Below, in pieces: positions 1-64,000 of a stretch of 64,000 bases of DNA. A model generated the notes under the pieces. The model worked only from the letters and a program-made list of their open reading frames with translations, was not told the origin of the DNA and did not search any database. Position 1 is the stretch's first letter; each line of letters opens with the position of its first letter. Source of the DNA: Acidobacteriota bacterium. GTDB lineage: Bacteria > Acidobacteriota > G020349885. The stretch is taken from positions 1,140,926 to 1,204,925 of the forward strand of contig CP070701.1 in NCBI GenBank assembly GCA_020349885.1, read 5' to 3'. Both the position numbers and the translations under genes were made by a program.

Positions 1-1240
1 ACGCCACGAAATAGTCCGTCCCGTCAGAAGCTACCGAGGGGCGGGACTGGTCGGTTGCCGCCGTGGAGACGGCGATGTCCGTGGGTGTGGGGTCGAGCAC
101 CGTCCCATCCGAGGCCACGCGCGTTCCGTAGATGTCCCAGTCCGCGCCGCTTCGGCCATCATACCACGCCATGAAATAGTCCGTCCCGTTCGAAGCCACG
201 GAGGGATATTGTTGGGCGCCTACCGCCGTGGAGACGACAATGCCCAAGAGGTCGAGCACCGTCCCATCCGGGGCCACGCGCGTTCCGTAGATGTCGGCGC
301 TCCCGCCGCGGAGGTCATGCCACGCTACGAAATAGTTCGTTCCGTTCGAAGCTACCGAGGGGTCGTACTGTTCGCCTGACGCCGGCCCAATCACCGGACT
401 CGGCTCCACCAGAAACTCCGGCCCCACCGTCGGGTCAATCAGGATGGGATACCGGGCGGAGGCTATAAACCCTGCGGGAATCTCCGCTACCAGTTCCAGA
501 GTTTGCGGGTTTGCGAGTTGCGAGTTTCGCAGATCCTCAACTCGGTAACTCTCAACTCGATAACTTGTTCCTCCGCTGTCAGCCACGGTTACGTTGGATA
601 AGGTGACCTGGCCTTCCTCTCGCCAGGCCGGAAACACCAGTCCCTCCGGAAATACCTGCGGCTCGCCCGCGGCTCGGATCGCAAGACGCACGCGCAACGC
701 CGAAGCCTCGGGGCTGAGCGGCCCGTCGATCGTCCAGTAGATTTCTATCCCGTCCTCGCCGCGGTTTCGCACGTAAGGCGTAACGCCGCCGCGCGCTTCG
801 CCTTTGAGAAGTCCGGGCGCGTGCTCCTCCAGGCGGCCTTTTCCAAACACCGTCTGCGTATTGCCTCCCCCTTCGAAGCTCACCGAAAGAATCTCGAAAT
901 CAGGTTTTTCCTTACTTCCTTGAGCGAAATATCTTAACCCGTTTACATCAATCTCCGCCTGAAAGCGCGGCGTGCTGTGGGTAAAACGGCCTCCCTTGGA
1001 AGAAAACGGACGCTCGCCGCGTGCTTCGGCGCGGAATCCTTGGCGCGGAGTTTCTTCGGGAAGGCCGCGGTTCTTCCTTACCGTGCGGATGACTTCGTTT
1101 ACGTCGAAGGGAACGTTGGCTATCTCGACTTCCCCTCCAACCTTCGGCGGGCCTTTCCCTGCGGGCGCGGGCGCTTCACCTCCCCATACGGCCGAGACGG
1201 CCGCCAGCGTGAAGCCAATCCAAGTTGCCGCTCTTTTCAT
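1..1240 (-). CDS. Secreted repeat protein, C-terminus cut by window edge
   Basis: I translated this by hand from ATG at 1240 down to base 1; the frame stays open for 413 codons and runs off the window. It begins with a signal peptide (MKRAATWIGFTLAAVSAVWG). After about 290 residues of unrecognised sequence come at least three copies of a roughly 53-residue unit built on PSVASNGTDYFxAW, then DIYGTRVAxDGTVLD. Such units occur in secreted proteins of myxobacteria and uncultured phyla and probably form a beta-propeller; that fold is an inference. The start is supported by AGGAAGGGA about 5-12 bases upstream and a good promoter. Function is unknown; an extracellular or outer-membrane role is likely. 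Codons for about residues 225-247 consist of short tandem DNA repeats (see 501-566). Confidence 0.75.
   Translation of the reverse strand, partial: MKRAATWIGFTLAAVSAVWGGEAPAPAGKGPPKVGGEVEIANVPFDVNEVIRTVRKNRGLPEETPRQGFRAEARGERPFSSKGGRFTHSTPRFQAEIDVNGLRYFAQGSKEKPDFEILSVSFEGGGNTQTVFGKGRLEEHAPGLLKGEARGGVTPYVRNRGEDGIEIYWTIDGPLSPEASALRVRLAIRAAGEPQVFPEGLVFPAWREEGQVTLSNVTVADSGGTSYRVESYRVEDLRNSQLANPQTLELVAEIPAGFIASARYPILIDPTVGPEFLVEPSPVIGPASGEQYDPSVASNGTNYFVAWHDLRGGSADIYGTRVAPDGTVLDLLGIVVSTAVGAQQYPSVASNGTDYFMAWYDGRSGADWDIYGTRVASDGTVLDPTPTDIAVSTAATDQSRPSVASDGTDYFVA
501..566. repeat. Short tandem repeats inside a coding sequence
   Basis: Bases 501-529 are four imperfect 7-8 base units of the form AGTTTGCG, and 537-551 plus 552-566 are a 15-base direct repeat with 13 of 15 bases identical. 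On the reverse strand the reading frame of the secreted repeat protein passes through them, giving SYRVESYRVE and a stretch rich in N, S, Q, L and A. They look like the intergenic 7-10 base repeats elsewhere in this window but are translated here. Confidence 0.7.
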
Positions 1241-1265
1241 TTCGTGGTTCCCTTCCTATCATTTC

Positions 1266-1294
1266 AGTATAGATACTCCGCCTCTGCGAATCAA
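1266..1294 (-). promoter_or_regulatory. Sigma-70-type promoter for the secreted repeat protein
   Basis: Reading the reverse strand: TTGATT (1294-1289), a 17-base spacer, then TATACT (1271-1266). The predicted transcript start near 1259 leaves a leader of about 19 bases carrying a purine-rich Shine-Dalgarno before the ATG at 1240. Confidence 0.65.
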
Positions 1295-1319
1295 TCGCGG
1301 CGAGCAACAGCGGGGCGCT

Positions 1320-1946
1320 TCAACGCTCCGCGGCGGCCGCCAGCCGGTAGAAGCTCAGCACGGACTGGCCGTAGGCGCGGGTGCGGACTTGTTCCAGTAT
1401 GCCGTTGGAAACGCGGGGCGGCATGGGTCGCTTCTTGTGGTGGTGGATGGTGACGAGGGACGAGGCGTCGAGCGTGCCGCTTTCGGCGAGAAGCGCAAGC
1501 AGGGACTCGTGGTGGGGATAGTCGTAGGGCGGGTCCACGAAGGCAAGTTGGAAAGTCTCCCCGCGCACGGCGAGGCGCGAGATGCCCTCTTTCGCGTCGA
1601 GGGGGAGGATCTCGAACGCGTCGTTTTCCACGCCGGGCGCCGTCGGGCGCATGCGGATGTGGGGGTCGTAGGGCAGAAGAAGCCGCACGTGCTCGAGGTT
1701 GTGCTCGAGAACCGCCTGGGCGTCACGGCGCTTTTCCACGAAGACGACCCGCCGCGCCTCACGCGACAGCGCCTCGATACCCATCGAGCCCGAGCCGGCG
1801 AAGAGGTCCAGAAAATTGCTCCCCGCCACCTGCCCCTGCACGATGTTAAAGTAACCCTCCTTGACGCGGTCGAGCGGGGGCCGCACGCCGCGTCCGGGGG
1901 GCGCCTGGAGCTTCCGCCCGCGAAACTTTCCCGTGATGACGCGCAT
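1320..1946 (-). CDS. rsmD: 16S rRNA (guanine-N2)-methyltransferase RsmD
   Basis: The family methylates G966 of 16S rRNA (E. coli numbering) in the 30S subunit using S-adenosylmethionine. The 208-residue product opens MRVITGKFRGRKL, as typical RsmD does, followed by the SAM-binding motif FLDLFAGSGSMGIEA near residue 45 and the catalytic DPPY motif near residue 138. An upstream in-frame ATG at 1982 would add 12 residues, but those codons coincide with the -35 and -10 boxes, so ATG at 1946 is preferred. It is divergent from the membrane-protein/symporter pair and lies upstream of the secreted repeat gene, which has its own promoter. Confidence 0.9.
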   Translation of the reverse strand: MRVITGKFRGRKLQAPPGRGVRPPLDRVKEGYFNIVQGQVAGSNFLDLFAGSGSMGIEALSREARRVVFVEKRRDAQAVLEHNLEHVRLLLPYDPHIRMRPTAPGVENDAFEILPLDAKEGISRLAVRGETFQLAFVDPPYDYPHHESLLALLAESGTLDASSLVTIHHHKKRPMPPRVSNGILEQVRTRAYGQSVLSFYRLAAAAER

Positions 1947-1953
1947 CCCCTCC

Positions 1954-1982
1954 AGTATGACGGGCGGGAAACGGGCGGTCAA
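1954..1982 (-). promoter_or_regulatory. Promoter of rsmD, predicted to give a leaderless mRNA
   Basis: Reverse strand: TTGACC (1982-1977), 17-base spacer, CATACT (1959-1954), then seven bases (GGAGGGG) and the ATG at 1946. A normal start site 6-8 bases after the -10 box would fall on or next to the initiation codon. A GGAGG is present but only about 2 bases from the ATG, too close for normal Shine-Dalgarno use. Confidence 0.6.
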
Positions 1983-2019
1983 CGTGCGGGGACTCGTCGG
2001 GTTTGAGAGAGTCTGTTGC

Positions 2020-2049
2020 TTGGCTGGCCGAGGCGCGGTGCGCTACAAT
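2020..2049 (+). promoter_or_regulatory. Promoter of the small membrane protein and symporter genes
   Basis: TTGGCT (2020-2025), 18-base spacer, TACAAT (2044-2049). The predicted leader is about 60 bases and contains AAAAAAGGG a few bases before the ATG at 2117, so this transcript uses a conventional ribosome-binding site. It is divergent from the rsmD promoter. Confidence 0.5.
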
Positions 2050-2116
2050 GCTTCTCTATCCTCCGTCCCGCTCTCCGAGCGGAATTGCGGAGTAAGAACT
2101 TTCAGAAAAAAGGGTC

Positions 2117-2383
2117 ATGGCATCCCAGGCGAATCAAGACGTCAAAGCGCGACGTGAAAACGCCCGCCCCTCCGGCTTTTTCGCCATGCCGCGCGGCGAG
2201 CTCGTCTTCCTCGTGGCGCTCGTTGCGGCGTCCACGCTCGGCTTTTTGACCATGAAGAGCTCGGTGACGCTCGCCGGGATGGCGCTCTTCGGGTGGTGGA
2301 TGGCGGCGCTGATGTTCCTGGGTCCGCTCGCGGCGCTGATTCTTCTCTGGCTCGGCCCGGGGAAGCGCAAGGAGGACTCGTGA
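2117..2383 (+). CDS. Small two-helix membrane protein, likely symporter partner
   Basis: An 88-residue protein with a polar N-terminus, two hydrophobic segments (about residues 29-46 and 52-80) and a charged end (GPGKRKEDS). Size, topology and position directly before a sodium:solute symporter match the small companion proteins (YhdT/DUF997-like) encoded before PanF-type symporters; homology is inferred from context rather than a distinctive motif. Its TGA overlaps the symporter's GTG (GTGA), so the two are probably translationally coupled. AAGGG precedes the ATG at a good distance. Confidence 0.65.
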   Translation: MASQANQDVKARRENARPSGFFAMPRGELVFLVALVAASTLGFLTMKSSVTLAGMALFGWWMAALMFLGPLAALILLWLGPGKRKEDS

Positions 2384-3810
2384 GAGGGTTCGAGGCGAGC
2401 ATCGTCCTCGTCTACCTCTTCGCGTGCGTGGCGATAGGGCTCTTCGCCTCACGGCGGGCGCTCGGCTCGAGCGCCGAGTACTGGGTCGCGGGGCGGCGCA
2501 TCGGGACGGTCATGAACTCGCTGGCCATCATGGCCGCCCTCGCGAGCGGCGGCTCCTTCGTGGGCATACTGGGCCTTGCCTACAGCAAGGGCGTGCCCTA
2601 CGCGTTCAGCCTGTTCGCGGGCGCGATCCTGGGCTTCCCGCTCGCGGCGCTTCTGGTGGCGAAGCCCCTGCGAAACTTCGGCCGCTTCACGGTCACCGAT
2701 TTCCTCGCCGCACGCTTCCCCCACGGGGTTGTGCGCACCCTCGTGCCGGTCCTTATCGTCGCGACGTTCACGATGTACACCGTCGCACAGATGAAGACGG
2801 CGGGCCTCGCCGCCAGCTTTCTCTTCGGCATCTCCTTCAGGTCCGCCGTCACGCTCAGCGCGCTGGTGTTCATCCTGTACGTCTCCATGGGCGGGATGCT
2901 TGCCGTGACGTGGACGGACATGCTGCAGGGCTTCCTGATGCTGAGCGTCGTCTGGGGCCTAGGCGGCGTACTGATAGCGCGCTACGGTACGCCGGCGCAC
3001 CTCATGGAGCGGGCGGTCGGGGTGGCGCCCTCCCTGGGAACGGTCGCGGCCGCTCCCGCCTCGAGCTACATCGGCTCCTTCGTCATCTGGTCGGCGGCCA
3101 TCTGCATCATTCCCCACATCATCATGCGCGTCTACACGGCGAAGGACGCCCACGGCGCGCGCCTGTCGCTGAACGTCGCGATGCTTCTCTACAGCCTCAT
3201 GATAATAATGACGCTCCTGGTGCTCGTGCCCGTCGGGAAGACCGTACTTCCCGCCTTGAAGGACGCGGACATGCTCTTCTTCGGCCTGGTGGACAACGTC
3301 CTCGGCCCCGTCATGCGCGGCTTCGCCGTCGCGGCCCTCATGGCGAGCGTCATGAGCACGACGGACGCCCTTCTGCTCGCGTGCAGCTCGGCCATCGGGC
3401 ACGACCTCCTTGGAGGATGGATCAAAAGGCGCGGCTCGGAAAAGCTAGCGTCCCGCGTCGCGTTCGCCTCGACGTGGGCCGTAGGGCTTTTGGCCATGGT
3501 TTTGGCCTACGATCCCCCCGAGCTCATCACCCGCTACTACACGGAAGCCGTCGGGCTTCTCACGGCGGGGCTTTTCGTGCCGACCGTGGCCGGCCTCTGG
3601 TGGAAGCGTGCCAACACGGCGGGCGGGGCCGCGGCGCTCGTGACGGGCGCCGCCGTTTTCCTCGCGGGCCGGCTCCTGCCGGACACACCCTCTTTCGCCT
3701 CCATCCTGTACGCCCTTCCCGCGAGCGCCGTCGCCATGGCGATAGGAAGCTACCTGGGGTGCCCGCCGGAGAAGGCCTTGCTCGACCGGATGGCGGAGCT
3801 CCATCGCTAG
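2380..3810 (+). CDS. Sodium:solute symporter (SSS family)
   Basis: A 476-residue inner-membrane protein with about 13 hydrophobic segments, imports a solute with sodium. SSS hallmarks include the helix-1 segment and the conserved MSTTDALLLACSSAIGHDL motif near residue 330. The substrate cannot be told from sequence; the small upstream partner hints at the PanF/pantothenate-like branch. I chose GTG at 2380 because GGAGG lies at 2371-2375 and it overlaps the preceding stop; an in-frame ATG at 2293 would add 29 non-hydrophobic residues read from inside the partner gene. Confidence 0.88.
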   Translation: MRGFEASIVLVYLFACVAIGLFASRRALGSSAEYWVAGRRIGTVMNSLAIMAALASGGSFVGILGLAYSKGVPYAFSLFAGAILGFPLAALLVAKPLRNFGRFTVTDFLAARFPHGVVRTLVPVLIVATFTMYTVAQMKTAGLAASFLFGISFRSAVTLSALVFILYVSMGGMLAVTWTDMLQGFLMLSVVWGLGGVLIARYGTPAHLMERAVGVAPSLGTVAAAPASSYIGSFVIWSAAICIIPHIIMRVYTAKDAHGARLSLNVAMLLYSLMIIMTLLVLVPVGKTVLPALKDADMLFFGLVDNVLGPVMRGFAVAALMASVMSTTDALLLACSSAIGHDLLGGWIKRRGSEKLASRVAFASTWAVGLLAMVLAYDPPELITRYYTEAVGLLTAGLFVPTVAGLWWKRANTAGGAAALVTGAAVFLAGRLLPDTPSFASILYALPASAVAMAIGSYLGCPPEKALLDRMAELHR

Positions 3811-3836
3811 CGGCGGGTGCGTCCCTCCCCGCCCTG

Positions 3837-3845
3837 TGCTATGAT
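3837..3845 (+). promoter_or_regulatory. Extended -10 promoter of purS
   Basis: TGCTATGAT with no recognisable -35. The ATG of purS is 13 bases after the box, so the leader would be only about 7 bases and no Shine-Dalgarno is visible. A GC-rich inverted repeat (GGCGGG 3812-3817 with CCCGCC 3828-3833) lies just upstream and may end the symporter transcript. Confidence 0.5.
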
Positions 3846-3858
3846 GTAGTCCACGCCC

Positions 3859-4107
3859 ATGCTTGCCAAGGTTTACGTCAAGATGAAAGAGAGCGTCCTC
3901 GACCCGCAGGGGAAGGCCGTTCTCGGATCGCTCCACTCGCTCGGGTACAAGGAAGCGCGGGACGCGCGCGTGGGGCGCTACATCGAGGTCCGCCTCGAAG
4001 GCGTTGCGCGCGAGGACGCCGAGCGCCGCCTGCGCGAGATGTGCGAAAAACTCCTTGCGAACCCCATCATCGAGGACTACCGGTTCGAGATAGAAGAAGA
4101 TAAATAA
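3859..4107 (+). CDS. purS: Phosphoribosylformylglycinamidine synthase subunit PurS
   Basis: PurS is the small dimeric subunit that bridges PurL and PurQ in the fourth step of purine synthesis. The 82-residue product has the family pattern: VYVKMKESVLDPQGKAV at the start, the HSLGY segment, RVGRYIEVRLEG, and ANPIIEDYRFEIE at the end. Length is normal. The purQ gene follows after one intervening cupin gene; no purL is in the window. The start is near-leaderless (see 3837-3845). Confidence 0.93.
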   Translation: MLAKVYVKMKESVLDPQGKAVLGSLHSLGYKEARDARVGRYIEVRLEGVAREDAERRLREMCEKLLANPIIEDYRFEIEEDK

Positions 4108-4138
4108 CCCCGTCACCAAAACACAGGAGACGCCCGCC

Positions 4139-4579
4139 ATGGCGAAAACCAAGCCTTACTCCCTTTCGCGCTACCGCCTGGACAGACTTCCTTTTTTCGC
4201 GACCATGGGAATCGACCTTCACTGTCGGAGCGTGGCCATAAACGCGCTTCACTTCAAAAGGGGTCAGGGACTTTCCGCCTTCCACAAACACCGAAGGCAG
4301 GAGGAAGTGTACATCGTGCTCTCGGGCTCGGGCGTCATCCGCTTGGACAACAAAACGGTCAAGCTGCGAAAGGGGGACGCCGTGCGCGTCGCTCCGGGCG
4401 TGTCGCGCGCCATCGGCAACCCTTCCTCACCGGACTGCGTGTTCCTGGTGGTCGGGGCGATGCCCCACAAGGTCAAGAAAGGGAAGTTCGAAGTCATCCC
4501 GGACGGCATCTATCAGGAAAATCGCCGAACGGGCTACCACACCCCGGAAAAAGTCGTGAAGGAATGGGAAGAGGAATGA
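4139..4579 (+). CDS. Cupin-domain protein between purS and purQ
   Basis: A 146-residue single-domain cupin. Motif 1 is visible as [17 protein letters not shown] (about residues 42-58), with two histidines and a glutamate as likely metal ligands; the usual second-motif histidine region ([11 protein letters not shown]) is less standard. Cupins of this size include sugar isomerases, dioxygenases and regulators, so no reaction is assigned. ACAGGAGA upstream is a good ribosome-binding site. It lies 31 bases after purS and 28 before purQ, so it is co-transcribed with them. Confidence 0.82.
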
Positions 4580-4607
4580 GCCCCGGAACGGGAGAGCGCG
4601 GGCGGGA

Positions 4608-5288
4608 ATGAAATTCGGCGTCGTCGTTTTTCCCGGCTCGAACTGCGACCACGACGTCTACCACGTGGTGAAGAAGGGGTTCGGCCACGAGGCCGTCTGG
4701 CTCTGGCACAAGGACGAAAGCCTCACGGGGGTGGACTGCGTCGTTCTTCCCGGCGGCTTCTCCTACGGCGACTACCTGCGGAGCGGCGCCATCGCGCGTT
4801 TTTCCCCCCTGATGGAGAAAGTCGTGGACTTCGCCGAGGGGGGCGGCCTCGTGCTCGGCATCTGCAACGGGTTTCAGATTCTTCTCGAAGCGGGGCTCCT
4901 TCCCGGCGCGATGCGCCGCAACAGCGACCTGCGCTTCATCTGCGACACGGTGACCCTTCGACTGGAGACCGTGGAGACGCCGTTCACCGGGAAGGGCTCG
5001 GCGGGCAGCCTGTACCGCATGCCCATAGCGCACGGGGACGGAAACTACTACGCCGACGACGCGACGCTCGACCGCCTGGAGCGAAACCGCCAGATCGTCT
5101 TCCGCTACGCCGCGCCCGACGGAAGCCTTTCCGAGGAGGCGAACCCCAACGGCTCCGTGCGAAACATCGCGGGCATCGTGAACGAGCGGCGGAACGTCCT
5201 CGGCATGATGCCCCATCCGGAGCGTTGCTCGGAAAATATTTTGGGAAACACCGACGGCCGGGTGATCTTCGAGTCGCTCCTGGCCTGA
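4608..5288 (+). CDS. purQ: Phosphoribosylformylglycinamidine synthase glutaminase subunit PurQ
   Basis: A class I glutamine amidotransferase that supplies ammonia to PurL. The 226-residue product shows the nucleophile elbow [12 protein letters not shown] (Cys near residue 86) and the MMPHPER motif near residue 205 that holds the catalytic His and Glu. [16 protein letters not shown] is typical of PurQ. Length is normal. It is the third gene of the purS-cupin-purQ set and is followed after 8 bases by moeA. Confidence 0.95.
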
Positions 5289-5296
5289 GAGGGCGC

Positions 5297-6532
5297 ATGG
5301 GCCCCGCTCTGGTTCCCGTTGCCGAAGCCTACCGCGCGGTCATCGATTCCGTGGAGACTCCGCCCCCCGTGCGCGCGCCGCTCGAGGAGGCGCTCCACAT
5401 GGCGCTCGCCGAGGGCGTCACGGCGGACGCGGACTCCCCGCCCTTCGACCGCGCGATGATGGACGGCTACGCGCTGCGAAGCGACGACGCGGAGCGAACC
5501 CTGCGCGTCGTGGACGTCATCGCGGCGGGCGCGTATCCTCGAAAGGAAATCCGCCGGGGCGAGTGCGCGCAAATCATGACCGGTGCGCCGCTTCCCCCGG
5601 GCGCCGACGCCGTCCAGATGGTCGAGAAAACGAAAAAGGCGGACGGGGGGCGCGTCGAGATACTGGAGGCCGCAAAGCGCGGCCGGAACGTCTCGCCGCG
5701 CGCCGAGGAGTTTCACAAAGGGGACACGGTCGCGCCCGCGGGCGCGCTCGTCACGCCCGCGGTCATGGCCGTCCTCGCCTCCGTGGGCGCGGCGGAAATC
5801 TCCGTCCACCCCAAGCCGCGCATCGCGCTGTTCTCGACGGGAAGCGAGCTCGTGGAAATTTTCGAGACGCCGGAGCCCGGTAAAATCCGGAACACGAACG
5901 CATTCTCGCTCCCCGCGCAGCTCCGCGAGGCGGGTCTTTCGGTTTCCGAGAGGAAAACCCTCAGGGACGACCCCGAAGAGATCCGTGCGGCCGTCCGCGC
6001 GGCCCTCGAGTCTCACGACGTCGTCGTGCTCACGGGGGGCGTTTCCGTGGGCGAGTTCGACTACGTCGTGGACGCGCTCGAAGATGCGGGCGTAGAGGTG
6101 CTTTTTCGCAAGGTCGCCGTCAAGCCGGGCAAGCCCTTAGTGTTCGGCACGGCGCCGGACGGCAGATTAATCTTCTCGCTTCCGGGCAATCCGGTTTCGA
6201 GCGTGGTGCTCATGCATCTTTTCGTGCTCCCGGCGCTTCGCAAGCGCCTGGGCGTTCGCCCCTGGGACAACCCGCGCGTCGGGGCCGCGCTCGAGTCTCC
6301 GCTCCGCGTCAAGCCGAACGAGCTTACGAAGTACCTGCCGGCCGCCCTGAGCTGCCGTGAGGGGGCGTTCACGGCCGCGCCCGTCGCGATACGCGGCTCG
6401 GCCGATATTTTTCACTTCTCCGAGGCGAACGCCCTGGTCGAGGTTCCGCCCGATTCCAGCGGGTGGGAAAAAGGGGAAAAAGCACCGGCGATTCCGCTCG
6501 GCGCGTGGACGCGCGCCCTCCTGCGTCCGTAG
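5297..6532 (+). CDS. moeA: Molybdopterin molybdenumtransferase MoeA
   Basis: MoeA inserts molybdenum into adenylylated molybdopterin, completing the cofactor. The 411-residue product shows PPFDRAMMDGYALR near the N-terminus, QIMTGAPLPPGAD, the MoCF-fold segment IALFSTGSELVE, the VVLTGGVSVGEFDYV motif, and SLPGNPVSS. I chose ATG at 5297; a longer frame from 5225 would lie inside purQ. GAGAGG lies a few bases upstream. No molybdoenzyme or other mo-cofactor gene is nearby. Confidence 0.92.
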   Translation: MGPALVPVAEAYRAVIDSVETPPPVRAPLEEALHMALAEGVTADADSPPFDRAMMDGYALRSDDAERTLRVVDVIAAGAYPRKEIRRGECAQIMTGAPLPPGADAVQMVEKTKKADGGRVEILEAAKRGRNVSPRAEEFHKGDTVAPAGALVTPAVMAVLASVGAAEISVHPKPRIALFSTGSELVEIFETPEPGKIRNTNAFSLPAQLREAGLSVSERKTLRDDPEEIRAAVRAALESHDVVVLTGGVSVGEFDYVVDALEDAGVEVLFRKVAVKPGKPLVFGTAPDGRLIFSLPGNPVSSVVLMHLFVLPALRKRLGVRPWDNPRVGAALESPLRVKPNELTKYLPAALSCREGAFTAAPVAIRGSADIFHFSEANALVEVPPDSSGWEKGEKAPAIPLGAWTRALLRP

Positions 6533-6605
6533 TGGGACTTCGCCGAGATTTGTGATAAATTAATTCCTCAAACGCTCCCATGCACGGAGCGCAAAAACAA
6601 CGAAA

Positions 6606-7550
6606 ATGAAATCTTTCCTTAAGACAATCCTGTTTTTGCTCCCGCTGCTTTTCGCGCAGGCGGCCTACGGGGACATCAATTCAGACCTGCTCAAGGCGGC
6701 ACAGGCCGGTGACACCGTCAAAGTGGAGCAACTGCTTAAAAAAGGCGCCGACGTAAGCGCGAAGAACGAAAAAGGCACGACCGCCCTGATGTTTGCGGCA
6801 TCGATGGGCCACACCGAGACGGTGAAGATCCTGATTGACGCGGGCTCGGACGTAAGCGCGAAGAACAAAAAAGGCACGACCGCCCTGATGTTTGCGGCAC
6901 AGGAAGGTCACACCGGGACGGTGAAGATCCTGATTGACGCGGGCTCGGATGTGAACGCGAAACGCCGAGACGGCGGGACCGCCCTGATGGCTGCGGCAGC
7001 GAAAGACCACATCGAGACGGTGAAAGCCCTCATAGAAGCGGGGGCGTACGTGAACGCGAAAGACGCACACGGCCAAACCGTCCTGATGCTTGCGGCGTCT
7101 GAGGGCCATACCGGGACGGTGAAGACCCTGATCGGCGCGGGCGCCGACGTGAGCAGGAAGAACAACACCGGCCAAACCGCCCTGATGCTTGCGGCGCGGA
7201 AGGGCCACACCGAGACGGTGAAGATTCTGATCGAGGTGGATGCCGACGTGAACGCGAAGAACAAGGGTGGCCGGACCGCTCTGATGGCGGCGGCATACGA
7301 GGGTCACACCGAAACGGTGAAGGCCCTGATTGGCGCGGGTGCCGACGTGAACAGGAAGGGCAACAACGGCTGGACCGCTCTCATGGGTGCGGCAGTCGAG
7401 GGCCACACCGAGACGGTGAAGGCCCTGGTTGAGGCGGATGCCGACGTGAACGCGAAGAACAAAGGTGGCTGGACCGCCCTAAAGTTTGCGGAGACAGAAG
7501 GACGCACCGGGATTGTGGAAATTCTTAGACAGGCCGGGGCAGAGGAATGA
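6606..7550 (+). CDS. Secreted ankyrin-repeat protein
   Basis: A 314-residue protein with a clear signal peptide (about residues 1-22, ending QAAYG) followed by about nine ankyrin repeats of 33 residues and nothing else. Each repeat has the TALMxAAxxGHTETVKxLIxAGADVNAK pattern. The repeats are unusually alike at DNA level, so the gene is an approximate 99-base tandem array that could gain or lose units by recombination. Periplasmic ankyrin proteins usually bind other proteins; the partner here is unknown. It stands alone, between moeA and lnt. Confidence 0.88.
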   Translation: MKSFLKTILFLLPLLFAQAAYGDINSDLLKAAQAGDTVKVEQLLKKGADVSAKNEKGTTALMFAASMGHTETVKILIDAGSDVSAKNKKGTTALMFAAQEGHTGTVKILIDAGSDVNAKRRDGGTALMAAAAKDHIETVKALIEAGAYVNAKDAHGQTVLMLAASEGHTGTVKTLIGAGADVSRKNNTGQTALMLAARKGHTETVKILIEVDADVNAKNKGGRTALMAAAYEGHTETVKALIGAGADVNRKGNNGWTALMGAAVEGHTETVKALVEADADVNAKNKGGWTALKFAETEGRTGIVEILRQAGAEE

Positions 7551-7566
7551 CGGGAACGGTAAACAC

Positions 7567-7631
7567 GATGACCGATTATCGATTACCGATGACCAATTCA
7601 ATCGGTCATCGGTCATTGGTCATTGGTCATT
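7567..7631. repeat. Heptamer tandem repeats with a 10-bp inverted repeat
   Basis: GGTCATT occurs three times in tandem (7611-7631), preceded by GGTCATC. ACCGATGACC (7585-7594) and GGTCATCGGT (7604-7613) form a perfect inverted repeat around a 9-base loop. The block sits between the ankyrin gene and lnt. It resembles the heptanucleotide short tandem repeats known in cyanobacteria; whether it ends transcription is unclear because no T-run follows. Confidence 0.75.
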
Positions 7632-7653
7632 TTGCTGGAAGCAAATACTTGCC

Positions 7654-9240
7654 GTGAAATTTCTTTCCCTCCCTCCTCTCGTCCTCGTCGCGCTCTCCGC
7701 GCTGCTCTTGGCCGCGGCACTCCCTCCCGTGAACGCGGTGCCTCTCGGGTGGGTGGGGCTCGCGCCCCTGCTCTACGCGGCGGCGCGGGCGCCCCGGGCG
7801 CGCGACGCGGCGCTGCTGGGCTTCGCATGCGGGCTCCTGCTGTACGCGCTCACGATGTACTGGGTCGTGGGCGTCATGGCGCGCTACGGCCGCCTTTCCT
7901 ACCTCACGAGCGTTCTCGTGGCGTGCCTCCTCGTTGCTTACCTTGCGTGCTATGTCGCGGCGTTCGCCGCCTTCGCGCAGGCCGCCGTGAGTCGCGGGGG
8001 CCGCGCGGCGCTCTGGACGGCGCCTTTCGCATGGGTCGCGCTCGAATACGTCCGGAACTACTGCATCACGGGTTTCCCGTGGAATCCGCTCGCCCTCACC
8101 CAGCACCGCTGGCCAGCGTTAATCCAAGTGGCCTCCCTGGGCGGCATTTACGCTGTCTCTCTGCTCGTCGCCTCGTCGAGCGCCGCCTTGGCCTATGCCA
8201 TGCTCGCCCTGGCCGAAGCGAGGTCCCGCCGCAACGCATGGGCGGGGGTCGCCGTGTGCGTGCTGATTCCCGTCCTCGCGGCGGCGGGCGGCGCGGTCGC
8301 GCTCGGGCACGCCGGGGAAAGTTCCGCGTTCGTCCGCGCCGCCGTCGTGCAACCGAACATCTCGCAGGATGAAAAGCTCGCCGGCAGGGACGCCCTTCGC
8401 CAGCTTGAGCGCCACATCGAGCTCTCGCGCGGGACGGCTCCGCTCGCGCCGCGCTACCTCGTCTGGCCCGAATCGAGCGTGCCGTTCACCTACGGGAGTG
8501 ACGACGTGTACCGGCGGGAGGTGGCCGCGCTCGCAAAGGAAATGAGCGTCTTTGTGACCCTCGGGAGCGTCACGTTCGCCGGAAGTTACGTCCACAACAG
8601 CGCCATCACGGTCACGCCCGAGGGGGAGCCGTCCGCGCGCTACGACAAGATGCACCTCGTGCCCTTCGGGGAGTACGTGCCCCTCGGGGAGATTTTGTTC
8701 TTCGTCGAGCCGCTCGTCCGCGAGGTGGGAAATTTCCGGCCGGGCCTTTCGCGACCCCTGGGGAAGGTGGGCTATTACCCCTTCGGCACCGTCATCTGTT
8801 ACGAGATTATCTTTCCCGAGCTGAGCCGCGCCTCGGTCGAGCGCGGCGCGCAGTTCCTCGTCACGATAACGAACGACGCATGGTTCGGACGCTCCTCCGC
8901 ACCCTACCAGCATTTCGCGCACGCGGTGTTCCGCGCGGTCGAGACCCGCCGCCCCGTCGTCCGCGCCGCGAACACCGGCATAAGCGGCTTCGTGGACGCC
9001 TACGGCCGCATCCGGCAGGAAAGCGCCATCTTCGAAGAGACCGCCCTCGTGGAAACCATCCGTCCGCGCGAGGACAAAACCGTGTACGTGCGCTGGGGCG
9101 ACTGGCTGCCCAAGTTTTCCCTCCTCGTCGCGTTCCTCACTCTCGTCCGGGTCGCGTGGCCGCCGTTGCTCGCCTTTGTGCGCCGCAAGAAGAATGAATG
9201 GCTCGGCGGCGACGAGCCCAGGGAAAGCACCCCCCCATGA
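7654..9240 (+). CDS. lnt: Apolipoprotein N-acyltransferase
   Basis: Lnt adds the third acyl chain to lipoproteins in the inner membrane. The 528-residue product has several N-terminal transmembrane helices and a C-terminal nitrilase-fold domain with the expected catalytic triad: Glu in YLVWPESS, Lys in DKMHLVPFGEYVP, and Cys in TVICYEI. I chose GTG at 7654; the open frame continues 56 codons upstream through the repeat block and the end of the ankyrin gene, which is unlikely to be translated. GGAAG lies about 12 bases before the GTG. The pathway partners lspA and lgt are at 22.8-24.1 kb. Confidence 0.9.
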   Translation: MKFLSLPPLVLVALSALLLAAALPPVNAVPLGWVGLAPLLYAAARAPRARDAALLGFACGLLLYALTMYWVVGVMARYGRLSYLTSVLVACLLVAYLACYVAAFAAFAQAAVSRGGRAALWTAPFAWVALEYVRNYCITGFPWNPLALTQHRWPALIQVASLGGIYAVSLLVASSSAALAYAMLALAEARSRRNAWAGVAVCVLIPVLAAAGGAVALGHAGESSAFVRAAVVQPNISQDEKLAGRDALRQLERHIELSRGTAPLAPRYLVWPESSVPFTYGSDDVYRREVAALAKEMSVFVTLGSVTFAGSYVHNSAITVTPEGEPSARYDKMHLVPFGEYVPLGEILFFVEPLVREVGNFRPGLSRPLGKVGYYPFGTVICYEIIFPELSRASVERGAQFLVTITNDAWFGRSSAPYQHFAHAVFRAVETRRPVVRAANTGISGFVDAYGRIRQESAIFEETALVETIRPREDKTVYVRWGDWLPKFSLLVAFLTLVRVAWPPLLAFVRRKKNEWLGGDEPRESTPP

Positions 9241-10268
9241 CCCATTGGGGGTCGCTCCTTTTCATCGGCGTTGAAGGGGCGGCCATGACGCCGCCGCTTC
9301 GCCGGCTTCTTGAGCGCGTCCAGCCAGGCGGCGTCGTGCTCTTTGAAAGGAACCTACGCACGCCTGCGGCGCTCCGGACGTTCCTTTCGGAAATTCGAAA
9401 AATTCTCGACTCGCCCCCCTTCATCGCCGTCGACCAGGAGGGCGGCCCCGTCAACCGCCTCCGCGCGTTCTCCTTTCGCGCTCCCTCGGCGTGGGAAATT
9501 TCTCAAACAAACCGGCCCGCCCTCGCCGAGCGGCAAGGCTCCCTCACCGGGCGCGCGCTTCGGCTCCTGGGCGTCAACGTCGACTTCGCGCCCGTCCTGG
9601 ACTTGTCGCCGCCGGAGGCGGGAAACGGGATCGGCGTGCGCTCGTTCTCAACGCAGCCGGACGTGGCGGCGCGCTTCGCCGCGGCGTTCCTCCGCGGCTT
9701 AAAGAAAGAGCGTGTTCTCGGCTGCCTGAAACACTTTCCCGGCCTCGGCGCATCTTCCAGGGATTCCCATCGCGTGCTTCCCACCGTGCGGAAAAGCCGC
9801 CGGCGCATCCTGGCGGAGGACGTTTCCCCCTTCGCCCGCCTTTCGGGGCGCGCCCCGTTTCTCATGGTAGGCCACGGCTACTATCCCGCCTTTTCGAAAC
9901 GGAGGGTTCCCGCCGACCTCGATCCCGCCGTTGGAAGAGTCCTTCTGCGCGGGCGCCTCGGCTACCGCGGGATCGTTCTTTCCGACGACCTTGCGATGCG
10001 CGCGGTCCCCGAGTGGGCGCGGCGGAGGCGGCCCGAGGCCTTCCTCCGAGCCGGCTGCGACATGCTTCTGGTTTGCCGCCCCGGGGACGTCGAGCCGACC
10101 GCGGCGCGCCTCCGCGAGGCGCTCGGGCGCTGCGACGCCCCGCTGGCCGCCCACCTTCGGGAGAGCCTGAAAAGAATCGCGCGCCTCAAGCGCCGCCTGC
10201 CCCCGCCCCCCGGACGCTTTTCCGCGCGCGCCTTCGAGGCGCTCCGGCGCGAGATGGAAATTGTCTGA
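9237..10268 (+). CDS. nagZ: Beta-N-acetylhexosaminidase NagZ (glycoside hydrolase family 3)
   Basis: NagZ removes N-acetylglucosamine from anhydro-muropeptides during murein recycling. The 343-residue product has FIAVDQEGGPVNRL, the KHFPGLGASSRDSH motif (usual form KHFPGHGDTAVDSH) carrying the acid/base His, and the nucleophile motif SDDLAM. The loop is slightly degenerate: the usual second histidine is Leu and GDT is AS, but the catalytic Asp and DSH are kept. ATG at 9237 overlaps the lnt stop by four bases (ATGA), so the two genes are coupled. Confidence 0.88.
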   Translation: MTHWGSLLFIGVEGAAMTPPLRRLLERVQPGGVVLFERNLRTPAALRTFLSEIRKILDSPPFIAVDQEGGPVNRLRAFSFRAPSAWEISQTNRPALAERQGSLTGRALRLLGVNVDFAPVLDLSPPEAGNGIGVRSFSTQPDVAARFAAAFLRGLKKERVLGCLKHFPGLGASSRDSHRVLPTVRKSRRRILAEDVSPFARLSGRAPFLMVGHGYYPAFSKRRVPADLDPAVGRVLLRGRLGYRGIVLSDDLAMRAVPEWARRRRPEAFLRAGCDMLLVCRPGDVEPTAARLREALGRCDAPLAAHLRESLKRIARLKRRLPPPPGRFSARAFEALRREMEIV

Positions 10269-10279
10269 TGCGTTTACCG

Positions 10280-10306
10280 TTCCGCACCTCCCGTACTTTC
10301 CGCACC
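10280..10306. repeat. Nonamer tandem repeat TTCCGCACC
   Basis: TTCCGCACC, TCCCGTACT and TTCCGCACC run in tandem after nagZ. The same nonamer recurs at 19052-19078. Confidence 0.6.
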
Positions 10307-10343
10307 CCTGGTCTGTCCGCCAGGACAAGCTTCTGCACTTGAG

Positions 10344-10370
10344 GAGGTGGCGGCGCCTCAGCCTTTTTTT
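10344..10370 (+). terminator. Rho-independent terminator after nagZ
   Basis: GAGGTG (10344-10349), loop GCGG, CGCCTC (10354-10359) forms a 6-bp stem with one G-T pair, followed four bases later by seven Ts. It overlaps the convergent kinase gene: the T-run is that gene's terminal lysine codons and the stem includes its stop codon. Placement between convergent genes fits the role. Confidence 0.6.
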
Positions 10371-11614
10371 GTAATCTTTTTAAGAAGAGCGGCGGCCTGT
10401 TTCGCCTCGGGTTGGCGGTTCAGGAATTCATTGAGTTTCTTGATCGCCGCCCGCTTCATGCCCTGCTCGGCGTAGGTTCTTGCGAGCTCCACCCACGCCT
10501 CCTCCATCGTGTCGTCCATGGCGACGGCGCGCTCCAGCGAAGTGACGGCCTTGCGGCGCCACTTCGAAATTCTTCCCTGCGCCCGGCCCAGCAGAACGTA
10601 GAAATCCGCCCGTTTCGAATCGGTCCTGGTGGCGGCCGTGCACAGCTGGATGCATGCCCAGTTATCGGATTTCGAAAAAGCTTCGAGCGCCTGTTGGTAG
10701 TAGACCCCGGCGAGACGCACCTTGTCCTCTTCCACCGGCGCTTCCTTCAGGCTGGCCGCGGAGCCCAGGTCGTGAAGGAGCTCGGAGCCGCTGGCGTACC
10801 GGCTCTTCGGGGCCTTGCTCAAGCACTTCAACACGACCGCGTCGAGAGTTGCTGACACGTCAGGATTCTTGCGGGAGGGTAGCTCAGGCGTCCCCCTGAA
10901 CTGGGCGCGCATAAAATCAAGCGGCGTCTTCCCCTGGAATGGAAGCTCTCCCGTCAGCATCTCGTACATAACCACGCCCAGCGAGTACAGGTCGGACGCC
11001 GAGCTGATCTGCCCCCGCTCGATGTATTCGGGCGCCAGATACCCGAGGGTACCCAGAATCTTGCCCGGGCGCGTGAGGACGCCTCCCCCCATGGCATCGT
11101 CGAGCTTCTTGGCCAGCCCGAAATTCGTGATCTTCACGCCCCCGTCTTCTTGAAACAGAATGTTGTGCGGCTTCAGGTCGCGGTGGTAGATGCGCAAACC
11201 ATGGGCGTAGGTGAGAGCCCTCGCCACCTTGAGCGCAACGACCAGGGCGTGCCCCACGGGAAGCGTTTTCTTCTCCTGGAGGCTCCGGTCGAGGGGCGTC
11301 CCCTCGTGCCACTCCATGACCAGGTAGGGAGCCGCATCCGCTCCGCCCACGGCGAAAACCCGGTCGATGTGTTCGTGCTTCATGAGCCGGCAGACTTTTC
11401 CCTCGCGCAAGAATCTCTCTTTCGCCTCCACGACCTGTGTCGGGTCGAGGGACGCGGTCTCCAGGGTTTTGATAGCTACCTTCTCGTTCGTTTGCCTGTC
11501 AACCGCCTCCCACACGGAGATGGAATCATCCGTTTCGACGAGCTCGAGAAGCTCGTAGCGCTCGTTGACGAGAGCGCCCTTGGCGAAAGGCTTGGGTGCT
11601 TCGGCTTCTGGCAT
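10358..11614 (-). CDS. Ser/Thr kinase-like protein with C-terminal TPRs, probable pseudokinase
   Basis: A 418-residue cytoplasmic protein with a PASTA-free Hanks-type kinase fold (about residues 20-290) and a helical TPR-like tail (about 300-418). VAIK (K49), the helix-C Glu (E71), HRDLKPHN (D146, N151) and LAPE are all present. Two hallmarks are not. The glycine-rich loop reads ELVETDDSISVWEA with no glycine, and the metal-binding DFG motif is NFG: residue 164 is Asn, codon AAT on the reverse strand at 11125-11123. Loss of both normally abolishes or strongly reduces phosphotransfer, so a scaffold or nucleotide-sensing role is inferred. It is divergent from a TPR lipoprotein, 207 bases apart. 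Confidence 0.88.
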   Translation of the reverse strand: MPEAEAPKPFAKGALVNERYELLELVETDDSISVWEAVDRQTNEKVAIKTLETASLDPTQVVEAKERFLREGKVCRLMKHEHIDRVFAVGGADAAPYLVMEWHEGTPLDRSLQEKKTLPVGHALVVALKVARALTYAHGLRIYHRDLKPHNILFQEDGGVKITNFGLAKKLDDAMGGGVLTRPGKILGTLGYLAPEYIERGQISSASDLYSLGVVMYEMLTGELPFQGKTPLDFMRAQFRGTPELPSRKNPDVSATLDAVVLKCLSKAPKSRYASGSELLHDLGSAASLKEAPVEEDKVRLAGVYYQQALEAFSKSDNWACIQLCTAATRTDSKRADFYVLLGRAQGRISKWRRKAVTSLERAVAMDDTMEEAWVELARTYAEQGMKRAAIKKLNEFLNRQPEAKQAAALLKKITKKG

Positions 11615-11677
11615 GGACGGCGCGCCTTGTCTACAGGAAAAGAGGCTCTTTATTTAAGGGTTACTTTCCAGACACGG

Positions 11678-11686
11678 AGTATAGCA
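11678..11686 (-). promoter_or_regulatory. Extended -10 promoter of the kinase-like gene
   Basis: Reverse strand TGCTATACT, ending 63 bases before the kinase ATG; no clear -35. The leader holds only a weak AAGG. Confidence 0.45.
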
Positions 11687-11785
11687 CGGAAACGTTCAAA
11701 TCAGGAAACGCACGCGCCCCCGGTGGCCGAGAGCAAGTATCCCACCCAAACACTTCGTCGGGGCGAGTCCGAGCGCCGCATCTTT

Positions 11786-11814
11786 TTGACTTTCCGCCCC
11801 GAATTTCCTATGCT
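11786..11814 (+). promoter_or_regulatory. Promoter of the TPR lipoprotein, predicted leaderless
   Basis: TTGACT (11786-11791), 17-base spacer, TATGCT (11809-11814), then seven bases and ATG at 11822. The -10 box contains the upstream in-frame ATG at 11810, so that ATG would not be in the mRNA; this settles the start in favour of 11822. Confidence 0.6.
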
Positions 11815-11821
11815 TTTTCCG

Positions 11822-12613
11822 ATGCGAAACTATACCGCCGCGTGCGCTTTGGCGCTCGTTCTGGGGTGCGCGCTAGGGTGCGGAGGAGGCACCAGAGCGC
11901 AAAAGCCGCCCCGCCCGAGCGAACCTCCGGAAGCGGAAGCGTACGTCAACTTGTACCGCCTTGCCGTCCTTCGCTTCCAGGAGGGCAAACTGGATGAGGC
12001 CTCCTACAATTACCGGCAGGCCCTGGAGCAATTTCCCGCGCACGCCGAATCCCACTACGGCCTCGGCCTGTGCCACCTCAGCCAAGGGGAATATAAAGAA
12101 GCCCTTGAATCGTTCGAGCTGGCCCTTCACCACCGTCCCGACTACGACGAAGTCTACATCAGCATGGGCATCGTCCATAGCGAGCTGGGAGAACGCGAGA
12201 AAGCCGAGGAGGTGCTCCACAAGGCGCTCGATTCCCCGTCCATGCAGATCACGGGCCTGGCCAATTATCATCTCGGCCTCCTGCAGCTTGAGGCCGACGA
12301 ATACGAGCGCGCGTACTATTCGTTCCGCAAGGCCCTGAGCGATTACCCCGACGCCGTCCTGGTGCACGCCAAGATGGCGGAAGCCCTGGAGCGCATGGGG
12401 CGGAACGAAGAGGCCCTCGAGTACTACCTCGAGGCGCTCGAGGGCGAGCCGGGCTCGGCCGAATACACCTACAAGGTGGCCTTGGTTCACTTCCGGTTGA
12501 ACCATCGCGCCGAGGCGCTGGAGTATTTTAGAAAAACGCTGATCATGGCCCCGAACAGCGAGTACGGAGAGCGGGCGTTTGAATTTTTGAAGATGCTCGG
12601 CGAGCGCGAATAG
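11822..12613 (+). CDS. TPR lipoprotein
   Basis: A 263-residue protein with a lipoprotein signal (ALALVLGCALGCGGG; acylated Cys at position 16 or 20) followed by about six tetratricopeptide repeats spanning most of the chain, for example AESHYGLGLCHLSQGEYKEA. Such proteins resemble PilF/NlpI-type outer-membrane assembly lipoproteins, but no specific family can be named. The open frame continues far upstream through the reverse-strand kinase gene; that is a shadow. Divergence from a kinase-like protein that also carries TPRs suggests the pair work together, which is inference. Confidence 0.85.
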   Translation: MRNYTAACALALVLGCALGCGGGTRAQKPPRPSEPPEAEAYVNLYRLAVLRFQEGKLDEASYNYRQALEQFPAHAESHYGLGLCHLSQGEYKEALESFELALHHRPDYDEVYISMGIVHSELGEREKAEEVLHKALDSPSMQITGLANYHLGLLQLEADEYERAYYSFRKALSDYPDAVLVHAKMAEALERMGRNEEALEYYLEALEGEPGSAEYTYKVALVHFRLNHRAEALEYFRKTLIMAPNSEYGERAFEFLKMLGERE

Positions 12614-12679
12614 ACGCCGGTCCGGGGCACGCTCGAAGATTTGGAAAATTTCTACGGAAGCCTTCGCTGAGGCCCTCCT

Positions 12680-13831
12680 TTGAAGAATCGAATGCGGACG
12701 AAAGCGACGCCGCGAGACGACGCCAAGTACATGGACTGGGCCCTCGCGCTTGCCCGAAAGGGCGCGGGCACCGTGAGCCCCAATCCCATGGTCGGGGCGG
12801 TGCTCGTGTCGCCGGCGTCGGGCGGGATCGTGGGCGAAGGCGCCCACGGGCGCGCCGGCGGCCCGCACGCGGAAATCGTCGCCCTCGAGCGCGCCGGCGC
12901 CGAGGCGAAAGGCGCGACGCTCTACGTCAACCTCGAACCCTGCGCCCACGAGGGGCGAACGCCGCCCTGCACCGAAGCGCTCGCTCGGGCGGGCGTGAGC
13001 CGCGTCGTGGCGGCCATGGCGGACCCGAACCCGGCCGTTTCTGGAAAAGGATTTCAAAAGCTCCGCGACGCCGGGATCGACGTTGACGCTGGCCTGCGAG
13101 GGGCCGAGGCGAAGCGGCTCAACGAGGTTTTTACGAAGTTCATCACGACGGGTTTCCCCTTCGTCACGCTGAAGCTCGGTATGTCCCTCGACGGGCGCAT
13201 CGCCGACGCGAAGGGGGCGTCGCGCTGGGTCACCTCGGAGGAATCCCGAAAGCGCGTGCACGAGATGCGCTACGCCTCGGACGCCCTGCTCGCGGGCGCG
13301 GCGACGGTCGCGCAGGACAATCCGCTCCTGACCGTCCGTCTCGACGACGACCGCGCGAAGCCCCTCCTGCGCGTCGTGCTCGATCCCGGGCTCGAGCTTC
13401 CCCCGACGCTGCGCCTCTGGGACACGCTCCCGGAGGGAAAAATTCTTCTCGCCGCCGCGGAGGGCGCGAGCCTCGAAGCGCGCGCCTCGTTGGAGCGGCG
13501 CGGCGTCGAGGTGCTCGAAATGGGGACCGGGGAACCCGCCGGACAGGGAAAAATTCCCCTGCGCGCCCTGCTCGAGGCGCTCGGGAAGCGGGACGTCACG
13601 AGCGTTCTGGTCGAAGGCGGCGCTCGCCTGGCGACCGCCCTGGCGGAGGAAAACCTCGTGGATAAAATCGTGCTGTTCGTCTCGCCGCGCCTCCTGGGCG
13701 CGAAGGGACGGCCGGCCTTCGCCGACGGGGACGCGTGGACGCTCGCCGACGCGCCGCGCTTCCGCCTCGAGAGCGTCGAGCGCATCGGCGCCGACGTCAT
13801 GCTCGAGCTCTACCCCGAGGATGCACGCTGA
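12680..13831 (+). CDS. ribD: Bifunctional riboflavin deaminase/reductase RibD
   Basis: RibD deaminates and then reduces the pyrimidine intermediate of riboflavin synthesis. The N-terminal deaminase (about residues 18-145) has the zinc motif GPHAEIVAL and the second zinc motif EPCAHEGRTPPC; the C-terminal reductase begins near VTLKLGMSLDGRIA. Length of 383 is normal. Start is uncertain: TTG at 12680 has GAGG 7 bases upstream, while ATG at 12692 has a weak GAAG. The stop overlaps the ribE start (TGATG), so the genes are coupled. Confidence 0.93.
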   Translation: MKNRMRTKATPRDDAKYMDWALALARKGAGTVSPNPMVGAVLVSPASGGIVGEGAHGRAGGPHAEIVALERAGAEAKGATLYVNLEPCAHEGRTPPCTEALARAGVSRVVAAMADPNPAVSGKGFQKLRDAGIDVDAGLRGAEAKRLNEVFTKFITTGFPFVTLKLGMSLDGRIADAKGASRWVTSEESRKRVHEMRYASDALLAGAATVAQDNPLLTVRLDDDRAKPLLRVVLDPGLELPPTLRLWDTLPEGKILLAAAEGASLEARASLERRGVEVLEMGTGEPAGQGKIPLRALLEALGKRDVTSVLVEGGARLATALAEENLVDKIVLFVSPRLLGAKGRPAFADGDAWTLADAPRFRLESVERIGADVMLELYPEDAR

Positions 13832-14448
13832 TGTTCACAGGCATCGTCCGCGAGGTGGGAGTGATCGGGAAGGTGAAAAAAGTTCCCAAGGGGCGCGTCC
13901 TTTTCATCCGCATGAAGCGGCTCCTCCGCCGGCTCAAGACGGGAGACAGCCTCGCGGTGCACGGCTGCTGCCTGACCGTGACGAGGAAGACCCAGCGCGG
14001 CGTTTTCGTGGACATCGCCTCGGAGACGCTCAAGAAGACGACGTTCGGCGCGCTCCGAACCGGCTCGCGCGTGAACCTGGAGGCGTCCATGCGCCCGGGG
14101 GATTTCCTGGGCGGCCACTTCGTGCTGGGGCATGTGGACGGCGTCGGAACGGTGCGCCGCCGGTGGCGGGAGGGCGAGTCGCTCTACCTGCGCATCGCCT
14201 ACCCCAGGGCGCTCGCGCCCTACATGGTCTATACGGGCTCCGTGGCGGTGGACGGCGTGAGCCTCACCGTGGCGAGGGTTTTTCCCAAAAGCCACGCCCT
14301 CGACGTCTGCCTCATCCCCCACACGCTGCGCGAGACGACGTTTTCCGGGCTCCGCGTCGGAAGCCGAATAAACCTCGAAGCGGATATTCTGGGAAAATAC
14401 GTGCTCCGCGCCATGGAGTGCGCCGCCGCGACGCCCCGGCGCGGTTGA
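13831..14448 (+). CDS. ribE: Riboflavin synthase alpha chain
   Basis: Dismutates two lumazine molecules to riboflavin and a pyrimidine. The 205-residue product has the two-fold internal repeat of the family: MFTGIVREVG opens the first half and ALAPYMVYTGSVAVDGVSLTV lies in the second; GHFVLGHVDGVG is also typical. ATG at 13831 overlaps the ribD stop. ribBA and ribH are absent from the window, so the pathway is split. Confidence 0.93.
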   Translation: MFTGIVREVGVIGKVKKVPKGRVLFIRMKRLLRRLKTGDSLAVHGCCLTVTRKTQRGVFVDIASETLKKTTFGALRTGSRVNLEASMRPGDFLGGHFVLGHVDGVGTVRRRWREGESLYLRIAYPRALAPYMVYTGSVAVDGVSLTVARVFPKSHALDVCLIPHTLRETTFSGLRVGSRINLEADILGKYVLRAMECAAATPRRG

Positions 14449-14511
14449 CGCCCGCCGAAAAAAAAGCTGAAATTTTTCTTCTGGAAACTGGCTAACGATT
14501 GCATTTTCGGG

Positions 14512-14517
14512 TAACAT
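14512..14517 (+). promoter_or_regulatory. Possible -10 box before the class V aminotransferase
   Basis: TAACAT six bases before the ATG at 14524, with no Shine-Dalgarno and no convincing -35. It fits the leaderless pattern seen at other genes here but is weak alone. Confidence 0.35.
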
Positions 14518-14523
14518 GCCCCC

Positions 14524-15621
14524 ATGGCAAATAAACTCCTAAGCTTCGTCCCCGGTCCCGTCGAAATCCGCAAAGAAATCCTTGATGCCACGGCGCAGAT
14601 GGAAATGCTCACGCGCCTCGGGGGTTCGCACCGAAGCCCCGAATTCACGGCGTTCTTCAAGGAAGTGCTGGAACGCCTGCGCACCTTCCTCAACACTAAG
14701 CACCGTGTCTACGTCTCCACCTCCTCGGCAACGGGCCTCATGGAGGCGGCCATACGGAACGGCGCGCAAAAGCGCGTCGTGAACTTCGCCTGCGGCGCCT
14801 TCTCGAAGCGCTGGCACGACATCACCAAGCTCTGCGGCGCCGAGGCGGACCTGGTCGAGGTCGAGTGGGGACAGGCGACGACGCCCGAGTTGGTGGAAAA
14901 GCACCTTTCCTCAGGCCGCTACGATGCCATGACCGTCGTGCACAACGAGACCTCGACGGGGGTCATGAACCCGCTCGAGGACATTGCTGCGGTCGCGAAA
15001 AAATATCCCGACGTCGTCGTCCTCGTGGACTGCGTGAGCAGCCTCAGCGCCGTCCGCGTGGACATGGACGGCCTGGGGCTCGACATGACGCTCGCCGGCG
15101 TGCAGAAGGCCTTCGCGCTTCCGCCCGGCATCGCCGTCTGTACGGTGTCGGAGCGGCTTTTCGAAAAGTCAAAGAATATTCCGAACCGCGGCTACTATTT
15201 CAATTTCGAGGAGCTCGAGAAATACGCCCAACGCAACGCGCAGACGCCGACGACGCCCACGATGTCGCTTATCAGCGGCCTCCATGAGCAGCTCGGGCGC
15301 ATGCTCAACGAGGGCGCCGAGGCGCGCGAGCGCCGCCACCGCGCGATGGCCGCCCGCGTCCAGGACTGGGCGCGGAAGCGCTTCGGTCTTTTCGCCAACG
15401 AGAAATACCTTTCCCCCACCATCACGAACGTCCGCAACACGCGCAAGGAGAAAATCTCGACGGACGATTTCCGGAAAGCTCTCCGCGAGCGCGGCCTCCT
15501 TATCGCAAACGGCTACGGAAAGCTCAAGGGGGAGTGCTTCCGCGTCGGCCACATGGGCGACCTGACGCTGGAGGAGGTGGACACGCTCCTCCGGACGGCG
15601 GACGAGATCCTCGGCGCGTGA
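14524..15621 (+). CDS. Class V PLP-dependent aminotransferase
   Basis: A 365-residue fold-type I aminotransferase. FVPGPVEI at the start, the substrate/PLP segment STSSATGLMEAA, VVHNETSTGVMNP, VDCVSSLSAV and the Schiff-base lysine in GVQKAFALPPGIAV place it near alanine-glyoxylate/serine-pyruvate aminotransferases and archaeal-type phosphoserine aminotransferases. Which substrate it uses cannot be settled from sequence. It is monocistronic between ribE and the ABC cluster. Confidence 0.85.
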   Translation: MANKLLSFVPGPVEIRKEILDATAQMEMLTRLGGSHRSPEFTAFFKEVLERLRTFLNTKHRVYVSTSSATGLMEAAIRNGAQKRVVNFACGAFSKRWHDITKLCGAEADLVEVEWGQATTPELVEKHLSSGRYDAMTVVHNETSTGVMNPLEDIAAVAKKYPDVVVLVDCVSSLSAVRVDMDGLGLDMTLAGVQKAFALPPGIAVCTVSERLFEKSKNIPNRGYYFNFEELEKYAQRNAQTPTTPTMSLISGLHEQLGRMLNEGAEARERRHRAMAARVQDWARKRFGLFANEKYLSPTITNVRNTRKEKISTDDFRKALRERGLLIANGYGKLKGECFRVGHMGDLTLEEVDTLLRTADEILGA

Positions 15622-15673
15622 AACCCGTCCGCCTCGGCGGGCGTTTCTCCCATGCTCCCATAGCCCGGCCGCA

Positions 15674-15702
15674 TTGAACGGCTTACGGGCGCGTGCTATC
15701 TT
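15674..15702 (+). promoter_or_regulatory. Promoter of the Gld-like ABC operon, predicted leaderless
   Basis: TTGAAC (15674-15679), 17-base spacer ending TGC, TATCTT (15697-15702), then eight bases and the ATG at 15711. No Shine-Dalgarno is present between box and start. Confidence 0.65.
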
Positions 15703-15710
15703 ACAGCCCG

Positions 15711-16643
15711 ATGATTGAAGCCCGTCATCTCACGAAAATCTATCCCGCCCCGAGGGGCGGCACGACCGTCGCCGTGCAGGACATCTCCTTCCACATCGAG
15801 CGCGGCGAGGTCGTGGGCTTTCTCGGACCCAACGCGGCCGGCAAGACGACGACGATGCGCATCCTCACGGGCTATCTCACCCCCAACGAGGGGTGTGCCG
15901 TCATCGGGGGCTACGACGTGTCGGAGCGCCCCATCGAGGCGAAGCGCCTCATGGGCTATCTTCCCGAGCACCCTCCTCTCTACAGCGACCTCACGGTGAG
16001 GGAGTACCTCAAATTTGCGGCGCGCATCAAGGGCGTCGCGCGCCGCAACGTGCGCTCGCGCATGGACTACGTTACGGACGCCTGCGGCCTTTCCGAGGTG
16101 TGGGGGCGGCTGATCGGGCACATCTCGAAGGGCTACCACCAGCGCGTGGGAATCGCGCAGGCGCTCATCCACGACCCGCCCATTCTCATTCTCGACGAGC
16201 CGACCGCGAGCCTCGATCCGAAGCAGATTGTCGAGATTCGCTCGCTCATCAAGGAGCTCGGCCGCGAGCGCACCATCATCCTCTCAACGCACATTCTTCC
16301 CGAAGTCACCGTCACGTGCGAGAAGGTGCTCATCGTCCACCGGGGGCGGCTGCGCGCCGAGGACCGCATCGAAAATCTTCTCAAAGCCGCCGACCGCGTG
16401 TGGCTCGACGTGCGCGGCGCCGATTCGGACGAGGCGGTGCGCTCGGCCCTCGAAGGCGTCGCGGGCGTCAAGGACATCGCGGCGCGCGACGGGGGCGTCG
16501 AGGCGGCGCTCGAAGACGCGGGCGCCCGCTCGGAGCTCGCCCGCGCCGTCGTCTCGCGCGGCTGGGCGCTCCACGAGATGCGCTCCGCCGCGCGCTCACT
16601 CGAGGACGTGTTCCTCGAATTAACGAAGGAAGAAGGTCGATAG
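15711..16643 (+). CDS. ABC transporter ATPase, GldA-like
   Basis: A 310-residue ABC ATPase with Walker A GPNAAGKTT, signature ISKGYHQRVG, Walker B ILILDEPTASLDP and the switch histidine in LSTHILPE. The sequence and its two downstream neighbours match the GldA-GldF-GldG set, a three-part exporter needed for gliding in Bacteroidetes but also found as ABC-2 systems of unknown substrate in many phyla. Function beyond ATP-driven export is not claimed. It is followed after 6 bases by the permease. Confidence 0.87.
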   Translation: MIEARHLTKIYPAPRGGTTVAVQDISFHIERGEVVGFLGPNAAGKTTTMRILTGYLTPNEGCAVIGGYDVSERPIEAKRLMGYLPEHPPLYSDLTVREYLKFAARIKGVARRNVRSRMDYVTDACGLSEVWGRLIGHISKGYHQRVGIAQALIHDPPILILDEPTASLDPKQIVEIRSLIKELGRERTIILSTHILPEVTVTCEKVLIVHRGRLRAEDRIENLLKAADRVWLDVRGADSDEAVRSALEGVAGVKDIAARDGGVEAALEDAGARSELARAVVSRGWALHEMRSAARSLEDVFLELTKEEGR

Positions 16644-16649
16644 CCGACC

Positions 16650-17438
16650 ATGAATAACATCTGGGTCATCGCCGTTAAGGAGTGGAGACAATTCTTCGTT
16701 TCCGTCCTTGCCTACGTCTGCGGCGCCGCGCTTTTGCTCTTTGGCGGCTACTTCTTCGGCGTGTTTATGCGCGCCTTTAACGAGTTCTGCCTTCAGGCGT
16801 CGGGGTTCGTTGGGCAACCCGAGTTCGAGTACATGACGGAACACCTCAACATCAACGACGTCGTCGTCCGAAACTTCTTCGGCAGCGTGACTGTGATTTT
16901 CCTGATTGTTGTTCCCGCGGTGACGATGCGCCTCTTCGCAGAAGAGAAACGCGCGGGCACCGACGAACTGCTCTTTACGTCGCCCATCTCGGACTGGCAT
17001 CTCGTCGGAGGGAAATACCTGGGCGGGCTTCTGGCGGTGCTTACGCCGCTTGCGCTCACGCTGAGCTATACGGGGTTCCTTGCGATGCATGCCGCGCCCG
17101 ACTGGGGGCCGGTGTGGACGGGCTACGCGGGTCTTGCGTTCCTGGTGGCGGCGTATGTAGCCGTTGGACTTGCCGCGTCCGCCGCCACGCGAAGTCAACT
17201 TGTCGCCTATATACTTGCGTTCAGCGTCCTGCTTTTCCTGCATATCATCGGTTGGGCGGCCGAGTTGTCGAGCTACGAAACGGGGCAGGTCCTGCGCGCA
17301 CTCTCGTCCATGGAGCATTTCGAGAATTTTTCTAAAGGCGTCGTGGAGATTCGGGACATCGTTTACTTTCTGAGCGTGGCGGCGTTCGGCCTCGTCCTCA
17401 CGCACCAACTCGTGGCGGCACGGCGATGGAAGGGCTGA
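16650..17438 (+). CDS. ABC-2 transporter permease, GldF-like
   Basis: A 262-residue inner-membrane protein with six hydrophobic segments, starting IWVIAVKEWRQFFVSVLAY and containing RLFAEEKRAGTDELLFTSP, the typical ABC-2 cytoplasmic loop (EERxxGTxExL). It pairs with the preceding ATPase. Its end overlaps the next gene by 13 bases. Confidence 0.85.
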   Translation: MNNIWVIAVKEWRQFFVSVLAYVCGAALLLFGGYFFGVFMRAFNEFCLQASGFVGQPEFEYMTEHLNINDVVVRNFFGSVTVIFLIVVPAVTMRLFAEEKRAGTDELLFTSPISDWHLVGGKYLGGLLAVLTPLALTLSYTGFLAMHAAPDWGPVWTGYAGLAFLVAAYVAVGLAASAATRSQLVAYILAFSVLLFLHIIGWAAELSSYETGQVLRALSSMEHFENFSKGVVEIRDIVYFLSVAAFGLVLTHQLVAARRWKG

Positions 17439-18991
17439 GGAATCTTTCCCGGCACTTCGGCTGGCTGGCGCTTCTTTGCGTCGTCGCGGCGGCGTTCTGC
17501 TACCGGCTGCTCCTCGACAGCCACCCCTGGAGCGTGACGGCGGCCCTATCGGCGGCGCTTCTCCTGTTCGTCCTCTACGCCGTCTTTCAACGGGAAAGGA
17601 TCGTAAAAGCGCTCACGCGCGGGCGGACGCAGTCCGCCGTGAACACGCTTGTGGTGGTAGCGGCGTCGCTCGCCATTCTGGGTGTTCTGAACTACCTCGC
17701 CGCGCAGCACAACAAGCGCTTCGACCTCACGTCGAGCGGGCTCTTCACGCTCGCCGAGCAGAGCCGGAACGTCGCCCGCTCGCTTGAGGCGCCCGTGGAC
17801 GTCTACGCCTTCCTCCGCACCGCCGACACCGACTCGAGGCAGGAGTTCGACGACCTGATGGACGCCTACCGGCTCGAGACGCCGCACCTCCGCCCCCGCG
17901 TCGTCGATCCCATCGAGCGGCGCGATCTGGCCGAGCTGCACAACATCACGGAGTTCGGAACGGTGGTGTTCGACAAGGCGGGCGACACGAAGCGCACCAC
18001 GGAGATTTCGGAAGAATCCTTCACGGAGACGCTAATCGAACTCACGACGGGCGAGACGCGGGCGGTCTATTTCCTCGCGGGCCACGAGGAGCTTTCTTTC
18101 GAGGACAGCGACGAGATGACCGGGTTCAGCCTCGCCGCGGAGCGCCTCGGGAACATGAACTGCGAGGTGAAGGAATTTTCCCTCATTCCCGATCTGGCCG
18201 TTCCCGGGGACGCCGCGGCCGTCGTAATCGCCGCGCCCAGGAAGCCGCTCCTTGACAAGGAGCGCGATATCCTCACGGAGTACGCGGAGCGGCGGGGGGG
18301 GCGGCTTCTCGTTCTGCTTGAGCGCTACAGCCCCGCCGAGTGGCGCGAGTGGCTCCTCGGCTGGGGCCTCCGCGTCCTCGACGCCACGGTGCTGGACCCG
18401 GTGGGGGCGTCCCTTTTCGGAAATTACTTACTGGCCGCCGCCTCCGGCTACTCGACCACGCATCCCGCGACCGAAGCCTTTTCCGCCGCGGCGTTCCTTC
18501 CCATAGCCGTTCCCGTGGAGGCCGACCTGCAGGCCATGAAGGACGAGGTGAGCGGCCATGCGGAGGCGATAGTCTTTACGAGCGAGGCCGCATGGGGCGA
18601 CACCGACAAGGCGGTCTTTCAGTTCGACGAGGGCGTCGACTTGGAGGGCCCGCTTCCCATCGCCGCCTACGCCCGCGTCGACCCGCCCGCAAGCGAAGCG
18701 GAGGAAACCGAGGAACGGCCCGAAGGCCGCGTGATTGTCGTGGGCGACGCCGACTTCGCGTCGAACGGCTACCAGCACCTTTCGGGAAACGCCGACCTTT
18801 TCGCCAACTTCGTGAACTGGCTCGCGGAGCAGGAATCGCTCCTCGGCATCGCTCCGAACAAGGCCAAGGCTTCGATGATCGAAATGTCGCGCTCCGAGGT
18901 GTTGCTCCTGTTGTGTGTGGTCGTGCTCGGGCTCCCCGGCGCCTCTCTCCTCGCGGGCGGCGTGGTGTGGTGGCGGCGGAGGAATCTCTAA
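17426..18991 (+). CDS. GldG-like auxiliary component of the ABC system
   Basis: A 521-residue protein with N-terminal helices (about residues 11-30, 35-52 and 72-90), a large extracytoplasmic domain and a C-terminal helix followed by WWRRRNL. FDLTSSGLFTLAEQSRNV after the third helix and VYFLAGHEELSFED match the GldG/DUF4350-type domain of this family. It starts inside the permease gene, so the two are co-translated. The three genes form a closed transport unit; no substrate gene is adjacent. Confidence 0.82.
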   Translation: MEGLRNLSRHFGWLALLCVVAAAFCYRLLLDSHPWSVTAALSAALLLFVLYAVFQRERIVKALTRGRTQSAVNTLVVVAASLAILGVLNYLAAQHNKRFDLTSSGLFTLAEQSRNVARSLEAPVDVYAFLRTADTDSRQEFDDLMDAYRLETPHLRPRVVDPIERRDLAELHNITEFGTVVFDKAGDTKRTTEISEESFTETLIELTTGETRAVYFLAGHEELSFEDSDEMTGFSLAAERLGNMNCEVKEFSLIPDLAVPGDAAAVVIAAPRKPLLDKERDILTEYAERRGGRLLVLLERYSPAEWREWLLGWGLRVLDATVLDPVGASLFGNYLLAAASGYSTTHPATEAFSAAAFLPIAVPVEADLQAMKDEVSGHAEAIVFTSEAAWGDTDKAVFQFDEGVDLEGPLPIAAYARVDPPASEAEETEERPEGRVIVVGDADFASNGYQHLSGNADLFANFVNWLAEQESLLGIAPNKAKASMIEMSRSEVLLLLCVVVLGLPGASLLAGGVVWWRRRNL

Positions 18992-19051
18992 GCGGAAACG
19001 CAGGGGCGAGGTTACCTGCCATTGCGTCGCGTGCAGAAGATGCGTTGCGTT

Positions 19052-19078
19052 GTCTGCACCTTCCGAACCTTCCGCACC
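19052..19078. repeat. Nonamer tandem repeat TTCCGCACC
   Basis: GTCTGCACC, TTCCGAACC and TTCCGCACC run in tandem upstream of pdxJ, sharing the nonamer seen after nagZ. The rest of the 145-base gap (18992-19136) holds nothing else I recognise. Confidence 0.6.
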
Positions 19079-19136
19079 ATTCTTTCTTTTCGCTCTCCTT
19101 GACCGTTCTCCCTTATCCCTCTACCATGGATGTGCG

Positions 19137-19880
19137 ATGACCCGCCTTGCCGTAAACATTGACCACATCGCGACGCTCCGCGAGGCGCGCAAGGGCACGG
19201 AGCCGGACCCCGTGGCGGCCGCCGTTCTGGCCGAGCTTGCGGGCGCCCACGGCATCACCGTGCACCTGCGCGGCGACCGGCGGCATATCAAGGAGCGCGA
19301 CGTGGAGCTCCTGCGCGCAACCATCAAGACGCAGCTCAACATCGAAATGGCCGCGACCCAGGAGATGATGAAAATCGCCGCGGCGCTCCGGCCCGACATC
19401 GTCACCTTCGTCCCCGAGCGCCCGAACGAGGTCACCACGGAGGGCGGCCTCGACGCCATGCTCCACGGCGACGCGCTGCGCTCCTTCTCGCAGATTCTCA
19501 AAGACGCGGGGATACGCACGAGCATTTTTCTGGACCCGGACCTGGACCAGATCAAGGCCGCACACCGGCTCGGCGCCGACACGGTGGAAATCAACACCCT
19601 GCGTTACGCCGCGCACGCCGCTCCCCGGAGCGAGACGCCGCGCCGTTCCGACCTCGCCGAGGAGTTTGAGAAGATACGGGAGGCGGCGCGCATGGCCGTG
19701 AAATTCGGCATCCGCGTCGCCGCGGGCCACGACCTCAACTATCGGAACGTCGGGCCCGTGTCGGCCATGGAGGAGGTCGTGGAGCTGAACATCGGCCACG
19801 CCATCGTGGCGCGCGCCTCGCTCGTGGGACTCGAGCGCGCCGTGCGCGAGATGCTCGAGGCGATGCACACGGCGTTTTGA
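19137..19880 (+). CDS. pdxJ: Pyridoxine 5'-phosphate synthase PdxJ
   Basis: PdxJ condenses aminoacetone phosphate with deoxyxylulose phosphate to make pyridoxine phosphate (DXP-independent pathway absent). The 247-residue product shows the family start LAVNIDHIATLREAR, IEMAATQEMMKIA, VTFVPERPNEVTTEGG and AAGHDLNYRNV. I chose ATG at 19137; a longer frame from 18915 would run through the end of the GldG-like gene and the nonamer repeats. It appears to be a single-gene unit. Confidence 0.95.
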   Translation: MTRLAVNIDHIATLREARKGTEPDPVAAAVLAELAGAHGITVHLRGDRRHIKERDVELLRATIKTQLNIEMAATQEMMKIAAALRPDIVTFVPERPNEVTTEGGLDAMLHGDALRSFSQILKDAGIRTSIFLDPDLDQIKAAHRLGADTVEINTLRYAAHAAPRSETPRRSDLAEEFEKIREAARMAVKFGIRVAAGHDLNYRNVGPVSAMEEVVELNIGHAIVARASLVGLERAVREMLEAMHTAF

Positions 19881-19893
19881 GAATCCGGCACCC

Positions 19894-19912
19894 GTAGCCC
19901 CCCTCGGGCTGC
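19894..19912 (+). terminator. Hairpin after pdxJ
   Basis: GTAGCCC, loop CCCTC, GGGCTGC gives a 7-bp stem 13 bases after the pdxJ stop. There is no T-run, so it is a weak terminator candidate. The ileS promoter begins 8 bases later. Confidence 0.35.
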
Positions 19913-19919
19913 GTCTGCG

Positions 19920-19948
19920 TTGACTGCCTCCCCGAAACTTCCTACAAT
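19920..19948 (+). promoter_or_regulatory. Promoter of the ileS-lspA-lgt operon
   Basis: TTGACT (19920-19925), 17-base spacer, TACAAT (19943-19948), close to consensus. The leader would be about 33 bases. I see no T-box or other riboswitch in it; it is too short for one. Confidence 0.7.
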
Positions 19949-19987
19949 ACAGAGCGAAAGTGCGCATGAAATTTAGAAAATTCTGCC

Positions 19988-22828
19988 ATGGCGAATAACG
20001 TAAAGCAGCGTGACTACAAGAGCACGCTCAACCTCCCCCGCACCGAATTTTCCATGAAGGCCCAGCTTCCCCGGCGTGAGCCGGAGCAGCTTGAGCGCTG
20101 GGAGGCGATGGGCCTTTACGAAAAGATTCTCGAGGCGCGTCGCGGCTCGCCCGCCTTCGTCCTCCACGACGGCCCGCCTTACGCGAACGGAAACATTCAC
20201 CTCGGCACGGCGCTCAACAAAATTCTGAAAGACTTTATCGTCAAGGCGAAGACCATGGAGGGTCTCTTCTGCCCCTACGTTCCGGGCTGGGACTGCCACG
20301 GGCTTCCCATCGAGCTCAAGGTCGAGGAGGCGATGAGAAAAGAAAAAGGCGCGGAGGGCGCACTTTCCGCGCCTTCCGGTGACAGGCGGCTCGAGGCGCG
20401 CCGCCGCTGCCGCGAGCACGCAGAGCGCTTCATCCGCGTCCAGCGCGACGAGTTCAAGCGCCTGGGCGTTTTCGGGGCGTGGGAAAAACCCTACCTGACC
20501 ATGGATCCCGACTACCAGGCCTCCATCGTCGAGCAGTTCGCGCACTTCTATCTGAACGGAAACGTCTATCGCGGCCGCCGACCCGTCTACTGGTGCGCCT
20601 CCTGCGCGACGGCGCTCGCCGAGGCCGAGGTCGAGTACGACGACCACACCTCGCCTTCCGTCTACGTGGCCTTCCCCCTCAAGAAATTCTTCAAAACCGA
20701 GCTCGTCGAGCGGAGCGCGTCCGTTCTCATCTGGACCACGACGCCGTGGACGCTTCCCGCGAACCTTGCGATCGCCTTTCACCCGGAGCTTCGCTACGCC
20801 GTCGTGCGCGCCGCAAAGGGCGGCGAAGAAAATCTCTACATCCTTTATGAAGGCCTCGTCGAATCGGTGCGCGCCGCGTGCGGGTGGGACGGCGTGGAGG
20901 TGCTCGAAACGTTCGAGGGCAAGGAGGCCGAGGGAGGTGCGTGCCGCCATCCATTTATGGAGAGCGATTCGCTTCTCGTGCTCGCCGACTACGTCACGAC
21001 CGAGCAGGGCACCGGCTGCGTGCACACGGCGCCGGGGCACGGCCTCGAGGATTTTGTCACCGGCCAAAAGTACGGCCTTGAGCCCTATGCGCCCCTCGAC
21101 GACCGCGGCGTTTTTCTCGAGGGGCCGTGGAAGGGCATGAACGTGTTCGACGCCAACGCGCCCATATGCGCGCGGCTCCGAGAGGACGGATTCCTCCTGG
21201 CGCAGTCGGATCTCTCGCACTCCTATCCCCACTGCTGGCGCTGCAAGAGGCCCATCGTCTTTCGCTCGACGCCGCAGTGGTTCATCTCGATGCAGCACGA
21301 CGGCCTGCGCGAGAAGGCTCTCGAGGCCGTGGCGAAAACGACGTGGATTCCCCCCTGGGGCGAGGAGCGGATGCACAACACCGTCCGGGAGCGCCCCGAC
21401 TGGTGCATCTCGAGGCAGCGCGCATGGGGCGTGCCCATTCCCGTGTTCTACTGCGCGGGCTGCGAGGAGCCCTACGCCACGAAGGAGACCCTGGCGCGCA
21501 TTGCGGAGATTTTCCGCGAGGAAGGCGCCGACTCGTGGTATCGGCGCGAGGGGGCGCATTTTCTCCCCCGCGGCGCCGCGTGCCCGAAATGCGGCCATAA
21601 GCAATTTCGCAGGGAGGAAGACATTCTCGACGTCTGGTTCGATTCGGGCGCGTCGAGCCTCACGGTGCTCGAGGCGCATCCCGATCTGCACTGGCCCGCG
21701 GACGTGTACCTCGAAGGGACGGACCAGTACCGCGGCTGGTTCAACTCGTCGCTCATGGTGGCGCTTCGGGCGCGCGGTGAGGCGCCCTACCGCACCGTCG
21801 TCACGCACGGCTTCACGGTGGACGAGCAGGGGCACAAGATGTCGAAGTCCCTCGGGAACGTCATCGCGCCGCAGGAGGTGGAGGAAAAGTACGGCGCCGA
21901 GATCCTGCGGCTCTGGGTCGCCATGACCGACTACCGGAGCGACATGGCCGTCTCGCATGCCATGCTGGGCCGCTGCGCCGAGTCCTATCGAAAGATTCGC
22001 AACACCTGCCGCTACCTCCTCGGCAACCTCTTCGATTACGAGCAGGGCTGCGCGGGCGAGGAGCTCGAGCCGCTCGATCGGTGGGCGCTTACGCGCCTCG
22101 GGGAGTTCGAAAAAACCATGTGCCGCGCCTACGCCGCGTACGAGTTTCACCGGGTCTATCACCTGCTCGTCAACTTCTGCTCCGTGGACCTGAGCGCGCA
22201 GTACTTCGACATCCTCAAGGATCGCCTGTACTGCTCCTCGGCGAACGCGCCGGAGCGCCGCTCGGCGCAGCACGCGCTTCACCTCATCGGCGCGTCGCTC
22301 GCGCGCCTGATGGCGCCCATCCTGCCGTTTACCGCCGAGGAGGTCTGGCAGAATCTTCCGGCGAAGGAAGGTCGAGAGGAGAGCGTTCATTTAGCAAAAT
22401 TCAAAAGCTTCGGCCTGGAACGCGACGAGAAATTTCGCGCCCGGTGGGACAATCTCTTCCGGCTGCGGGACGACGCCCTCAAGGCGCTTGAGCTGGCGCG
22501 CGCTCAGAAGGCGGTCGGAAATTCCCTGACTGCGAAGGTCGCGCTTACGTGGGACGGCGCGCCGCCCGACTGGGTTCGGGAAGCGGAAAATTTCCTGCCG
22601 TCGCTTTTCATTGTCTCGCAGGTCGAAAACGGCTCGAACGAGAATCCTGCTCCGAGAGAGCCGGCGCACCAAAGCGAGAACTTTCCGGGCCTCTCGGTGC
22701 GGGTGCTTCCGGCGGAGGGCGAAAAATGCGCCCGCTGCTGGATGCATTCACCCAGCGTGGGCGGCGACTCCGAACATCCCGACGCCTGCGCGCGCTGCGC
22801 CGGGGTGCTGGGGGAGCTGGGCGCTTGA
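19988..22828 (+). CDS. ileS: Isoleucyl-tRNA synthetase
   Basis: Charges tRNA-Ile. The 946-residue product has the class I signature in [15 protein letters not shown] (HLGT in place of HIGH, a common IleS variant), the editing-domain segment, the DVWFDSG motif, the KMSKS loop ([10 protein letters not shown]), and a C-terminal zinc finger with CARCW and CARC pairs. Length is normal. It is followed directly by lspA, a pairing found in many bacteria. Confidence 0.97.
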
Positions 22829-23346
22829 AAAAGATGGCCGTTCGCCGCGAAGCGCTTCCCCTTTTTCTTTTTTTGCTGCTCGTGGCCGCGGTGTTCGCCC
22901 TGGACCAGCACACCAAGACGCGGATGTTGGACGCGTTCTCGCACGGAACGAGTCTTCCGGTGGTGGAAAACTTTTTCTCGCTCACGCTCGTTCACAACGA
23001 GGGCGGCGCGTTCGGGCTTTTCGCGACGCTTCCCGACCCCTACCAAAACGTTTTTCTCCTGGTTCTTCCCCTGGCGGCCATCGTGATGTTTGTGGCCTAT
23101 TTTTTGGCGTATGCGCGCACGAGCGTGCTGCTCGCGGCGGCCTTCGGACTCATCGTGGGCGGCGCGCTGGGGAACCTCCTCGACCGCATCGCGCTCGGCT
23201 ACGTGGTGGATTTCTTCGACTTCCACTGGTACGACGGCGTGGCATGGCCGACGTTCAACGTGGCCGACAGCGCCGTCACCGTGGGCGCCGGGCTTTTGCT
23301 GTTGGATTATCTTATGAGCGCTCGGCGAGCGGGGCGAAAGCCATAA
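22825..23346 (+). CDS. lspA: Lipoprotein signal peptidase
   Basis: Aspartic protease of the inner membrane that removes the signal peptide from diacylated prolipoproteins. The 173-residue product has four hydrophobic segments and both catalytic Asp motifs: [18 protein letters not shown] and [11 protein letters not shown]. Start: TTG at 22825 overlaps the ileS stop (TTGA) and has GGGGGAG 8 bases upstream; ATG at 22834 is the alternative. It sits between ileS and lgt. Confidence 0.92.
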
Positions 23347-23349
23347 GCC

Positions 23350-24147
23350 ATGCACCCGAAGCTTCTTGAGATCGGCGGCTTTTTTCTTCCCACCTACGGT
23401 GTCCTGCTCGTGCTTGCCTATCTGCTGGCGCTGAGGGTCAGCGTCAAGTTGGCGGAAAAGGACGGCATCAACGGCCAGAAAATCTTCGACATGGGACTCT
23501 GGATGCTCATTGCGGCCCTGGCGGGCGCAAAACTCTTCTCCGTCTTCGTCGACTGGGAGTACTACATGGAATATCCGCGTGAGCTCGTGGGGCTGCTTCG
23601 CCTCGGGGGCGTGTTCTACGGGGGGTTTTTATGCGCCGCCTTGGCGGGGATTTGGTACATCCACCGCCACGCACTCCCGTTTTGGCGCGTTGCGGACATC
23701 TTCGCCGTAGCGCTCCCCCTGGGGCAAGCGGTGGGGCGCGTCGGATGCCTCGCCGCGGGCTGCTGCTACGGAAAGCCCGCCGCGTGGGGTTTTTCCATCA
23801 CCTTCCGCGACGCGTTCGCCCACCGCTACATCGGGGTCCCCATGAACATTCCCCTCTATCCCACGCAAATCTACCTCTCGGTCACGGACCTTCTGGTCTT
23901 CGCCGTGATGTGCCTCCTCTTCGGCCGCCGCACCTATGCGGGTCGGGTTTTCGGGTGGTTTCTCGTCGTCTCCTCGGTGTTTCGCTTCGCGCTCGAGTAT
24001 CTGCGCGGCGACCCGCGCGGCACGTTCATGAGCACGGCGCTTTCCACATCGCAGGGGGTGAGCTTGATTTTGGCTTTGCTCGGTGCCGCCCTTCTTCTGT
24101 ACTTGAGGAAGGCGCATCGGCACGCCTCCCGAAAGGCACCGGCCTGA
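23350..24147 (+). CDS. lgt: Prolipoprotein diacylglyceryl transferase
   Basis: First enzyme of lipoprotein maturation, transferring diacylglycerol to the lipobox Cys. The 265-residue product has about seven hydrophobic segments, the Lgt signature GQAVGRVGCLAAGCCYG, YPTQIYLS, and the FRFALEYLRGD motif. It follows lspA by 3 bases. With lnt at 7.7 kb the window encodes all three steps of the pathway. Confidence 0.94.
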   Translation: MHPKLLEIGGFFLPTYGVLLVLAYLLALRVSVKLAEKDGINGQKIFDMGLWMLIAALAGAKLFSVFVDWEYYMEYPRELVGLLRLGGVFYGGFLCAALAGIWYIHRHALPFWRVADIFAVALPLGQAVGRVGCLAAGCCYGKPAAWGFSITFRDAFAHRYIGVPMNIPLYPTQIYLSVTDLLVFAVMCLLFGRRTYAGRVFGWFLVVSSVFRFALEYLRGDPRGTFMSTALSTSQGVSLILALLGAALLLYLRKAHRHASRKAPA

Positions 24148-24203
24148 CGCGGGCCGCAGGGCGCCGCGTGAGGAATGCCGGGGGTGCAGACGCCGTTCTT
24201 TTG

Positions 24204-24212
24204 TGCTATCCT
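24204..24212 (+). promoter_or_regulatory. Extended -10 promoter of the subtilase gene
   Basis: TGCTATCCT without a clear -35; leader of about 75 bases. AAAGGGG is a few bases before the ATG at 24295. A 9-codon frame (ATG 24269, stop 24296-24298) overlaps the subtilase start as ATGA and has no obvious ribosome-binding site of its own. Confidence 0.45.
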
Positions 24213-24294
24213 ACAAGGTCGCACTTTCAAGCACGGCCGGGGCGTATAGCTCCATGGGGGAACGCAAGATGAGCCTTTTGAAAGGGGATGTGTC

Positions 24295-27200
24295 ATGACA
24301 AAAAGAGCGCTTCTCGCGGCGGGAGGCATTTTCGCCGTATGCGCTTTGCCCGTCTGCGGCGGCGATGTCCCGGAAAAACCCGGCGAGTACGGCCTGCGCC
24401 TCGCGGCGCCCACCATCGTTGCTCCCTCGGGCAAGCGCGTGGAAAGGGACGACGGGCCCGGGCGGGAAAAGCGGGCGCAAGTCAACGCCGAAGAAATTTG
24501 GTTCGCAAACCGATACTCCCTGCGGCCCGCGGACGGCGTCGATCCCGAGGCGCGCCTTCCCCTGCGCGGCGTCTACGTCGCGCAGTTTCGCGGCCCCATC
24601 CTGAAGGAATGGCGCGAGGCGCTCGAGGCCTCCGGCGCGCGCGTCCTTGACTACGTCCAAAACTACGCGTACATCATCGAGGTTCCGGAGGCGTCTTCCA
24701 GCGACGTCGCGGCGCTTGCCCAAAGCGGACTCCTGCGCTACCTCGGGCCGTACCCCGCTGAGGCCAGGATCGCCTGGGGGTTGCAGCAGGCGGCAAAATC
24801 GCGCCCGGCGGGGGAAGACATCGAGATCACGGCGCGCTTTTTCGACGTTCCCTCGAAAGCGCAGAAGGAGGCGGTTTCGGACATCCTGGCGGTCGCCAAG
24901 TGGGAGGACGATCCCGTGATGCCGTTCGCGAGGGGCTCGGTCAAGCCGGGCCAGCTTCGGCGGATTGCTGGGCTTCCGTTCGTCAAGTGGGTGGAGGAGT
25001 ACGTTCCCGGCGAGCCCCATAACATCGAGGGCTCGATGAGCGGAGGCGCCGACCGGGTGGTGGGATGGGGCACCTACGACGGCACGGGTATTCGCGTGGC
25101 CGTGGACGATTCGGGAATCACGCGGACGGGCACTAAGGCGGAGTGCGGTGTGGCGGGAGCGGCCTATCATCCCGACCTCGGCTCGGGCCGCATCGCGGAC
25201 CAATGGGACTTCGAAAATAATGACTCGAACGCCTGCGACGACGACGGCCACGGCACGCACACCGCGGGAAGCATCGGCGGCGACGGCACGAACACGAGCG
25301 ACTGGACGGGGATTGCTCCCGGCGTGACTTTTTTGATTTACAAGGACTGTTGCGACAATAAGGGTTTCGGCTTTGGAAACTTCACTGATGTCCTGACCCA
25401 AGCGGCCCTGAACGACGCGAACGTCGTGGCGAACAGCTGGGGCGGCGGGAACAACGACTACAACTGGGCAAGCGAAGCGGCCGACAACGCCGTGCGCGGC
25501 AACTGGCCCGGAAGCGACGCCAGTCCCCAGTATATGAACGTCACGGTTTCTTCCGGAAACGACAACGACCTGTGCTCCCGCCCCGGCACGGGCAAGAACG
25601 TCATCGCCGTGGGCGCGATGCGCGACGGCAACTGGCCCTACGAGGGGAACGACTGGTGCTGGTGCACGAACAACGGAAACTGCGGGGCCAAGGGCTGCAC
25701 TCCCAGTCCGAGTTGCGGGCCGGACAATTACTGGCCGCCCACGGGCCGCATCTGCTTCTCGAACTACGGGCCCGTGGACACGGACGGCGACGGCAATTAC
25801 CGCATCAAGCCCGACGTCGTGGCCCCGGGTACACGCATCACGTCAACGGCGGCAGTACATATGGAAAGTCCCGCCGACCTTATCGATGGCTTTTATGTCG
25901 CCTATGACGGCACCAGCATGTCACAGCCCATGGCGGCGGGCACCGTGGCGCTCATGCTGGACGCGTATCCCGGCCTTGAGGACTGGCCCGAACGCCTCAA
26001 GGCGCGCCTCCTCGCCACGGCGGTGGACCTGGGAAACACGGATTTCTACGGGCACGGTATGGTGGACGCCCTCCACGCCGTCTACGATTCCTCGAGTCTC
26101 GACACGGCCCTTTGGGCGGGAAGCACCATCACCCTCACTGGCGAGGAGGACGACCACATCTTCACCGTATCCGCGGGCTTCGCGGAGGTGCGCGTCTACC
26201 TCACCTGGAGCGACCCGGCGACGACCACCACCGAGGTGGTGAACGACCTCAATCTGAGGGTCTACGATGACACCGCCGCGCTCGTGGGGTCCTCACTAAG
26301 CCTTGACGACACCGTCGAGTACGTGCGCCTGACAAGCGGCGCGGCCGGCTCATGGCGCGCCAACGTGCGGGGGGAGAACGTGCCGCAGCCGGACCAGAAA
26401 TACGGCATCATCGCCGTCGTCGTTCTCAACGCCCCCTCGCGCTCCCTGAGCGCCTCGGCGAGCGCCGCCTGCCTCCAGCCCGGCCAGACGTTCACGATCA
26501 GCACCACGCACTCGAACACGGGGTACTCCGTTGTGGGCTCCCAGATCCAATTGGATATGCCCGACAACCCGTTGCTTTTCCCGCTCCTGGACGTGGACAT
26601 GACGACCGGGGACGCCGGCCGCGGCCACACCTTCCTGGAGAGCGAGCTCTGGCGCGACGTGCCGTCGAACAGCTACTATCTTGCGACGGGAATCGTCAAC
26701 CAGGACGTCCCGCGCAGCGCGACGTGGAACCTTCAGGTTGACTCCGGAACAGCCGACGGAACGTACGACTTCTACGTCTACGCGACCGCAGCCAGAGAAT
26801 CCACCATCAGCGAAACCGTCACGGTCACGGTGGACGGCACCGAGCCGGGAGCCGTGACCGACCTCGACAGCACTTCTCACACTCTCGATACGTGCTCAAG
26901 CGACATGTCCGTCACGATGACGTGGACGGCGGCCCTGGACGGCACAGGCTGCGGCATAGACGGCTACGGCATCTGGTGGAGTGTGAGCGCACACGGCTTG
27001 CCCTCGGCGGTCAAGGACATCGAGGAGGTCACGACCTACACCGAGACGCTTGCGCCATCCGTGAGCCCCTATTATTTCAACATCCGCTCGGTGGACAACG
27101 CCGGCAACTGGGCCTCCGGCTACGCCTGGTGGGGGCCGTTCTATCTCAACGTCGCCCCGACGGCGGCGATTACGGAGACGTGCGGGAATCCGAACTCGGT

Positions 27201-27741
27201 GCTGGACGCCGACCCGACGGGCGGGACGCCTCCGTATACGTACCTGTGGAGCACGGGAGCGACGACGGAGACGATTTCCGCGCCGTGCGGTACGGGGCCG
27301 TACACGGTGACGGTGACGGGGGCGCTCGGGTGCTCGGACACGTCGGCGCCGGTGAACACGTGCCCCTGCAACGGCGGGCCCCTGCCCGAGCCTGATCCGG
27401 TGACGGCGGGTGATGCGAAGGGGAACACATGGATGGTTGGAAACCATGATCCGGCGACGACGCAGTATTACGTGTACTACAACCCGCTGACTTCCTTCGG
27501 ACAGGCGTTGGCGGACGACAGGTACGATAACGGTGCGACGGTGGCAAACGACTGTATAGCGGGCTGGATAGACAACCTTGACGGGACGGCGACCGTAACC
27601 CCGACGGTGGGATTGGACAACAGCTGGCTGTTGGTGACGGCGGCGACCGGTTCTCCGGGAAGCGAGTCGACGGTGGGAGTGGACAGCGCGGCGACGGAGC
27701 GGAACACGGTCGGGACGTGGGCGCCGATGTGCGGGCCGTAG
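24295..27741 (+). CDS. Large secreted subtilisin-family (S8) protease with C-terminal Ig/SprB-like repeats
   Basis: An 1148-residue exported protease. Signal peptide about 1-22; residues 85-240 look like a propeptide; the catalytic domain holds D272 (VAVDDSG), H319 (GHGTHTAG), oxyanion N422 (SSGNDND) and S541 (YDGTSMSQP). Between N422 and S541 is a cysteine-rich insert (about 454-487, seven Cys) not usual in the family. Downstream are a P-domain-like jelly roll (about 605-710), an Ig/FN3-like region, and a segment near 985-1025 with TPPYTYLWSTGATT like SprB-type adhesin repeats. No lipobox is evident and no C-terminal sorting signal is recognised. It is probably a degradative or surface protease. 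Confidence 0.88.
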   Translation: MTKRALLAAGGIFAVCALPVCGGDVPEKPGEYGLRLAAPTIVAPSGKRVERDDGPGREKRAQVNAEEIWFANRYSLRPADGVDPEARLPLRGVYVAQFRGPILKEWREALEASGARVLDYVQNYAYIIEVPEASSSDVAALAQSGLLRYLGPYPAEARIAWGLQQAAKSRPAGEDIEITARFFDVPSKAQKEAVSDILAVAKWEDDPVMPFARGSVKPGQLRRIAGLPFVKWVEEYVPGEPHNIEGSMSGGADRVVGWGTYDGTGIRVAVDDSGITRTGTKAECGVAGAAYHPDLGSGRIADQWDFENNDSNACDDDGHGTHTAGSIGGDGTNTSDWTGIAPGVTFLIYKDCCDNKGFGFGNFTDVLTQAALNDANVVANSWGGGNNDYNWASEAADNAVRGNWPGSDASPQYMNVTVSSGNDNDLCSRPGTGKNVIAVGAMRDGNWPYEGNDWCWCTNNGNCGAKGCTPSPSCGPDNYWPPTGRICFSNYGPVDTDGDGNYRIKPDVVAPGTRITSTAAVHMESPADLIDGFYVAYDGTSMSQPMAAGTVALMLDAYPGLEDWPERLKARLLATAVDLGNTDFYGHGMVDALHAVYDSSSLDTALWAGSTITLTGEEDDHIFTVSAGFAEVRVYLTWSDPATTTTEVVNDLNLRVYDDTAALVGSSLSLDDTVEYVRLTSGAAGSWRANVRGENVPQPDQKYGIIAVVVLNAPSRSLSASASAACLQPGQTFTISTTHSNTGYSVVGSQIQLDMPDNPLLFPLLDVDMTTGDAGRGHTFLESELWRDVPSNSYYLATGIVNQDVPRSATWNLQVDSGTADGTYDFYVYATAARESTISETVTVTVDGTEPGAVTDLDSTSHTLDTCSSDMSVTMTWTAALDGTGCGIDGYGIWWSVSAHGLPSAVKDIEEVTTYTETLAPSVSPYYFNIRSVDNAGNWASGYAWWGPFYLNVAPTAAITETCGNPNSVLDADPTGGTPPYTYLWSTGATTETISAPCGTGPYTVTVTGALGCSDTSAPVNTCPCNGGPLPEPDPVTAGDAKGNTWMVGNHDPATTQYYVYYNPLTSFGQALADDRYDNGATVANDCIAGWIDNLDGTATVTPTVGLDNSWLLVTAATGSPGSESTVGVDSAATERNTVGTWAPMCGP

Positions 27742-27781
27742 ATTAAACGCTTCTTGGCCTGAATCTCAAGGCGCCCGATTC

Positions 27782-27810
27782 TTGGCGGCCGACCGCGAAT
27801 CTGATAAAAT
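27782..27810 (+). promoter_or_regulatory. Promoter of pilT, predicted leaderless
   Basis: TTGGCG (27782-27787), 17-base spacer, TAAAAT (27805-27810), then eight bases and ATG at 27819. The bases between are AGCCTCCT, which is the opposite of a Shine-Dalgarno. Confidence 0.55.
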
Positions 27811-27818
27811 AGCCTCCT

Positions 27819-28892
27819 ATGGATTTCAACGCTTTCGTGGTCTCCCTCCTCAAGGTCGCGCCGGACGCCATCTCGGACCTCCACTTCAAGGTCGGAGGCC
27901 CTCCGCTTCTTCGCATCAACAACAACATCCGGCCCGCGAAGTTCCGCCCCTTCGCGGCGGAGGACACCGAGCGAATCGCGTCGGTGTTCCTCACGAAGGC
28001 GCAGCGCGAGAACATGGGCTCTGTCAGGGAGCTCGACACGGCCTACACGCTTCCGGACGGCCAGAGGTTCCGCGTGAACCTCTTCCGCCAGCGGGGGACG
28101 TTCTCCATCGTCATGCGCGTCATCGCAAAAACGATTCCCACGGTGGAATCCCTGGGGCTTCCCCCTGTCCTGAAGGACATCGCGGCCGAGCCGCGCGGGC
28201 TGGTCATGGTCACCGGCATAACGGGAAGCGGAAAGTCCTCGACCCTCGCCGCCATGGTCAACCACATCAACCACACGCGCCGCGCGCACATCCTGACCAT
28301 CGAGGACCCCATCGAGTACGTGCACGAGGACAAGCTCTCGTCCATCAACCAGCGCGAGGTGGGCGTGGACACCGAGTCGTTCGCCGAGGCGCTCAGAAAG
28401 GGGCTGCGCCAGGACCCCGACGTCATCATGGTGGGCGAGATGCGGGACCTGGAGACCGTGGACATCGCCCTCAAGGCCGCCGAGACGGGCCACCTGGTCA
28501 TGAGCACGCTCCACACCGTGGACGCCGCCAAGACGATCGGCCGCATCATCAACGTGTTCCCCCCGGAGCAGCACCAGGAAGTGCGCCACCAGATCGCGGC
28601 CAACGCCAAGGGCATCATCTCGCAGCGCCTCATCTCCACGAAGGACGGCAAGAAGCGCGTGCCGGCCATGGAGATCATGCGCTCGACGGCGACCATCCGG
28701 AACTGCATCACGGATCATACGAAGACGGCACTCATCAGGGACGTGATCGAGAAGGGCCGCGAGGTCTACCACATGCAGTCCTTCGACCAGCACCTCGCGG
28801 AGCTTTTCCAGGAGGGCGTCATCACGCGGGAGGTGGCCGTCGAAAACTCCGCTAACCCGGCCGACTTCGAGCGCGCGCTCCAGTTCGAGTAG
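27819..28892 (+). CDS. pilT: Type IV pilus retraction ATPase, PilT family
   Basis: A 357-residue cytoplasmic hexameric ATPase that pulls type IV pili back for twitching. It has Walker A GITGSGKSSTLAA, the Asp box ILTIEDPIEYVH, Walker B DPDVIMVGEMRD and the His box TGHLVMSTLHT. The C-terminal AIRNLIRE retraction motif is replaced by TIRNCITD, so it may belong to a divergent PilT/PilU branch. It is followed after 10 bases by a cyclic-nucleotide-binding protein. No pilin or other pil genes are nearby. Confidence 0.92.
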   Translation: MDFNAFVVSLLKVAPDAISDLHFKVGGPPLLRINNNIRPAKFRPFAAEDTERIASVFLTKAQRENMGSVRELDTAYTLPDGQRFRVNLFRQRGTFSIVMRVIAKTIPTVESLGLPPVLKDIAAEPRGLVMVTGITGSGKSSTLAAMVNHINHTRRAHILTIEDPIEYVHEDKLSSINQREVGVDTESFAEALRKGLRQDPDVIMVGEMRDLETVDIALKAAETGHLVMSTLHTVDAAKTIGRIINVFPPEQHQEVRHQIAANAKGIISQRLISTKDGKKRVPAMEIMRSTATIRNCITDHTKTALIRDVIEKGREVYHMQSFDQHLAELFQEGVITREVAVENSANPADFERALQFE

Positions 28893-28902
28893 AGGACGAG
28901 CC

Positions 28903-29403
28903 ATGGAGCACGGCGAATTTTTAAAAGAGATCAAGGTGTTCGCGGGGCTTTCGGACGAGGAACTCGCGGAGGTCAGCCGCTCCGTCGAGGAAAGGACGGT
29001 GCCGACGGGGGAGGTCATAGTGGAGGAGGGGACGCCCGGCGATTCGCTCTATCTCATCAAGCGCGGCCGCGTGCGCGTCGAGAAGCGCCGGAGCGGCACG
29101 GAGGTGAAGCTCGCCGAGCTGGGCCCCAAGATGTTCTTCGGGGAGATGTCGCTCATCGACGACGCGCCGCATTCCGCCCGCATCGTCGCGGAAGAGGAGT
29201 GCGAGATCCTCACCATCAACCGCCTCGACCTCGACATCATCCTGAACTGGAACACGGCGCTCGGGATGCGGCTCTGGCGGACGGTGGCGCAGGTCCTCGC
29301 GGAGCGCCTCCGCAGCACGAACGAAAAGATTTTCGAGCGCATGCTCACGGCCGACAGCACGCAAAAGTTCCGCATGTTCGGCGAGCTGATCAAGCCGGAG
29401 TAA
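28903..29403 (+). CDS. Cyclic-nucleotide-binding-domain protein downstream of pilT
   Basis: A 166-residue protein that is almost entirely one CRP-type cNMP-binding beta-roll: VIVEEGTPGDSLYLIKRGRVRV and the phosphate-binding cassette FFGEMSLIDDAPHSARI. The usual Arg contacting the cyclic phosphate is His in APHSA, so ligand and affinity are uncertain. A C-terminal helical region follows but no helix-turn-helix is evident, so it is probably not a transcription factor. Co-transcription with pilT suggests it regulates pilus retraction through a second messenger; this is inference. Confidence 0.82.
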   Translation: MEHGEFLKEIKVFAGLSDEELAEVSRSVEERTVPTGEVIVEEGTPGDSLYLIKRGRVRVEKRRSGTEVKLAELGPKMFFGEMSLIDDAPHSARIVAEEECEILTINRLDLDIILNWNTALGMRLWRTVAQVLAERLRSTNEKIFERMLTADSTQKFRMFGELIKPE

Positions 29404-29405
29404 GG

Positions 29406-31307
29406 ATGTCTTCCGCTCTCCCCCAACGAAGCGTGGGGGGAAGCCCATCGCCTTTCGACAAGCAAAGCCAAGCACCTGGGGCTCCGCGAGAATTGCTTCT
29501 GCTTCCACTCACGGAGAGCTTGGTACTTGCACTGGTTCTACTGGCGGCATTGTGGAATTTGGCGGCACATGTTTCCATTTTGACCGGGTGTTCTTTTCGA
29601 AGCTTGTGCGTAACCTACAGCGCTCTGACCGCCGGCCTCCTAGGGATCCTATGGATGGTGCTCACGAAAGGCAGGAAGAGCATATCCTTGCGGCCCGAGG
29701 GAGGGGATTACCGAGCTTGTTTTCTGTTGCTCTTCTTGTGCTTGCTGGGCGGCGTGTTGAGCTTTTTGGCCGTTCGGCCGGATCTGGATGACGTAAATCT
29801 CATAGGGGGGAGGGCCGTATATTTTTTGGCCAACGACACGGTCCCGCTGGACTTGAACTATCATCACAACGCTTTGGTTGATTTTCCCGTCTACTACCTT
29901 CTGCAATTCGCTCATACCATGGATCTCCTTTGGGGATACTTCGCGTATGTGGGGGGCCTTCCTGTTCTGGACATCTTTCATTTTCTAGGTTCCTTTTTGG
30001 GAGGGATGCTTATTCCAGCCGCATGGTTTTTGGCCCTAAGCAGATTCGCGAGGCCGAAAAACCAACTGCTTGTGATCGCGGGGGTCATCGCGATCCTCGC
30101 CTATCTTGCCATGGATGGAGAAACCCATAGAACGTTTGGAAACTTTGCTTTCGTGCGGATTTGGCAGGGAAAAGCTTTGTTGATGTCCGTCTTTGTACCC
30201 CTATTTGCCGCGTTTTCCCTCGATTGGTTCCACCGGTCAAGTCCATATAACTGGTTTAAGCTTTTTGTCCTCGGCATGCTGGCCGCCGGACTTACGTCAA
30301 CGGCGGTATTCCTGGTCCCCCTTCTATCCCTGGTGCTGGCCCTGGGCTATGTGTGTGCTGCAGGGGTTTCCCTGCGAACGATAAAAGGATTAGCGGGCTA
30401 TTTTGCTTCCTTGGGTTATCTGGTGGGTGTCGCGCTGTATATGAGGCTCCTTATGGATCCAGCCCACATGCAAATCATAGGCTTTGAGCAGGGATTTCCC
30501 TTCACGTTCCTTGGCCAGCACATGCTGGTTTTCCAAGGTTGGCTTAGCCGCTCCAGTTGGACCTTTTACCTCACCACGGTCGTCAGCCTGATGTTGTTGC
30601 CTCGGCCCGGCAAGCGGTTTTTGGCGGGATGGCTCATCTCCACGATCGTGCTGGTCTTGAATCCCCTTGCCATGTCTTGGATCGCTTACCACCTCTCCAC
30701 CATTAATGCCTATTGGCGGCTGTTCTACGTTCTGCCATTCCCGTTGACGGTCGGCATCGCAACTTCGGAATTGCTGCAAAACAGAAAAACCTCGGGATTA
30801 AAGCCTGCGCACCTTGCTTGCGCCATCCTGCTGTCCCTTGCGCTGGTGCTCAATCTATCGAACAAAAGGTTTTCTGTCTTTGTTCATTATGGCTTTTTCA
30901 CGCATAAGGTGGATCAACTCCTTGAGCCGCAGGCGCAGAAAATCATCGCAGCGAGTTTGCCTGGTCCTATGATTGCACCGTACAAATACAACTCCTTGAT
31001 TCCCATGTTCACCCAAAAAAATCCGCAAATTTGCATCCGAGAAGAAAATCATATGCTTATGCATGCCGCGGCGGCCAATGGGCAACGGGAACTGGGCGAA
31101 TCCCGCGGGCGCGCCGCGGCGTATGTCTCAGGCCAAGACGAGCAGGGGCTGGAAGACCTGAAAGAGGTGTTGGCCTTGCCCGGGCTTCGGAACGTGGTGA
31201 TTGATGCCACGATGAGAGACCGGCCGGAGCTGCAGGACGCGTTGAGACAGCATGGTTTTTCGCTTCGAGAGGAAGAGCCCTCCTATCTGCTTTTCATACG
31301 ACCTTGA
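29406..31307 (+). CDS. Polytopic membrane protein of unknown function, low GC
   Basis: A 633-residue protein with roughly 12-14 hydrophobic segments from residue 32 to about 480, then a soluble tail of about 130 residues (after SNKRFSVFVHYGFF). The layout, with a DLDD loop after the third or fourth helix, is like GT-C glycosyltransferases and DUF6077-type membrane proteins, but I cannot name a family. GC is about 48-57% in hand-counted lines, well below the flanking genes, which suggests transfer. ATG at 29406 follows the previous stop by two bases with a weak AAGG; it may depend on the pilT transcript. Confidence 0.72.
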   Translation: MSSALPQRSVGGSPSPFDKQSQAPGAPRELLLLPLTESLVLALVLLAALWNLAAHVSILTGCSFRSLCVTYSALTAGLLGILWMVLTKGRKSISLRPEGGDYRACFLLLFLCLLGGVLSFLAVRPDLDDVNLIGGRAVYFLANDTVPLDLNYHHNALVDFPVYYLLQFAHTMDLLWGYFAYVGGLPVLDIFHFLGSFLGGMLIPAAWFLALSRFARPKNQLLVIAGVIAILAYLAMDGETHRTFGNFAFVRIWQGKALLMSVFVPLFAAFSLDWFHRSSPYNWFKLFVLGMLAAGLTSTAVFLVPLLSLVLALGYVCAAGVSLRTIKGLAGYFASLGYLVGVALYMRLLMDPAHMQIIGFEQGFPFTFLGQHMLVFQGWLSRSSWTFYLTTVVSLMLLPRPGKRFLAGWLISTIVLVLNPLAMSWIAYHLSTINAYWRLFYVLPFPLTVGIATSELLQNRKTSGLKPAHLACAILLSLALVLNLSNKRFSVFVHYGFFTHKVDQLLEPQAQKIIAASLPGPMIAPYKYNSLIPMFTQKNPQICIREENHMLMHAAAANGQRELGESRGRAAAYVSGQDEQGLEDLKEVLALPGLRNVVIDATMRDRPELQDALRQHGFSLREEEPSYLLFIRP

Positions 31308-31338
31308 CGGTCGAAGGGTATCGGCCAACGCGGCGAGC

Positions 31339-32832
31339 CTACCGGTTGCCGTGAGTCGGCCGGGCGGTTGAACGGGTCGCGCCGGCCTGAAGATTTTTCC
31401 TGCGGCGCTGGCTGGAGGACGACATGCCCATCTGGTCGCGATACTTGGCGACGGTGCGGCGCGCGACGTGGAAGCCGAGCTCCTCGAGCCGCTCGGTCAG
31501 CCGGGCGTCGCTCAGGGTTTTTTCGGCCTCTTCCTTCTCGACGATTTTCCGAATGGCCTCCTTGACCTGAACGGAGGAGAACGCCTCCCCGCCGTTCGAG
31601 GAAAGCGGCGCGTGGAAAAAGAAGCGCAGGTCGAAAAGCCCCCGCGGCGTCTGGACGTATTTTCCCTGGACGACGCGGCTCACCGTGGAGGGATGAAGGC
31701 CCACGTCCTCGGCGGTGTCGCGGAGCGTGAGGGGCTTGAGAAACGCCGGGCCGTGCTCGAGGAAATCGCGCTGGCGGCGCACGATGCTCTCGACCACCCG
31801 CTGGATGGTTCGCTGACGCTGGTAGATGCTTCGGATGAGCCACTCGGCGCGCCGCATCTTCTCCCGCAGGAACCCCTGCACGTCCTCCCCCGCCTTGCCC
31901 GCGAGCATGCGCTCGTAGGCCGGGTTGACGCGCAGCTTGGGGAGCCCCTCGTCGTTGAGCGTAATTTCGTACCCCCCCTTCACCTTGCGGACGTAGGCGT
32001 CGGGGACGACGGTGACGCTGCGCGAGGAGCTGAACTGAAGGCCGGGCTTGGGATGGAGGTGGCGCAGCGAGTCGTAGGCCTCGAGCACTTCCTCCTTGGA
32101 AACGTTCCGGGCGCCAGCGATGTCTTCCCATCGCTGGGCCTCAACCTCGGGCAAGTGCTCACGCACCAGCACCTCGACCAGCGTGGCCTTGAGGCCGAGC
32201 GCCTCAATCTGGAGGAGCAGGCATTCCTCCAGGCTGCGCGCGCCGACGCCGGCCGGGTCCATGGACTGCACCAGGCGGAGCGCCTCCTCGATCTCCCGCT
32301 GCTCCTCCTCGCCCACGACGCCCGCGAGCGCCGCAACCTCCTCGAACGGCACCGCGAGGTAGCCTTCCTCGTTGAGGTGGCCGATGATGAACGCCCCCAG
32401 CTCGCGGAGGCGGGGCGTCGAGGCGTTCACGTTGAGCTGCCACATCAGATGGTCGGCGAGGGTGGTTTCAGCGCGCAGAAATTCTTCGTAGGCGGGCGGC
32501 GTGTCCATGTCCTCCCGGGCGTGCGGCGGCTCGAAATCGGAGAGTCGGGAGCGGAAGTAGGCCTCGAAGTCCGAGACTTCGGTCGGGGCCTCGCCGCCGC
32601 CTTCGGTTTGGGCCTCACCGTCGCCTCCGGGTTGCTCTTGGCCGGCGCCCTCCCGCGGCAGAATCGCGCCGCTTTCCTCGGCGTCCAGCGCCGGATTCTC
32701 TTCCATCTCCTCGCGGATGGTCTCGATCAGGTCGGCGCGGTTCTTCTGGAGAAGCGCAATGGCCTGCTGGAGAGCGGGCGTCATCACGAGACGCTGACCC
32801 AGGGTGAGGTGAAGTTTCGTTTCCAAAGCCAC
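31339..32832 (-). CDS. rpoN: RNA polymerase sigma-54 factor RpoN
   Basis: A 497-residue alternative sigma factor that needs an AAA+ activator. Region I is KLHLTLGQRLVMTPALQQAI; region II is acidic and Glu/Gly/Gln-rich; the core-binding domain follows; the helix-turn-helix contains LHPSTVSRVVQGKYVQTP; the RpoN box is ARRTVAKYRDQM near the end. GTG at 32832 has GAGGG 8 bases upstream; an ATG at 32937 would add 35 residues unlike any RpoN. No sigma-54 activator or hpf/ptsN partner is adjacent. Confidence 0.96.
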   Translation of the reverse strand: MALETKLHLTLGQRLVMTPALQQAIALLQKNRADLIETIREEMEENPALDAEESGAILPREGAGQEQPGGDGEAQTEGGGEAPTEVSDFEAYFRSRLSDFEPPHAREDMDTPPAYEEFLRAETTLADHLMWQLNVNASTPRLRELGAFIIGHLNEEGYLAVPFEEVAALAGVVGEEEQREIEEALRLVQSMDPAGVGARSLEECLLLQIEALGLKATLVEVLVREHLPEVEAQRWEDIAGARNVSKEEVLEAYDSLRHLHPKPGLQFSSSRSVTVVPDAYVRKVKGGYEITLNDEGLPKLRVNPAYERMLAGKAGEDVQGFLREKMRRAEWLIRSIYQRQRTIQRVVESIVRRQRDFLEHGPAFLKPLTLRDTAEDVGLHPSTVSRVVQGKYVQTPRGLFDLRFFFHAPLSSNGGEAFSSVQVKEAIRKIVEKEEAEKTLSDARLTERLEELGFHVARRTVAKYRDQMGMSSSSQRRRKNLQAGATRSTARPTHGNR

Positions 32833-32853
32833 AGCGTATACCCTCGTAATTCC

Positions 32854-32859
32854 AGGATA
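32854..32859 (-). promoter_or_regulatory. -10 box of rpoN
   Basis: Reverse strand TATCCT about 21 bases before the GTG start; no convincing -35. The leader would carry GAGGG. Confidence 0.35.
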
Positions 32860-32940
32860 CCACAAGAAGCGGGGAAATTCCGCCTCGGGCGCGATTCTTT
32901 CCTCAACTTGGTTTCCGCACATGTAGATTGGAATCATTCC

Positions 32941-32969
32941 TTGCCCGCTTTTCCGTCGTGTGCTACGCT
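32941..32969 (+). promoter_or_regulatory. Promoter of the protease-trpS-scpAB operon
   Basis: TTGCCC (32941-32946), 17-base spacer ending TGC, TACGCT (32964-32969). The leader of about 55 bases ends with ACAGGAGAGAG before ATG at 33031. Confidence 0.5.
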
Positions 32970-33030
32970 ACGGCATAGGTCGACACGTGTTGATGCAAGG
33001 GACTTTCGCGGAACACAGGAGAGAGCGCTG

Positions 33031-33663
33031 ATGTCGCTGGCGCTCGGTTTTCTCATTTACCTCGTGCTTCTTTTTTCCCTCTCCGTGCACGAGTGCGCGC
33101 ACGCATGGACGGCCTACCGCCTCGGCGACCCGACGGCGCGCTACCTCGGGCGGGTCACGCTCAATCCCATCCCGCACATCGACGTCGTCGGAACGGTAAT
33201 TTTTCCGCTTTTTATGATTTTCGGCGGCGTTCCTCTCTTCGGGTGGGCGAAGCCCGTGCCCGTCAATCCCTACAACCTCCATAATCCCCGGCGCGACCAC
33301 ATGTGGGTCGCCGCGGCCGGGCCGCTCAGCAACTTCGCGCTCTGCCTCGTCGGGATTCTCCTGTACCGCATTTTTTTCGTCGAGACCTCGCTCGGAGGCG
33401 GCTCCCGTCTCCTGCATGACTTCCTCCTTTACGGCGCAATCCTGAACGCCGTGCTCGGCACGTTCAATCTCATTCCCATCCCACCGCTCGACGGGGGCGG
33501 GGTGATCGAGCGATTCCTGTCGCCTGCCATGGCTCAAAAGTTCGAGATGATCAAACCCTTCGGCATGCTTATCCTGTTCGCTTTCCTGCTGCTCGGCCTG
33601 CTTCATCTCATCATCATGCCCATCCAGGCCCTGGTGCTTTTCCTCATGACGGTGCCGCTATGA
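33031..33663 (+). CDS. Site-2 protease-like membrane metallopeptidase (M50)
   Basis: A 210-residue inner-membrane zinc peptidase. HECAHAW gives the HExxH motif near residue 20 and NLIPIPPLDGGGV supplies the third ligand Asp near residue 155; about four to five hydrophobic segments. It is the short, PDZ-free class that often sits beside trpS and scpAB. The substrate is unknown; such enzymes cleave within membranes. Its stop overlaps the trpS ATG (ATGA). Confidence 0.9.
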   Translation: MSLALGFLIYLVLLFSLSVHECAHAWTAYRLGDPTARYLGRVTLNPIPHIDVVGTVIFPLFMIFGGVPLFGWAKPVPVNPYNLHNPRRDHMWVAAAGPLSNFALCLVGILLYRIFFVETSLGGGSRLLHDFLLYGAILNAVLGTFNLIPIPPLDGGGVIERFLSPAMAQKFEMIKPFGMLILFAFLLLGLLHLIIMPIQALVLFLMTVPL

Positions 33664-34676
33664 GCCGGGCAACCACCGCCCGCAAGGGAAAGCGCCGCGT
33701 TCTCTCGGGGCTGCGCCCGACGGGGTTCACGCACATCGGGCACATCGTGGGCGCGCTCGAGAACTGGGTGCGCCTCCAGGACGACTACGAGTGCTTCTAC
33801 ACGATCGTGGACTGGCACGCCCTCACGACCGAGTACCAGAAGCCCGACGCCATCCGCGCGAGCGTCCTCGAGCTTTTCGCCGAGTGGCTCGCCGTGGGCG
33901 TCGACCCCGAGCGGAGCGTCGTCTTCGTGCAATCGCACGTGCCGCAGCACGCGGAGCTCTACCTGGCGTTCGCCATGGTGACGCCCGTGCCCTGGCTCGA
34001 GCGCGTGCCCACCTACAAGGAGCAGCAGCAGGAGCTCGCCGGGCGCGACCTCTCGACCTACGGCTTCCTCGGTTATCCCGTGCTCCAGACGGCCGACATC
34101 GCCCTCTACAAGGCCGACGTCGTGCCCGTGGGCGAGGACCAGATTCCCCACCTCGAGCTCTCGCGGGAGATGGTGCGGCGCTTCAACCACCTGTTCGGAA
34201 AAGTCTTTCCGGAGCCCGAGCCCAAGATCACGAAGACGCCGCGCCTTCCGGGAACCGACGGGCGCAAGATGAGCAAGTCCTACGGCAACTCCGTCAATCT
34301 CCAGGACGACGGGGCGACGCTGCGCGAAAAAATTCTCACGATGAAGACCGACCCGGCGCGCATGCGCCGCGGCGATCCCGGCAACCCCGACGTGTGTCCC
34401 GTCTACGACTTCCACAAGGCGTTCTCCAAGCCGGACGAGCTCGAACTCGTAAACCGCGAGTGCCGCACGGCCGGCATCGGCTGCGTGGACTGCAAAAAAA
34501 TCATGCTCGGAAACCTCGAGCCCCGCCTGGCGCCGATGCGCGAGCGGCGCGGGCAATTCATTAAAGACAAGGACACGCTGCGGGACGTCCTCCGCAGGGG
34601 CGCCGAGCGCGCCCGCGAGGAGGCCGAGCGCACGATGCAGGAGGTGCGCGACGCCATGGGGCTGGTGAAGCCATGA
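33660..34676 (+). CDS. trpS: Tryptophanyl-tRNA synthetase
   Basis: Charges tRNA-Trp. The 338-residue class I enzyme has [16 protein letters not shown] with HIGH, the Trp-binding [19 protein letters not shown] and the KMSKS loop ([10 protein letters not shown]). [10 protein letters not shown] segment is characteristic of one TrpS subgroup. It overlaps both neighbours by four bases, so the four-gene cluster is coupled. Confidence 0.96.
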
Positions 34677-35434
34677 CCCCGGCGCTCGTCCCCCGCCAGG
34701 CCGAGCGCCACGTCCTGCACCTTCCGGTGTTCGAGGGGCCGCTCGACCTCCTGCTGTACCTCATCCGCAAGCAGGAGCTCGACATCACCGACATCCCCAT
34801 CGCCGAGATCGCCGAGCAGTACTCCGCCTACCTCCGCGCGATGGAGGAGCTGAGCCTCGAGATCGCCTCCGAGTACATCGTCATGCTCGCTACGCTCATT
34901 CACATCAAGTCGCGGATGATCCTTCCGCGCCTTCCGCTCGAGGAGGAGGACGTCGTCGAGGACCCGCGGCAGGAGCTCGTGGAGCGCCTCCTCGAATACG
35001 AGCGCTACAAGAAGGCGGCCGGCGCGCTGCGCCGCCGCGAGGAGGAATCTCTGAAAACGCACGTGCGCTCCGACCGCGTCCTCGAGCGCTACCCCTTCGA
35101 GGCGGGCGTCGAGGCCACGGCGTGGGACCTGGCGCTTGCGTTCCAGGAGGTGCTTTCCCGGCGCAAGGAGCGCGGCGTGGCCGCCGTCGAGGGCGAGGAG
35201 CACCGCGTAGAGGACAAGGCGCAGGCCATACTTTTCATGCTCCGCGAGCAGAGCCCGATAGCGTTCCGGAAAATTTTCGAGAAGGCCCGCTCGCTCGTCG
35301 AGTTGCTGGTATACTTCCTGGCGCTCCTCGAGCTGATGCGCCAAAAAAAGATTCGCGCGCAGCAGGGAGAAATTTTCGGAGAAATTCTGTTATACTCTTT
35401 CGAACAAGGAGACATGGCCGATGCAGCACACTGA
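34673..35434 (+). CDS. scpA: Segregation and condensation protein A
   Basis: ScpA is the kleisin of the SMC-ScpAB condensin that compacts chromosomes. The 253-residue product has [27 protein letters not shown] near the N-terminus (the first 20 residues of this block are the family hallmark) and a C-terminal winged-helix segment. It overlaps trpS by four bases and scpB by 14 bases. smc is not in the window. Confidence 0.93.
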
Positions 35435-36092
35435 AGCCGAAGACACCGCGCGGAATATCGAGGAAGCTTTTCCCGAAGGGGAGGACGCGGCGTTGAGCGA
35501 GGAGCTCTCCGCGCTCCGCGCCTCGCTCGAGGCGCTCCTCTTCGTCACGCCCGAGCCGCTCTCGCTCGAGGCCCTGTGCGAGGCGCTCGGGCACTCCGAC
35601 CGGGGCCGCGTCTTCCAGGCGCTGTGCGAGCTCCGGGCGGCCTGCGAGCGCGACGGGCGCGGCCTGCGCGTCGAGGAGGTCGCCGGGGGCCACCGCCTCG
35701 TGACCAAGCCTGCCTGCGACGCGCCCATAAGGAAGCTTCTCGAGTCGCAGAGCGCGCGGCGCCTCTCGCGCGCGGCCCTCGAGACGCTCGCCATCGTCGC
35801 CTATCGCCAGCCCGTCACGACGCCCGAGATCGAGGCGGTCCGCGGCGTCGACACGCTCGGCGTCCTGAAGTCGCTTCTCGACCGCCGCCTCGTGCGCATG
35901 GCGGGCCGCAAGAACATCGTCGGGCGCCCCATTCTCTGGAAGACCTCGCGCGAGTTTCTGGAGCACTTCGGCCTCAAGAACCTGAAGGAGCTCCCGCGCA
36001 TCGAGGAGTTCGAGGGCCTCTTCCCGCAGCAGGAGGAGGAAAAGCTCTCGCCGCTTTTCGGAAGCGGCGAGGAGGACGCGGAGCGGGAGTAG
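35421..36092 (+). CDS. scpB: Segregation and condensation protein B
   Basis: ScpB dimers bind ScpA and stabilise the condensin complex. The 223-residue protein contains [38 protein letters not shown], the [19 protein letters not shown] motif and [15 protein letters not shown]. Its start lies inside scpA. The 115-base gap after it holds the 36148-36182 repeat block. Confidence 0.93.
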
Positions 36093-36147
36093 GTGGAAGA
36101 GCGGCCGCCGCCCGTGGGGAGCGGGGTGAGGAGTAAGGAGTTTAGCC

Positions 36148-36182
36148 GCTAACCACTAACGGCTAACTGCTAACCGCCAACT
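36148..36182. repeat. Heptamer tandem repeats between convergent genes
   Basis: Five heptamers in tandem: GCTAACC, ACTAACG, GCTAACT, GCTAACC, GCCAACT. It lies between the ends of scpB (+) and the FAD oxidoreductase (-). Confidence 0.75.
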
Positions 36183-36207
36183 GCTGGCGCGGTGCCTGCC
36201 GCCCGCC

Positions 36208-37797
36208 TCAGGCGCTTGCGCTTCCGAAGTCCTTGAGCATCTCGAGCGCCGCAAGCCGTCCCGGGGCCCCCATCACGCCGCCCCCGGGGTGGACGGCGGA
36301 GCCGCACATGTAGAGTTTCCTCACGGGCATCCGGAACTTGGCATAGCCGGGCACGGGGCGGAGAAAGAAAAGCTGGTCCGGCGTGAGCTCGCCCTGGAAG
36401 ATGTTGCCCTCCCCGAGGCCGAACTCCTGCTCCATGTCAAACGGCGAGACCACCTGGCGGTGCAGGATCAGGTCCTTCAGGTCGGGCGAGTATTTTGCCA
36501 CGGCGTTCACCACCGCGTCGCCGAACGCCTCGCGGTGCTTTTCGTCCCATACGAGGCCCTCCCTGAGCTTGTAGGGAGCGTACTGGACGAACATGGACGC
36601 CACGTGCTTGCCCTTCGGCGCCATCGTGGGGTCGTAGACGGAAGGGAAGATCGTCTCCACGAAAGGCTCGCGGGAGAAATCTCCGTACTTCGCGTCGTCG
36701 TAGGCCCGCTCCATGTACTCCATGCTCGGAGATATCAAGATGTCCGCGAATCCGACTTTCTCGGGATCCGGGAGGCTCGGGAACGTCGGAAGCCTGTCCA
36801 GGGACAGATTGACCTTGCCCGAGGAGCCGCGCAGCTTGAATTTGCGGAGGTGGTCCTGGAACTCCGGCGGCGTGTCGTCGGGGCCGAGCATCTTCGTGAA
36901 CGTGAGCATCGGGTCGACGGACGAGACGACCGTCTTGGCGCGAATCTCCTCGCCGCCTTTGAGCACGACGCCGACCGTCTTGCCGTTCTTCGTGAGAATT
37001 TTTTCCACCGGAGCCTCGGTGCGGATCTCGGCGCCGAAAGCCTTCGCCGCATTTTCCATGGACTCGATCATGCCCCCCATGCCCCCGCGGGGAACGCCCC
37101 ACGCACCGCTGCCCTCGGCCCCCATGTAGTGGTGAAGCAGCACGTAAGCGGTCCCGGGGGAGCGGACGCCCAGGTGCGTCCCGATGATGCCGTTGATGCC
37201 GATCTGGGCCTTGATCGTGTCCGACTCGAAGAACAGGTCCAGCCAGTCGCTGACGCTCATCGTCATGAGCCGGACGAAGGAGAAGGCGTCGTCGTCCAGC
37301 GCCCGGAAGTGCTTGCCGAGGTCTAGGAACTTGCGGAGGTCGCGCGGGCGGAACGACGTCGGGTCGGGAGGGACTATCTCGAGGAACCGCTTGGCGAATT
37401 TCCCTAGCTTCACCATGATGTTCTGGAAGTGCGGAAAGACCTCGGCGTCTTTTTTGGAGAAGCGGCTCATTTCCCGGCGGACGTCGTCTTCGGTGCCATC
37501 TACGAAGAGCCTGTCCCCGTTCGGCAGGGGGGTGTAGGAGCCCTTCATGGGCAGAATGACGAGGCCGCGTCTGGTGAGGTCCAGATCCTTGATGATCTCG
37601 GGCCGCAGCATCGCTATAACGTAAGAGAGGACGGTGTATTTGTAGCCGGGATAAATTTCTTCCGTCACGGTCGCGCCGCCCAGGACGTGGCGCCGCTCGA
37701 CAACCAGGGTTTTCATTCCTCCTCTTGCAAGGTACGCGGCGCACACAAGCCCGTTGTGCCCGCCGCCTATAACGACGGCATCGTAGATTTTAGGCAT
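36208..37797 (-). CDS. FAD-dependent oxidoreductase, phytoene desaturase-like
   Basis: A 529-residue flavoprotein with an N-terminal dinucleotide-binding motif (VVIGGGHNGLVCAAYLARGG), the second motif around VERRHVLGGA, and a C-terminal FAD segment GGGVMGAPGRLAA. It matches the phytoene desaturase/PYROXD2-like branch of the amine-oxidase superfamily. Bacterial members of this branch have varied or unknown substrates, and no carotenoid gene is nearby. Reverse-strand promoter and GGAAAGGAAG upstream support the ATG. It is divergent from a GcvT-like gene. Confidence 0.85.
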   Translation of the reverse strand: MPKIYDAVVIGGGHNGLVCAAYLARGGMKTLVVERRHVLGGATVTEEIYPGYKYTVLSYVIAMLRPEIIKDLDLTRRGLVILPMKGSYTPLPNGDRLFVDGTEDDVRREMSRFSKKDAEVFPHFQNIMVKLGKFAKRFLEIVPPDPTSFRPRDLRKFLDLGKHFRALDDDAFSFVRLMTMSVSDWLDLFFESDTIKAQIGINGIIGTHLGVRSPGTAYVLLHHYMGAEGSGAWGVPRGGMGGMIESMENAAKAFGAEIRTEAPVEKILTKNGKTVGVVLKGGEEIRAKTVVSSVDPMLTFTKMLGPDDTPPEFQDHLRKFKLRGSSGKVNLSLDRLPTFPSLPDPEKVGFADILISPSMEYMERAYDDAKYGDFSREPFVETIFPSVYDPTMAPKGKHVASMFVQYAPYKLREGLVWDEKHREAFGDAVVNAVAKYSPDLKDLILHRQVVSPFDMEQEFGLGEGNIFQGELTPDQLFFLRPVPGYAKFRMPVRKLYMCGSAVHPGGGVMGAPGRLAALEMLKDFGSASA

Positions 37798-37858
37798 CGT
37801 TTGCTTCCTTTCCGCCTGTGGCGGATACTTTGATTCGGGGTGGAAAAACCAGGAGCCT

Positions 37859-37888
37859 ATGATACGGGAAGCGCCCCTTGGAAATCAA
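37859..37888 (-). promoter_or_regulatory. Promoter of the FAD oxidoreductase
   Basis: Reverse strand TTGATT (37888-37883), 18-base spacer, TATCAT (37864-37859). Leader of about 55 bases with GGAAAGGAAG. Its -35 is only 20 bases from that of the divergent promoter. Confidence 0.55.
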
Positions 37889-37908
37889 GCTTAATGTCTA
37901 AAATTCTC

Positions 37909-37937
37909 TTGACACGGCCCCCCGCTTAATGTACACT
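37909..37937 (+). promoter_or_regulatory. Strong promoter of the GcvT-like gene, very short leader
   Basis: TTGACA (37909-37914, perfect consensus), 17-base spacer, TACACT (37932-37937). The ATG at 37953 is 15 bases later, so the leader is about 9 bases and no Shine-Dalgarno is visible. Confidence 0.7.
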
Positions 37938-37952
37938 CCGGCCTAGCTCAAT

Positions 37953-39146
37953 ATGCCAACAGGAACTCCATTCCACTCCCGGACCTCGGCCCTGTGCGAG
38001 ACCCAATACTGGGGCCAGTGGGCGGGTTACTTCGTGGCTGCATCCTACCAGCACGCCCAGGAGTGCGAGTACTTCGCCATTCGCAACACTGCCGGCCTAA
38101 TCGACGTCACGCCCCTCTTCAAGTACAGGATTCGCGGCCGCGACGCCGAGCGCTTCGTCAACCGGCTCATCACGAGGGACATCACGAAATGCAAGGTGGG
38201 GCAGGTGTTCTACACGCCCTGGTGCGACGGGGACGGAAAGGTCATCGACGACGGGACCGTGCTGCGCCTCGGCGAGGACGATTTCCGCATCGTGACGGGG
38301 GACCCGACGTGGTGGTGGCTTCACGAGAACGTCGTCGGGATGAACGTGAAATTCGAGGACGAAAGCGACAGCGTAGCCGCCGCGGCCCTACAGGGCCCCC
38401 TCTCACGCGACATCTTGAAACAGGTATGCGACGCCGATCTCGATTCCCTGAAATACTTTCACGTCACGCGCACCGCGATCGGCGGCGTCGACGTCGAGCT
38501 CTCGCGCACGGGCTACACCGGCGACCTCGGGTACGAGGTCTGGGTGCCGGCGGAGGGCGCCGAGCGGGTGTGGGACGCCCTGATGGACGGTGGAAAGAAC
38601 TACGGCATCGTCCCCGCCGGCCAGGATGCGATGCTCATCGCCCGCGTCGAGGCCGGGCTCGTCATCATCGACCTGGACTTCATCGGCGCTTTGAAGGCGA
38701 TGATCGCCTCGCAGAAGCATTCCCCGTTTGAGATCGGTCTCGACTGGACGGTGAATCTCAAAAAGGAGATGTTCGTCGGCCGCCGGGCCCTGGCCGAGGA
38801 AAAGCGCAGGGGCTCGCCGAGAAAGCTGGCCGGCTTCCAGGTGGACTGGGGCGAGTACGAAAATTACTACGACGCCGTGGGGCTTTCGGCGGAGGTGCCC
38901 GACACCGCCTGGACCGACAGCACACCGGTTTACACCCGCGACGAAGAAACGCAGATCGGCAAAGCGACCAGCGGAACCTGGTCGCCGATGGCGTCGCAAT
39001 ACGTGGCCTTCGGGACCGTGGAAGCCGCCTACGCCCAGCTCGGCACCAAGCTCAAGATGGAGCTCACCTTCGAGCACGTGCCCCGACTGGTGACGGTGAA
39101 GGTGGTCAAGCTTCCCTTCTTCGATCCGCCCCGCAAGAAGGCGTAG
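37953..39146 (+). CDS. Aminomethyltransferase (GcvT/DmdA-like) family protein
   Basis: A 397-residue folate-binding protein of the GcvT fold. FAIRNTAGLIDVTPLFKYRIRG, VVLALQGP-like AAALQGPLSRDIL, and SRTGYTGDLGYEVWV are typical, as is the C-terminal barrel segment VAFGTVEAAYA. Members transfer or remove methyl groups from glycine, DMSP, dimethylglycine or related compounds with tetrahydrofolate. No other gcv genes are present, so it is probably not the T-protein of the glycine cleavage system. The divergent FAD oxidoreductase may share its regulation. Confidence 0.85.
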   Translation: MPTGTPFHSRTSALCETQYWGQWAGYFVAASYQHAQECEYFAIRNTAGLIDVTPLFKYRIRGRDAERFVNRLITRDITKCKVGQVFYTPWCDGDGKVIDDGTVLRLGEDDFRIVTGDPTWWWLHENVVGMNVKFEDESDSVAAAALQGPLSRDILKQVCDADLDSLKYFHVTRTAIGGVDVELSRTGYTGDLGYEVWVPAEGAERVWDALMDGGKNYGIVPAGQDAMLIARVEAGLVIIDLDFIGALKAMIASQKHSPFEIGLDWTVNLKKEMFVGRRALAEEKRRGSPRKLAGFQVDWGEYENYYDAVGLSAEVPDTAWTDSTPVYTRDEETQIGKATSGTWSPMASQYVAFGTVEAAYAQLGTKLKMELTFEHVPRLVTVKVVKLPFFDPPRKKA

Positions 39147-39247
39147 CCTCCGGGCGCCCTTCGAGAAGAGTTCTCCGTTTTTAAAATCCTTCAGGATTAC
39201 GTGCGCGCACCGGCGCTCCCGGCGAGGGGGCGGCGCTCGCCGCCGCT

Positions 39248-39276
39248 TTGCAATATCGCGGTGTTTGTGGTAAAAC
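39248..39276 (+). promoter_or_regulatory. Promoter of the chemoreceptor operon
   Basis: TTGCAA (39248-39253), 17-base spacer, TAAAAC (39271-39276); leader of about 25 bases with no strong Shine-Dalgarno. Confidence 0.5.
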
Positions 39277-39307
39277 GCTCTATCGGCCATAAAAAAACGT
39301 GTCTCCC

Positions 39308-41458
39308 ATGAAGCCAATCGCCCGATTGCACGATTTCCTCGAACGCCTGCATCTCAGGACGAAAATACTCGCCGTCGTGACCGGGGGCCTCTTGCTCATG
39401 GCGGCGCTGTTCGCGACGGCGTTCTTCTTCCTCCTGGAGGGGCGGATCACCGGCGAGATGGAAATCAAGGGGACCAACCAGAGCCGGGCGCTCGCCCGCA
39501 TGGCGACCCACTACGTGAGCTTCGGCCTCGGGGACACGCTCCGGAGCTCCATCGAGCACCTCGAGGAGGACCCTGACGTCACCTACATGGAGTTCCTGGG
39601 ATTCGGGGGACTCAAGCTGGCGCAGAGCGATCCCGAGAACCGCCCCGCGTTGCTCGACGTCTTCGACAAGCAGGGGCTTTCCGGCCGGCCCCGCTTCGAG
39701 TCGTCCCACGCCCCGGATGGAAGCCACGTCCTCATCTTTACGCACCCCATTCAGCAAGAGCAGGCCGCCCCGGCTACTGGGGGTGAGCTGGGGGAGGGGA
39801 AGCCCGAGATCAAGCTTGCGACCATCGGGGAAATCCGGCTCGTCTTCTCGCTCGCGCGAATCCGGGAGGCGCGCGTGCAGCTTCTGGCGTGGACGGCGTT
39901 CATCTTCGCCGTCGTGTTCGTCGGGGGCGTCGTGACGGTGCGGTTTCTCGCCGGGGTCATTCTGCGCCCGCTCGAGAGCCTGAGCCATGCCGTCGGCTCC
40001 ATGGCCAAGGGCGACCTTACGCAGCGCGTCCACGCGCTTTCCAGGGACGAGATCGCCGACCTGGCCAAGAGCTTCAACACCATGGCGGACACGCTCGAGA
40101 CCATCATCGGCCGCATTCAGGAGGGCAACCGCCGCCTGGGCGGCGTGCGGAACCAGATCGGCGAGGCGGCCGAGCGGCTGGGCCAGGGCACCTCGGTGCA
40201 GGCCACGACTTTCGAGAACATCTCGGCTTCCATCGAGGAGATGAACCAGTCCATCCAGAGCATCGCCGACAGCGTTAACGACCTGTCCGTTTCCTCGGAA
40301 GAGACGTCGTCGTCCATCCTGGAGATGGCGGCGACCATCGAGCAGGTGTCGAACAGCACGGAGTCCCTGACCGATTCGGTCAACGACTCCGCGGCCACGA
40401 CGACCGAGATGGTGCAGTCCATCAGGGCGATCGACCAGAACGTCGAGAACCTGAAGGAATTCGTCGCGAGCACCTCGTCGGCCGTGGAGGAGATGGACGT
40501 TTCCATCCGCCAGGTGGAGCAGTCCGCGGGGCAGTCGAACACGCTTTCCGTGGAGGTTTCCGAAAAAGCCCGCCGCGGCCGCGAAACGGTCACGAAGACG
40601 GCGGACTCCATGGAGAACATCCGTGGCCTCGTGACCCGCTCGAGCGACATGGTATCGCAGCTCGGGCAGCGCTCGCAGGAGGTCGGAAAAATCGTGAACG
40701 TCATCGAGGACATCGCGGAGCAGACGAACCTTCTCGCCCTGAACGCCGCCATCATAGCGGCGCAGGCGGGCGAGGAGGGCCGGGGCTTCGCCGTGGTGGC
40801 CGACGAGATTCGGGAGCTCGCCGAGCGCACGGCCTCGTCCACGAAGGACATCGCCGATCTCATCGGCGGCGTCCAGGAGCAGACCGGGGAGACCATCAAG
40901 CTCATAAAGGAAGGCTCGCGCGGCGTGGAGGAGGGCGTGGCGCTTTCGCAGGAGGCCGGCAACAGCCTCGAGGACATCCTCAGCGGCGCGCAGCAGTCGG
41001 CCGAGATGGCCGAGCGCATCGCCCGGGCCACGCAGGAGCAGGCCTCGTCGAGCCAGTCCATCCGCCGCGCCGTGGAGCAGGTGCGCACGATGGTCGAGGA
41101 AATCCGCCGCGCCACCCAGGAGCAGACGCAGGGAAGCGAGCAGATCCAGCGCGTGCTCGAGCGCATGCGCGACATGACGAGCCAGGTGAAGCGCGCCACC
41201 GTCGAGCAGCACCAGGGCAGCCAGCTCATCACGGCCGCCGTCGAGGTCGTGAACGAAAAGGTCGGCAACATCCAGAGCGCGACGCAGCAGCAGGCCCAGG
41301 GGAGCCAGCAGATTCTGCACTCACTCGAGCGGCACAACGAGGTCATCGAGGCGAGCCGCCGGAGCGTCGAGGAACTCCAGGAGGTCGTGAGCGTGCTCCA
41401 AAACCAGGCGCGGGCCCTCGAGGAGGAGATTCGCACGTTCCGACTGCGCGGCCAGTAG
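39308..41458 (+). CDS. Methyl-accepting chemotaxis protein
   Basis: A 716-residue transmembrane receptor: helix about 20-43, periplasmic sensor about 44-190, second helix about 193-217, HAMP about 218-270, then a long signalling coiled coil. The hairpin tip is [20 protein letters not shown] then [13 protein letters not shown]; the common AAIEAARAGE is [10 protein letters not shown] here, a variant seen in some delta-type receptors. The sensor has no family I recognise. ATG at 39308 is preferred over GTG at 39299. It is followed by a CheW-like gene after 13 bases; no cheA, cheR or cheB is in the window. Confidence 0.92.
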
Positions 41459-41471
41459 GAGAGAAGGCGCA

Positions 41472-41963
41472 ATGGACGTTCAGCTCATCGGCTTCCGCGT
41501 GGGCTCCCAGTACTACGCCGTCAACATCCTCTCCGTGGTCCAGATTATTCTTCCCCGGGAGCCCGTCAAGGTGGCGCAGGCGCCACCCTTCGTCGAGGGC
41601 GTCATACGGCTGCGGAACCTCGTGATTCCCGTCGTCGACCTGCGCCGCCGCTTCAACGTCGAGGTGTCGGAGCGGCGCAAAAACCGCATCATCGTGTTGC
41701 GGCTTGATTCGGGCGAGGACGCGCAGCACCTGGGCCTCGTCGTGGACGAGGCGACGCAGGTCATTCGCACGGAGACGGAAAAGTTCCTGCGCGCCCCCCA
41801 GGTCCTCACCGAGGGGGATGCGGCCTACAGCGGCGATGTCTATCAGGACGCGGAGCAGCGACTCTACATGGTGCTCGACATCGGGCGCATCCTCACGCCC
41901 GTCGAGAGGCGGCAGCTCGAGAGCGAGCTTTCTACTTCCCAGATGCCCGCGGAAGGAAGCTGA
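41472..41963 (+). CDS. cheW: CheW-like coupling protein
   Basis: A 163-residue protein that is one CheW domain: VQLIGFRVGSQYYAVNILSV, then VEGVIRLRNLVIPVVDLRRRF (first 20 residues are the hallmark), and LGLVVDEATQVIR. CheW links receptors to CheA. Being paired with a single receptor, it may serve a dedicated pathway. AGGAGAGAAGG precedes the start, and its stop overlaps the gatB ATG region. Confidence 0.93.
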   Translation: MDVQLIGFRVGSQYYAVNILSVVQIILPREPVKVAQAPPFVEGVIRLRNLVIPVVDLRRRFNVEVSERRKNRIIVLRLDSGEDAQHLGLVVDEATQVIRTETEKFLRAPQVLTEGDAAYSGDVYQDAEQRLYMVLDIGRILTPVERRQLESELSTSQMPAEGS

Positions 41964-43414
41964 TGACGGAGCAAGAATACCGCGCCACCATCGGCCTCGA
42001 GATCCATGCCCAGCTCCTCACGAAGAGCAAGCTGTTTTGCTTCTGCTCGACGCGCTTCGGAGACCCGCCGAACACCCACACGTGCCCCGTGTGCCTGGGT
42101 TTTCCCGGGTCGCTTCCCGCGCTTAATCACCAGGCGCTCGGCTACGCCATTCGCGCGGCGCGCGCGCTTGGCTGCCGCGTCAACGGGCGCTCCCGGTTTT
42201 CCAGGAAAAACTACTTCTACCCCGATCTTCCCAAGGGCTACCAGATAAGCCAGTACCGGCTCCCGCTCGCCGTCGAGGGTTTTATCGAGATTCCAGTAAG
42301 CGGCGCCTCGAAGCGCGTCCGCATCCACCGCGTCCACATGGAGGAGGACGCGGGAAAGTTGGTTCACCTGGCGCACGAGGGAACCGGCACGGGCACGGCC
42401 GTGGACCTGAACCGCGCCGGCGTTCCCCTCATCGAGATAGTCAGCGAGCCCGACATCAACTCGCCCGAGGAGGCGCAGGCGTACATGTCGGAGCTTCGCC
42501 TGGTTCTTCTTCACCTCGGCGTATGCGCCTGCAACATGGAGGAGGGAAACCTCCGCTGCGACGCCAACGTCTCGATCGCCCCGGCCGGTTCGAAAGAACT
42601 TGGCACGCGAACGGAAATCAAGAACCTGAACTCCATGCGCTTCCTCCGGCAGGCGCTCGAGTACGAGATCGAGCGCCAGGAAGAGATTCTACGGGAAGGC
42701 GGAAAGGTCGTCCTCGATACGCTTCTTTTCGATCCCGAGAAGCGCGAGACCCGCTCCATGCGCTCCAAGGAGGAGGCTCACGATTACCGCTACTTTCCGG
42801 AGCCCGACCTGCCGCCCGTCGAGGTGGATGAGGTGTGGCTCCGGGAGATCGAGGAGAATCTGCCCGAGCTTCCCATGAAGAAGCGCGAGCGCTTCGTGCG
42901 CGACTTCGGCATACCGGCGTACGACGCGGACGTGCTCACGCAGGAGCCCGAGCTCGCGGCGTTCTTCGAGGAGACGGCGCGCCTCGGGGGCGACCCGAAG
43001 GCCGCGAGCAACTGGCTCATGACGGAGGCGCTGCGCGAGGTGAAGGAGTCGGGAGTGGCGCTCCGGGAGTCCAAGCTCACGCCCGCGCTCCTTGCGGAGC
43101 TCCTGAAGCTCGTGGCCGGGGGCGCCGTGAGCGGAAAGATTGCGAAGGAGATTTTTCCCGAGGTTTTCCGGGCCGGCACCTCGCCGCGGGCGCTCGTCGA
43201 GAAGAAGGGCCTCGGCCAGATCTCCGACGAAGGCGCCCTCCGGGGCGTCGTCGAGGAGGTCTTGAAGGAACACGCCTCCGTGGCCGAGGAGGTGCGCGGC
43301 GGCAAGGAGAAGTCGTTCGGGTTCCTGATGGGGCAGGTCATGAAGAAGACCCGCGGCCGCGCGAATCCCAAGTCCGTGCAGAAGATTATGAGGGAGGCGA
43401 TAGGGAAAGGGTAG
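41963..43414 (+). CDS. gatB: Asp/Glu-tRNA amidotransferase subunit B
   Basis: GatB binds mischarged Glu-tRNA-Gln or Asp-tRNA-Asn and activates the carboxyl for transamidation. The 483-residue product has the family start YRATIGLEIHAQL, zinc ligands in FCFCSTRFG and CPVCLGFPG, RKNYFYPDLPKGYQISQY and a C-terminal YqeY-like helical domain (GKEKSFGFLMGQVMKKT-like). gatA and gatC lie elsewhere. It overlaps the cheW stop by one base. Confidence 0.96.
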   Translation: MTEQEYRATIGLEIHAQLLTKSKLFCFCSTRFGDPPNTHTCPVCLGFPGSLPALNHQALGYAIRAARALGCRVNGRSRFSRKNYFYPDLPKGYQISQYRLPLAVEGFIEIPVSGASKRVRIHRVHMEEDAGKLVHLAHEGTGTGTAVDLNRAGVPLIEIVSEPDINSPEEAQAYMSELRLVLLHLGVCACNMEEGNLRCDANVSIAPAGSKELGTRTEIKNLNSMRFLRQALEYEIERQEEILREGGKVVLDTLLFDPEKRETRSMRSKEEAHDYRYFPEPDLPPVEVDEVWLREIEENLPELPMKKRERFVRDFGIPAYDADVLTQEPELAAFFEETARLGGDPKAASNWLMTEALREVKESGVALRESKLTPALLAELLKLVAGGAVSGKIAKEIFPEVFRAGTSPRALVEKKGLGQISDEGALRGVVEEVLKEHASVAEEVRGGKEKSFGFLMGQVMKKTRGRANPKSVQKIMREAIGKG

Positions 43415-43450
43415 GGTGCAGAGTATAGTCCTTAGTAACTTTCCACTTCC

Positions 43451-43496
43451 CCTGCAAAACCCTGCAACTGCCTCCCACTCTTCATACTCGATACTC
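43451..43496. repeat. Degenerate short tandem repeats
   Basis: CCTGCAAAAC, CCTGCAACTG and CCTCCCACTC follow one another as approximate decamers, then ATACTCG and ATACTCC as heptamers, ending at the ATG of the next gene. The 84-base gap holds nothing else I recognise. Confidence 0.5.
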
Positions 43497-43498
43497 CC

Positions 43499-44389
43499 AT
43501 GAAATTCGCCCCCTTCGTCTACCTCGACGGCCGCGTCGTCCGCGGCGCGCAGGCCCGCGTCTCGCCGCTCGACCGGGGGTTCCTCTACGGCGACGGGGCC
43601 TTCGAATCCATGCGCGCCATGGAAGGAGTCATCCTGGAGTGGGACGCGCACGCGCGGCGCCTCTACGGGTCGGCCAGGCGGCTCGGCATCCCCCTGGGCC
43701 GGCGCTATCCGAAGGAAAAACTCGCGCGCGGCCTGAGGCGCCTGCTCCGGCGCAACCGACTGCGAAACGCCATGGTGCGCCTCTCCGTCACGCGCGGCGC
43801 CGCCTCGGCGTGGGGGCTTTCCTTCAAGAACGCGAAAGGGCCGCCCACCGTCGCGGCCTTCGCCGTTGCCTTCAAGGGGTACGCCGAAGCGAAGTATGAA
43901 AGAGGGGCCTCGCTCTGGACCTCGGCGATTCGAATGGTTCCTCCCGAGGCTCTTCCCCCGACCCTCAAGTCTCTCAACTATTTGGAAAACATCCTGGCCG
44001 CGGAGGAGGCCGCCCGGCAGGGCGCAGACGAGGCGCTCCTTCTGACCGCCGAAGGGCTCGTGGCCGAGGGCGCGCGCAGCAACCTTTTCTGGGTGCGGAA
44101 GGATGTCGTTTACACGCCCTCGCTCGGTACGGGGATTCTTCCCGGAATCACCCGCGCCCGCGCGATGGCCCTCGCCCGGGCCATGGGCATCGAGGTGCGC
44201 GAGGTCGAGGCGAAGCGAAAGGTTCTCGACAGCGCCGGCGAGATTTTCTACACGAACAGCTCCTCGTGGGCGATGCCCGTCACCCGGCTCGACGGCCGGC
44301 GCGTCGGCAAGGGGCGGCGTATGGGGCCCGTGTGCCGGTTGCTCCTGACGGCGTTCCGCGCGTATTACGCGGATGAAGCGGGCCGGTAA
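43499..44389 (+). CDS. Class IV PLP-dependent aminotransferase or lyase
   Basis: A 296-residue fold-type IV PLP enzyme. LDRGFLYGDGAFESMRA, the Schiff-base lysine in TLKSLNYLENILA, DEALLLTAEGLVAEGARSN (hallmark around ALLL) and GTGILPGITR are family features. Branched-chain aminotransferase, D-amino acid aminotransferase and aminodeoxychorismate lyase (PabC) share this fold; the size and lack of context do not decide. No Shine-Dalgarno is visible because the repeat block abuts the ATG. Confidence 0.85.
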   Translation: MKFAPFVYLDGRVVRGAQARVSPLDRGFLYGDGAFESMRAMEGVILEWDAHARRLYGSARRLGIPLGRRYPKEKLARGLRRLLRRNRLRNAMVRLSVTRGAASAWGLSFKNAKGPPTVAAFAVAFKGYAEAKYERGASLWTSAIRMVPPEALPPTLKSLNYLENILAAEEAARQGADEALLLTAEGLVAEGARSNLFWVRKDVVYTPSLGTGILPGITRARAMALARAMGIEVREVEAKRKVLDSAGEIFYTNSSSWAMPVTRLDGRRVGKGRRMGPVCRLLLTAFRAYYADEAGR

Positions 44390-44409
44390 GGGCCGGTGTC
44401 CGCGTAACG

Positions 44410-44439
44410 TTGACTCTTAGCCCTCCCCTGGGCTATCAT
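44410..44439 (+). promoter_or_regulatory. Promoter of the accA-coaBC run
   Basis: TTGACT (44410-44415), 18-base spacer, TATCAT (44434-44439). The leader is about 15 bases with GGAG near its start. The next 11 kb has no gap over about 60 bases, so this may drive a long operon. Confidence 0.65.
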
Positions 44440-44462
44440 GGTGGTGGAGAGACGAACCCGTG

Positions 44463-45434
44463 ATGATGTACCGCAAAGCGGGCGATTTTGAAACCCCACT
44501 TCTCGAGATTCGAGAGCAGATTAGGCACCTCATTGCCCTGGACGGATTCGACGACCACGACGCTAGGGAGCGCCTTGAGGAGCTCCAGCGCGAGCTGCAC
44601 GAGAAGACCGGGGAAATTTATTCGCGCCTTTCCCCATGGGAGAAGGTCCAGGTGGCGCGCCATCCCGACCGCCCCTACACGCTCGATTACCTCGAGCACA
44701 TGACGGAGGATTTTGCGGAGGTTCACGGCGACCGCCGCTTCGCCGACGACGGCGCGATCGTGGCGGGATTTGCGACGTTTCGTGGCAGGGAGGTGGCCGT
44801 GGTGGGCCACCAGAAGGGCCGCACCACGACGGAGAAAATTGCCAGAAACTTCGGCATGGGGCGCCCCGAGGGCTACCGCAAGGCGGCGCGCGTGATGGAG
44901 CTCGCCGAAAAATTCCGGCTCCCCCTTCTTTCCTTCATCGACACGGCGGGCGCCTTCCCCGGCATCGACGCCGAGGAGCGCGGCCAGGCGGAGGCCATCG
45001 CGCGCAACCTGCGCCTCATGGCCTCGCTCACGACGCCGTTCATCGCGACCATCACGGGCGAGGGGGGCTCGGGCGGGGCGCTGGCCATCGGCATGGGCGA
45101 CGTCGTGAATATTCTCGAATTTTCCGTCTACTCCGTTATCTCGCCCGAAGGCTGCGCGGCCATCTTGTGGAAGGACGCCGCCAAGGCCCCAGAGGCGGCT
45201 CAATACCTGGGGCTTACGCCCGACGTCTTGAAAAAATTCGGCCTCGTTGACGAGGTTATTTCCGAAGTCCAGGGCGGCGCCCACACCGACCCCGAGGGGA
45301 TGGCGAAGAGCCTGGGCGACGCCCTGGAGCGCCAGCTCGGGGAGCTGGAGGCCCTCCCGCCCGAGGAGCGCCGCGAGCGCCGCTACGCCAAGTTCCGCCG
45401 CATGGGCGCGTTCCTCGAAGAAGCCGACGCGTGA
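44463..45434 (+). CDS. accA: Acetyl-CoA carboxylase carboxyltransferase subunit alpha
   Basis: With AccD, transfers carboxyl from biotin to acetyl-CoA, the first step of fatty acid synthesis. The 323-residue product has RPYTLDYLEHMTEDFAEVHG, RNFGMGRPEGYRKA, FIDTAGAFPGIDAEERGQ and EGGSGGALAIGMGD. GTG at 44460 is an alternative start one codon upstream. Its stop overlaps the GTG of the M3 peptidase. accD is not nearby. Confidence 0.96.
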   Translation: MMYRKAGDFETPLLEIREQIRHLIALDGFDDHDARERLEELQRELHEKTGEIYSRLSPWEKVQVARHPDRPYTLDYLEHMTEDFAEVHGDRRFADDGAIVAGFATFRGREVAVVGHQKGRTTTEKIARNFGMGRPEGYRKAARVMELAEKFRLPLLSFIDTAGAFPGIDAEERGQAEAIARNLRLMASLTTPFIATITGEGGSGGALAIGMGDVVNILEFSVYSVISPEGCAAILWKDAAKAPEAAQYLGLTPDVLKKFGLVDEVISEVQGGAHTDPEGMAKSLGDALERQLGELEALPPEERRERRYAKFRRMGAFLEEADA

Positions 45435-47233
45435 AGAAAGCCCTTTCCTGCCTCCGGGTGGCGATGGTGCTTGGGACGCTTTTTGCCACGCTCGGTTTTG
45501 GACAAGCGCTGGGGGAAAAACAGACGCCCGAATTGAGCGGGGCTGACGTCGAATCCGTTTCTTTTTTCAGCGTGGTCGAATGCGGGAACACGTATGTGAT
45601 CGTAAGCTTTTACGATAACCTCGAGGATACCAAGATAGACGTGAATCACGTCGCCAAATCAAGTTTCTTTCCGGGCCCGGGCCTGTCGTTGGACATTCAT
45701 GGTGACTGGAAAGAAGCCGTCGGAAGCTTCCTTGAGGCCCTGGGCCAAAAAATCGTCCCGCTCGACATCGCCTACGGGAACGAGCTCTGGGACTTCTACA
45801 CCACGGGCGAGCGCGGGAAGCTCGACGAGCTCGAGGCGCAGCAGATTGCGCTCTATTCGGACAAGGAAACGTTCGAGACGCTCAAGGCGCTGCGCTGCCT
45901 GAAACAACTGGACGACGAACCTTTGTTGAAATGGCGCGTCGAGCGGCAGTACCGCGACTTTCTGGAATACCAGGGGGAGAAGGATTTTCTCGAGGCGCTC
46001 AAGAAGCTCGAAAACGACACCCACGCCATCCTCATCGAGCACCGCGCCGTGCTCGACGGCGAGGAGAAAACGAACGAGCAATTGCGCGACGTCCTGCGCT
46101 ACTCCGCCGACCGGGCGGAGCGCGAGCGGGCGTGGCGCGCCCTCTACGCCGTAGGCGAGAAGATGGCCGATGGCGTCCGCTCGCTCGTCCGGATGCGGAA
46201 CGAGCACGCCCGGAGCCTCGGCTACCGCAGCTTCTACGAGATGAAGTTCGAGCTGAACGACCTGGACGTGGAGGAAATCGAGAAATTGCTGAAGCGCCTC
46301 GACCGCCTCTCGCGCAAGCCGTATAGAGAATACCTGGAGGAGAGGAAGGCCGCCCTCGGCGTCGAGCGCCTTGAGCCGTGGGACATGAGCTACGACCCGG
46401 AGCGCGTCGAGGAGGAGATGAAGGAATTTTTCCCGAAGGCCGCGCTCGAGGCGCGCATCAAGGATTCTTACCAAAAGATGGGGTTCGACATAGACGCGCT
46501 CGGCGTTGTCTGCGACCTCGAGCCGCGCCCGAACAAGTCCCAGCACGCCTATTCCTTCGCCATCGACCCCCCCGTGGACGTGCGCATCCTCGCGAACCTG
46601 AACGACGGCTTTCTGACGGCGCGCACGCTCTTCCACGAGTTCGGCCACGCGGTGTACTCGAAGCACGTGCCCGCGGAGCCGTGGGACATGCGCGACGACG
46701 CGGGCGGCCCCATGACCGAGGGGATGGGGCAATTCTTCGGCCGCGTCGTCGAGGACGAGCGCTGGCTGCGCGACGTGGCCGGCGCTCCCGCGGAGCTCGT
46801 GAGCCGCTTCGGCGCGCACGCGAGAAAAAAGAATCTCTACCGCCTCCGCTTTACGCTCGCCCTGCTCCGCTTCGAGCGCGCGATGTTCGAGAGTCCCTCC
46901 CGGGACCTCAATAAGCTCTGGTGGGACCTTGTGGAGAAAACTGTGGGCGTCGCCCGCCGCGACGAGGTTTTCCCCTGGGGGGGCATCGTGCATTTCACGA
47001 CGCATCCCGTGTACCTTCAGAACTACCTGCTCGCGGACATGATTTGCGATTCCCTCTGGGAGCACGTCGAGGAGAACGCGGGCGGCGTGGTCGGAAGCGC
47101 GCGGCTCGCTTCTTACCTTGATGAAACCTTTTTCCGGCACGGGGCCGCAAAGCCGTGGCGGAAGCTCTACCGGAAGGCGCTCGGAAAGAAGCTGGGCGCC
47201 GACGCGTACATTCGCTACCGCCTGGGAAAATAG
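45431..47233 (+). CDS. M3-family zinc metallopeptidase, probably exported
   Basis: A 600-residue peptidase with the zinc motif TLFHEFGHAVYSKH near residue 406 and the downstream Glu ligand in GPMTEGMGQFFG. It is closest to oligoendopeptidase/M3 or ACE-like M2 enzymes. Residues 1-28 (MKKALSCLRVAMVLGTLFATL and on) look like a signal peptide, which is unusual for the cytosolic PepF type and suggests periplasmic peptide turnover. The GTG start overlaps accA. Confidence 0.85.
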   Translation: MKKALSCLRVAMVLGTLFATLGFGQALGEKQTPELSGADVESVSFFSVVECGNTYVIVSFYDNLEDTKIDVNHVAKSSFFPGPGLSLDIHGDWKEAVGSFLEALGQKIVPLDIAYGNELWDFYTTGERGKLDELEAQQIALYSDKETFETLKALRCLKQLDDEPLLKWRVERQYRDFLEYQGEKDFLEALKKLENDTHAILIEHRAVLDGEEKTNEQLRDVLRYSADRAERERAWRALYAVGEKMADGVRSLVRMRNEHARSLGYRSFYEMKFELNDLDVEEIEKLLKRLDRLSRKPYREYLEERKAALGVERLEPWDMSYDPERVEEEMKEFFPKAALEARIKDSYQKMGFDIDALGVVCDLEPRPNKSQHAYSFAIDPPVDVRILANLNDGFLTARTLFHEFGHAVYSKHVPAEPWDMRDDAGGPMTEGMGQFFGRVVEDERWLRDVAGAPAELVSRFGAHARKKNLYRLRFTLALLRFERAMFESPSRDLNKLWWDLVEKTVGVARRDEVFPWGGIVHFTTHPVYLQNYLLADMICDSLWEHVEENAGGVVGSARLASYLDETFFRHGAAKPWRKLYRKALGKKLGADAYIRYRLGK

Positions 47234-47238
47234 CCGCC

Positions 47239-48066
47239 ATGCACGTTTTGAGCAAAGAGATCCTGGATGCGCTCGCGAGGCGCTACGGCCGCGAATATCT
47301 TAAAAATGACCCAGAGTATTTCCCTCACTGCTACGCTGAACCACGTGATAAGGAAGTTGTTGCGTTCCTTGCGGCACTTCTTGCGTACGGAAACATCAAA
47401 CAAATTTTCCGAAGCGTCAAAGCGATTATAGATATCTTGGGTGAGGAACCTTGTCAAGCCATCATTACAACAAAACCGAGGCAGTGGCACCAAGCACTTT
47501 GCGGATTCCGCCATCGCGTCACAAAAGGGGCAAGCATGGCGCAGGCGCTGGAATTGGTGGGAGAGATTTTGCGCGAGCATGGTTCGCTCGAAGCCTTGTT
47601 CCTCGAAGGCTACCGGCCTCGGGATATGATGGAATCGCTTGCACGCTTCGCCGAAGTGTTTTACAAGCGTTCTTCGCATCCAGATCTCCTCAAACACCTG
47701 CTTCCCTTGCCGAGAAATGGAAGTGCATGCAAACGGCTCAACCTGTTCCTTCGTTGGGTGGTGCGCGGAGACGACGGAATTGACCTGGGGCTGTGGAAAC
47801 GTGTGCGGGCGGCCGATCTCGTGATGCCGCTCGACACCCACGTGGCGCGCTTCGGGCGCCTGTTCGGCCTCACGAAACGCAAGACCGGGGATTGGCGGAT
47901 GGCCGAGGAGATTACGGGCGGCCTGCGCGCGTTTTGCCCGCATGACCCCGTGCGCTACGACTTCGCCATCGCGTGGGCGGGCGTGGAGGGCGCGTGGAGG
48001 ACGGCCACGTCGGCCCGGGCGCTCCTCGACGGCGCTGGGAGCCGCGGCGGCGGAGGGGGTCGGTGA
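47239..48066 (+). CDS. TIGR02757 (DUF2400) family protein with mosaic GC
   Basis: A 275-residue protein of unknown function in the TIGR02757 family: VVAFLAALLAYGNIKQIFRSV, the central FLRWVVRGDDGIDLGLW, and ADLVMPLDTHVARFGRLFGL followed by FCPHDPVRYDFAIAW. The first two thirds (to about 47770) are only about 43-48% GC in hand-counted lines, while the last third matches the roughly 67% background, although the protein reads as one intact family member. It lies 5 bases after the M3 peptidase, and the next gene starts 2 bases after it. Confidence 0.85.
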   Translation: MHVLSKEILDALARRYGREYLKNDPEYFPHCYAEPRDKEVVAFLAALLAYGNIKQIFRSVKAIIDILGEEPCQAIITTKPRQWHQALCGFRHRVTKGASMAQALELVGEILREHGSLEALFLEGYRPRDMMESLARFAEVFYKRSSHPDLLKHLLPLPRNGSACKRLNLFLRWVVRGDDGIDLGLWKRVRAADLVMPLDTHVARFGRLFGLTKRKTGDWRMAEEITGGLRAFCPHDPVRYDFAIAWAGVEGAWRTATSARALLDGAGSRGGGGGR

Positions 48067-48067
48067 C

Positions 48068-49558
48068 GTGAAGCGCGCGCTGTGGATCGTTCTCACCCTG
48101 CTCATCGCGGTCGCGGCCCTGGAAGCCGCGCTCTGGGGCTTGGCTTTCTTGAGGCACAAGCCGCTCCGGACGCTCGAGGATTTCTCCTCGCACGCGCTGT
48201 GGCGGGAGATGCCCGAGGGCGCGGCCTTCGCCGTCCTCGGCTACGATGTCGCCGGGGCGCTTCCCCCCGATGAAACCCTTTGGCGGGGGATGGAGCTGCT
48301 CGCCGAGCAGGGGAATATCGCGCTCTCTCGCGAGGTCTTCGAGCGGAGGTACGCGCAGCTTAGGCCCATGCTCGGAGGCGAGGTGGCGTTCGCGCTCTAT
48401 CCGGGCGAGGGCGGGGAGGAGCGCCCGGCGTTCTGGCTCGCGGCGCGGCCGCGCCCGTCGGTCCGCTCGCTTTTCCGGCTGACGGAGCTTTGCACGCAGG
48501 CGTGGGCCCTCTGGAAGGCCGCCTTGTCGAAAAAGTCGCTGCCCGACAAAAGGCTTCCCGACGGCACGCCGGTTTACCTGGACTACCGGCGCGGCACGTT
48601 CTATGCGGCCGCCTTTCCCCCGCTTCAGAAGGGCGCGCGCGCCGGCGAGCCCCTTTTCGACGAGCAGGCGCGCGATGGCTGGCTGGCCGCTTTGGGGGAG
48701 GAGGGCGAAAGCGGCCGGGACATCTCGGGCGTCACCGCGGCCCGTTTCGGCGAGCAGCGGGCCTGGGGGATTTTTCACCTTCAGGCCGGGCGGCTCGAGT
48801 CCCGCTGGAGCGCGACGCTCGCCGAGGAGGAGGCCGCGCTTTGCCGGATAGCCGCGCGACCGTTTTCGCTTCCCCCCGAGGCCGAGGAGGAGGCCGCGCT
48901 TCTCGTCCAGCATGCGCTCTCGTTCGGCGTGCTCGATCCGGGCGATTTCGAGCACAATTTACCGCTCGACCTCGGGACGGCGCTCGACGCGGTCGCGGCG
49001 CTGCGCGCACTGTGCGTCTTCGCTCCCGAAGGAGGTGCGACGCTCCCCGGGACCGCCCTTTATTTCGTCCCGGAGCCCGCGAGGCAGAAAGAGCTTTCGG
49101 GATTCCTGAACTCGCTTCTATACCTTGGGACGTGGCTCGTGGAGGAGCAGAGCGGCGGCATTTTGTCTCCGGAGATTCGCCGGGAGAAGAGGGACGGCTT
49201 CACCGTGGCGAGCTTTTCGCTCGGGATGATCGAGCCGTGCTACGCCGAGCGCGAGGGGCTTATCGTCGCGTCGCTTGAGTGCGGCCGGCTCGATTCGCTT
49301 CTGGAGATTCCGCGCTCGCCCGCTCCGGCCTGGGAGCTCTTTCGCGTCGAACTCCGGGGCGCGCCGCTTTCGGAGAGCCTCCGCGCGCTCGAAGACCTGG
49401 CGGCGCTCGTGGGGCGCAAGGAATCGGTGCCCCCGGCCGTTCTCGAAGCGCTCGCCCGCATCGAGCACGCGAGCTTCGAAGTCGAGGCGCCTCCCGGCGA
49501 CGTTTCCCTGGATTATCTGACGGGACGGCTTTCGGTGGAATGGAACTCTTTCTTTTAG
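48068..49558 (+). CDS. Membrane-anchored protein of unknown function
   Basis: A 496-residue protein with an N-terminal anchor or signal (KRALWIVLTLLIAVAALEAAL, about residues 2-22) and a large soluble domain outside the membrane. The start of that domain (ALWREMPEGAAFAVLGYDVAG) and overall plan recall DUF3352-type proteins, with low confidence. No catalytic motif is recognised. GTG at 48068 begins two bases after the previous stop. Its last 19 bases overlap lpxB, so it is co-translated with lipid A synthesis. Confidence 0.75.
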   Translation: MKRALWIVLTLLIAVAALEAALWGLAFLRHKPLRTLEDFSSHALWREMPEGAAFAVLGYDVAGALPPDETLWRGMELLAEQGNIALSREVFERRYAQLRPMLGGEVAFALYPGEGGEERPAFWLAARPRPSVRSLFRLTELCTQAWALWKAALSKKSLPDKRLPDGTPVYLDYRRGTFYAAAFPPLQKGARAGEPLFDEQARDGWLAALGEEGESGRDISGVTAARFGEQRAWGIFHLQAGRLESRWSATLAEEEAALCRIAARPFSLPPEAEEEAALLVQHALSFGVLDPGDFEHNLPLDLGTALDAVAALRALCVFAPEGGATLPGTALYFVPEPARQKELSGFLNSLLYLGTWLVEEQSGGILSPEIRREKRDGFTVASFSLGMIEPCYAEREGLIVASLECGRLDSLLEIPRSPAPAWELFRVELRGAPLSESLRALEDLAALVGRKESVPPAVLEALARIEHASFEVEAPPGDVSLDYLTGRLSVEWNSFF

Positions 49559-50712
49559 CGGGCGAGGCCTCCGGGGACGCGCACGCGGCGAGCCTCTTGC
49601 GGGCCGTTCGGCAAATGCGCCCCGACGTGCGCGCCTTCGGCGTCGCGGGCGACCAGTGCGCCGCGCAGGGCTTCGAGGTACTCCACCACGCGCGCGACAT
49701 GGGCGTAGTAGGGCTCACGGAGGCTGTAAGAAAACTTCCGTTATATCGGAGGGTTCTTCAGGAGATGGCCGATGCGGTGGCCGCGAGGCGGCCCGACGGC
49801 GTCGTGCTGGTGGATTTTCCCGACTTCAACCTCCGCCTCGGGCGCGAGATACGGGTCCGCGCGCCCGACATCCCCATCGTGTATTTCATCAGCCCGCAGG
49901 TGTGGGCCTGGCGCCGGGGGCGCGTCCACGACATCGCGGCGTTCGCGCGGCGGGTGCTCGTGATTTTCCCGTTCGAGGAGGAGTTCTACCGCGACGCGGG
50001 CGTCGAGGCCGTCTACGTGGGCCATCCGCTTGTGGACGAGGCGCGCCCGACTGCCTCGCGTGAGGATTTTCTCGAGTCCGCCGGCCTGGACCCAGGAAGG
50101 CCCACGGTGGCCGTGCTTCCGGGCAGCCGCGAGAGCGAGGTGCGGCGCCACATCGAGGGAATGCTCGGCGCCGCGGCGCGCCTCGCGGAGGAGCGCCCCG
50201 AGATGCAGTTTGTCCTCTCCTCCGCCCCGACGCTCGAGCGCGGCTTTATCCCCGCTCACCCGGCATGGCGCCGGGCGGAGCGCCTGCGCATTGCCCTCTC
50301 CCGCGACTGCGTGTATAATGTTCTGAATGCGGCGGATGCGGCCATGGTGACGTCGGGAACGGCCACGGTGGAGGCGGCCTTGCTCGGGGTTCCCATGGTC
50401 GTGGTGTACGGCCTTTCGAGGCTGAGCTATTTTGTGGCGCGGCGAATTGTGGACGTTCCCTGGATTGCGATGGCCAACCTGCTCGCCGGGGAGGCGGTGG
50501 TGCCGGAGTTGATTCAGGAGAAATTTCGGGCGAGGCCGCTCGCCCGCGAGGTGCGCGCCATTTTGGAGGACTCGACACGGCGCGAAGTGATGCTGAAGGG
50601 ACTCGAAAAAGTGCGGAAAGCGCTCGGCGAATCGGGCGCGGCCCGGCGCGCAGCCGAGTGGGTGCTGCGCACGGTGGAGGAGGCCGCGGCCTCCGAGGGG
50701 AGGCGGCTGTGA
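49540..50712 (+). CDS. lpxB: Lipid-A-disaccharide synthase
   Basis: A GT19 glycosyltransferase that joins UDP-diacylglucosamine to lipid X on the inner membrane. The 390-residue product has LLAGEASGDAHAASLLRA, FISPQVWAWRRGRV, VGHPLVDE, LLPGSRESEV-like VLPGSRESEVRRH and TSGTATVEAALLGVPMVV. I chose ATG at 49540; the longer frame from 49279 lies inside the previous gene. The stop overlaps the next GTG (GTGA). Confidence 0.95.
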   Translation: MELFLLAGEASGDAHAASLLRAVRQMRPDVRAFGVAGDQCAAQGFEVLHHARDMGVVGLTEAVRKLPLYRRVLQEMADAVAARRPDGVVLVDFPDFNLRLGREIRVRAPDIPIVYFISPQVWAWRRGRVHDIAAFARRVLVIFPFEEEFYRDAGVEAVYVGHPLVDEARPTASREDFLESAGLDPGRPTVAVLPGSRESEVRRHIEGMLGAAARLAEERPEMQFVLSSAPTLERGFIPAHPAWRRAERLRIALSRDCVYNVLNAADAAMVTSGTATVEAALLGVPMVVVYGLSRLSYFVARRIVDVPWIAMANLLAGEAVVPELIQEKFRARPLAREVRAILEDSTRREVMLKGLEKVRKALGESGAARRAAEWVLRTVEEAAASEGRRL

Positions 50713-50945
50713 AACTTGTCTTGACAAACAAGTCGAGAATTGACCCGCGCCGCATCGAGGTGGTGGACGACCGCGTGGCCGAGATCCTGCGCCGTATGAG
50801 CGGAGCGGAGCGGCTGCGCCTCGCCTCCGAAGTTTGGGAAAGCGCTCGCTCCCGCATCGAGGCCTACCTTCGGGAAAATCACCCCCAGTGGTCGGACCGG
50901 GCGCTCCTGGAAGAAATTCATAGGCGATACGGACGGGGGGCGTGA
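50709..50945 (+). CDS. Small Rv0078B-like antitoxin candidate
   Basis: A 78-residue, helix-rich protein. The C-terminal half (MSGAERLRLASEVWESARSR then YLRENHPQWSDRALLEEIHR) follows the pattern of Rv0078B-related antitoxins, in which a run near RxRHPxWS is conserved. It starts with GTG overlapping the lpxB stop (GTGA) and its own stop overlaps the next gene's GTG. It directly precedes a nucleotidyltransferase-like gene, as Rv0078B-type antitoxins often do. Confidence 0.65.
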   Translation: MKLVLTNKSRIDPRRIEVVDDRVAEILRRMSGAERLRLASEVWESARSRIEAYLRENHPQWSDRALLEEIHRRYGRGA

Positions 50946-51541
50946 ATCCGAATGAGCTTTTGTGTTTCGCCGCGCAGGCGCTGGAGCGCGTCGGGGTGGA
51001 ATACGTCGTGGCCGGCTCCGTGGCCTCGATGTACTATGGGGAAGTCCGCGAAACCCATGACGTGGACATCGTTGTGAAGCTGCGGGAAGACCAAGTGTAC
51101 GCCCTCAAGTCTTCCTTTCCGGAAAAGGATTTTTATTTCGATGAAACGATGGCTCTGGATGCCGTGCGCCAAAAACGCATGTTCAATGTGATTCATATTC
51201 CCTCCGCACTGAAGATTGACTTCGTAGTTTCGAAGGGGCAGCCGTTCGACAAGCGCCAATTCCAGCGCCGCCGGCGCCTGCCCGTTATCGCCGATCAGAA
51301 GGTTTATTTCGCCTCGCCCGAGGACGTCATCCTGGCCAAGCTGGATTTCTACAAAAAAGGCTCTTCCGACAAGCACCTGCGCGACGTTGCCGGAATCCTC
51401 AAAATCTCTGGTGACGAGGTGGACCGGACCTACGTCTCGGAGTGGGCGGAGCGCCTGGAGGTTGCGGACGTCTGGGAGGCCGTTTTGCAGCGGGTGGAAC
51501 AACGTGCCGGCGCAGGCGGGAAGGGCGAGGAAGGAGCGTGA
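50942..51541 (+). CDS. Nucleotidyltransferase-fold toxin candidate (AbiEii/Rv0078A-like)
   Basis: A 199-residue protein of the DNA polymerase-beta-like nucleotidyltransferase fold: VEYVVAGSVASMYYGE gives the GS motif, and ETHDVDIVV the metal-binding D-x-D. KVYFASPEDVILAKLDFYKK is typical of DUF6036/AbiEii-type proteins. Families of this kind inactivate tRNA or modify proteins as toxins. Central lines are about 45% GC by hand count, well below lpxB and yicC, which suggests recent arrival. GTGA overlap couples it to the small upstream gene. Confidence 0.72.
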   Translation: MNPNELLCFAAQALERVGVEYVVAGSVASMYYGEVRETHDVDIVVKLREDQVYALKSSFPEKDFYFDETMALDAVRQKRMFNVIHIPSALKIDFVVSKGQPFDKRQFQRRRRLPVIADQKVYFASPEDVILAKLDFYKKGSSDKHLRDVAGILKISGDEVDRTYVSEWAERLEVADVWEAVLQRVEQRAGAGGKGEEGA

Positions 51542-51543
51542 CG

Positions 51544-52193
51544 GTGCGAGACGCCCTCATACTCGCCGTCGTCCCCAGGATTGCGAGTGCATACATGCGC
51601 TTTTTGTACCGCTCGATGCGTCTTCGCAGCGAGGGCGCCGAGCGCATGGACGCGCTGCTCCGGGAGCGCAGGTCTTTCATCCTCGCGTTCTGGCACGCCC
51701 GCCTCTTTATTATGCGCTACGCCTACCGGGACAGGCCGGAGGGCATCACCACGCTCGTCAGCCGCCACCGGGACGGCGAGCTCATCGGCCGCACCATGGA
51801 GTGCTTCGGCCACAGGGTCCTCCGGGGCTCCAGCACGCGGGGCGGCGTGACGGCGCTGCGCGAGGTGGTGCGCGCGCTCCAGGGCGGCACGACCGTGGGC
51901 TTTACGCCCGACGGCCCGCGCGGGCCGCGCCACCGCGCGCAGCCGGGTGTCGTGCAGGCGGCCCGCTTGAGCGGGGCGCCGATTCTGCCCGCTTCCTTTT
52001 CCGCCTCAAAAAAAAAGTCTTCTCATCGTGGGACCGGTTTCTGTTGCCGTATCCGTTCTCGCGGGGACTCTTCGTTTACGGAGAGCCCATCCTCGTGCCG
52101 CGGGACGCGGGCGAGGCGCTCTTGGAGGAAAAGCGCGCCGCACTGGAGCGCGCGCTCAACGAGCTCACGGACTATGCGGACCGGAGCGTGTAG
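51544..52193 (+). CDS. DUF374 lysophospholipid acyltransferase-like gene, frameshifted at an A9 run
   Basis: The first 155 codons encode a DUF374 acyltransferase-like protein: FILAFWHARLFIMRYAY, LVSRHRDGELI, SSTRGGVTALREVVRAL and GFTPDGPRGPRH. After ILPASFSASKKK the reading frame leaves the family; the missing end (VFSSWDRFLLPYPFSRGLFV and on to DYADRSV) is in the -1 frame and stops at 52193. The switch point is AAAAAAAAA at 52008-52016. One added base or a -1 shift restores a 216-residue protein. Unshifted translation would end at 52227. GTG at 51544 has AGGAG 7 bases upstream. DUF374 proteins commonly neighbour lipid A genes. Confidence 0.78.
52011..52017 (+). other. A AAA AAG slippery heptamer in an A9 run
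   Basis: In the frame of the acyltransferase gene the codons read TCA AAA AAA AAG, so A AAA AAG has exactly the phase of the dnaX-type -1 slippery site. Slipping by one base leads directly into the GTC TTC frame that encodes the missing C-terminus. Transcript slippage on A9 or a base missing from the assembly would look the same. Confidence 0.6.
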
Positions 52194-52242
52194 TGAAGCG
52201 TCATGGGCGATGCGAGGCGCAGCCTAGGGAGCAGGAAAGACC

Positions 52243-53136
52243 ATGCCTCTTCGTAGCATGACGGGTTTTGGCCGTGGGGGGGCGCAGAGCAAGCGCTTTC
52301 GGGCGACGGCGAGCGTCCGCTCTCTCAACCACCGCCATCTCGAGGTTCGCGTGAACCTCAACGAGCCGTTCGAGTCCCTCGAGCCGGAGGCGCGGGCTCG
52401 GCTGGAGAAGGCGTTTTCGCGCGGCAAGGTGGACGCGGTGCTTCGGATCGAGTCCCTGGAAGAGGCGCCGGCGCAGCTGCGCGTATCCGCGCCGCTCGTC
52501 AAAGCGTGGCTGCAGGAAGTGAACGAGCTCCGCAAGGACCTCGGCGTCCGCGAGCGCGTGCCGTTCGCCGAGGCGCTCCGGGTGCAGGGCGCCGTCGAAG
52601 TCCTGCCTTGTGAAATCGAGCTTCGGGAAGAGGACAAGTCCGTGATTTTCGCCGCGCTCGACGAGGCGCTCGAAGGCGCGCTCTCGATGAAGCGCGCCGA
52701 GGGCAAGGCGCTTGAGCGGGAATTCTTCACCCACCTCGATGCTTTGGAGCAGACCGTAGACGCGATCGGCGCGCGCGCCGACGGCATGGTCGCGGCCCAC
52801 GCGCAGAAGCTTTCCGACCGCCTCCGCGAGTGGTCTGAGGCCGGGGATTTCCAGGCCGACGACGAGCGCATACTGCGCGAGGCGGCTCTCTACGCCGAGC
52901 GGAGCGACATCGCCGAGGAGGTGGCGCGCCTGCGCAGCCACCTCGGCCAATTTCGCACCCTCATCGATTCGGAGGAGAGGGACGCCGGACGATCGCTCGA
53001 TTTTCTGCTCCAGGAGATGCACCGCGAGGCCAACACCCTCTCCGTGAAGGCCCGTTTTGACAACCTCATGCCCATAGTTCTGCAATTGCGAACCAGCATC
53101 GAGCGGCTCCGCGAACAGGCGCGCAACATCGAATGA
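52243..53136 (+). CDS. yicC: YicC/YloC-family endoribonuclease-type protein
   Basis: A 297-residue protein with the family start SMTGFGRG, SLNHRHLEVRVNL, the AKTTMI-like central region, and the C-terminal signature GRSLDFLLQEMHREANTLSVK (first 20 residues diagnostic). YicC of E. coli is an RNase acting on small RNAs. GGAGCAGGAAAG lies before the ATG. It opens the conserved yicC-gmk-rpoZ-coaBC cluster; its stop overlaps the gmk ATG (ATGA). Confidence 0.93.
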   Translation: MPLRSMTGFGRGGAQSKRFRATASVRSLNHRHLEVRVNLNEPFESLEPEARARLEKAFSRGKVDAVLRIESLEEAPAQLRVSAPLVKAWLQEVNELRKDLGVRERVPFAEALRVQGAVEVLPCEIELREEDKSVIFAALDEALEGALSMKRAEGKALEREFFTHLDALEQTVDAIGARADGMVAAHAQKLSDRLREWSEAGDFQADDERILREAALYAERSDIAEEVARLRSHLGQFRTLIDSEERDAGRSLDFLLQEMHREANTLSVKARFDNLMPIVLQLRTSIERLREQARNIE

Positions 53137-53813
53137 CCCCACCCTCGAGGGTTGGAAAAAAAAGGATTACTCCGCGCGCTGCGCGGATGAGGGGCATCGC
53201 CTTCGTGCTCTCGGCTCCGTCGGGAAGCGGAAAGACGACGATCCGCAAGCGCCTTCTGCGGCGGGTGAACCGTTTGGCTTTTTCCGTCTCCTGCACCACG
53301 AGGCCGCCCCGCCGGGGCGAAAGGGAAGGCCGCGACTATCGCTTTCTTTCGGAGAAAATGTTTCGGCGGAGGGTGAAGCAGGGAAGATTCCTCGAATGGG
53401 CCGAGGTGCACGGCTGTCTCTACGGGACGCCGAGGGAGCCTGTGGAGCGGGCGCTTCGGGCGGGGCGGGACGTGCTCCTGGAGGTCGATCCCAGGGGGGC
53501 GCGGGCCGTCCGCGCGGCGCTTCGGGGCCGCGCGCACGTGGTGCTCGCGCTGATGATACCGCCGGCAGTTTCGGACCTCCGCCGCCGCCTTCGGGGCCGC
53601 GGAGGGATCTCGCCCGAGGAATTTGAGCGAAGGATGCGGGATGCGAAAAAATTCGTGCGCGCCTGGCCGCGCTACGATTACATCGTCGTGAACGAAAGGA
53701 TTGGCGAGTGCGCGGCGGCGCTTCGGGCCATCGTCGAGGCCGAGCGCCTCCGCCGCGTGAAACAAGAACCTAGGGTGAAGCGTTTTGTCCGTGAGCTCTC
53801 GAACGCCTCCTAA
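53133..53813 (+). CDS. gmk: Guanylate kinase
   Basis: Phosphorylates GMP to GDP. The P-loop LSAPSGSGKTTIRKRLL, SVSCTTRPPRRGEREGRDY with the GMP-binding residues, and LLEVDPRGARAVR are visible. ATG at 53133 overlaps the yicC stop and gives 226 residues; ATG at 53187 gives a more typical 208 but has a perfect 6-bp hairpin (CCGCGC, GCT, GCGCGG, 53172-53186) touching it and no Shine-Dalgarno. I prefer 53133 on coupling grounds. Confidence 0.93.
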   Translation: MTPPSRVGKKRITPRAARMRGIAFVLSAPSGSGKTTIRKRLLRRVNRLAFSVSCTTRPPRRGEREGRDYRFLSEKMFRRRVKQGRFLEWAEVHGCLYGTPREPVERALRAGRDVLLEVDPRGARAVRAALRGRAHVVLALMIPPAVSDLRRRLRGRGGISPEEFERRMRDAKKFVRAWPRYDYIVVNERIGECAAALRAIVEAERLRRVKQEPRVKRFVRELSNAS

Positions 53814-53828
53814 AGGAGTCATGCACAT

Positions 53829-54176
53829 ATGAGCAAGAAGGAAAATCCTTCAGAGTCTGCGGAAAAGTCCGACGGGCTTTCCGATTTGTCTGAGCAAGCA
53901 GGTATGAGCCGGTACCTTCTGACCCGCGTGGTGGCCGAGCGGGCCAAAATCCTGCTTCAGGGGAGCCACCCTCTCATTGATCTCGGGGGAAAGCTCAAGC
54001 GGCCCCTTGATATCGCGTACGAGGAAATTCGCCGGGGGCTCGTCCGCGTGGACGTTTCGAATCCCCGGCCGCCGGCGAAGTCCGGGGGATTCGCTTCCGA
54101 GGCCGGCCAAGAAGATTCTTCTCGGCGCGCTCCGGCCGCGTCGCTTCCGCACGAGGACAAGGCCCGGGATGAGTAA
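53829..54176 (+). CDS. rpoZ: RNA polymerase omega subunit
   Basis: Omega assists assembly of the beta' subunit. The 115-residue product has the core pattern SRYLLTRVVAERAKILLQG and KRPLDIAYEEIRRGLV. Compared with the usual 70-90 residues it has a polar N-terminal tail of about 25 and a C-terminal tail of about 40 that look disordered. AAAGGAG precedes the ATG. It overlaps coaBC by 8 bases. Confidence 0.9.
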   Translation: MSKKENPSESAEKSDGLSDLSEQAGMSRYLLTRVVAERAKILLQGSHPLIDLGGKLKRPLDIAYEEIRRGLVRVDVSNPRPPAKSGGFASEAGQEDSSRRAPAASLPHEDKARDE

Positions 54177-55428
54177 CGTCGTTTTGGGCGTCACGGGAAG
54201 CATCGCCGCCTACCGGGCGGCCGACCTGGTGCGGGAGTTCCGCCGCCGCGGTCACCGCGTGCGCGTCGTCATGACGCGGGCGGCGCAGGCGTTCGTTTCG
54301 CCGCTTACGTTCGAGACGCTCTCGGGCGAGCGCGTGACCACCCATGCGCTCGAGCAGCCGGAGGAGTGGTCGGTCGAGCACGTGGGCCTCGCCCGCTGGG
54401 GCGAAGCCCTCGTCGTCGCCCCCGCCACCGCCAACGTGCTCGCGAAGATGGCCTGCGGGATCGCCGACGATTCTCTCACGACGCTCTGCCTCGCATTCGA
54501 GGGGCCCGTCATGGTGGCGCCCGCCATGAACCCTTCGATGTGGAGGCATCCGGCGGTGCGCGAAAATTGCAAGACGCTCGAAGCGCGCGGCGTCAGGTTC
54601 GTCGCCCCCGCGCCGGGCGTCATGGCCTGCGGCGAGGAGGGCGTCGGCCGGCTGGCCGAGGTCGAAGGCATCGCAAACGCGGTGGAGCATCACTTGGCCC
54701 GGGGGCGGCTTGCCGGAAAGAACGTCCTCGTCACGGCGGGTGCTACGGCCGAGCCGCTCGACCGCGTGCGCGTTTTTTCGAACCGCTCGTCGGGCAAGAT
54801 GGGCTACGCCCTCGCCGAGGGGGCCTACCGCCGCGGCGCGAACGTGGCGCTCATTTCCGGCCCGACGCCCCTCGTGCCTCCGGCGGGGGTCGAAGTCGTC
54901 CGCGTCACCTCGGGCGAGGAAATGTTCGCCGCCCTCAAGAAGCTCCTTCGCAAGCCCGCGGCGGGCCGGGACAAGGCGGACGTTCTCGTGATGGCCGCGG
55001 CCGTCTCGGACGTCCGCCCGAAAACGCCGCGGCGCACGAAGGCCAAGAAACGGGATTTGCCCCAAACGGTCGCGATGGCGCCCGTCCGCGACATCCTTGA
55101 GGATACGGCGCCGCTTCGAAAGCGCGTCTGGACGCTCGGCTTCGCGGCCGAGGAATCTTCCCGGCTGGAGCAGGGGGCGCTTGGCAAGTTGCGCAAGAAG
55201 CACCTCGACGCCGTTTTGGCCAATCCCGTGTCCAAGAACGGCGTCGGGTTCGAGAGTGACGAAAACGAGGGAATCCTCCTTCTTGCTTCCGGGCGCCGCG
55301 TCCGGATTGAGCGGGGCTCGAAGGCCGAGGTCGCCGGACGCATATGGGACGCCGTCGAGGAGGCCCTGGGCCGGGGGCGAAGCGCCGCCCGCGGGAAGCG
55401 GGAAAAACCCTCTTCAAAGAATTCATAG
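54169..55428 (+). CDS. coaBC: Phosphopantothenoylcysteine decarboxylase/synthetase
   Basis: Bifunctional coenzyme A enzyme. The N-terminal CoaC flavoprotein domain has VVLGVTGSIAAYRAADLVR, PATANVLAKMACGIADD, and PAMNPSMWRHPAV with the catalytic His; CoaB begins near KNVLVTAGATAEPLDRVRV with SNRSSGKMGYALAE. The 419 residues are normal in length. It starts inside rpoZ, completing the yicC-gmk-rpoZ-coaBC order found across many phyla. Confidence 0.95.
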   Translation: MSNVVLGVTGSIAAYRAADLVREFRRRGHRVRVVMTRAAQAFVSPLTFETLSGERVTTHALEQPEEWSVEHVGLARWGEALVVAPATANVLAKMACGIADDSLTTLCLAFEGPVMVAPAMNPSMWRHPAVRENCKTLEARGVRFVAPAPGVMACGEEGVGRLAEVEGIANAVEHHLARGRLAGKNVLVTAGATAEPLDRVRVFSNRSSGKMGYALAEGAYRRGANVALISGPTPLVPPAGVEVVRVTSGEEMFAALKKLLRKPAAGRDKADVLVMAAAVSDVRPKTPRRTKAKKRDLPQTVAMAPVRDILEDTAPLRKRVWTLGFAAEESSRLEQGALGKLRKKHLDAVLANPVSKNGVGFESDENEGILLLASGRRVRIERGSKAEVAGRIWDAVEEALGRGRSAARGKREKPSSKNS

Positions 55429-55462
55429 AAATCATTTCTCGTCGGCCTTCACGCGTATTCTG

Positions 55463-56419
55463 ATGAAGAAACGGCGCCTCACGGTTTTCGCGTTCGGTGG
55501 AAACGCAATACTTCCGGCCAATATAGACGGAACGCAGGAGGAGCAGGAGCGCCTCGCGGCCCAGGCGGCGCGCATCATGGGGGACATCCTGAAAGGCGGC
55601 TCCCGCCTCCTCGTGGTGCACGGAAACGGCCCGCAGGCGGGCAACGAGCTCCTGCGCTCCGAGGAGGCCGTCACGAAGCTTCCGCCCGTCACGCTCGACT
55701 ACTGCGTGGCGAAGACCAAGGGGGAGATGGGCTATCTTCTCGAGAAGGCGCTTCGCAACGAGCTGGCGCGGCGGAAGAAGTCGTCGCCGGTCGTGACGGT
55801 GCTCACCGTGGTGCGCGTGGACGCGCGTGACCCGGCCTTCCGCCGCCCCACGAAGCCCATCGGCCCCTACTACACGCGCTACCGCGCGCGGCACCTTCAG
55901 CAGGAAAAGGGCTGGCCGATGGTGGAGGTGGAGGGGCGCGGGTTTCGCCGCGTGGCCGCGTCGCCCAAGCCCCTGGAGATTCTGGACCTGGCCGCCGTGC
56001 GCCTCCTTTTGGACGCGGGTTATTCCGTCTTTGCCGGAGGAGGCGGGGGCATTCCCGTCGTCCGCACCCGCCGGGGCGAGCTGCGCGGCGTGGAGGCCGT
56101 GGTGGACAAGGACTGGACGGCGGCGCTTTTTGCCCACGCCCTCGACGCCGCGTGGCTCGTAAATTTCACCGAAGTGCCGCAGGTGGCGCTTCACTTCGGC
56201 ACGCCGCGTCAGGAAAACCTTCTGCGAATGACCGCGCGCGAGGCGCGCCGCCACCTGCGCGAAGGGCATTTCCCGCCGGGAAGCATGGGGCCCAAGATCG
56301 AGTCGACGCTCTCGTTCATTCGGCGGGGCCGCGGGCGCGAGGTGCTCATTACCTCCGCCCGGGCCTGGAAGCGCGCCCTGCGGGGCCAAAGCGGCACGAG
56401 GATTGTGAGGAGTGGGTGA
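55463..56419 (+). CDS. arcC: Carbamate kinase
   Basis: A 318-residue amino-acid-kinase-fold enzyme that makes ATP from carbamoyl phosphate. VFAFGGNAIL, VVHGNGPQAGNELLRSE, GGGGGIPVV, VVDKDWTAALFA and the C-terminal MGPKIESTLSFI are family motifs. No arginine deiminase or ornithine carbamoyltransferase is nearby, so its physiological direction is unclear. It begins 34 bases after coaBC and may be read from the same transcript. Confidence 0.92.
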   Translation: MKKRRLTVFAFGGNAILPANIDGTQEEQERLAAQAARIMGDILKGGSRLLVVHGNGPQAGNELLRSEEAVTKLPPVTLDYCVAKTKGEMGYLLEKALRNELARRKKSSPVVTVLTVVRVDARDPAFRRPTKPIGPYYTRYRARHLQQEKGWPMVEVEGRGFRRVAASPKPLEILDLAAVRLLLDAGYSVFAGGGGGIPVVRTRRGELRGVEAVVDKDWTAALFAHALDAAWLVNFTEVPQVALHFGTPRQENLLRMTAREARRHLREGHFPPGSMGPKIESTLSFIRRGRGREVLITSARAWKRALRGQSGTRIVRSG

Positions 56420-56432
56420 GCCGGCTCCCCCT

Positions 56433-56449
56433 TGCGGTGGGTGACCGCA
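56433..56449 (+). terminator. Hairpin after arcC
   Basis: TGCGGT, loop GGGTG, ACCGCA: a perfect 6-bp stem 14 bases after the arcC stop, without a T-run. The next promoter follows. Confidence 0.35.
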
Positions 56450-56481
56450 CCGCGTCCCTAACCCTTTCTTCCGTTACGGGC

Positions 56482-56487
56482 TATAAT
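56482..56487 (+). promoter_or_regulatory. Consensus -10 box, predicted leaderless start of the HAD gene
   Basis: TATAAT, then eight bases and ATG at 56496. No Shine-Dalgarno and no good -35 are present. Confidence 0.5.
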
Positions 56488-56495
56488 AAACCCCT

Positions 56496-57287
56496 ATGAG
56501 ACGAGACGCACCGGGCCCTCCGAGGCTTTATCCTGGAAGCGCGCCCGTTATGATCGGGGGGCGCGAGATCGTGGGCACGTCGGGGAAGATGCCTTTTCGC
56601 GCCGTGGTTTTCGACCTGTTCGGAACGCTTGTCGAGGTGCTGCCACTGGAGAGCTACCGCGCGATGGTGGAGCGGATGGCGGACGCCGTGGGCGCGTCGG
56701 GGAGCGGTTTTTTAGACGCATGGTTTCGTTCGCGCCACGAGCGCCTGGTGGGAAAATTCGCCTCGCTCGAGGACAACATCCGCTTCGTTTTGGAAGCTCT
56801 CGGCCTCGAGGCGCGGGACGAAGGGGTGCAGGAGGCCGTCAGGATTAACGAGTCGTTCGTGCTCGGCATGTTCCAAAACTTCAAGCCCGACGCGCTCGAT
56901 ACCGTCCGCGCGATCAGAAAGTGCGACCTGCTCCTCGCCCTCATGAGCGACTGCTACCAGACGGCGGCCAGCGGGTGGTTCGAGACGCCGCTTGCTCCGT
57001 ATTTCAACGCCTCGATCTTTTCGTGTCGTGAGGGCGCGCGAAAGCCCGACCCCCGTCTCTACAAGCGCGTGTGCCACAAGCTACGTCTGCAGCCCTTCGA
57101 GTGCCTCTACGTCGGCGACGGCGGCGGGAACGAGCTTGAGGGCGCCGCGGCGGCCGGGATGACCCCGGTCCTTGTCGAAAACGACGTTCCCGACCCGTTC
57201 GTGGGAGACGCGACCCCCACGGGCGCGGTCCATACCGTTCGGCGCCTGAGCGAAATTCTCGCGCTTCTTGAGGAGCCGGCTCCTTGA
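56496..57287 (+). CDS. HAD-superfamily hydrolase
   Basis: A 263-residue HAD phosphatase-like protein. Motif I is VVFDLFGTL, where the usual second Asp of DxD is Phe-Leu-Phe style DLFGT, as in many HAD subfamily I members; motif II is LALMSDCYQ; motif III Lys lies in ARKPDPRLYKRV; motif IV is YVGDGGGNELEGA. Substrate is unknown. The first 31 residues precede the usual HAD start; ATG at 56496 is kept because it matches the -10 box, but ATG at 56550 or 56589 is possible. Confidence 0.85.
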   Translation: MRRDAPGPPRLYPGSAPVMIGGREIVGTSGKMPFRAVVFDLFGTLVEVLPLESYRAMVERMADAVGASGSGFLDAWFRSRHERLVGKFASLEDNIRFVLEALGLEARDEGVQEAVRINESFVLGMFQNFKPDALDTVRAIRKCDLLLALMSDCYQTAASGWFETPLAPYFNASIFSCREGARKPDPRLYKRVCHKLRLQPFECLYVGDGGGNELEGAAAAGMTPVLVENDVPDPFVGDATPTGAVHTVRRLSEILALLEEPAP

Positions 57288-57312
57288 CACGCCGCGTATC
57301 CTTAGGTAGCAT
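57284..57312 (+). promoter_or_regulatory. Promoter of the MglA-like GTPase gene
   Basis: TTGACA (57284-57289, perfect), 17-base spacer, TAGCAT (57307-57312). The -35 overlaps the last codons of the HAD gene. Leader of about 30 bases with AAGGGG about 14 bases before the ATG. Confidence 0.65.
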
Positions 57313-57348
57313 TTCTCTTACTCTTGAATAAGGGGAATACAGAAACGC

Positions 57349-58413
57349 ATGGTACTCATTAACAAAGCCGTCGGCGAGATGACCCTCAAGGTCGTCTATT
57401 ACGGACCCGGCCTTTGCGGCAAGACGACCAACCTCCAGTGCATCCACGACAATTCGAATCCCGACCGCAGGGGAAAGCTCCTCTCCATCGCCACCGAGAC
57501 CGACCGCACCCTTTTCTTCGACCTTCTGCCCATCGACCTGGGGTCGGTGCGGGGAATGAAGGTGCGCGTCCAGCTCTACACCGTGCCGGGACAGGTCTTC
57601 TACGACGCCACGCGGCGCCTGGTGCTGCGCGGAGCGGACGGCGTCGTCTTCGTGGCCGACTCCCAGGAGGCCATGATGGACGCGAACGTCGAGTCCATCA
57701 AGAATCTCCAGGAAAACCTCATCAAGAACAACCTCAACCCGAGGACGATCCCTCTTATTTTCCAGTTCAACAAGCGCGATCTGCCGAGCATTTCCACGTG
57801 CGAGGATCTTAACAACGCCTTGCGCTACCGTATAGATACGCCCTACTTCGAGGCCGTGGCCATCGAGGGGACGGGCGTGAACGAGACGCTCAAGGCCATC
57901 GTGGGCGCCGTGATTAAGAACCTCAACAAGGGCGTCTCGTGCGAGCTCGAGCCCGGGACGAAGCCCGCCGTCGAGCTCGGCCCCGGCATGAAGAAGCGTG
58001 AGCCCAAGCCCGCCCCGGAAGCTAAGGCGGCCAAGAAGGCGGCCAAGAAGCCGGCCAAGGCGCCGAAGCCGGCCGAGCAGGCCGCGTCGAGCCCGGCGCC
58101 GGAAGCTCGGGGGGCCGAGGTGGAGGAAGAGGGGGAGGTGAAATACGAAGACCTGTCCGAGGAGGTTGCAGAGATCGAGGCGGAGGAGATCGAAGAGTTG
58201 CCGGATGACGTCAACGAAGGGGACCCCGGGGAGGCGAACCCGGCGCCGCGGGCGGCTTCCCCGGTTCTCCCGGAAGAGATCGACTCGTCGGACCGCGAGG
58301 AGTACCTGAGGTCGCTTTACGAGTCCAACAAGCGCCAGCTCGCGCTGATCGAGGAGGCCCTGAAAACGCTCCGGCAGGAGCAAGCCGTCCTGGAAAAGCT
58401 TATCAAGTCGTAG
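57349..58413 (+). CDS. MglA-like small GTPase with a long C-terminal extension
   Basis: A 354-residue protein. Residues 1-195 are an MglA-type Ras-like GTPase: P-loop GPGLCGKTTN (19-28), TVPGQVFYDATRR for switch II, and FNKRD for base recognition. MglA sets front-rear polarity of type IV pili and gliding machinery in Myxococcus. Residues about 196-354 are extra: an Ala/Lys/Pro-rich stretch, an acidic stretch near 240-270, and a C-terminal predicted helix (EEYLRSLYESNKRQLALIEE and on). Typical MglA ends near 195. No mglB roadblock gene is adjacent. The gene is monocistronic with a strong promoter. Confidence 0.88.
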   Translation: MVLINKAVGEMTLKVVYYGPGLCGKTTNLQCIHDNSNPDRRGKLLSIATETDRTLFFDLLPIDLGSVRGMKVRVQLYTVPGQVFYDATRRLVLRGADGVVFVADSQEAMMDANVESIKNLQENLIKNNLNPRTIPLIFQFNKRDLPSISTCEDLNNALRYRIDTPYFEAVAIEGTGVNETLKAIVGAVIKNLNKGVSCELEPGTKPAVELGPGMKKREPKPAPEAKAAKKAAKKPAKAPKPAEQAASSPAPEARGAEVEEEGEVKYEDLSEEVAEIEAEEIEELPDDVNEGDPGEANPAPRAASPVLPEEIDSSDREEYLRSLYESNKRQLALIEEALKTLRQEQAVLEKLIKS

Positions 58414-58503
58414 GCGCCGTACGCAAGACGGTGGATCTCAGGCGCGCCGGGGCGGCTTTCGCGCGGGGCCTCCGGCCCTTTCGGCCCTCCAGGGGGGGCG
58501 GTT

Positions 58504-58532
58504 TTGCATTTTCCCGGGGCGCACCCTATAAT
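58504..58532 (+). promoter_or_regulatory. Promoter of the UDP-sugar cluster
   Basis: TTGCAT (58504-58509), 17-base spacer, TATAAT (58527-58532). Leader of about 16 bases without a clear Shine-Dalgarno. Confidence 0.65.
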
Positions 58533-58554
58533 CTTCCTTGTTAATAAACGGACG

Positions 58555-59553
58555 ATGACCACCTATCTTCTGACCGGGGCGGCTGGATTTATCGGCTCGC
58601 ACCTGGCCCAAGCTCTTATGTCTCGGGGCGCGAACGTCGTCGGCGTCGACGACTTCAACGATTTTTATGACCCCCGACTCAAGCGCCGGAACGTGGCCCC
58701 CTTCCTCAAGATGGAGGCGTTTCGCCTCGAGGAGGGTGACATCCGCAGCCTGCCTTTCCTGCGCGAGGCCTTTCGCCGGGAGCGCTTCGACGCCGTCCTC
58801 CACCTTGCCGCGCGGGCGGGGGTGCGCCCCTCGCTCAAGGACCCGCTCCTGTACGAGGAAACGAACGTCCGTGGCACGCTCAACCTCCTCGAGTGCGCCC
58901 GCGAGTTCTCAGTGAAAAAGTTTCTTTTCGCCTCGTCGTCCTCCGTCTACGGGAACCGCAAGGAAGTGCCGTTCCGGGAGGACATGAACGTGGATTTCCC
59001 CATCTCGCCCTACGCCGCCACGAAGAAGGCGGGCGAGCTGCTTTGCTACAACACCCACCATCTCTACGGCATGGACGTCACGTGCCTGCGCTACTTCACC
59101 GTGTACGGCCCCGCGCAGCGGCCCGAGATGGCGATCCGCAAGTTCACGCAAGCCCTCCTCCGCGGCCGGTCCATCGTTTTGTACGGCGACGGCTCGAGCG
59201 AGCGCGACTACACCTACGTCGACGACGCCGTGCACGGCACGCTCCAGGCACTGGAGCACTTGGATGGATTTCATATCTACAACATCGGCGAGTCGCGCAC
59301 GATCTCGCTGAAAGGCCTGGCGGCCCTCATCGAGAGCGCTGTCGGGACGAAGGCGAAAATCGAGTGGCAGCCGCACCAGCCGGGCGATGTCGAGCGCACC
59401 TACGCCGACATATCGCTCGCCCGAAGGGAGATCGGATACGACCCGAAGACTTCCATCGAGGAAGGGGTGGAGCGCACCGTGGCCTGGTGCCGTGCGGAAG
59501 GCGGGCCGGCCGGCGCGGAGGCGGCGACCCTCACCGGGTCGGACAAGCTATGA
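58555..59553 (+). CDS. NAD-dependent sugar-nucleotide epimerase, UDP-glucuronate 4-epimerase-like
   Basis: A 332-residue short-chain dehydrogenase/reductase of the extended type: LLTGAAGFIGSHLAQAL for NAD, SSSSVYGN with the catalytic Ser, and YAATKKAGELLCY with the YxxxK pair. HLAARAGVRPSLKDP and FTVYGPAQRPEMA are typical of UDP-glucuronate 4-epimerases. Its neighbour ugd makes UDP-glucuronate, the expected substrate. It overlaps ugd by four bases. Confidence 0.87.
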   Translation: MTTYLLTGAAGFIGSHLAQALMSRGANVVGVDDFNDFYDPRLKRRNVAPFLKMEAFRLEEGDIRSLPFLREAFRRERFDAVLHLAARAGVRPSLKDPLLYEETNVRGTLNLLECAREFSVKKFLFASSSSVYGNRKEVPFREDMNVDFPISPYAATKKAGELLCYNTHHLYGMDVTCLRYFTVYGPAQRPEMAIRKFTQALLRGRSIVLYGDGSSERDYTYVDDAVHGTLQALEHLDGFHIYNIGESRTISLKGLAALIESAVGTKAKIEWQPHQPGDVERTYADISLARREIGYDPKTSIEEGVERTVAWCRAEGGPAGAEAATLTGSDKL

Positions 59554-60881
59554 AAATCGCAGTTATCGGTACCGGTTACGTGGGCCTCGCGGCGGGCGCG
59601 GGATTTTCGGAGTTCGGATTCCAGGTCGCATGCGTGGACATTGACGAGAAGAAGATTCAGCAGCTCAAGGAAGGGCGTCTGCCCATTTACGAGCCCGGCC
59701 TCGAGGACATCGTGCAGCGCGGCCAGCGCGAGGGGCGCCTTCGCTTCACGGTCGACCTCGAGGAAGCCGTGCGCGAGGCGCAGGTCATCTTCCTGGCCGT
59801 CGGAACGCCCTCGGCCCCGGACGGGTCGGTCGATCTCGAGGCGCTGTTTGCGGCGGCGGAATCGGTGGCGCGCGCCATGGCGAAGTCAGCGGACTTTCAG
59901 GTGGTGGCGGTAAAGAGCACCGTTCCGGTGGGCACGTGCCGCCGTCTCAAGAAGTTCTTGTCGGAGCGCCTTCCCGAGGGCCGGCCGTTCGCGGTGGCCT
60001 CGAACCCCGAGTTCCTGCGCGAGGGCTCGGCCGTGCAGGATTTCCTGCGCCCGGACCGGGTCGTGCTCGGAAGCGACAGCGAGGAGGCGCTCTCCGTGAT
60101 GAAGAAGGCTTACGACGCGCTCTACCTCATCGAGACGCCGTTCGTGATTACCTCGTTCGAGACGGCCGAGCTCGTCAAGTACGCGACGAACGCGTTCCTG
60201 GCCACCAAGGTCTCGTTCATCAACGAGATCGCGGGCTTCTGCGACGCCGTGGGAGCCGACGTGCACATGGTCGCGCGCGCCCTCGGCCTCGACGGGCGGA
60301 TTAGCAGAAAGTTTCTTCACCCGGGCCCGGGCTTCGGCGGCTCGTGCTTTCCCAAGGACACGCGCGCCCTCGTCCGCATGGGGAGCGAGCACCGGAGTCC
60401 GTTTCGAATCGTGGAGGCCGCCCTCGAAGCGAACGAGCGCCTGGCGGAGCGCATGGTTCAGAAGATAGAGGCCTTGGCGGGCGACCTTCGGGGAAAGCGG
60501 GTGGGCGTTTTGGGGCTTGCGTTCAAGCCCAACACCGACGACGTGCGCGAGTCACCGGCGCTGCGCGTCGCCGCGGCGCTTCTCAAGCGGGGCGCGCGCG
60601 TCAAGGCCTACGACCCCGAAGCCATGGAGAATGCGAAGCGAGTCCTGAAGGGCGTCGGCTACGCGAACGATCCCTACGAGGTCGCGGAGGGAAGCCATGT
60701 GCTCGTGCTCTTGACGGAATGGAACCAATTCCGCAAGCTCGACCTCGAACGAATCCGAAAATCGATGGCGGAGGCCAATTTCGCCGACCTGCGCAACGTT
60801 TACGAGCCGGAAGAGCTTCGCGCCGCGGGATTCCGAAGCGTAGGCGTCGGACGACAGGGCTCCCTTTCCGGCGGGGTTTGA
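59550..60881 (+). CDS. ugd: UDP-glucose 6-dehydrogenase
   Basis: Oxidises UDP-glucose to UDP-glucuronate with two NAD. The 443-residue product has IAVIGTGYVGLAAGAGFSE, YEPGLEDIV, the VKSTVPVGT motif, SNPEFLREGSAV, the catalytic Cys in GFGGSCFPKD, and AFKPNTDDVRESPA. ATG at 59550 overlaps the previous stop. It joins two epimerases in an exopolysaccharide or LPS precursor cluster. Confidence 0.96.
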   Translation: MKIAVIGTGYVGLAAGAGFSEFGFQVACVDIDEKKIQQLKEGRLPIYEPGLEDIVQRGQREGRLRFTVDLEEAVREAQVIFLAVGTPSAPDGSVDLEALFAAAESVARAMAKSADFQVVAVKSTVPVGTCRRLKKFLSERLPEGRPFAVASNPEFLREGSAVQDFLRPDRVVLGSDSEEALSVMKKAYDALYLIETPFVITSFETAELVKYATNAFLATKVSFINEIAGFCDAVGADVHMVARALGLDGRISRKFLHPGPGFGGSCFPKDTRALVRMGSEHRSPFRIVEAALEANERLAERMVQKIEALAGDLRGKRVGVLGLAFKPNTDDVRESPALRVAAALLKRGARVKAYDPEAMENAKRVLKGVGYANDPYEVAEGSHVLVLLTEWNQFRKLDLERIRKSMAEANFADLRNVYEPEELRAAGFRSVGVGRQGSLSGGV

Positions 60882-61849
60882 TGTGCAGGCCCGTCGCTAG
60901 ATCCAGAGCGGCTTGCCTCGTTACGGGAGGGGCGGGCTTTCTCGGCTCGCACCTGGTGCGGGCCCTCGTGCGGCGGGGCCACGCGGTGACCGTCCTCGAC
61001 AATTTCAGCTCGGGCAGCCTCGAAAACCTGCGGGAAGTGAAAAAGGCGGTTCGCGTCGTGCGGGGAGACGTGCGCGAGCCGAAAGATGTTCGCAGGGCGC
61101 TCCGGGGCGCGGAGTGGGTTTTCCATCTTGCGGCCCTCGTCTCCGTGCCCGGGTCTATCAAACGGCCCGGGGAGACTTACGCGACGAACGCCGAAGGGAC
61201 GCGGCTTCTGCTTGAAGAATCTCTTCGCGCGGAGGTTCTGCGCGTCGTCTACGCCTCCTCCTGCGCCGTCTACGGCGACGGTCTCCCCCGCGCCATCCCC
61301 GAGGACACCCCTCCCCGCCCGCAGACTCCCTACGCTTTGAGCAAGTGGATGGCGGAGTGCTACGCGCGGGCCTATTGGGCCATGTACGGCCTCGAGGTCG
61401 TCGTGCTTCGCTTCTTCAACGTCTACGGCCCCGGCCAGAGCGCGTCGTCGCCGTATTCGGCGGTCGTGGCGCGCTTCTCGGACGCCTTGGTGCGCGGCCG
61501 GCGCCCTTTCATCTACGGCGACGGCCGCCAGACCCGCGACTTCGTCTACGTGGGCGACACCGTGGATGCGTTTCGGCGTGCCGCCGGGCGCCGGCGCGCC
61601 GAGGGCCGGATTATCAACATCGGAAGCGGCCGCGCCGTTTCCATCCGGACGCTTTTCGAGACGCTTGCGCGTTTTGCGGACGGCGCCGTCAGGCCGCGCT
61701 GCGCCAAGGCGAGGCGGGGCGACATTCGCAGATCGCGGGCTTCCGTCAAGGCTGCCCGGAGCGTCCTGGGCTTCCGGTCCAGGGTGACGCTCCGCGAGGG
61801 TCTTCGGAAAACGTACGCGTGGTTTGCCGAGGCCGCGGCGAAGACTTAG
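60881..61849 (+). CDS. NAD-dependent epimerase, UDP-glucose 4-epimerase-like
   Basis: A 322-residue extended SDR: CLVTGGAGFLGSHLVRAL, the SSCAVYGDG Ser motif, and YALSKWMAECYARAY with YxxxK. The fold and HLAALVSVPGSIKRP point to UDP-glucose/UDP-GlcNAc 4-epimerase or a uronate-acting relative; the exact substrate is open. The start overlaps the ugd stop (TGATG). Confidence 0.86.
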   Translation: MCRPVARSRAACLVTGGAGFLGSHLVRALVRRGHAVTVLDNFSSGSLENLREVKKAVRVVRGDVREPKDVRRALRGAEWVFHLAALVSVPGSIKRPGETYATNAEGTRLLLEESLRAEVLRVVYASSCAVYGDGLPRAIPEDTPPRPQTPYALSKWMAECYARAYWAMYGLEVVVLRFFNVYGPGQSASSPYSAVVARFSDALVRGRRPFIYGDGRQTRDFVYVGDTVDAFRRAAGRRRAEGRIINIGSGRAVSIRTLFETLARFADGAVRPRCAKARRGDIRRSRASVKAARSVLGFRSRVTLREGLRKTYAWFAEAAAKT

Positions 61850-61864
61850 CCGGCCGTACGACTG

Positions 61865-62611
61865 ATGAGTCGGGACGCGAAGGATAAGGAAAAAGCGACC
61901 GCTTTCTTTGTGGCCGACTGCCACCTCGACGAGCGCGAGGAAGGCCTCGCCGTTTTCGAGGCCTTCCTGCGGTCGCTTCCCGGAAGAACGCCGGCGCTCT
62001 ACGTCCTCGGAGACCTTTTCAATCTCTGGATAGGATACCCTCACCTGGAGCGGGCCTACCACAGGCGCATCGTCGAGACGCTCGGCATGCTCGACGACGA
62101 GGGAACGGTCGTCTCGTTCGTGGAGGGGAACCGCGATTTCTTTCTGCGCGAGGGCGGGCGCGACCGCCTCTTCGCGCGCTACAACCGGGACGAGATGTCC
62201 GTCGAGGCGGCGGGGCGCCGCATCGCGCTCTTCCACGGCGACATGGTCAACGTCGACGACCGCTTATACCGCGCCTGGCACGCCGCGTCGAAGAGCCGCG
62301 CGGCCTCGGCGCTCGCCCGCGTGCTGCCGTCGCGGCTCGGCCGGAGCTTCGCCGCCGCCGCGGAGCGCCGCCTGCGCTCCACGAACCTCGCCTACAAGGC
62401 GCGTTTCCCGGAGGCGCACTGCCTCCGCTACGCCGAGTCGAAGTTCCGCGAGGGACACGACGCGGTGATCCTGGGCCACTTCCACACCGAGCGCCGCTAC
62501 GAACTCGCGGACGGCACCCTCTTCGTGATGCCCATGTGGGGCGAGGCGCGCCGCTATCTGCGCTTGGGTTCGGACGGGACGTTCCGCTTCGAGGCGTTCT
62601 CCGGGGGGTAG
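61865..62611 (+). CDS. lpxH: Metallophosphatase, UDP-2,3-diacylglucosamine hydrolase (LpxH)-like
   Basis: A 248-residue calcineurin-like phosphoesterase. VADCHL, LYVLGDLFNLWIGY, EGNRDFFLREG, LFHGDMVNVDDR and ILGHFHTE are the metal-binding motifs, and GNRDF with WIGY is characteristic of LpxH, which makes lipid X for LpxB. ADCHL replaces the usual SDLHL. It is separated from lpxB by 11 kb and lies at the end of the sugar cluster. Confidence 0.87.
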   Translation: MSRDAKDKEKATAFFVADCHLDEREEGLAVFEAFLRSLPGRTPALYVLGDLFNLWIGYPHLERAYHRRIVETLGMLDDEGTVVSFVEGNRDFFLREGGRDRLFARYNRDEMSVEAAGRRIALFHGDMVNVDDRLYRAWHAASKSRAASALARVLPSRLGRSFAAAAERRLRSTNLAYKARFPEAHCLRYAESKFREGHDAVILGHFHTERRYELADGTLFVMPMWGEARRYLRLGSDGTFRFEAFSGG

Positions 62612-62647
62612 CCCGCAGGGCGGGGGCGCGGCATGCCGCGCCCCGGC

Positions 62648-62653
62648 TAAAAT
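62648..62653 (+). promoter_or_regulatory. -10 box of the MFS gene, predicted leaderless
   Basis: TAAAAT, then six bases and ATG at 62660. No Shine-Dalgarno; no clear -35 in the GC-rich region upstream. Confidence 0.4.
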
Positions 62654-62659
62654 AACGTC

Positions 62660-63898
62660 ATGGAAAATCACCGCCGGAACCTCTTCTTTCTCGCGCTGGT
62701 CGAAGTGTGCTGGGGCCTTGCGCTCGGGCTGAGCGCGGCGCACATCCTGCTCCCGGTCTTCCTGCGGGAACTCGGGGCGACGGCGCTCGCCATCAGCTCC
62801 ATCCCGATTATCGTGTCCGTCGGCCACACCCTGCCGCAGTTCCTGACGCCCTACTTCACGGCGCACCTTGCGGAGAAGAGGCGCCTGGTCATCCTGTGGC
62901 ACCTGATTCCGCCGGTGGCGTGGCTTGCCCTGCCGCTCTATTTTTTCTTCGTGCGCACGGGGCCTCCGTTCTCCCGCGCGGACATCGCCGCGTTCCTGGG
63001 ATTCTTCGCGGCGAGCTCGTGCCTTGTCGGGTTCCTGATTCCTCTCTGGCTCAATTTCGTAAGCCGCACCACCCAGCCGGGGCGCTGGGGCGAGGCCACC
63101 GGGATCCTCTTTTCCGTACAGATGTTCTTCGCGTCCGCGGGGTCGTTCCTCGCGAGCTTCCTGCTCACCCACGGACAGGACTTTCCGAAGAATTACGCGC
63201 TCTGCTTCCTGCTGACGGCCATAGGCATGGTCGTGGGGGCGTTTTTCTTCTGGGGGGTGCGCGAGGTGCCGCACCCGAAGCCCCCTCCGCGCCGTCCGTT
63301 CCGGGAGTACCTCGTGGAGTTTTTCCGGGTCCTGGGCCGCGAGCCGCGCCTTCGCCGCTACCTCGCGGCGCGCGCATGCATCCAGGTCTACCCGGCGCTC
63401 GTCTCGTTCTACGCCGTCTACGCGGCCGATTCGTTCGGCGCCTCGGGAGGCGACGCCGCGCGCCTCAGCGGCGTCTTCCTGGCCGCCCAGATGGTGACGT
63501 GCTACGTGGGGGGCCGGCTGGGTGACCGCGTGGGGCACATGCGCATAATCGTCGCGGGCAACGTGGCGCTCCTCGCCGGAATGGGAATTATCTTCTTCGC
63601 CGGGGCCATGTGGCACTTTTACGTCGCCTCGGTGCTGGGCGGCGTCTTTCTGTCCACGTTCATCGTCTCACACGTCAACTGGCTTCTCCGCTTCGCGCCC
63701 GAGGGCGAGGACAACACCCTGATCTTGAGTGTCCCGAGCGTGCTCATGGTGCCGTTTATGGTCGCGTGCCCGCTGTTCCTCGGCTGGCTGGTGGACGCCG
63801 TGTCGTACCAGGCGGCGCTCCTCGTGGCCATGGCGAGCGTGGGGGCGGGGATTGTCCTCGCGGCGTCCGCGGTGCGGAGGGAGGGCAGCGTTCGATAA
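62660..63898 (+). CDS. MFS transporter
   Basis: A 412-residue inner-membrane protein with about 12 hydrophobic segments. The loop after helix 8-9 reads GGRLGDRVGHMRIIVAG, a match to the MFS G-x-x-x-D-R-x-G motif. Substrate is unknown and no neighbour suggests one. It is the last complete gene in the window. Confidence 0.85.
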   Translation: MENHRRNLFFLALVEVCWGLALGLSAAHILLPVFLRELGATALAISSIPIIVSVGHTLPQFLTPYFTAHLAEKRRLVILWHLIPPVAWLALPLYFFFVRTGPPFSRADIAAFLGFFAASSCLVGFLIPLWLNFVSRTTQPGRWGEATGILFSVQMFFASAGSFLASFLLTHGQDFPKNYALCFLLTAIGMVVGAFFFWGVREVPHPKPPPRRPFREYLVEFFRVLGREPRLRRYLAARACIQVYPALVSFYAVYAADSFGASGGDAARLSGVFLAAQMVTCYVGGRLGDRVGHMRIIVAGNVALLAGMGIIFFAGAMWHFYVASVLGGVFLSTFIVSHVNWLLRFAPEGEDNTLILSVPSVLMVPFMVACPLFLGWLVDAVSYQAALLVAMASVGAGIVLAASAVRREGSVR

Positions 63899-64000
63899 CC
63901 GCAGTCAGCAGTGATGGACAGGAAACACTGCTTGAGGATTCTGAAAATTAAAAAAGGGCTGACAATAAGATCGGCGTGCTCTTGCCTAAGACAGGCAACA
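63899..64000. other. Intergenic end of window with two inverted repeats
   Basis: AGCAGTG (63907-63913) pairs with CACTGCT (63926-63932), and TTGCCT (63982-63987) pairs with AGGCAA (63993-63998). Neither is followed by a T-run within the window. Composition is AT-richer than the genes. I see no coding sequence. Confidence 0.5.

Follow-up and report, generated by a model that had tools for sequence, protein, structure and literature searches.

Few cases of conserved recoding are known from non-mobile bacterial genes; they include prfB and dnaX. Bacterial RNA polymerase slips efficiently at runs of nine. In the dnaX gene of Thermus thermophilus (Larsen et al. 2000, as summarised in PMC1088944 and PMC5009743), a chromosomal housekeeping gene, RNA polymerase is described as adding extra A's at a run of nine sense-strand A's; there, the unslipped transcript gives the full-length protein and slippage leads to the short form. 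Slippage on A9 adds A's in diminishing proportion (PMC5009743), and in many genomes avoidance of A/T runs becomes evident at a length of nine (PMC1088944). In Citrobacter rodentium tssM1, with A11, and Shigella mxiE, with a run of U's, the template is out of frame and slippage restores the full-length product, which makes up about 20% in the case of tssM1 (PMC4256274). Both are isolated cases confined to one or few species. The dnaX gene of Escherichia coli provides a further model, that of a -1 frameshift at the heptamer A_AAA_AAG.

The LpxJ acyltransferases of Helicobacter, Campylobacter and Rickettsia (PMC6148475) are encoded in lipid A gene neighbourhoods and have a DUF374 domain with Trp-His, Asp, DGP Asp and SWD, the last two 40 residues apart. 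Replacement of W60, H61, D86, D132, W172 or D173 of Rickettsia typhi LpxJ by alanine abolishes activity, and a frameshift is nowhere mentioned for these enzymes (PMC6148475). The gene described here shares the domain, the residues, the spacing and the neighbourhood, and differs from them in being divided between two reading frames. It is located in a window, i.e. the whole stretch of DNA analysed, of 64,000 nucleotides from an Acidobacteriota bacterium, with the following features.

49540..50712, + strand: lpxB (lipid-A-disaccharide synthase), upstream; PF02684, E=6.4e-96
51544..52017, + strand: first part of the DUF374/LpxJ-like acyltransferase gene, in frame 0; 158 codons from a GTG start
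52008..52016, + strand: A9 run, the putative slippage site; flanked by TC (codon TCA) on the 5' side and G on the 3' side
52011..52017, + strand: in-phase heptamer A_AAA_AAG, a possible ribosomal -1 site; next base varies in relatives
52017..52193, + strand: -1 frame part, 58 codons and TAG (52191-52193); SWDRF...PFSR...YGEP, with homology to uninterrupted genes
52018..52227, + strand: frame-0 tail past the run, 69 codons and TAG (52225-52227); no homology
52029..52034, + strand: Trp-Asp codons TGG GAC, in the -1 frame only; equivalent to W172-D173 of Rickettsia LpxJ

The frame-0 part matches PF04028 (DUF374) with E=1.2e-28 and includes the motifs FWHAR (Trp-His), SRHRDGE and TPDGPRGP. Its start at GTG 51544 agrees with the N-terminus of an uninterrupted homologue, L084. 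Frame 0 is coherent up to the codons TCA AAA AAA AAG (52006-52017), where it reads ...PASFSASKKK, and then enters the non-homologous SSHRGTGFCC..., a tail that differs widely in length among relatives and is not conserved. From this point DUF374 homology is found only in the -1 frame, the translation of which (KKKVFSSWDRFLLPYPFSRGLFVYGEPILVPRD...) ends at the TAG at 52191-52193. On comparison with relatives, the joined 216-residue protein aligns with a single gene in two frames, residues 1-158 in one and 156-216 in the other. The sequence and the homology of both parts thus bear out the preliminary description of this DNA, which had placed an A9 at 52008-52016 between an intact frame 0 and a continuation of about 60 residues in the -1 frame; this C-terminus comprises 58 residues and is homologous to uninterrupted DUF374 genes.

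The gene lies directly 3' of a nucleotidyltransferase-like gene, with lpxB a short distance upstream, and in Nitrospira lenta the gene order is lpxA-lpxI-Gfo/Idh-lpxB-ABC transporter-DUF374. A plasmid search returned no match. As judged by its sequence, the product is predicted to be an LpxJ-type (DUF374) late acyltransferase, with a probable role in lipid A synthesis suggested by gene context.

The Trp-Asp pair of the window gene is found 40 codons after the DGP Asp, the same distance as from D132 to W172 in Rickettsia LpxJ, and the pair (W161-D162) is invariant in the alignment with uninterrupted homologues. The complete catalytic set, consisting of Trp-His, the Asp of HRDGE, the DGP Asp and Trp-Asp, is obtained only by joining the two frames. 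The predicted structure of L084 (pLDDT 87.6) has the LPLAT acyltransferase fold, with PlsC, PatA and LpxM as best PDB matches (E about 4e-6, TM about 0.5). In this model the run corresponds to residues 154-156, and strands 165-167 and 172-177 and helix 189-213 lie after it. Since the Trp-Asp, the last core strands and the helix are encoded past the run, the unslipped frame-0 product should be inactive, and activity would depend on recoding. The earlier suggestion that the break could give two forms of the enzyme is therefore to be read with the caveat that residues shown to be essential in Rickettsia LpxJ have no counterpart in the short form.

The same -1 break was found at the same codon in six other genomes among 60 Acidobacteriota genomes, at runs of 9, 10 or 11 A's. 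When a GTDB genome collection was scanned for DUF374 genes carrying at least nine A's in the interval from DGPxGP to SWD, run-bearing loci were listed in many Nitrospira (including N. lenta), other Nitrospirota, Acidobacteria and Thermoanaerobaculia, and also in Syntrophorhabdus, Syntrophus and other Deltaproteobacteria. Two contigs titled Acidimicrobiia (L035 and L073) carry a Nitrospira-type lpxJ and are probably mis-binned. Among the matches listed, 131 loci had an A-run of at least six, and 110 of these were in the -1 arrangement, 20 in frame and one in the +1 arrangement. The last (L124, broken at A10) stands alone among the DUF374 genes found in having a +1 break, and is a close relative of a -1 gene, L050.

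Unbiased surveys were conducted with only the distance between DGPxGP and SWD fixed (lengths 123-125, a length of 124 indicating the -1 frame) and no A-run demanded. In 396 Nitrospirota genomes, A9 or longer was present in all 114 length-124 DUF374 genes and in none of the 34 in-frame matches among those listed; this survey was tallied by eye, and a few hits of length 124 in unrelated DNA are attributed to chance. In 396 Acidobacteriota genomes, all 11 of the -1 genes among the matches listed had A9 or longer, as did 14 of 14 in 218 genomes of a third phylum, that of Syntrophorhabdus genome G398. In-frame genes of the third phylum had shorter runs, save for an in-frame A9 in G919, and in G856, which carries a near relative of the G919 gene, the run is interrupted. 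The three surveys combined therefore gave at least nine uninterrupted A's in 139 of 139 frame-broken DUF374 genes among the matches listed.

Frame break and run length are strictly coupled. In all loci gathered, the -1 genes included 98 with A9, 24 with A10 and 3 with A11, and none with fewer than nine. In-frame genes included 72 with runs of 1-8, of which six were A7-A8, and a further 18 with at least A9, most of the latter having been fetched by the pattern that demanded A9. In Nitrospira the -1 break is near-universal among the matches listed, closed genomes included, and the single in-frame exception is a Nitrospira-type gene in G731, in which the run is broken to A6 and the frame is restored. 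A few in-frame genes retain A9-A11 (L084, L096, L061 and that in G919); hence, not every lineage requires the break. Parsimony on the tree required at least six state changes on well-supported branches, with deep and stable -1 clades, indicating that gain or loss of the break has happened repeatedly.

Runs of this length are uncommon in the genomes concerned. A9/T9 or longer occurs at nine places in the 2.4 Mb window genome and A9/T9 at 4-6 per genome in Nitrospirota G455, G545, G610 and G677, and the only A9/T9 in the 3.8 Mb Nitrospira genome G396 is the lpxJ run itself. Given this rarity, recurrence of the break at an identical codon position in three phyla is not due to chance. The list of A9/T9 places also served as the search of the window genome for other slippage genes. 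One of these places (G000:C1:275525-275533; L188, minus strand) has an A9 shortly before the point at which the fabZ stop and the lpxA GTG start overlap; slippage at this A9 could fuse the two lipid A genes.

The codons of the run are frozen at synonymous positions. In 61 genes of the TCA AAA AAA AAn type, codon choice for TCA and for the AAA of the run was 100% invariant, versus a top-codon share of 29-82% for other conserved residues, single-codon Trp apart, and at another invariant Ser column TCG accounted for 63% and TCA for 3 of 59; most -1 loci in these statistics came via the A9-demanding pattern, and the run-free surveys of three phyla serve as the control. KKK occupied W-7 to W-5 in 113 of 113 unique -1 genes versus 2 of 65 in-frame homologues without a run, in which the AAA:AAG ratio at these positions was 28:28. 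As Lys-Lys-Lys is rare in the latter, the Lys run is not a requirement of the protein. The codon freeze and this comparison thus indicate retention at the nucleotide level beyond protein need: the run is maintained as DNA and not as protein. In near relatives, third positions accounted for 76% of differences upstream of the run (frame 0) and 62% downstream (-1 frame). This bias on both sides shows purifying selection on the two parts as a single protein.

Three explanations had been offered for the break: programmed -1 frameshifting at a dnaX-type heptamer, RNA-polymerase slippage on A9, or a base lost in the assembly. Recoding is supported, with RNA-polymerase slippage the likelier form, and a lost base is effectively excluded as a general explanation, because the same break occurs across phyla and in closed genomes. 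For the window genome taken singly, loss of one A from a true A10 by base-calling or assembly error is highly improbable. The genome is a single contig, possibly from long reads, and a second gene of the same assembly is broken at T9, two points in favour of such an error; however, A9/T9 within other genes of this genome (L189/L195 and L196) stays in frame, assemblies of Pelagibacteraceae and Ignavibacteriales keep their A9 genes in frame, and many independent assemblies from three phyla, closed genomes among them, have the same break in lpxJ. The breadth of the break excludes assembly error for the family as a whole. The second broken gene encodes a ResB-like cytochrome c biogenesis protein (G000:C1:1324800-1324808; L193, minus strand) and lies outside the window; in it a -1 shift at T9 follows RRPRV and leads into FFLPPGLL. 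Relatives gave no support for that break, with few matches there to separate recoding, error and decay. Decay of the DUF374 gene to a pseudogene would account for the broken template frame, and is extremely unlikely in view of the codon-position bias and the invariance of catalytic residues before and after the break, seen genus-wide; the bias refutes it for the family. The proposal of phase variation, in which replication slippage between A9 and A10 would switch the enzyme off and on, has in its favour that the homopolymer lies in a surface-lipid gene and that A10 or A11 is in frame in some lineages. Such a switch should show mixed states, whereas in Nitrospirota the Nitrospira-type genes are nearly all A9 and broken among the matches listed, and in the sole revertant the run is destroyed. 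The near-uniform A9 across Nitrospira genomes, with no mixture of on and off states, does not fit a phase-variable gene, and phase variation is very improbable.

A -1 ribosomal frameshift, in which tRNA-Lys slips back one base on A_AAA_AAG or A_AAA_AAA with a stimulator absent or undetected, is a weightier alternative and is nevertheless unlikely. The window gene has A_AAA_AAG in phase, as in E. coli dnaX, and a run of nine A's always holds an in-phase A_AAA_AAA, which is a point against slippage; poly-A is described as slippery to ribosomes too (PMC4363877). The shift is in one direction only, 110:1 among the matches listed, and the rule of Antonov et al. 2013 assigns such clusters to ribosomal frameshifting. 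The same ratio is predicted by slippage, since A's are added in diminishing proportion and templates one A short would be rescued best. Seven A's, or A6G, would suffice for a ribosome, yet no -1 gene found has fewer than nine, and in six genes a run of A7-A8 is found in frame. The nucleotide that follows the run varies (C in 75, G in 30 and T in 5 of the 110 -1 loci among the matches listed), as does the phase of the run, the commonest phase giving A_AAA_AAC. Thus, the part of the preliminary description that noted A_AAA_AAG in phase holds for the window gene, but it is the run of at least nine A's, and not the heptamer, that is conserved. In-frame genes most often have Arg at W-7, and its codon AGA would keep the heptamer, yet -1 genes never have Arg there. 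Neither Shine-Dalgarno-like enrichment upstream of the run nor a stem-loop downstream was found (mean z -0.21 and -0.02, respectively); in this too the locus differs from E. coli dnaX. The strict minimum of nine A's, the varying next base and the lack of stimulators together favour slippage over ribosomal frameshifting.

Accordingly, RNA-polymerase slippage is the preferred reading, in keeping with the run of at least nine A's at the break in all -1 genes among the matches listed. The sequence comparisons indicate that lpxJ is probably an intact gene expressed by recoding, in which slippage adds one A. The DNA template would be one base short at the run of nine A's, and RNA polymerase would slip there and add A's in part of the transcripts. 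In transcripts with one extra A, the C-terminal 58 residues would come into frame, and ordinary translation would yield the 216-residue enzyme. Unslipped transcripts would give a truncated protein without the Trp-Asp, the last core strands and the helix, expected to be inactive. The run would thus act as an obligatory, dose-lowering gate. The resemblance to Thermus dnaX, as far as that gene is described in the sources cited above, lies in the nine sense-strand A's, the chromosomal setting and the kind of slippage; unlike in that gene, slippage in lpxJ would be needed for the functional protein. In this respect lpxJ resembles tssM1 and mxiE, from which it differs in that the break is kept throughout most of one genus and in three or more phyla. 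In the taxa studied here, dnaX offered little as a slippage control, a run of at least seven being absent in seven of eight loci. A Syntrophorhabdus dnaX (L269, position 2925) has a sense-strand A9 about 18 codons before the stop, where slippage would alter the last residues only.

A run of this kind should often gain an A by mutation, and such a gain would restore the frame. From the rarity of this gain in Nitrospira, full expression would seem to be disfavoured; that this escape is almost never taken implies that low, slippage-limited levels of LpxJ may be beneficial. Lock-in, i.e. loss of the gene on interruption of the run, would explain persistence of the run, but not why A10 is not taken. 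It is possible, if somewhat less likely than not, that obligatory slippage has been selected in at least three phyla as a fixed, possibly condition-sensitive, dose-setter for lipid A acylation.

No paper on recoding of DUF374/LpxJ was found in the open-licence literature. The slippage mechanism is known; the gene family and the breadth of conservation appear to be new to that literature. If the proposed reading is correct, lpxJ would be among the most widely conserved chromosomal cases of recoding, in a gene for an outer-membrane lipid, and its working protein would not be encoded in frame by the template. Annotation pipelines risk calling such genes pseudogenes, and metabolic reconstructions of Nitrospira and others would then wrongly miss the enzyme. 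The finding also allows a test of why selection retains a gene that depends on error in place of one with an added base.
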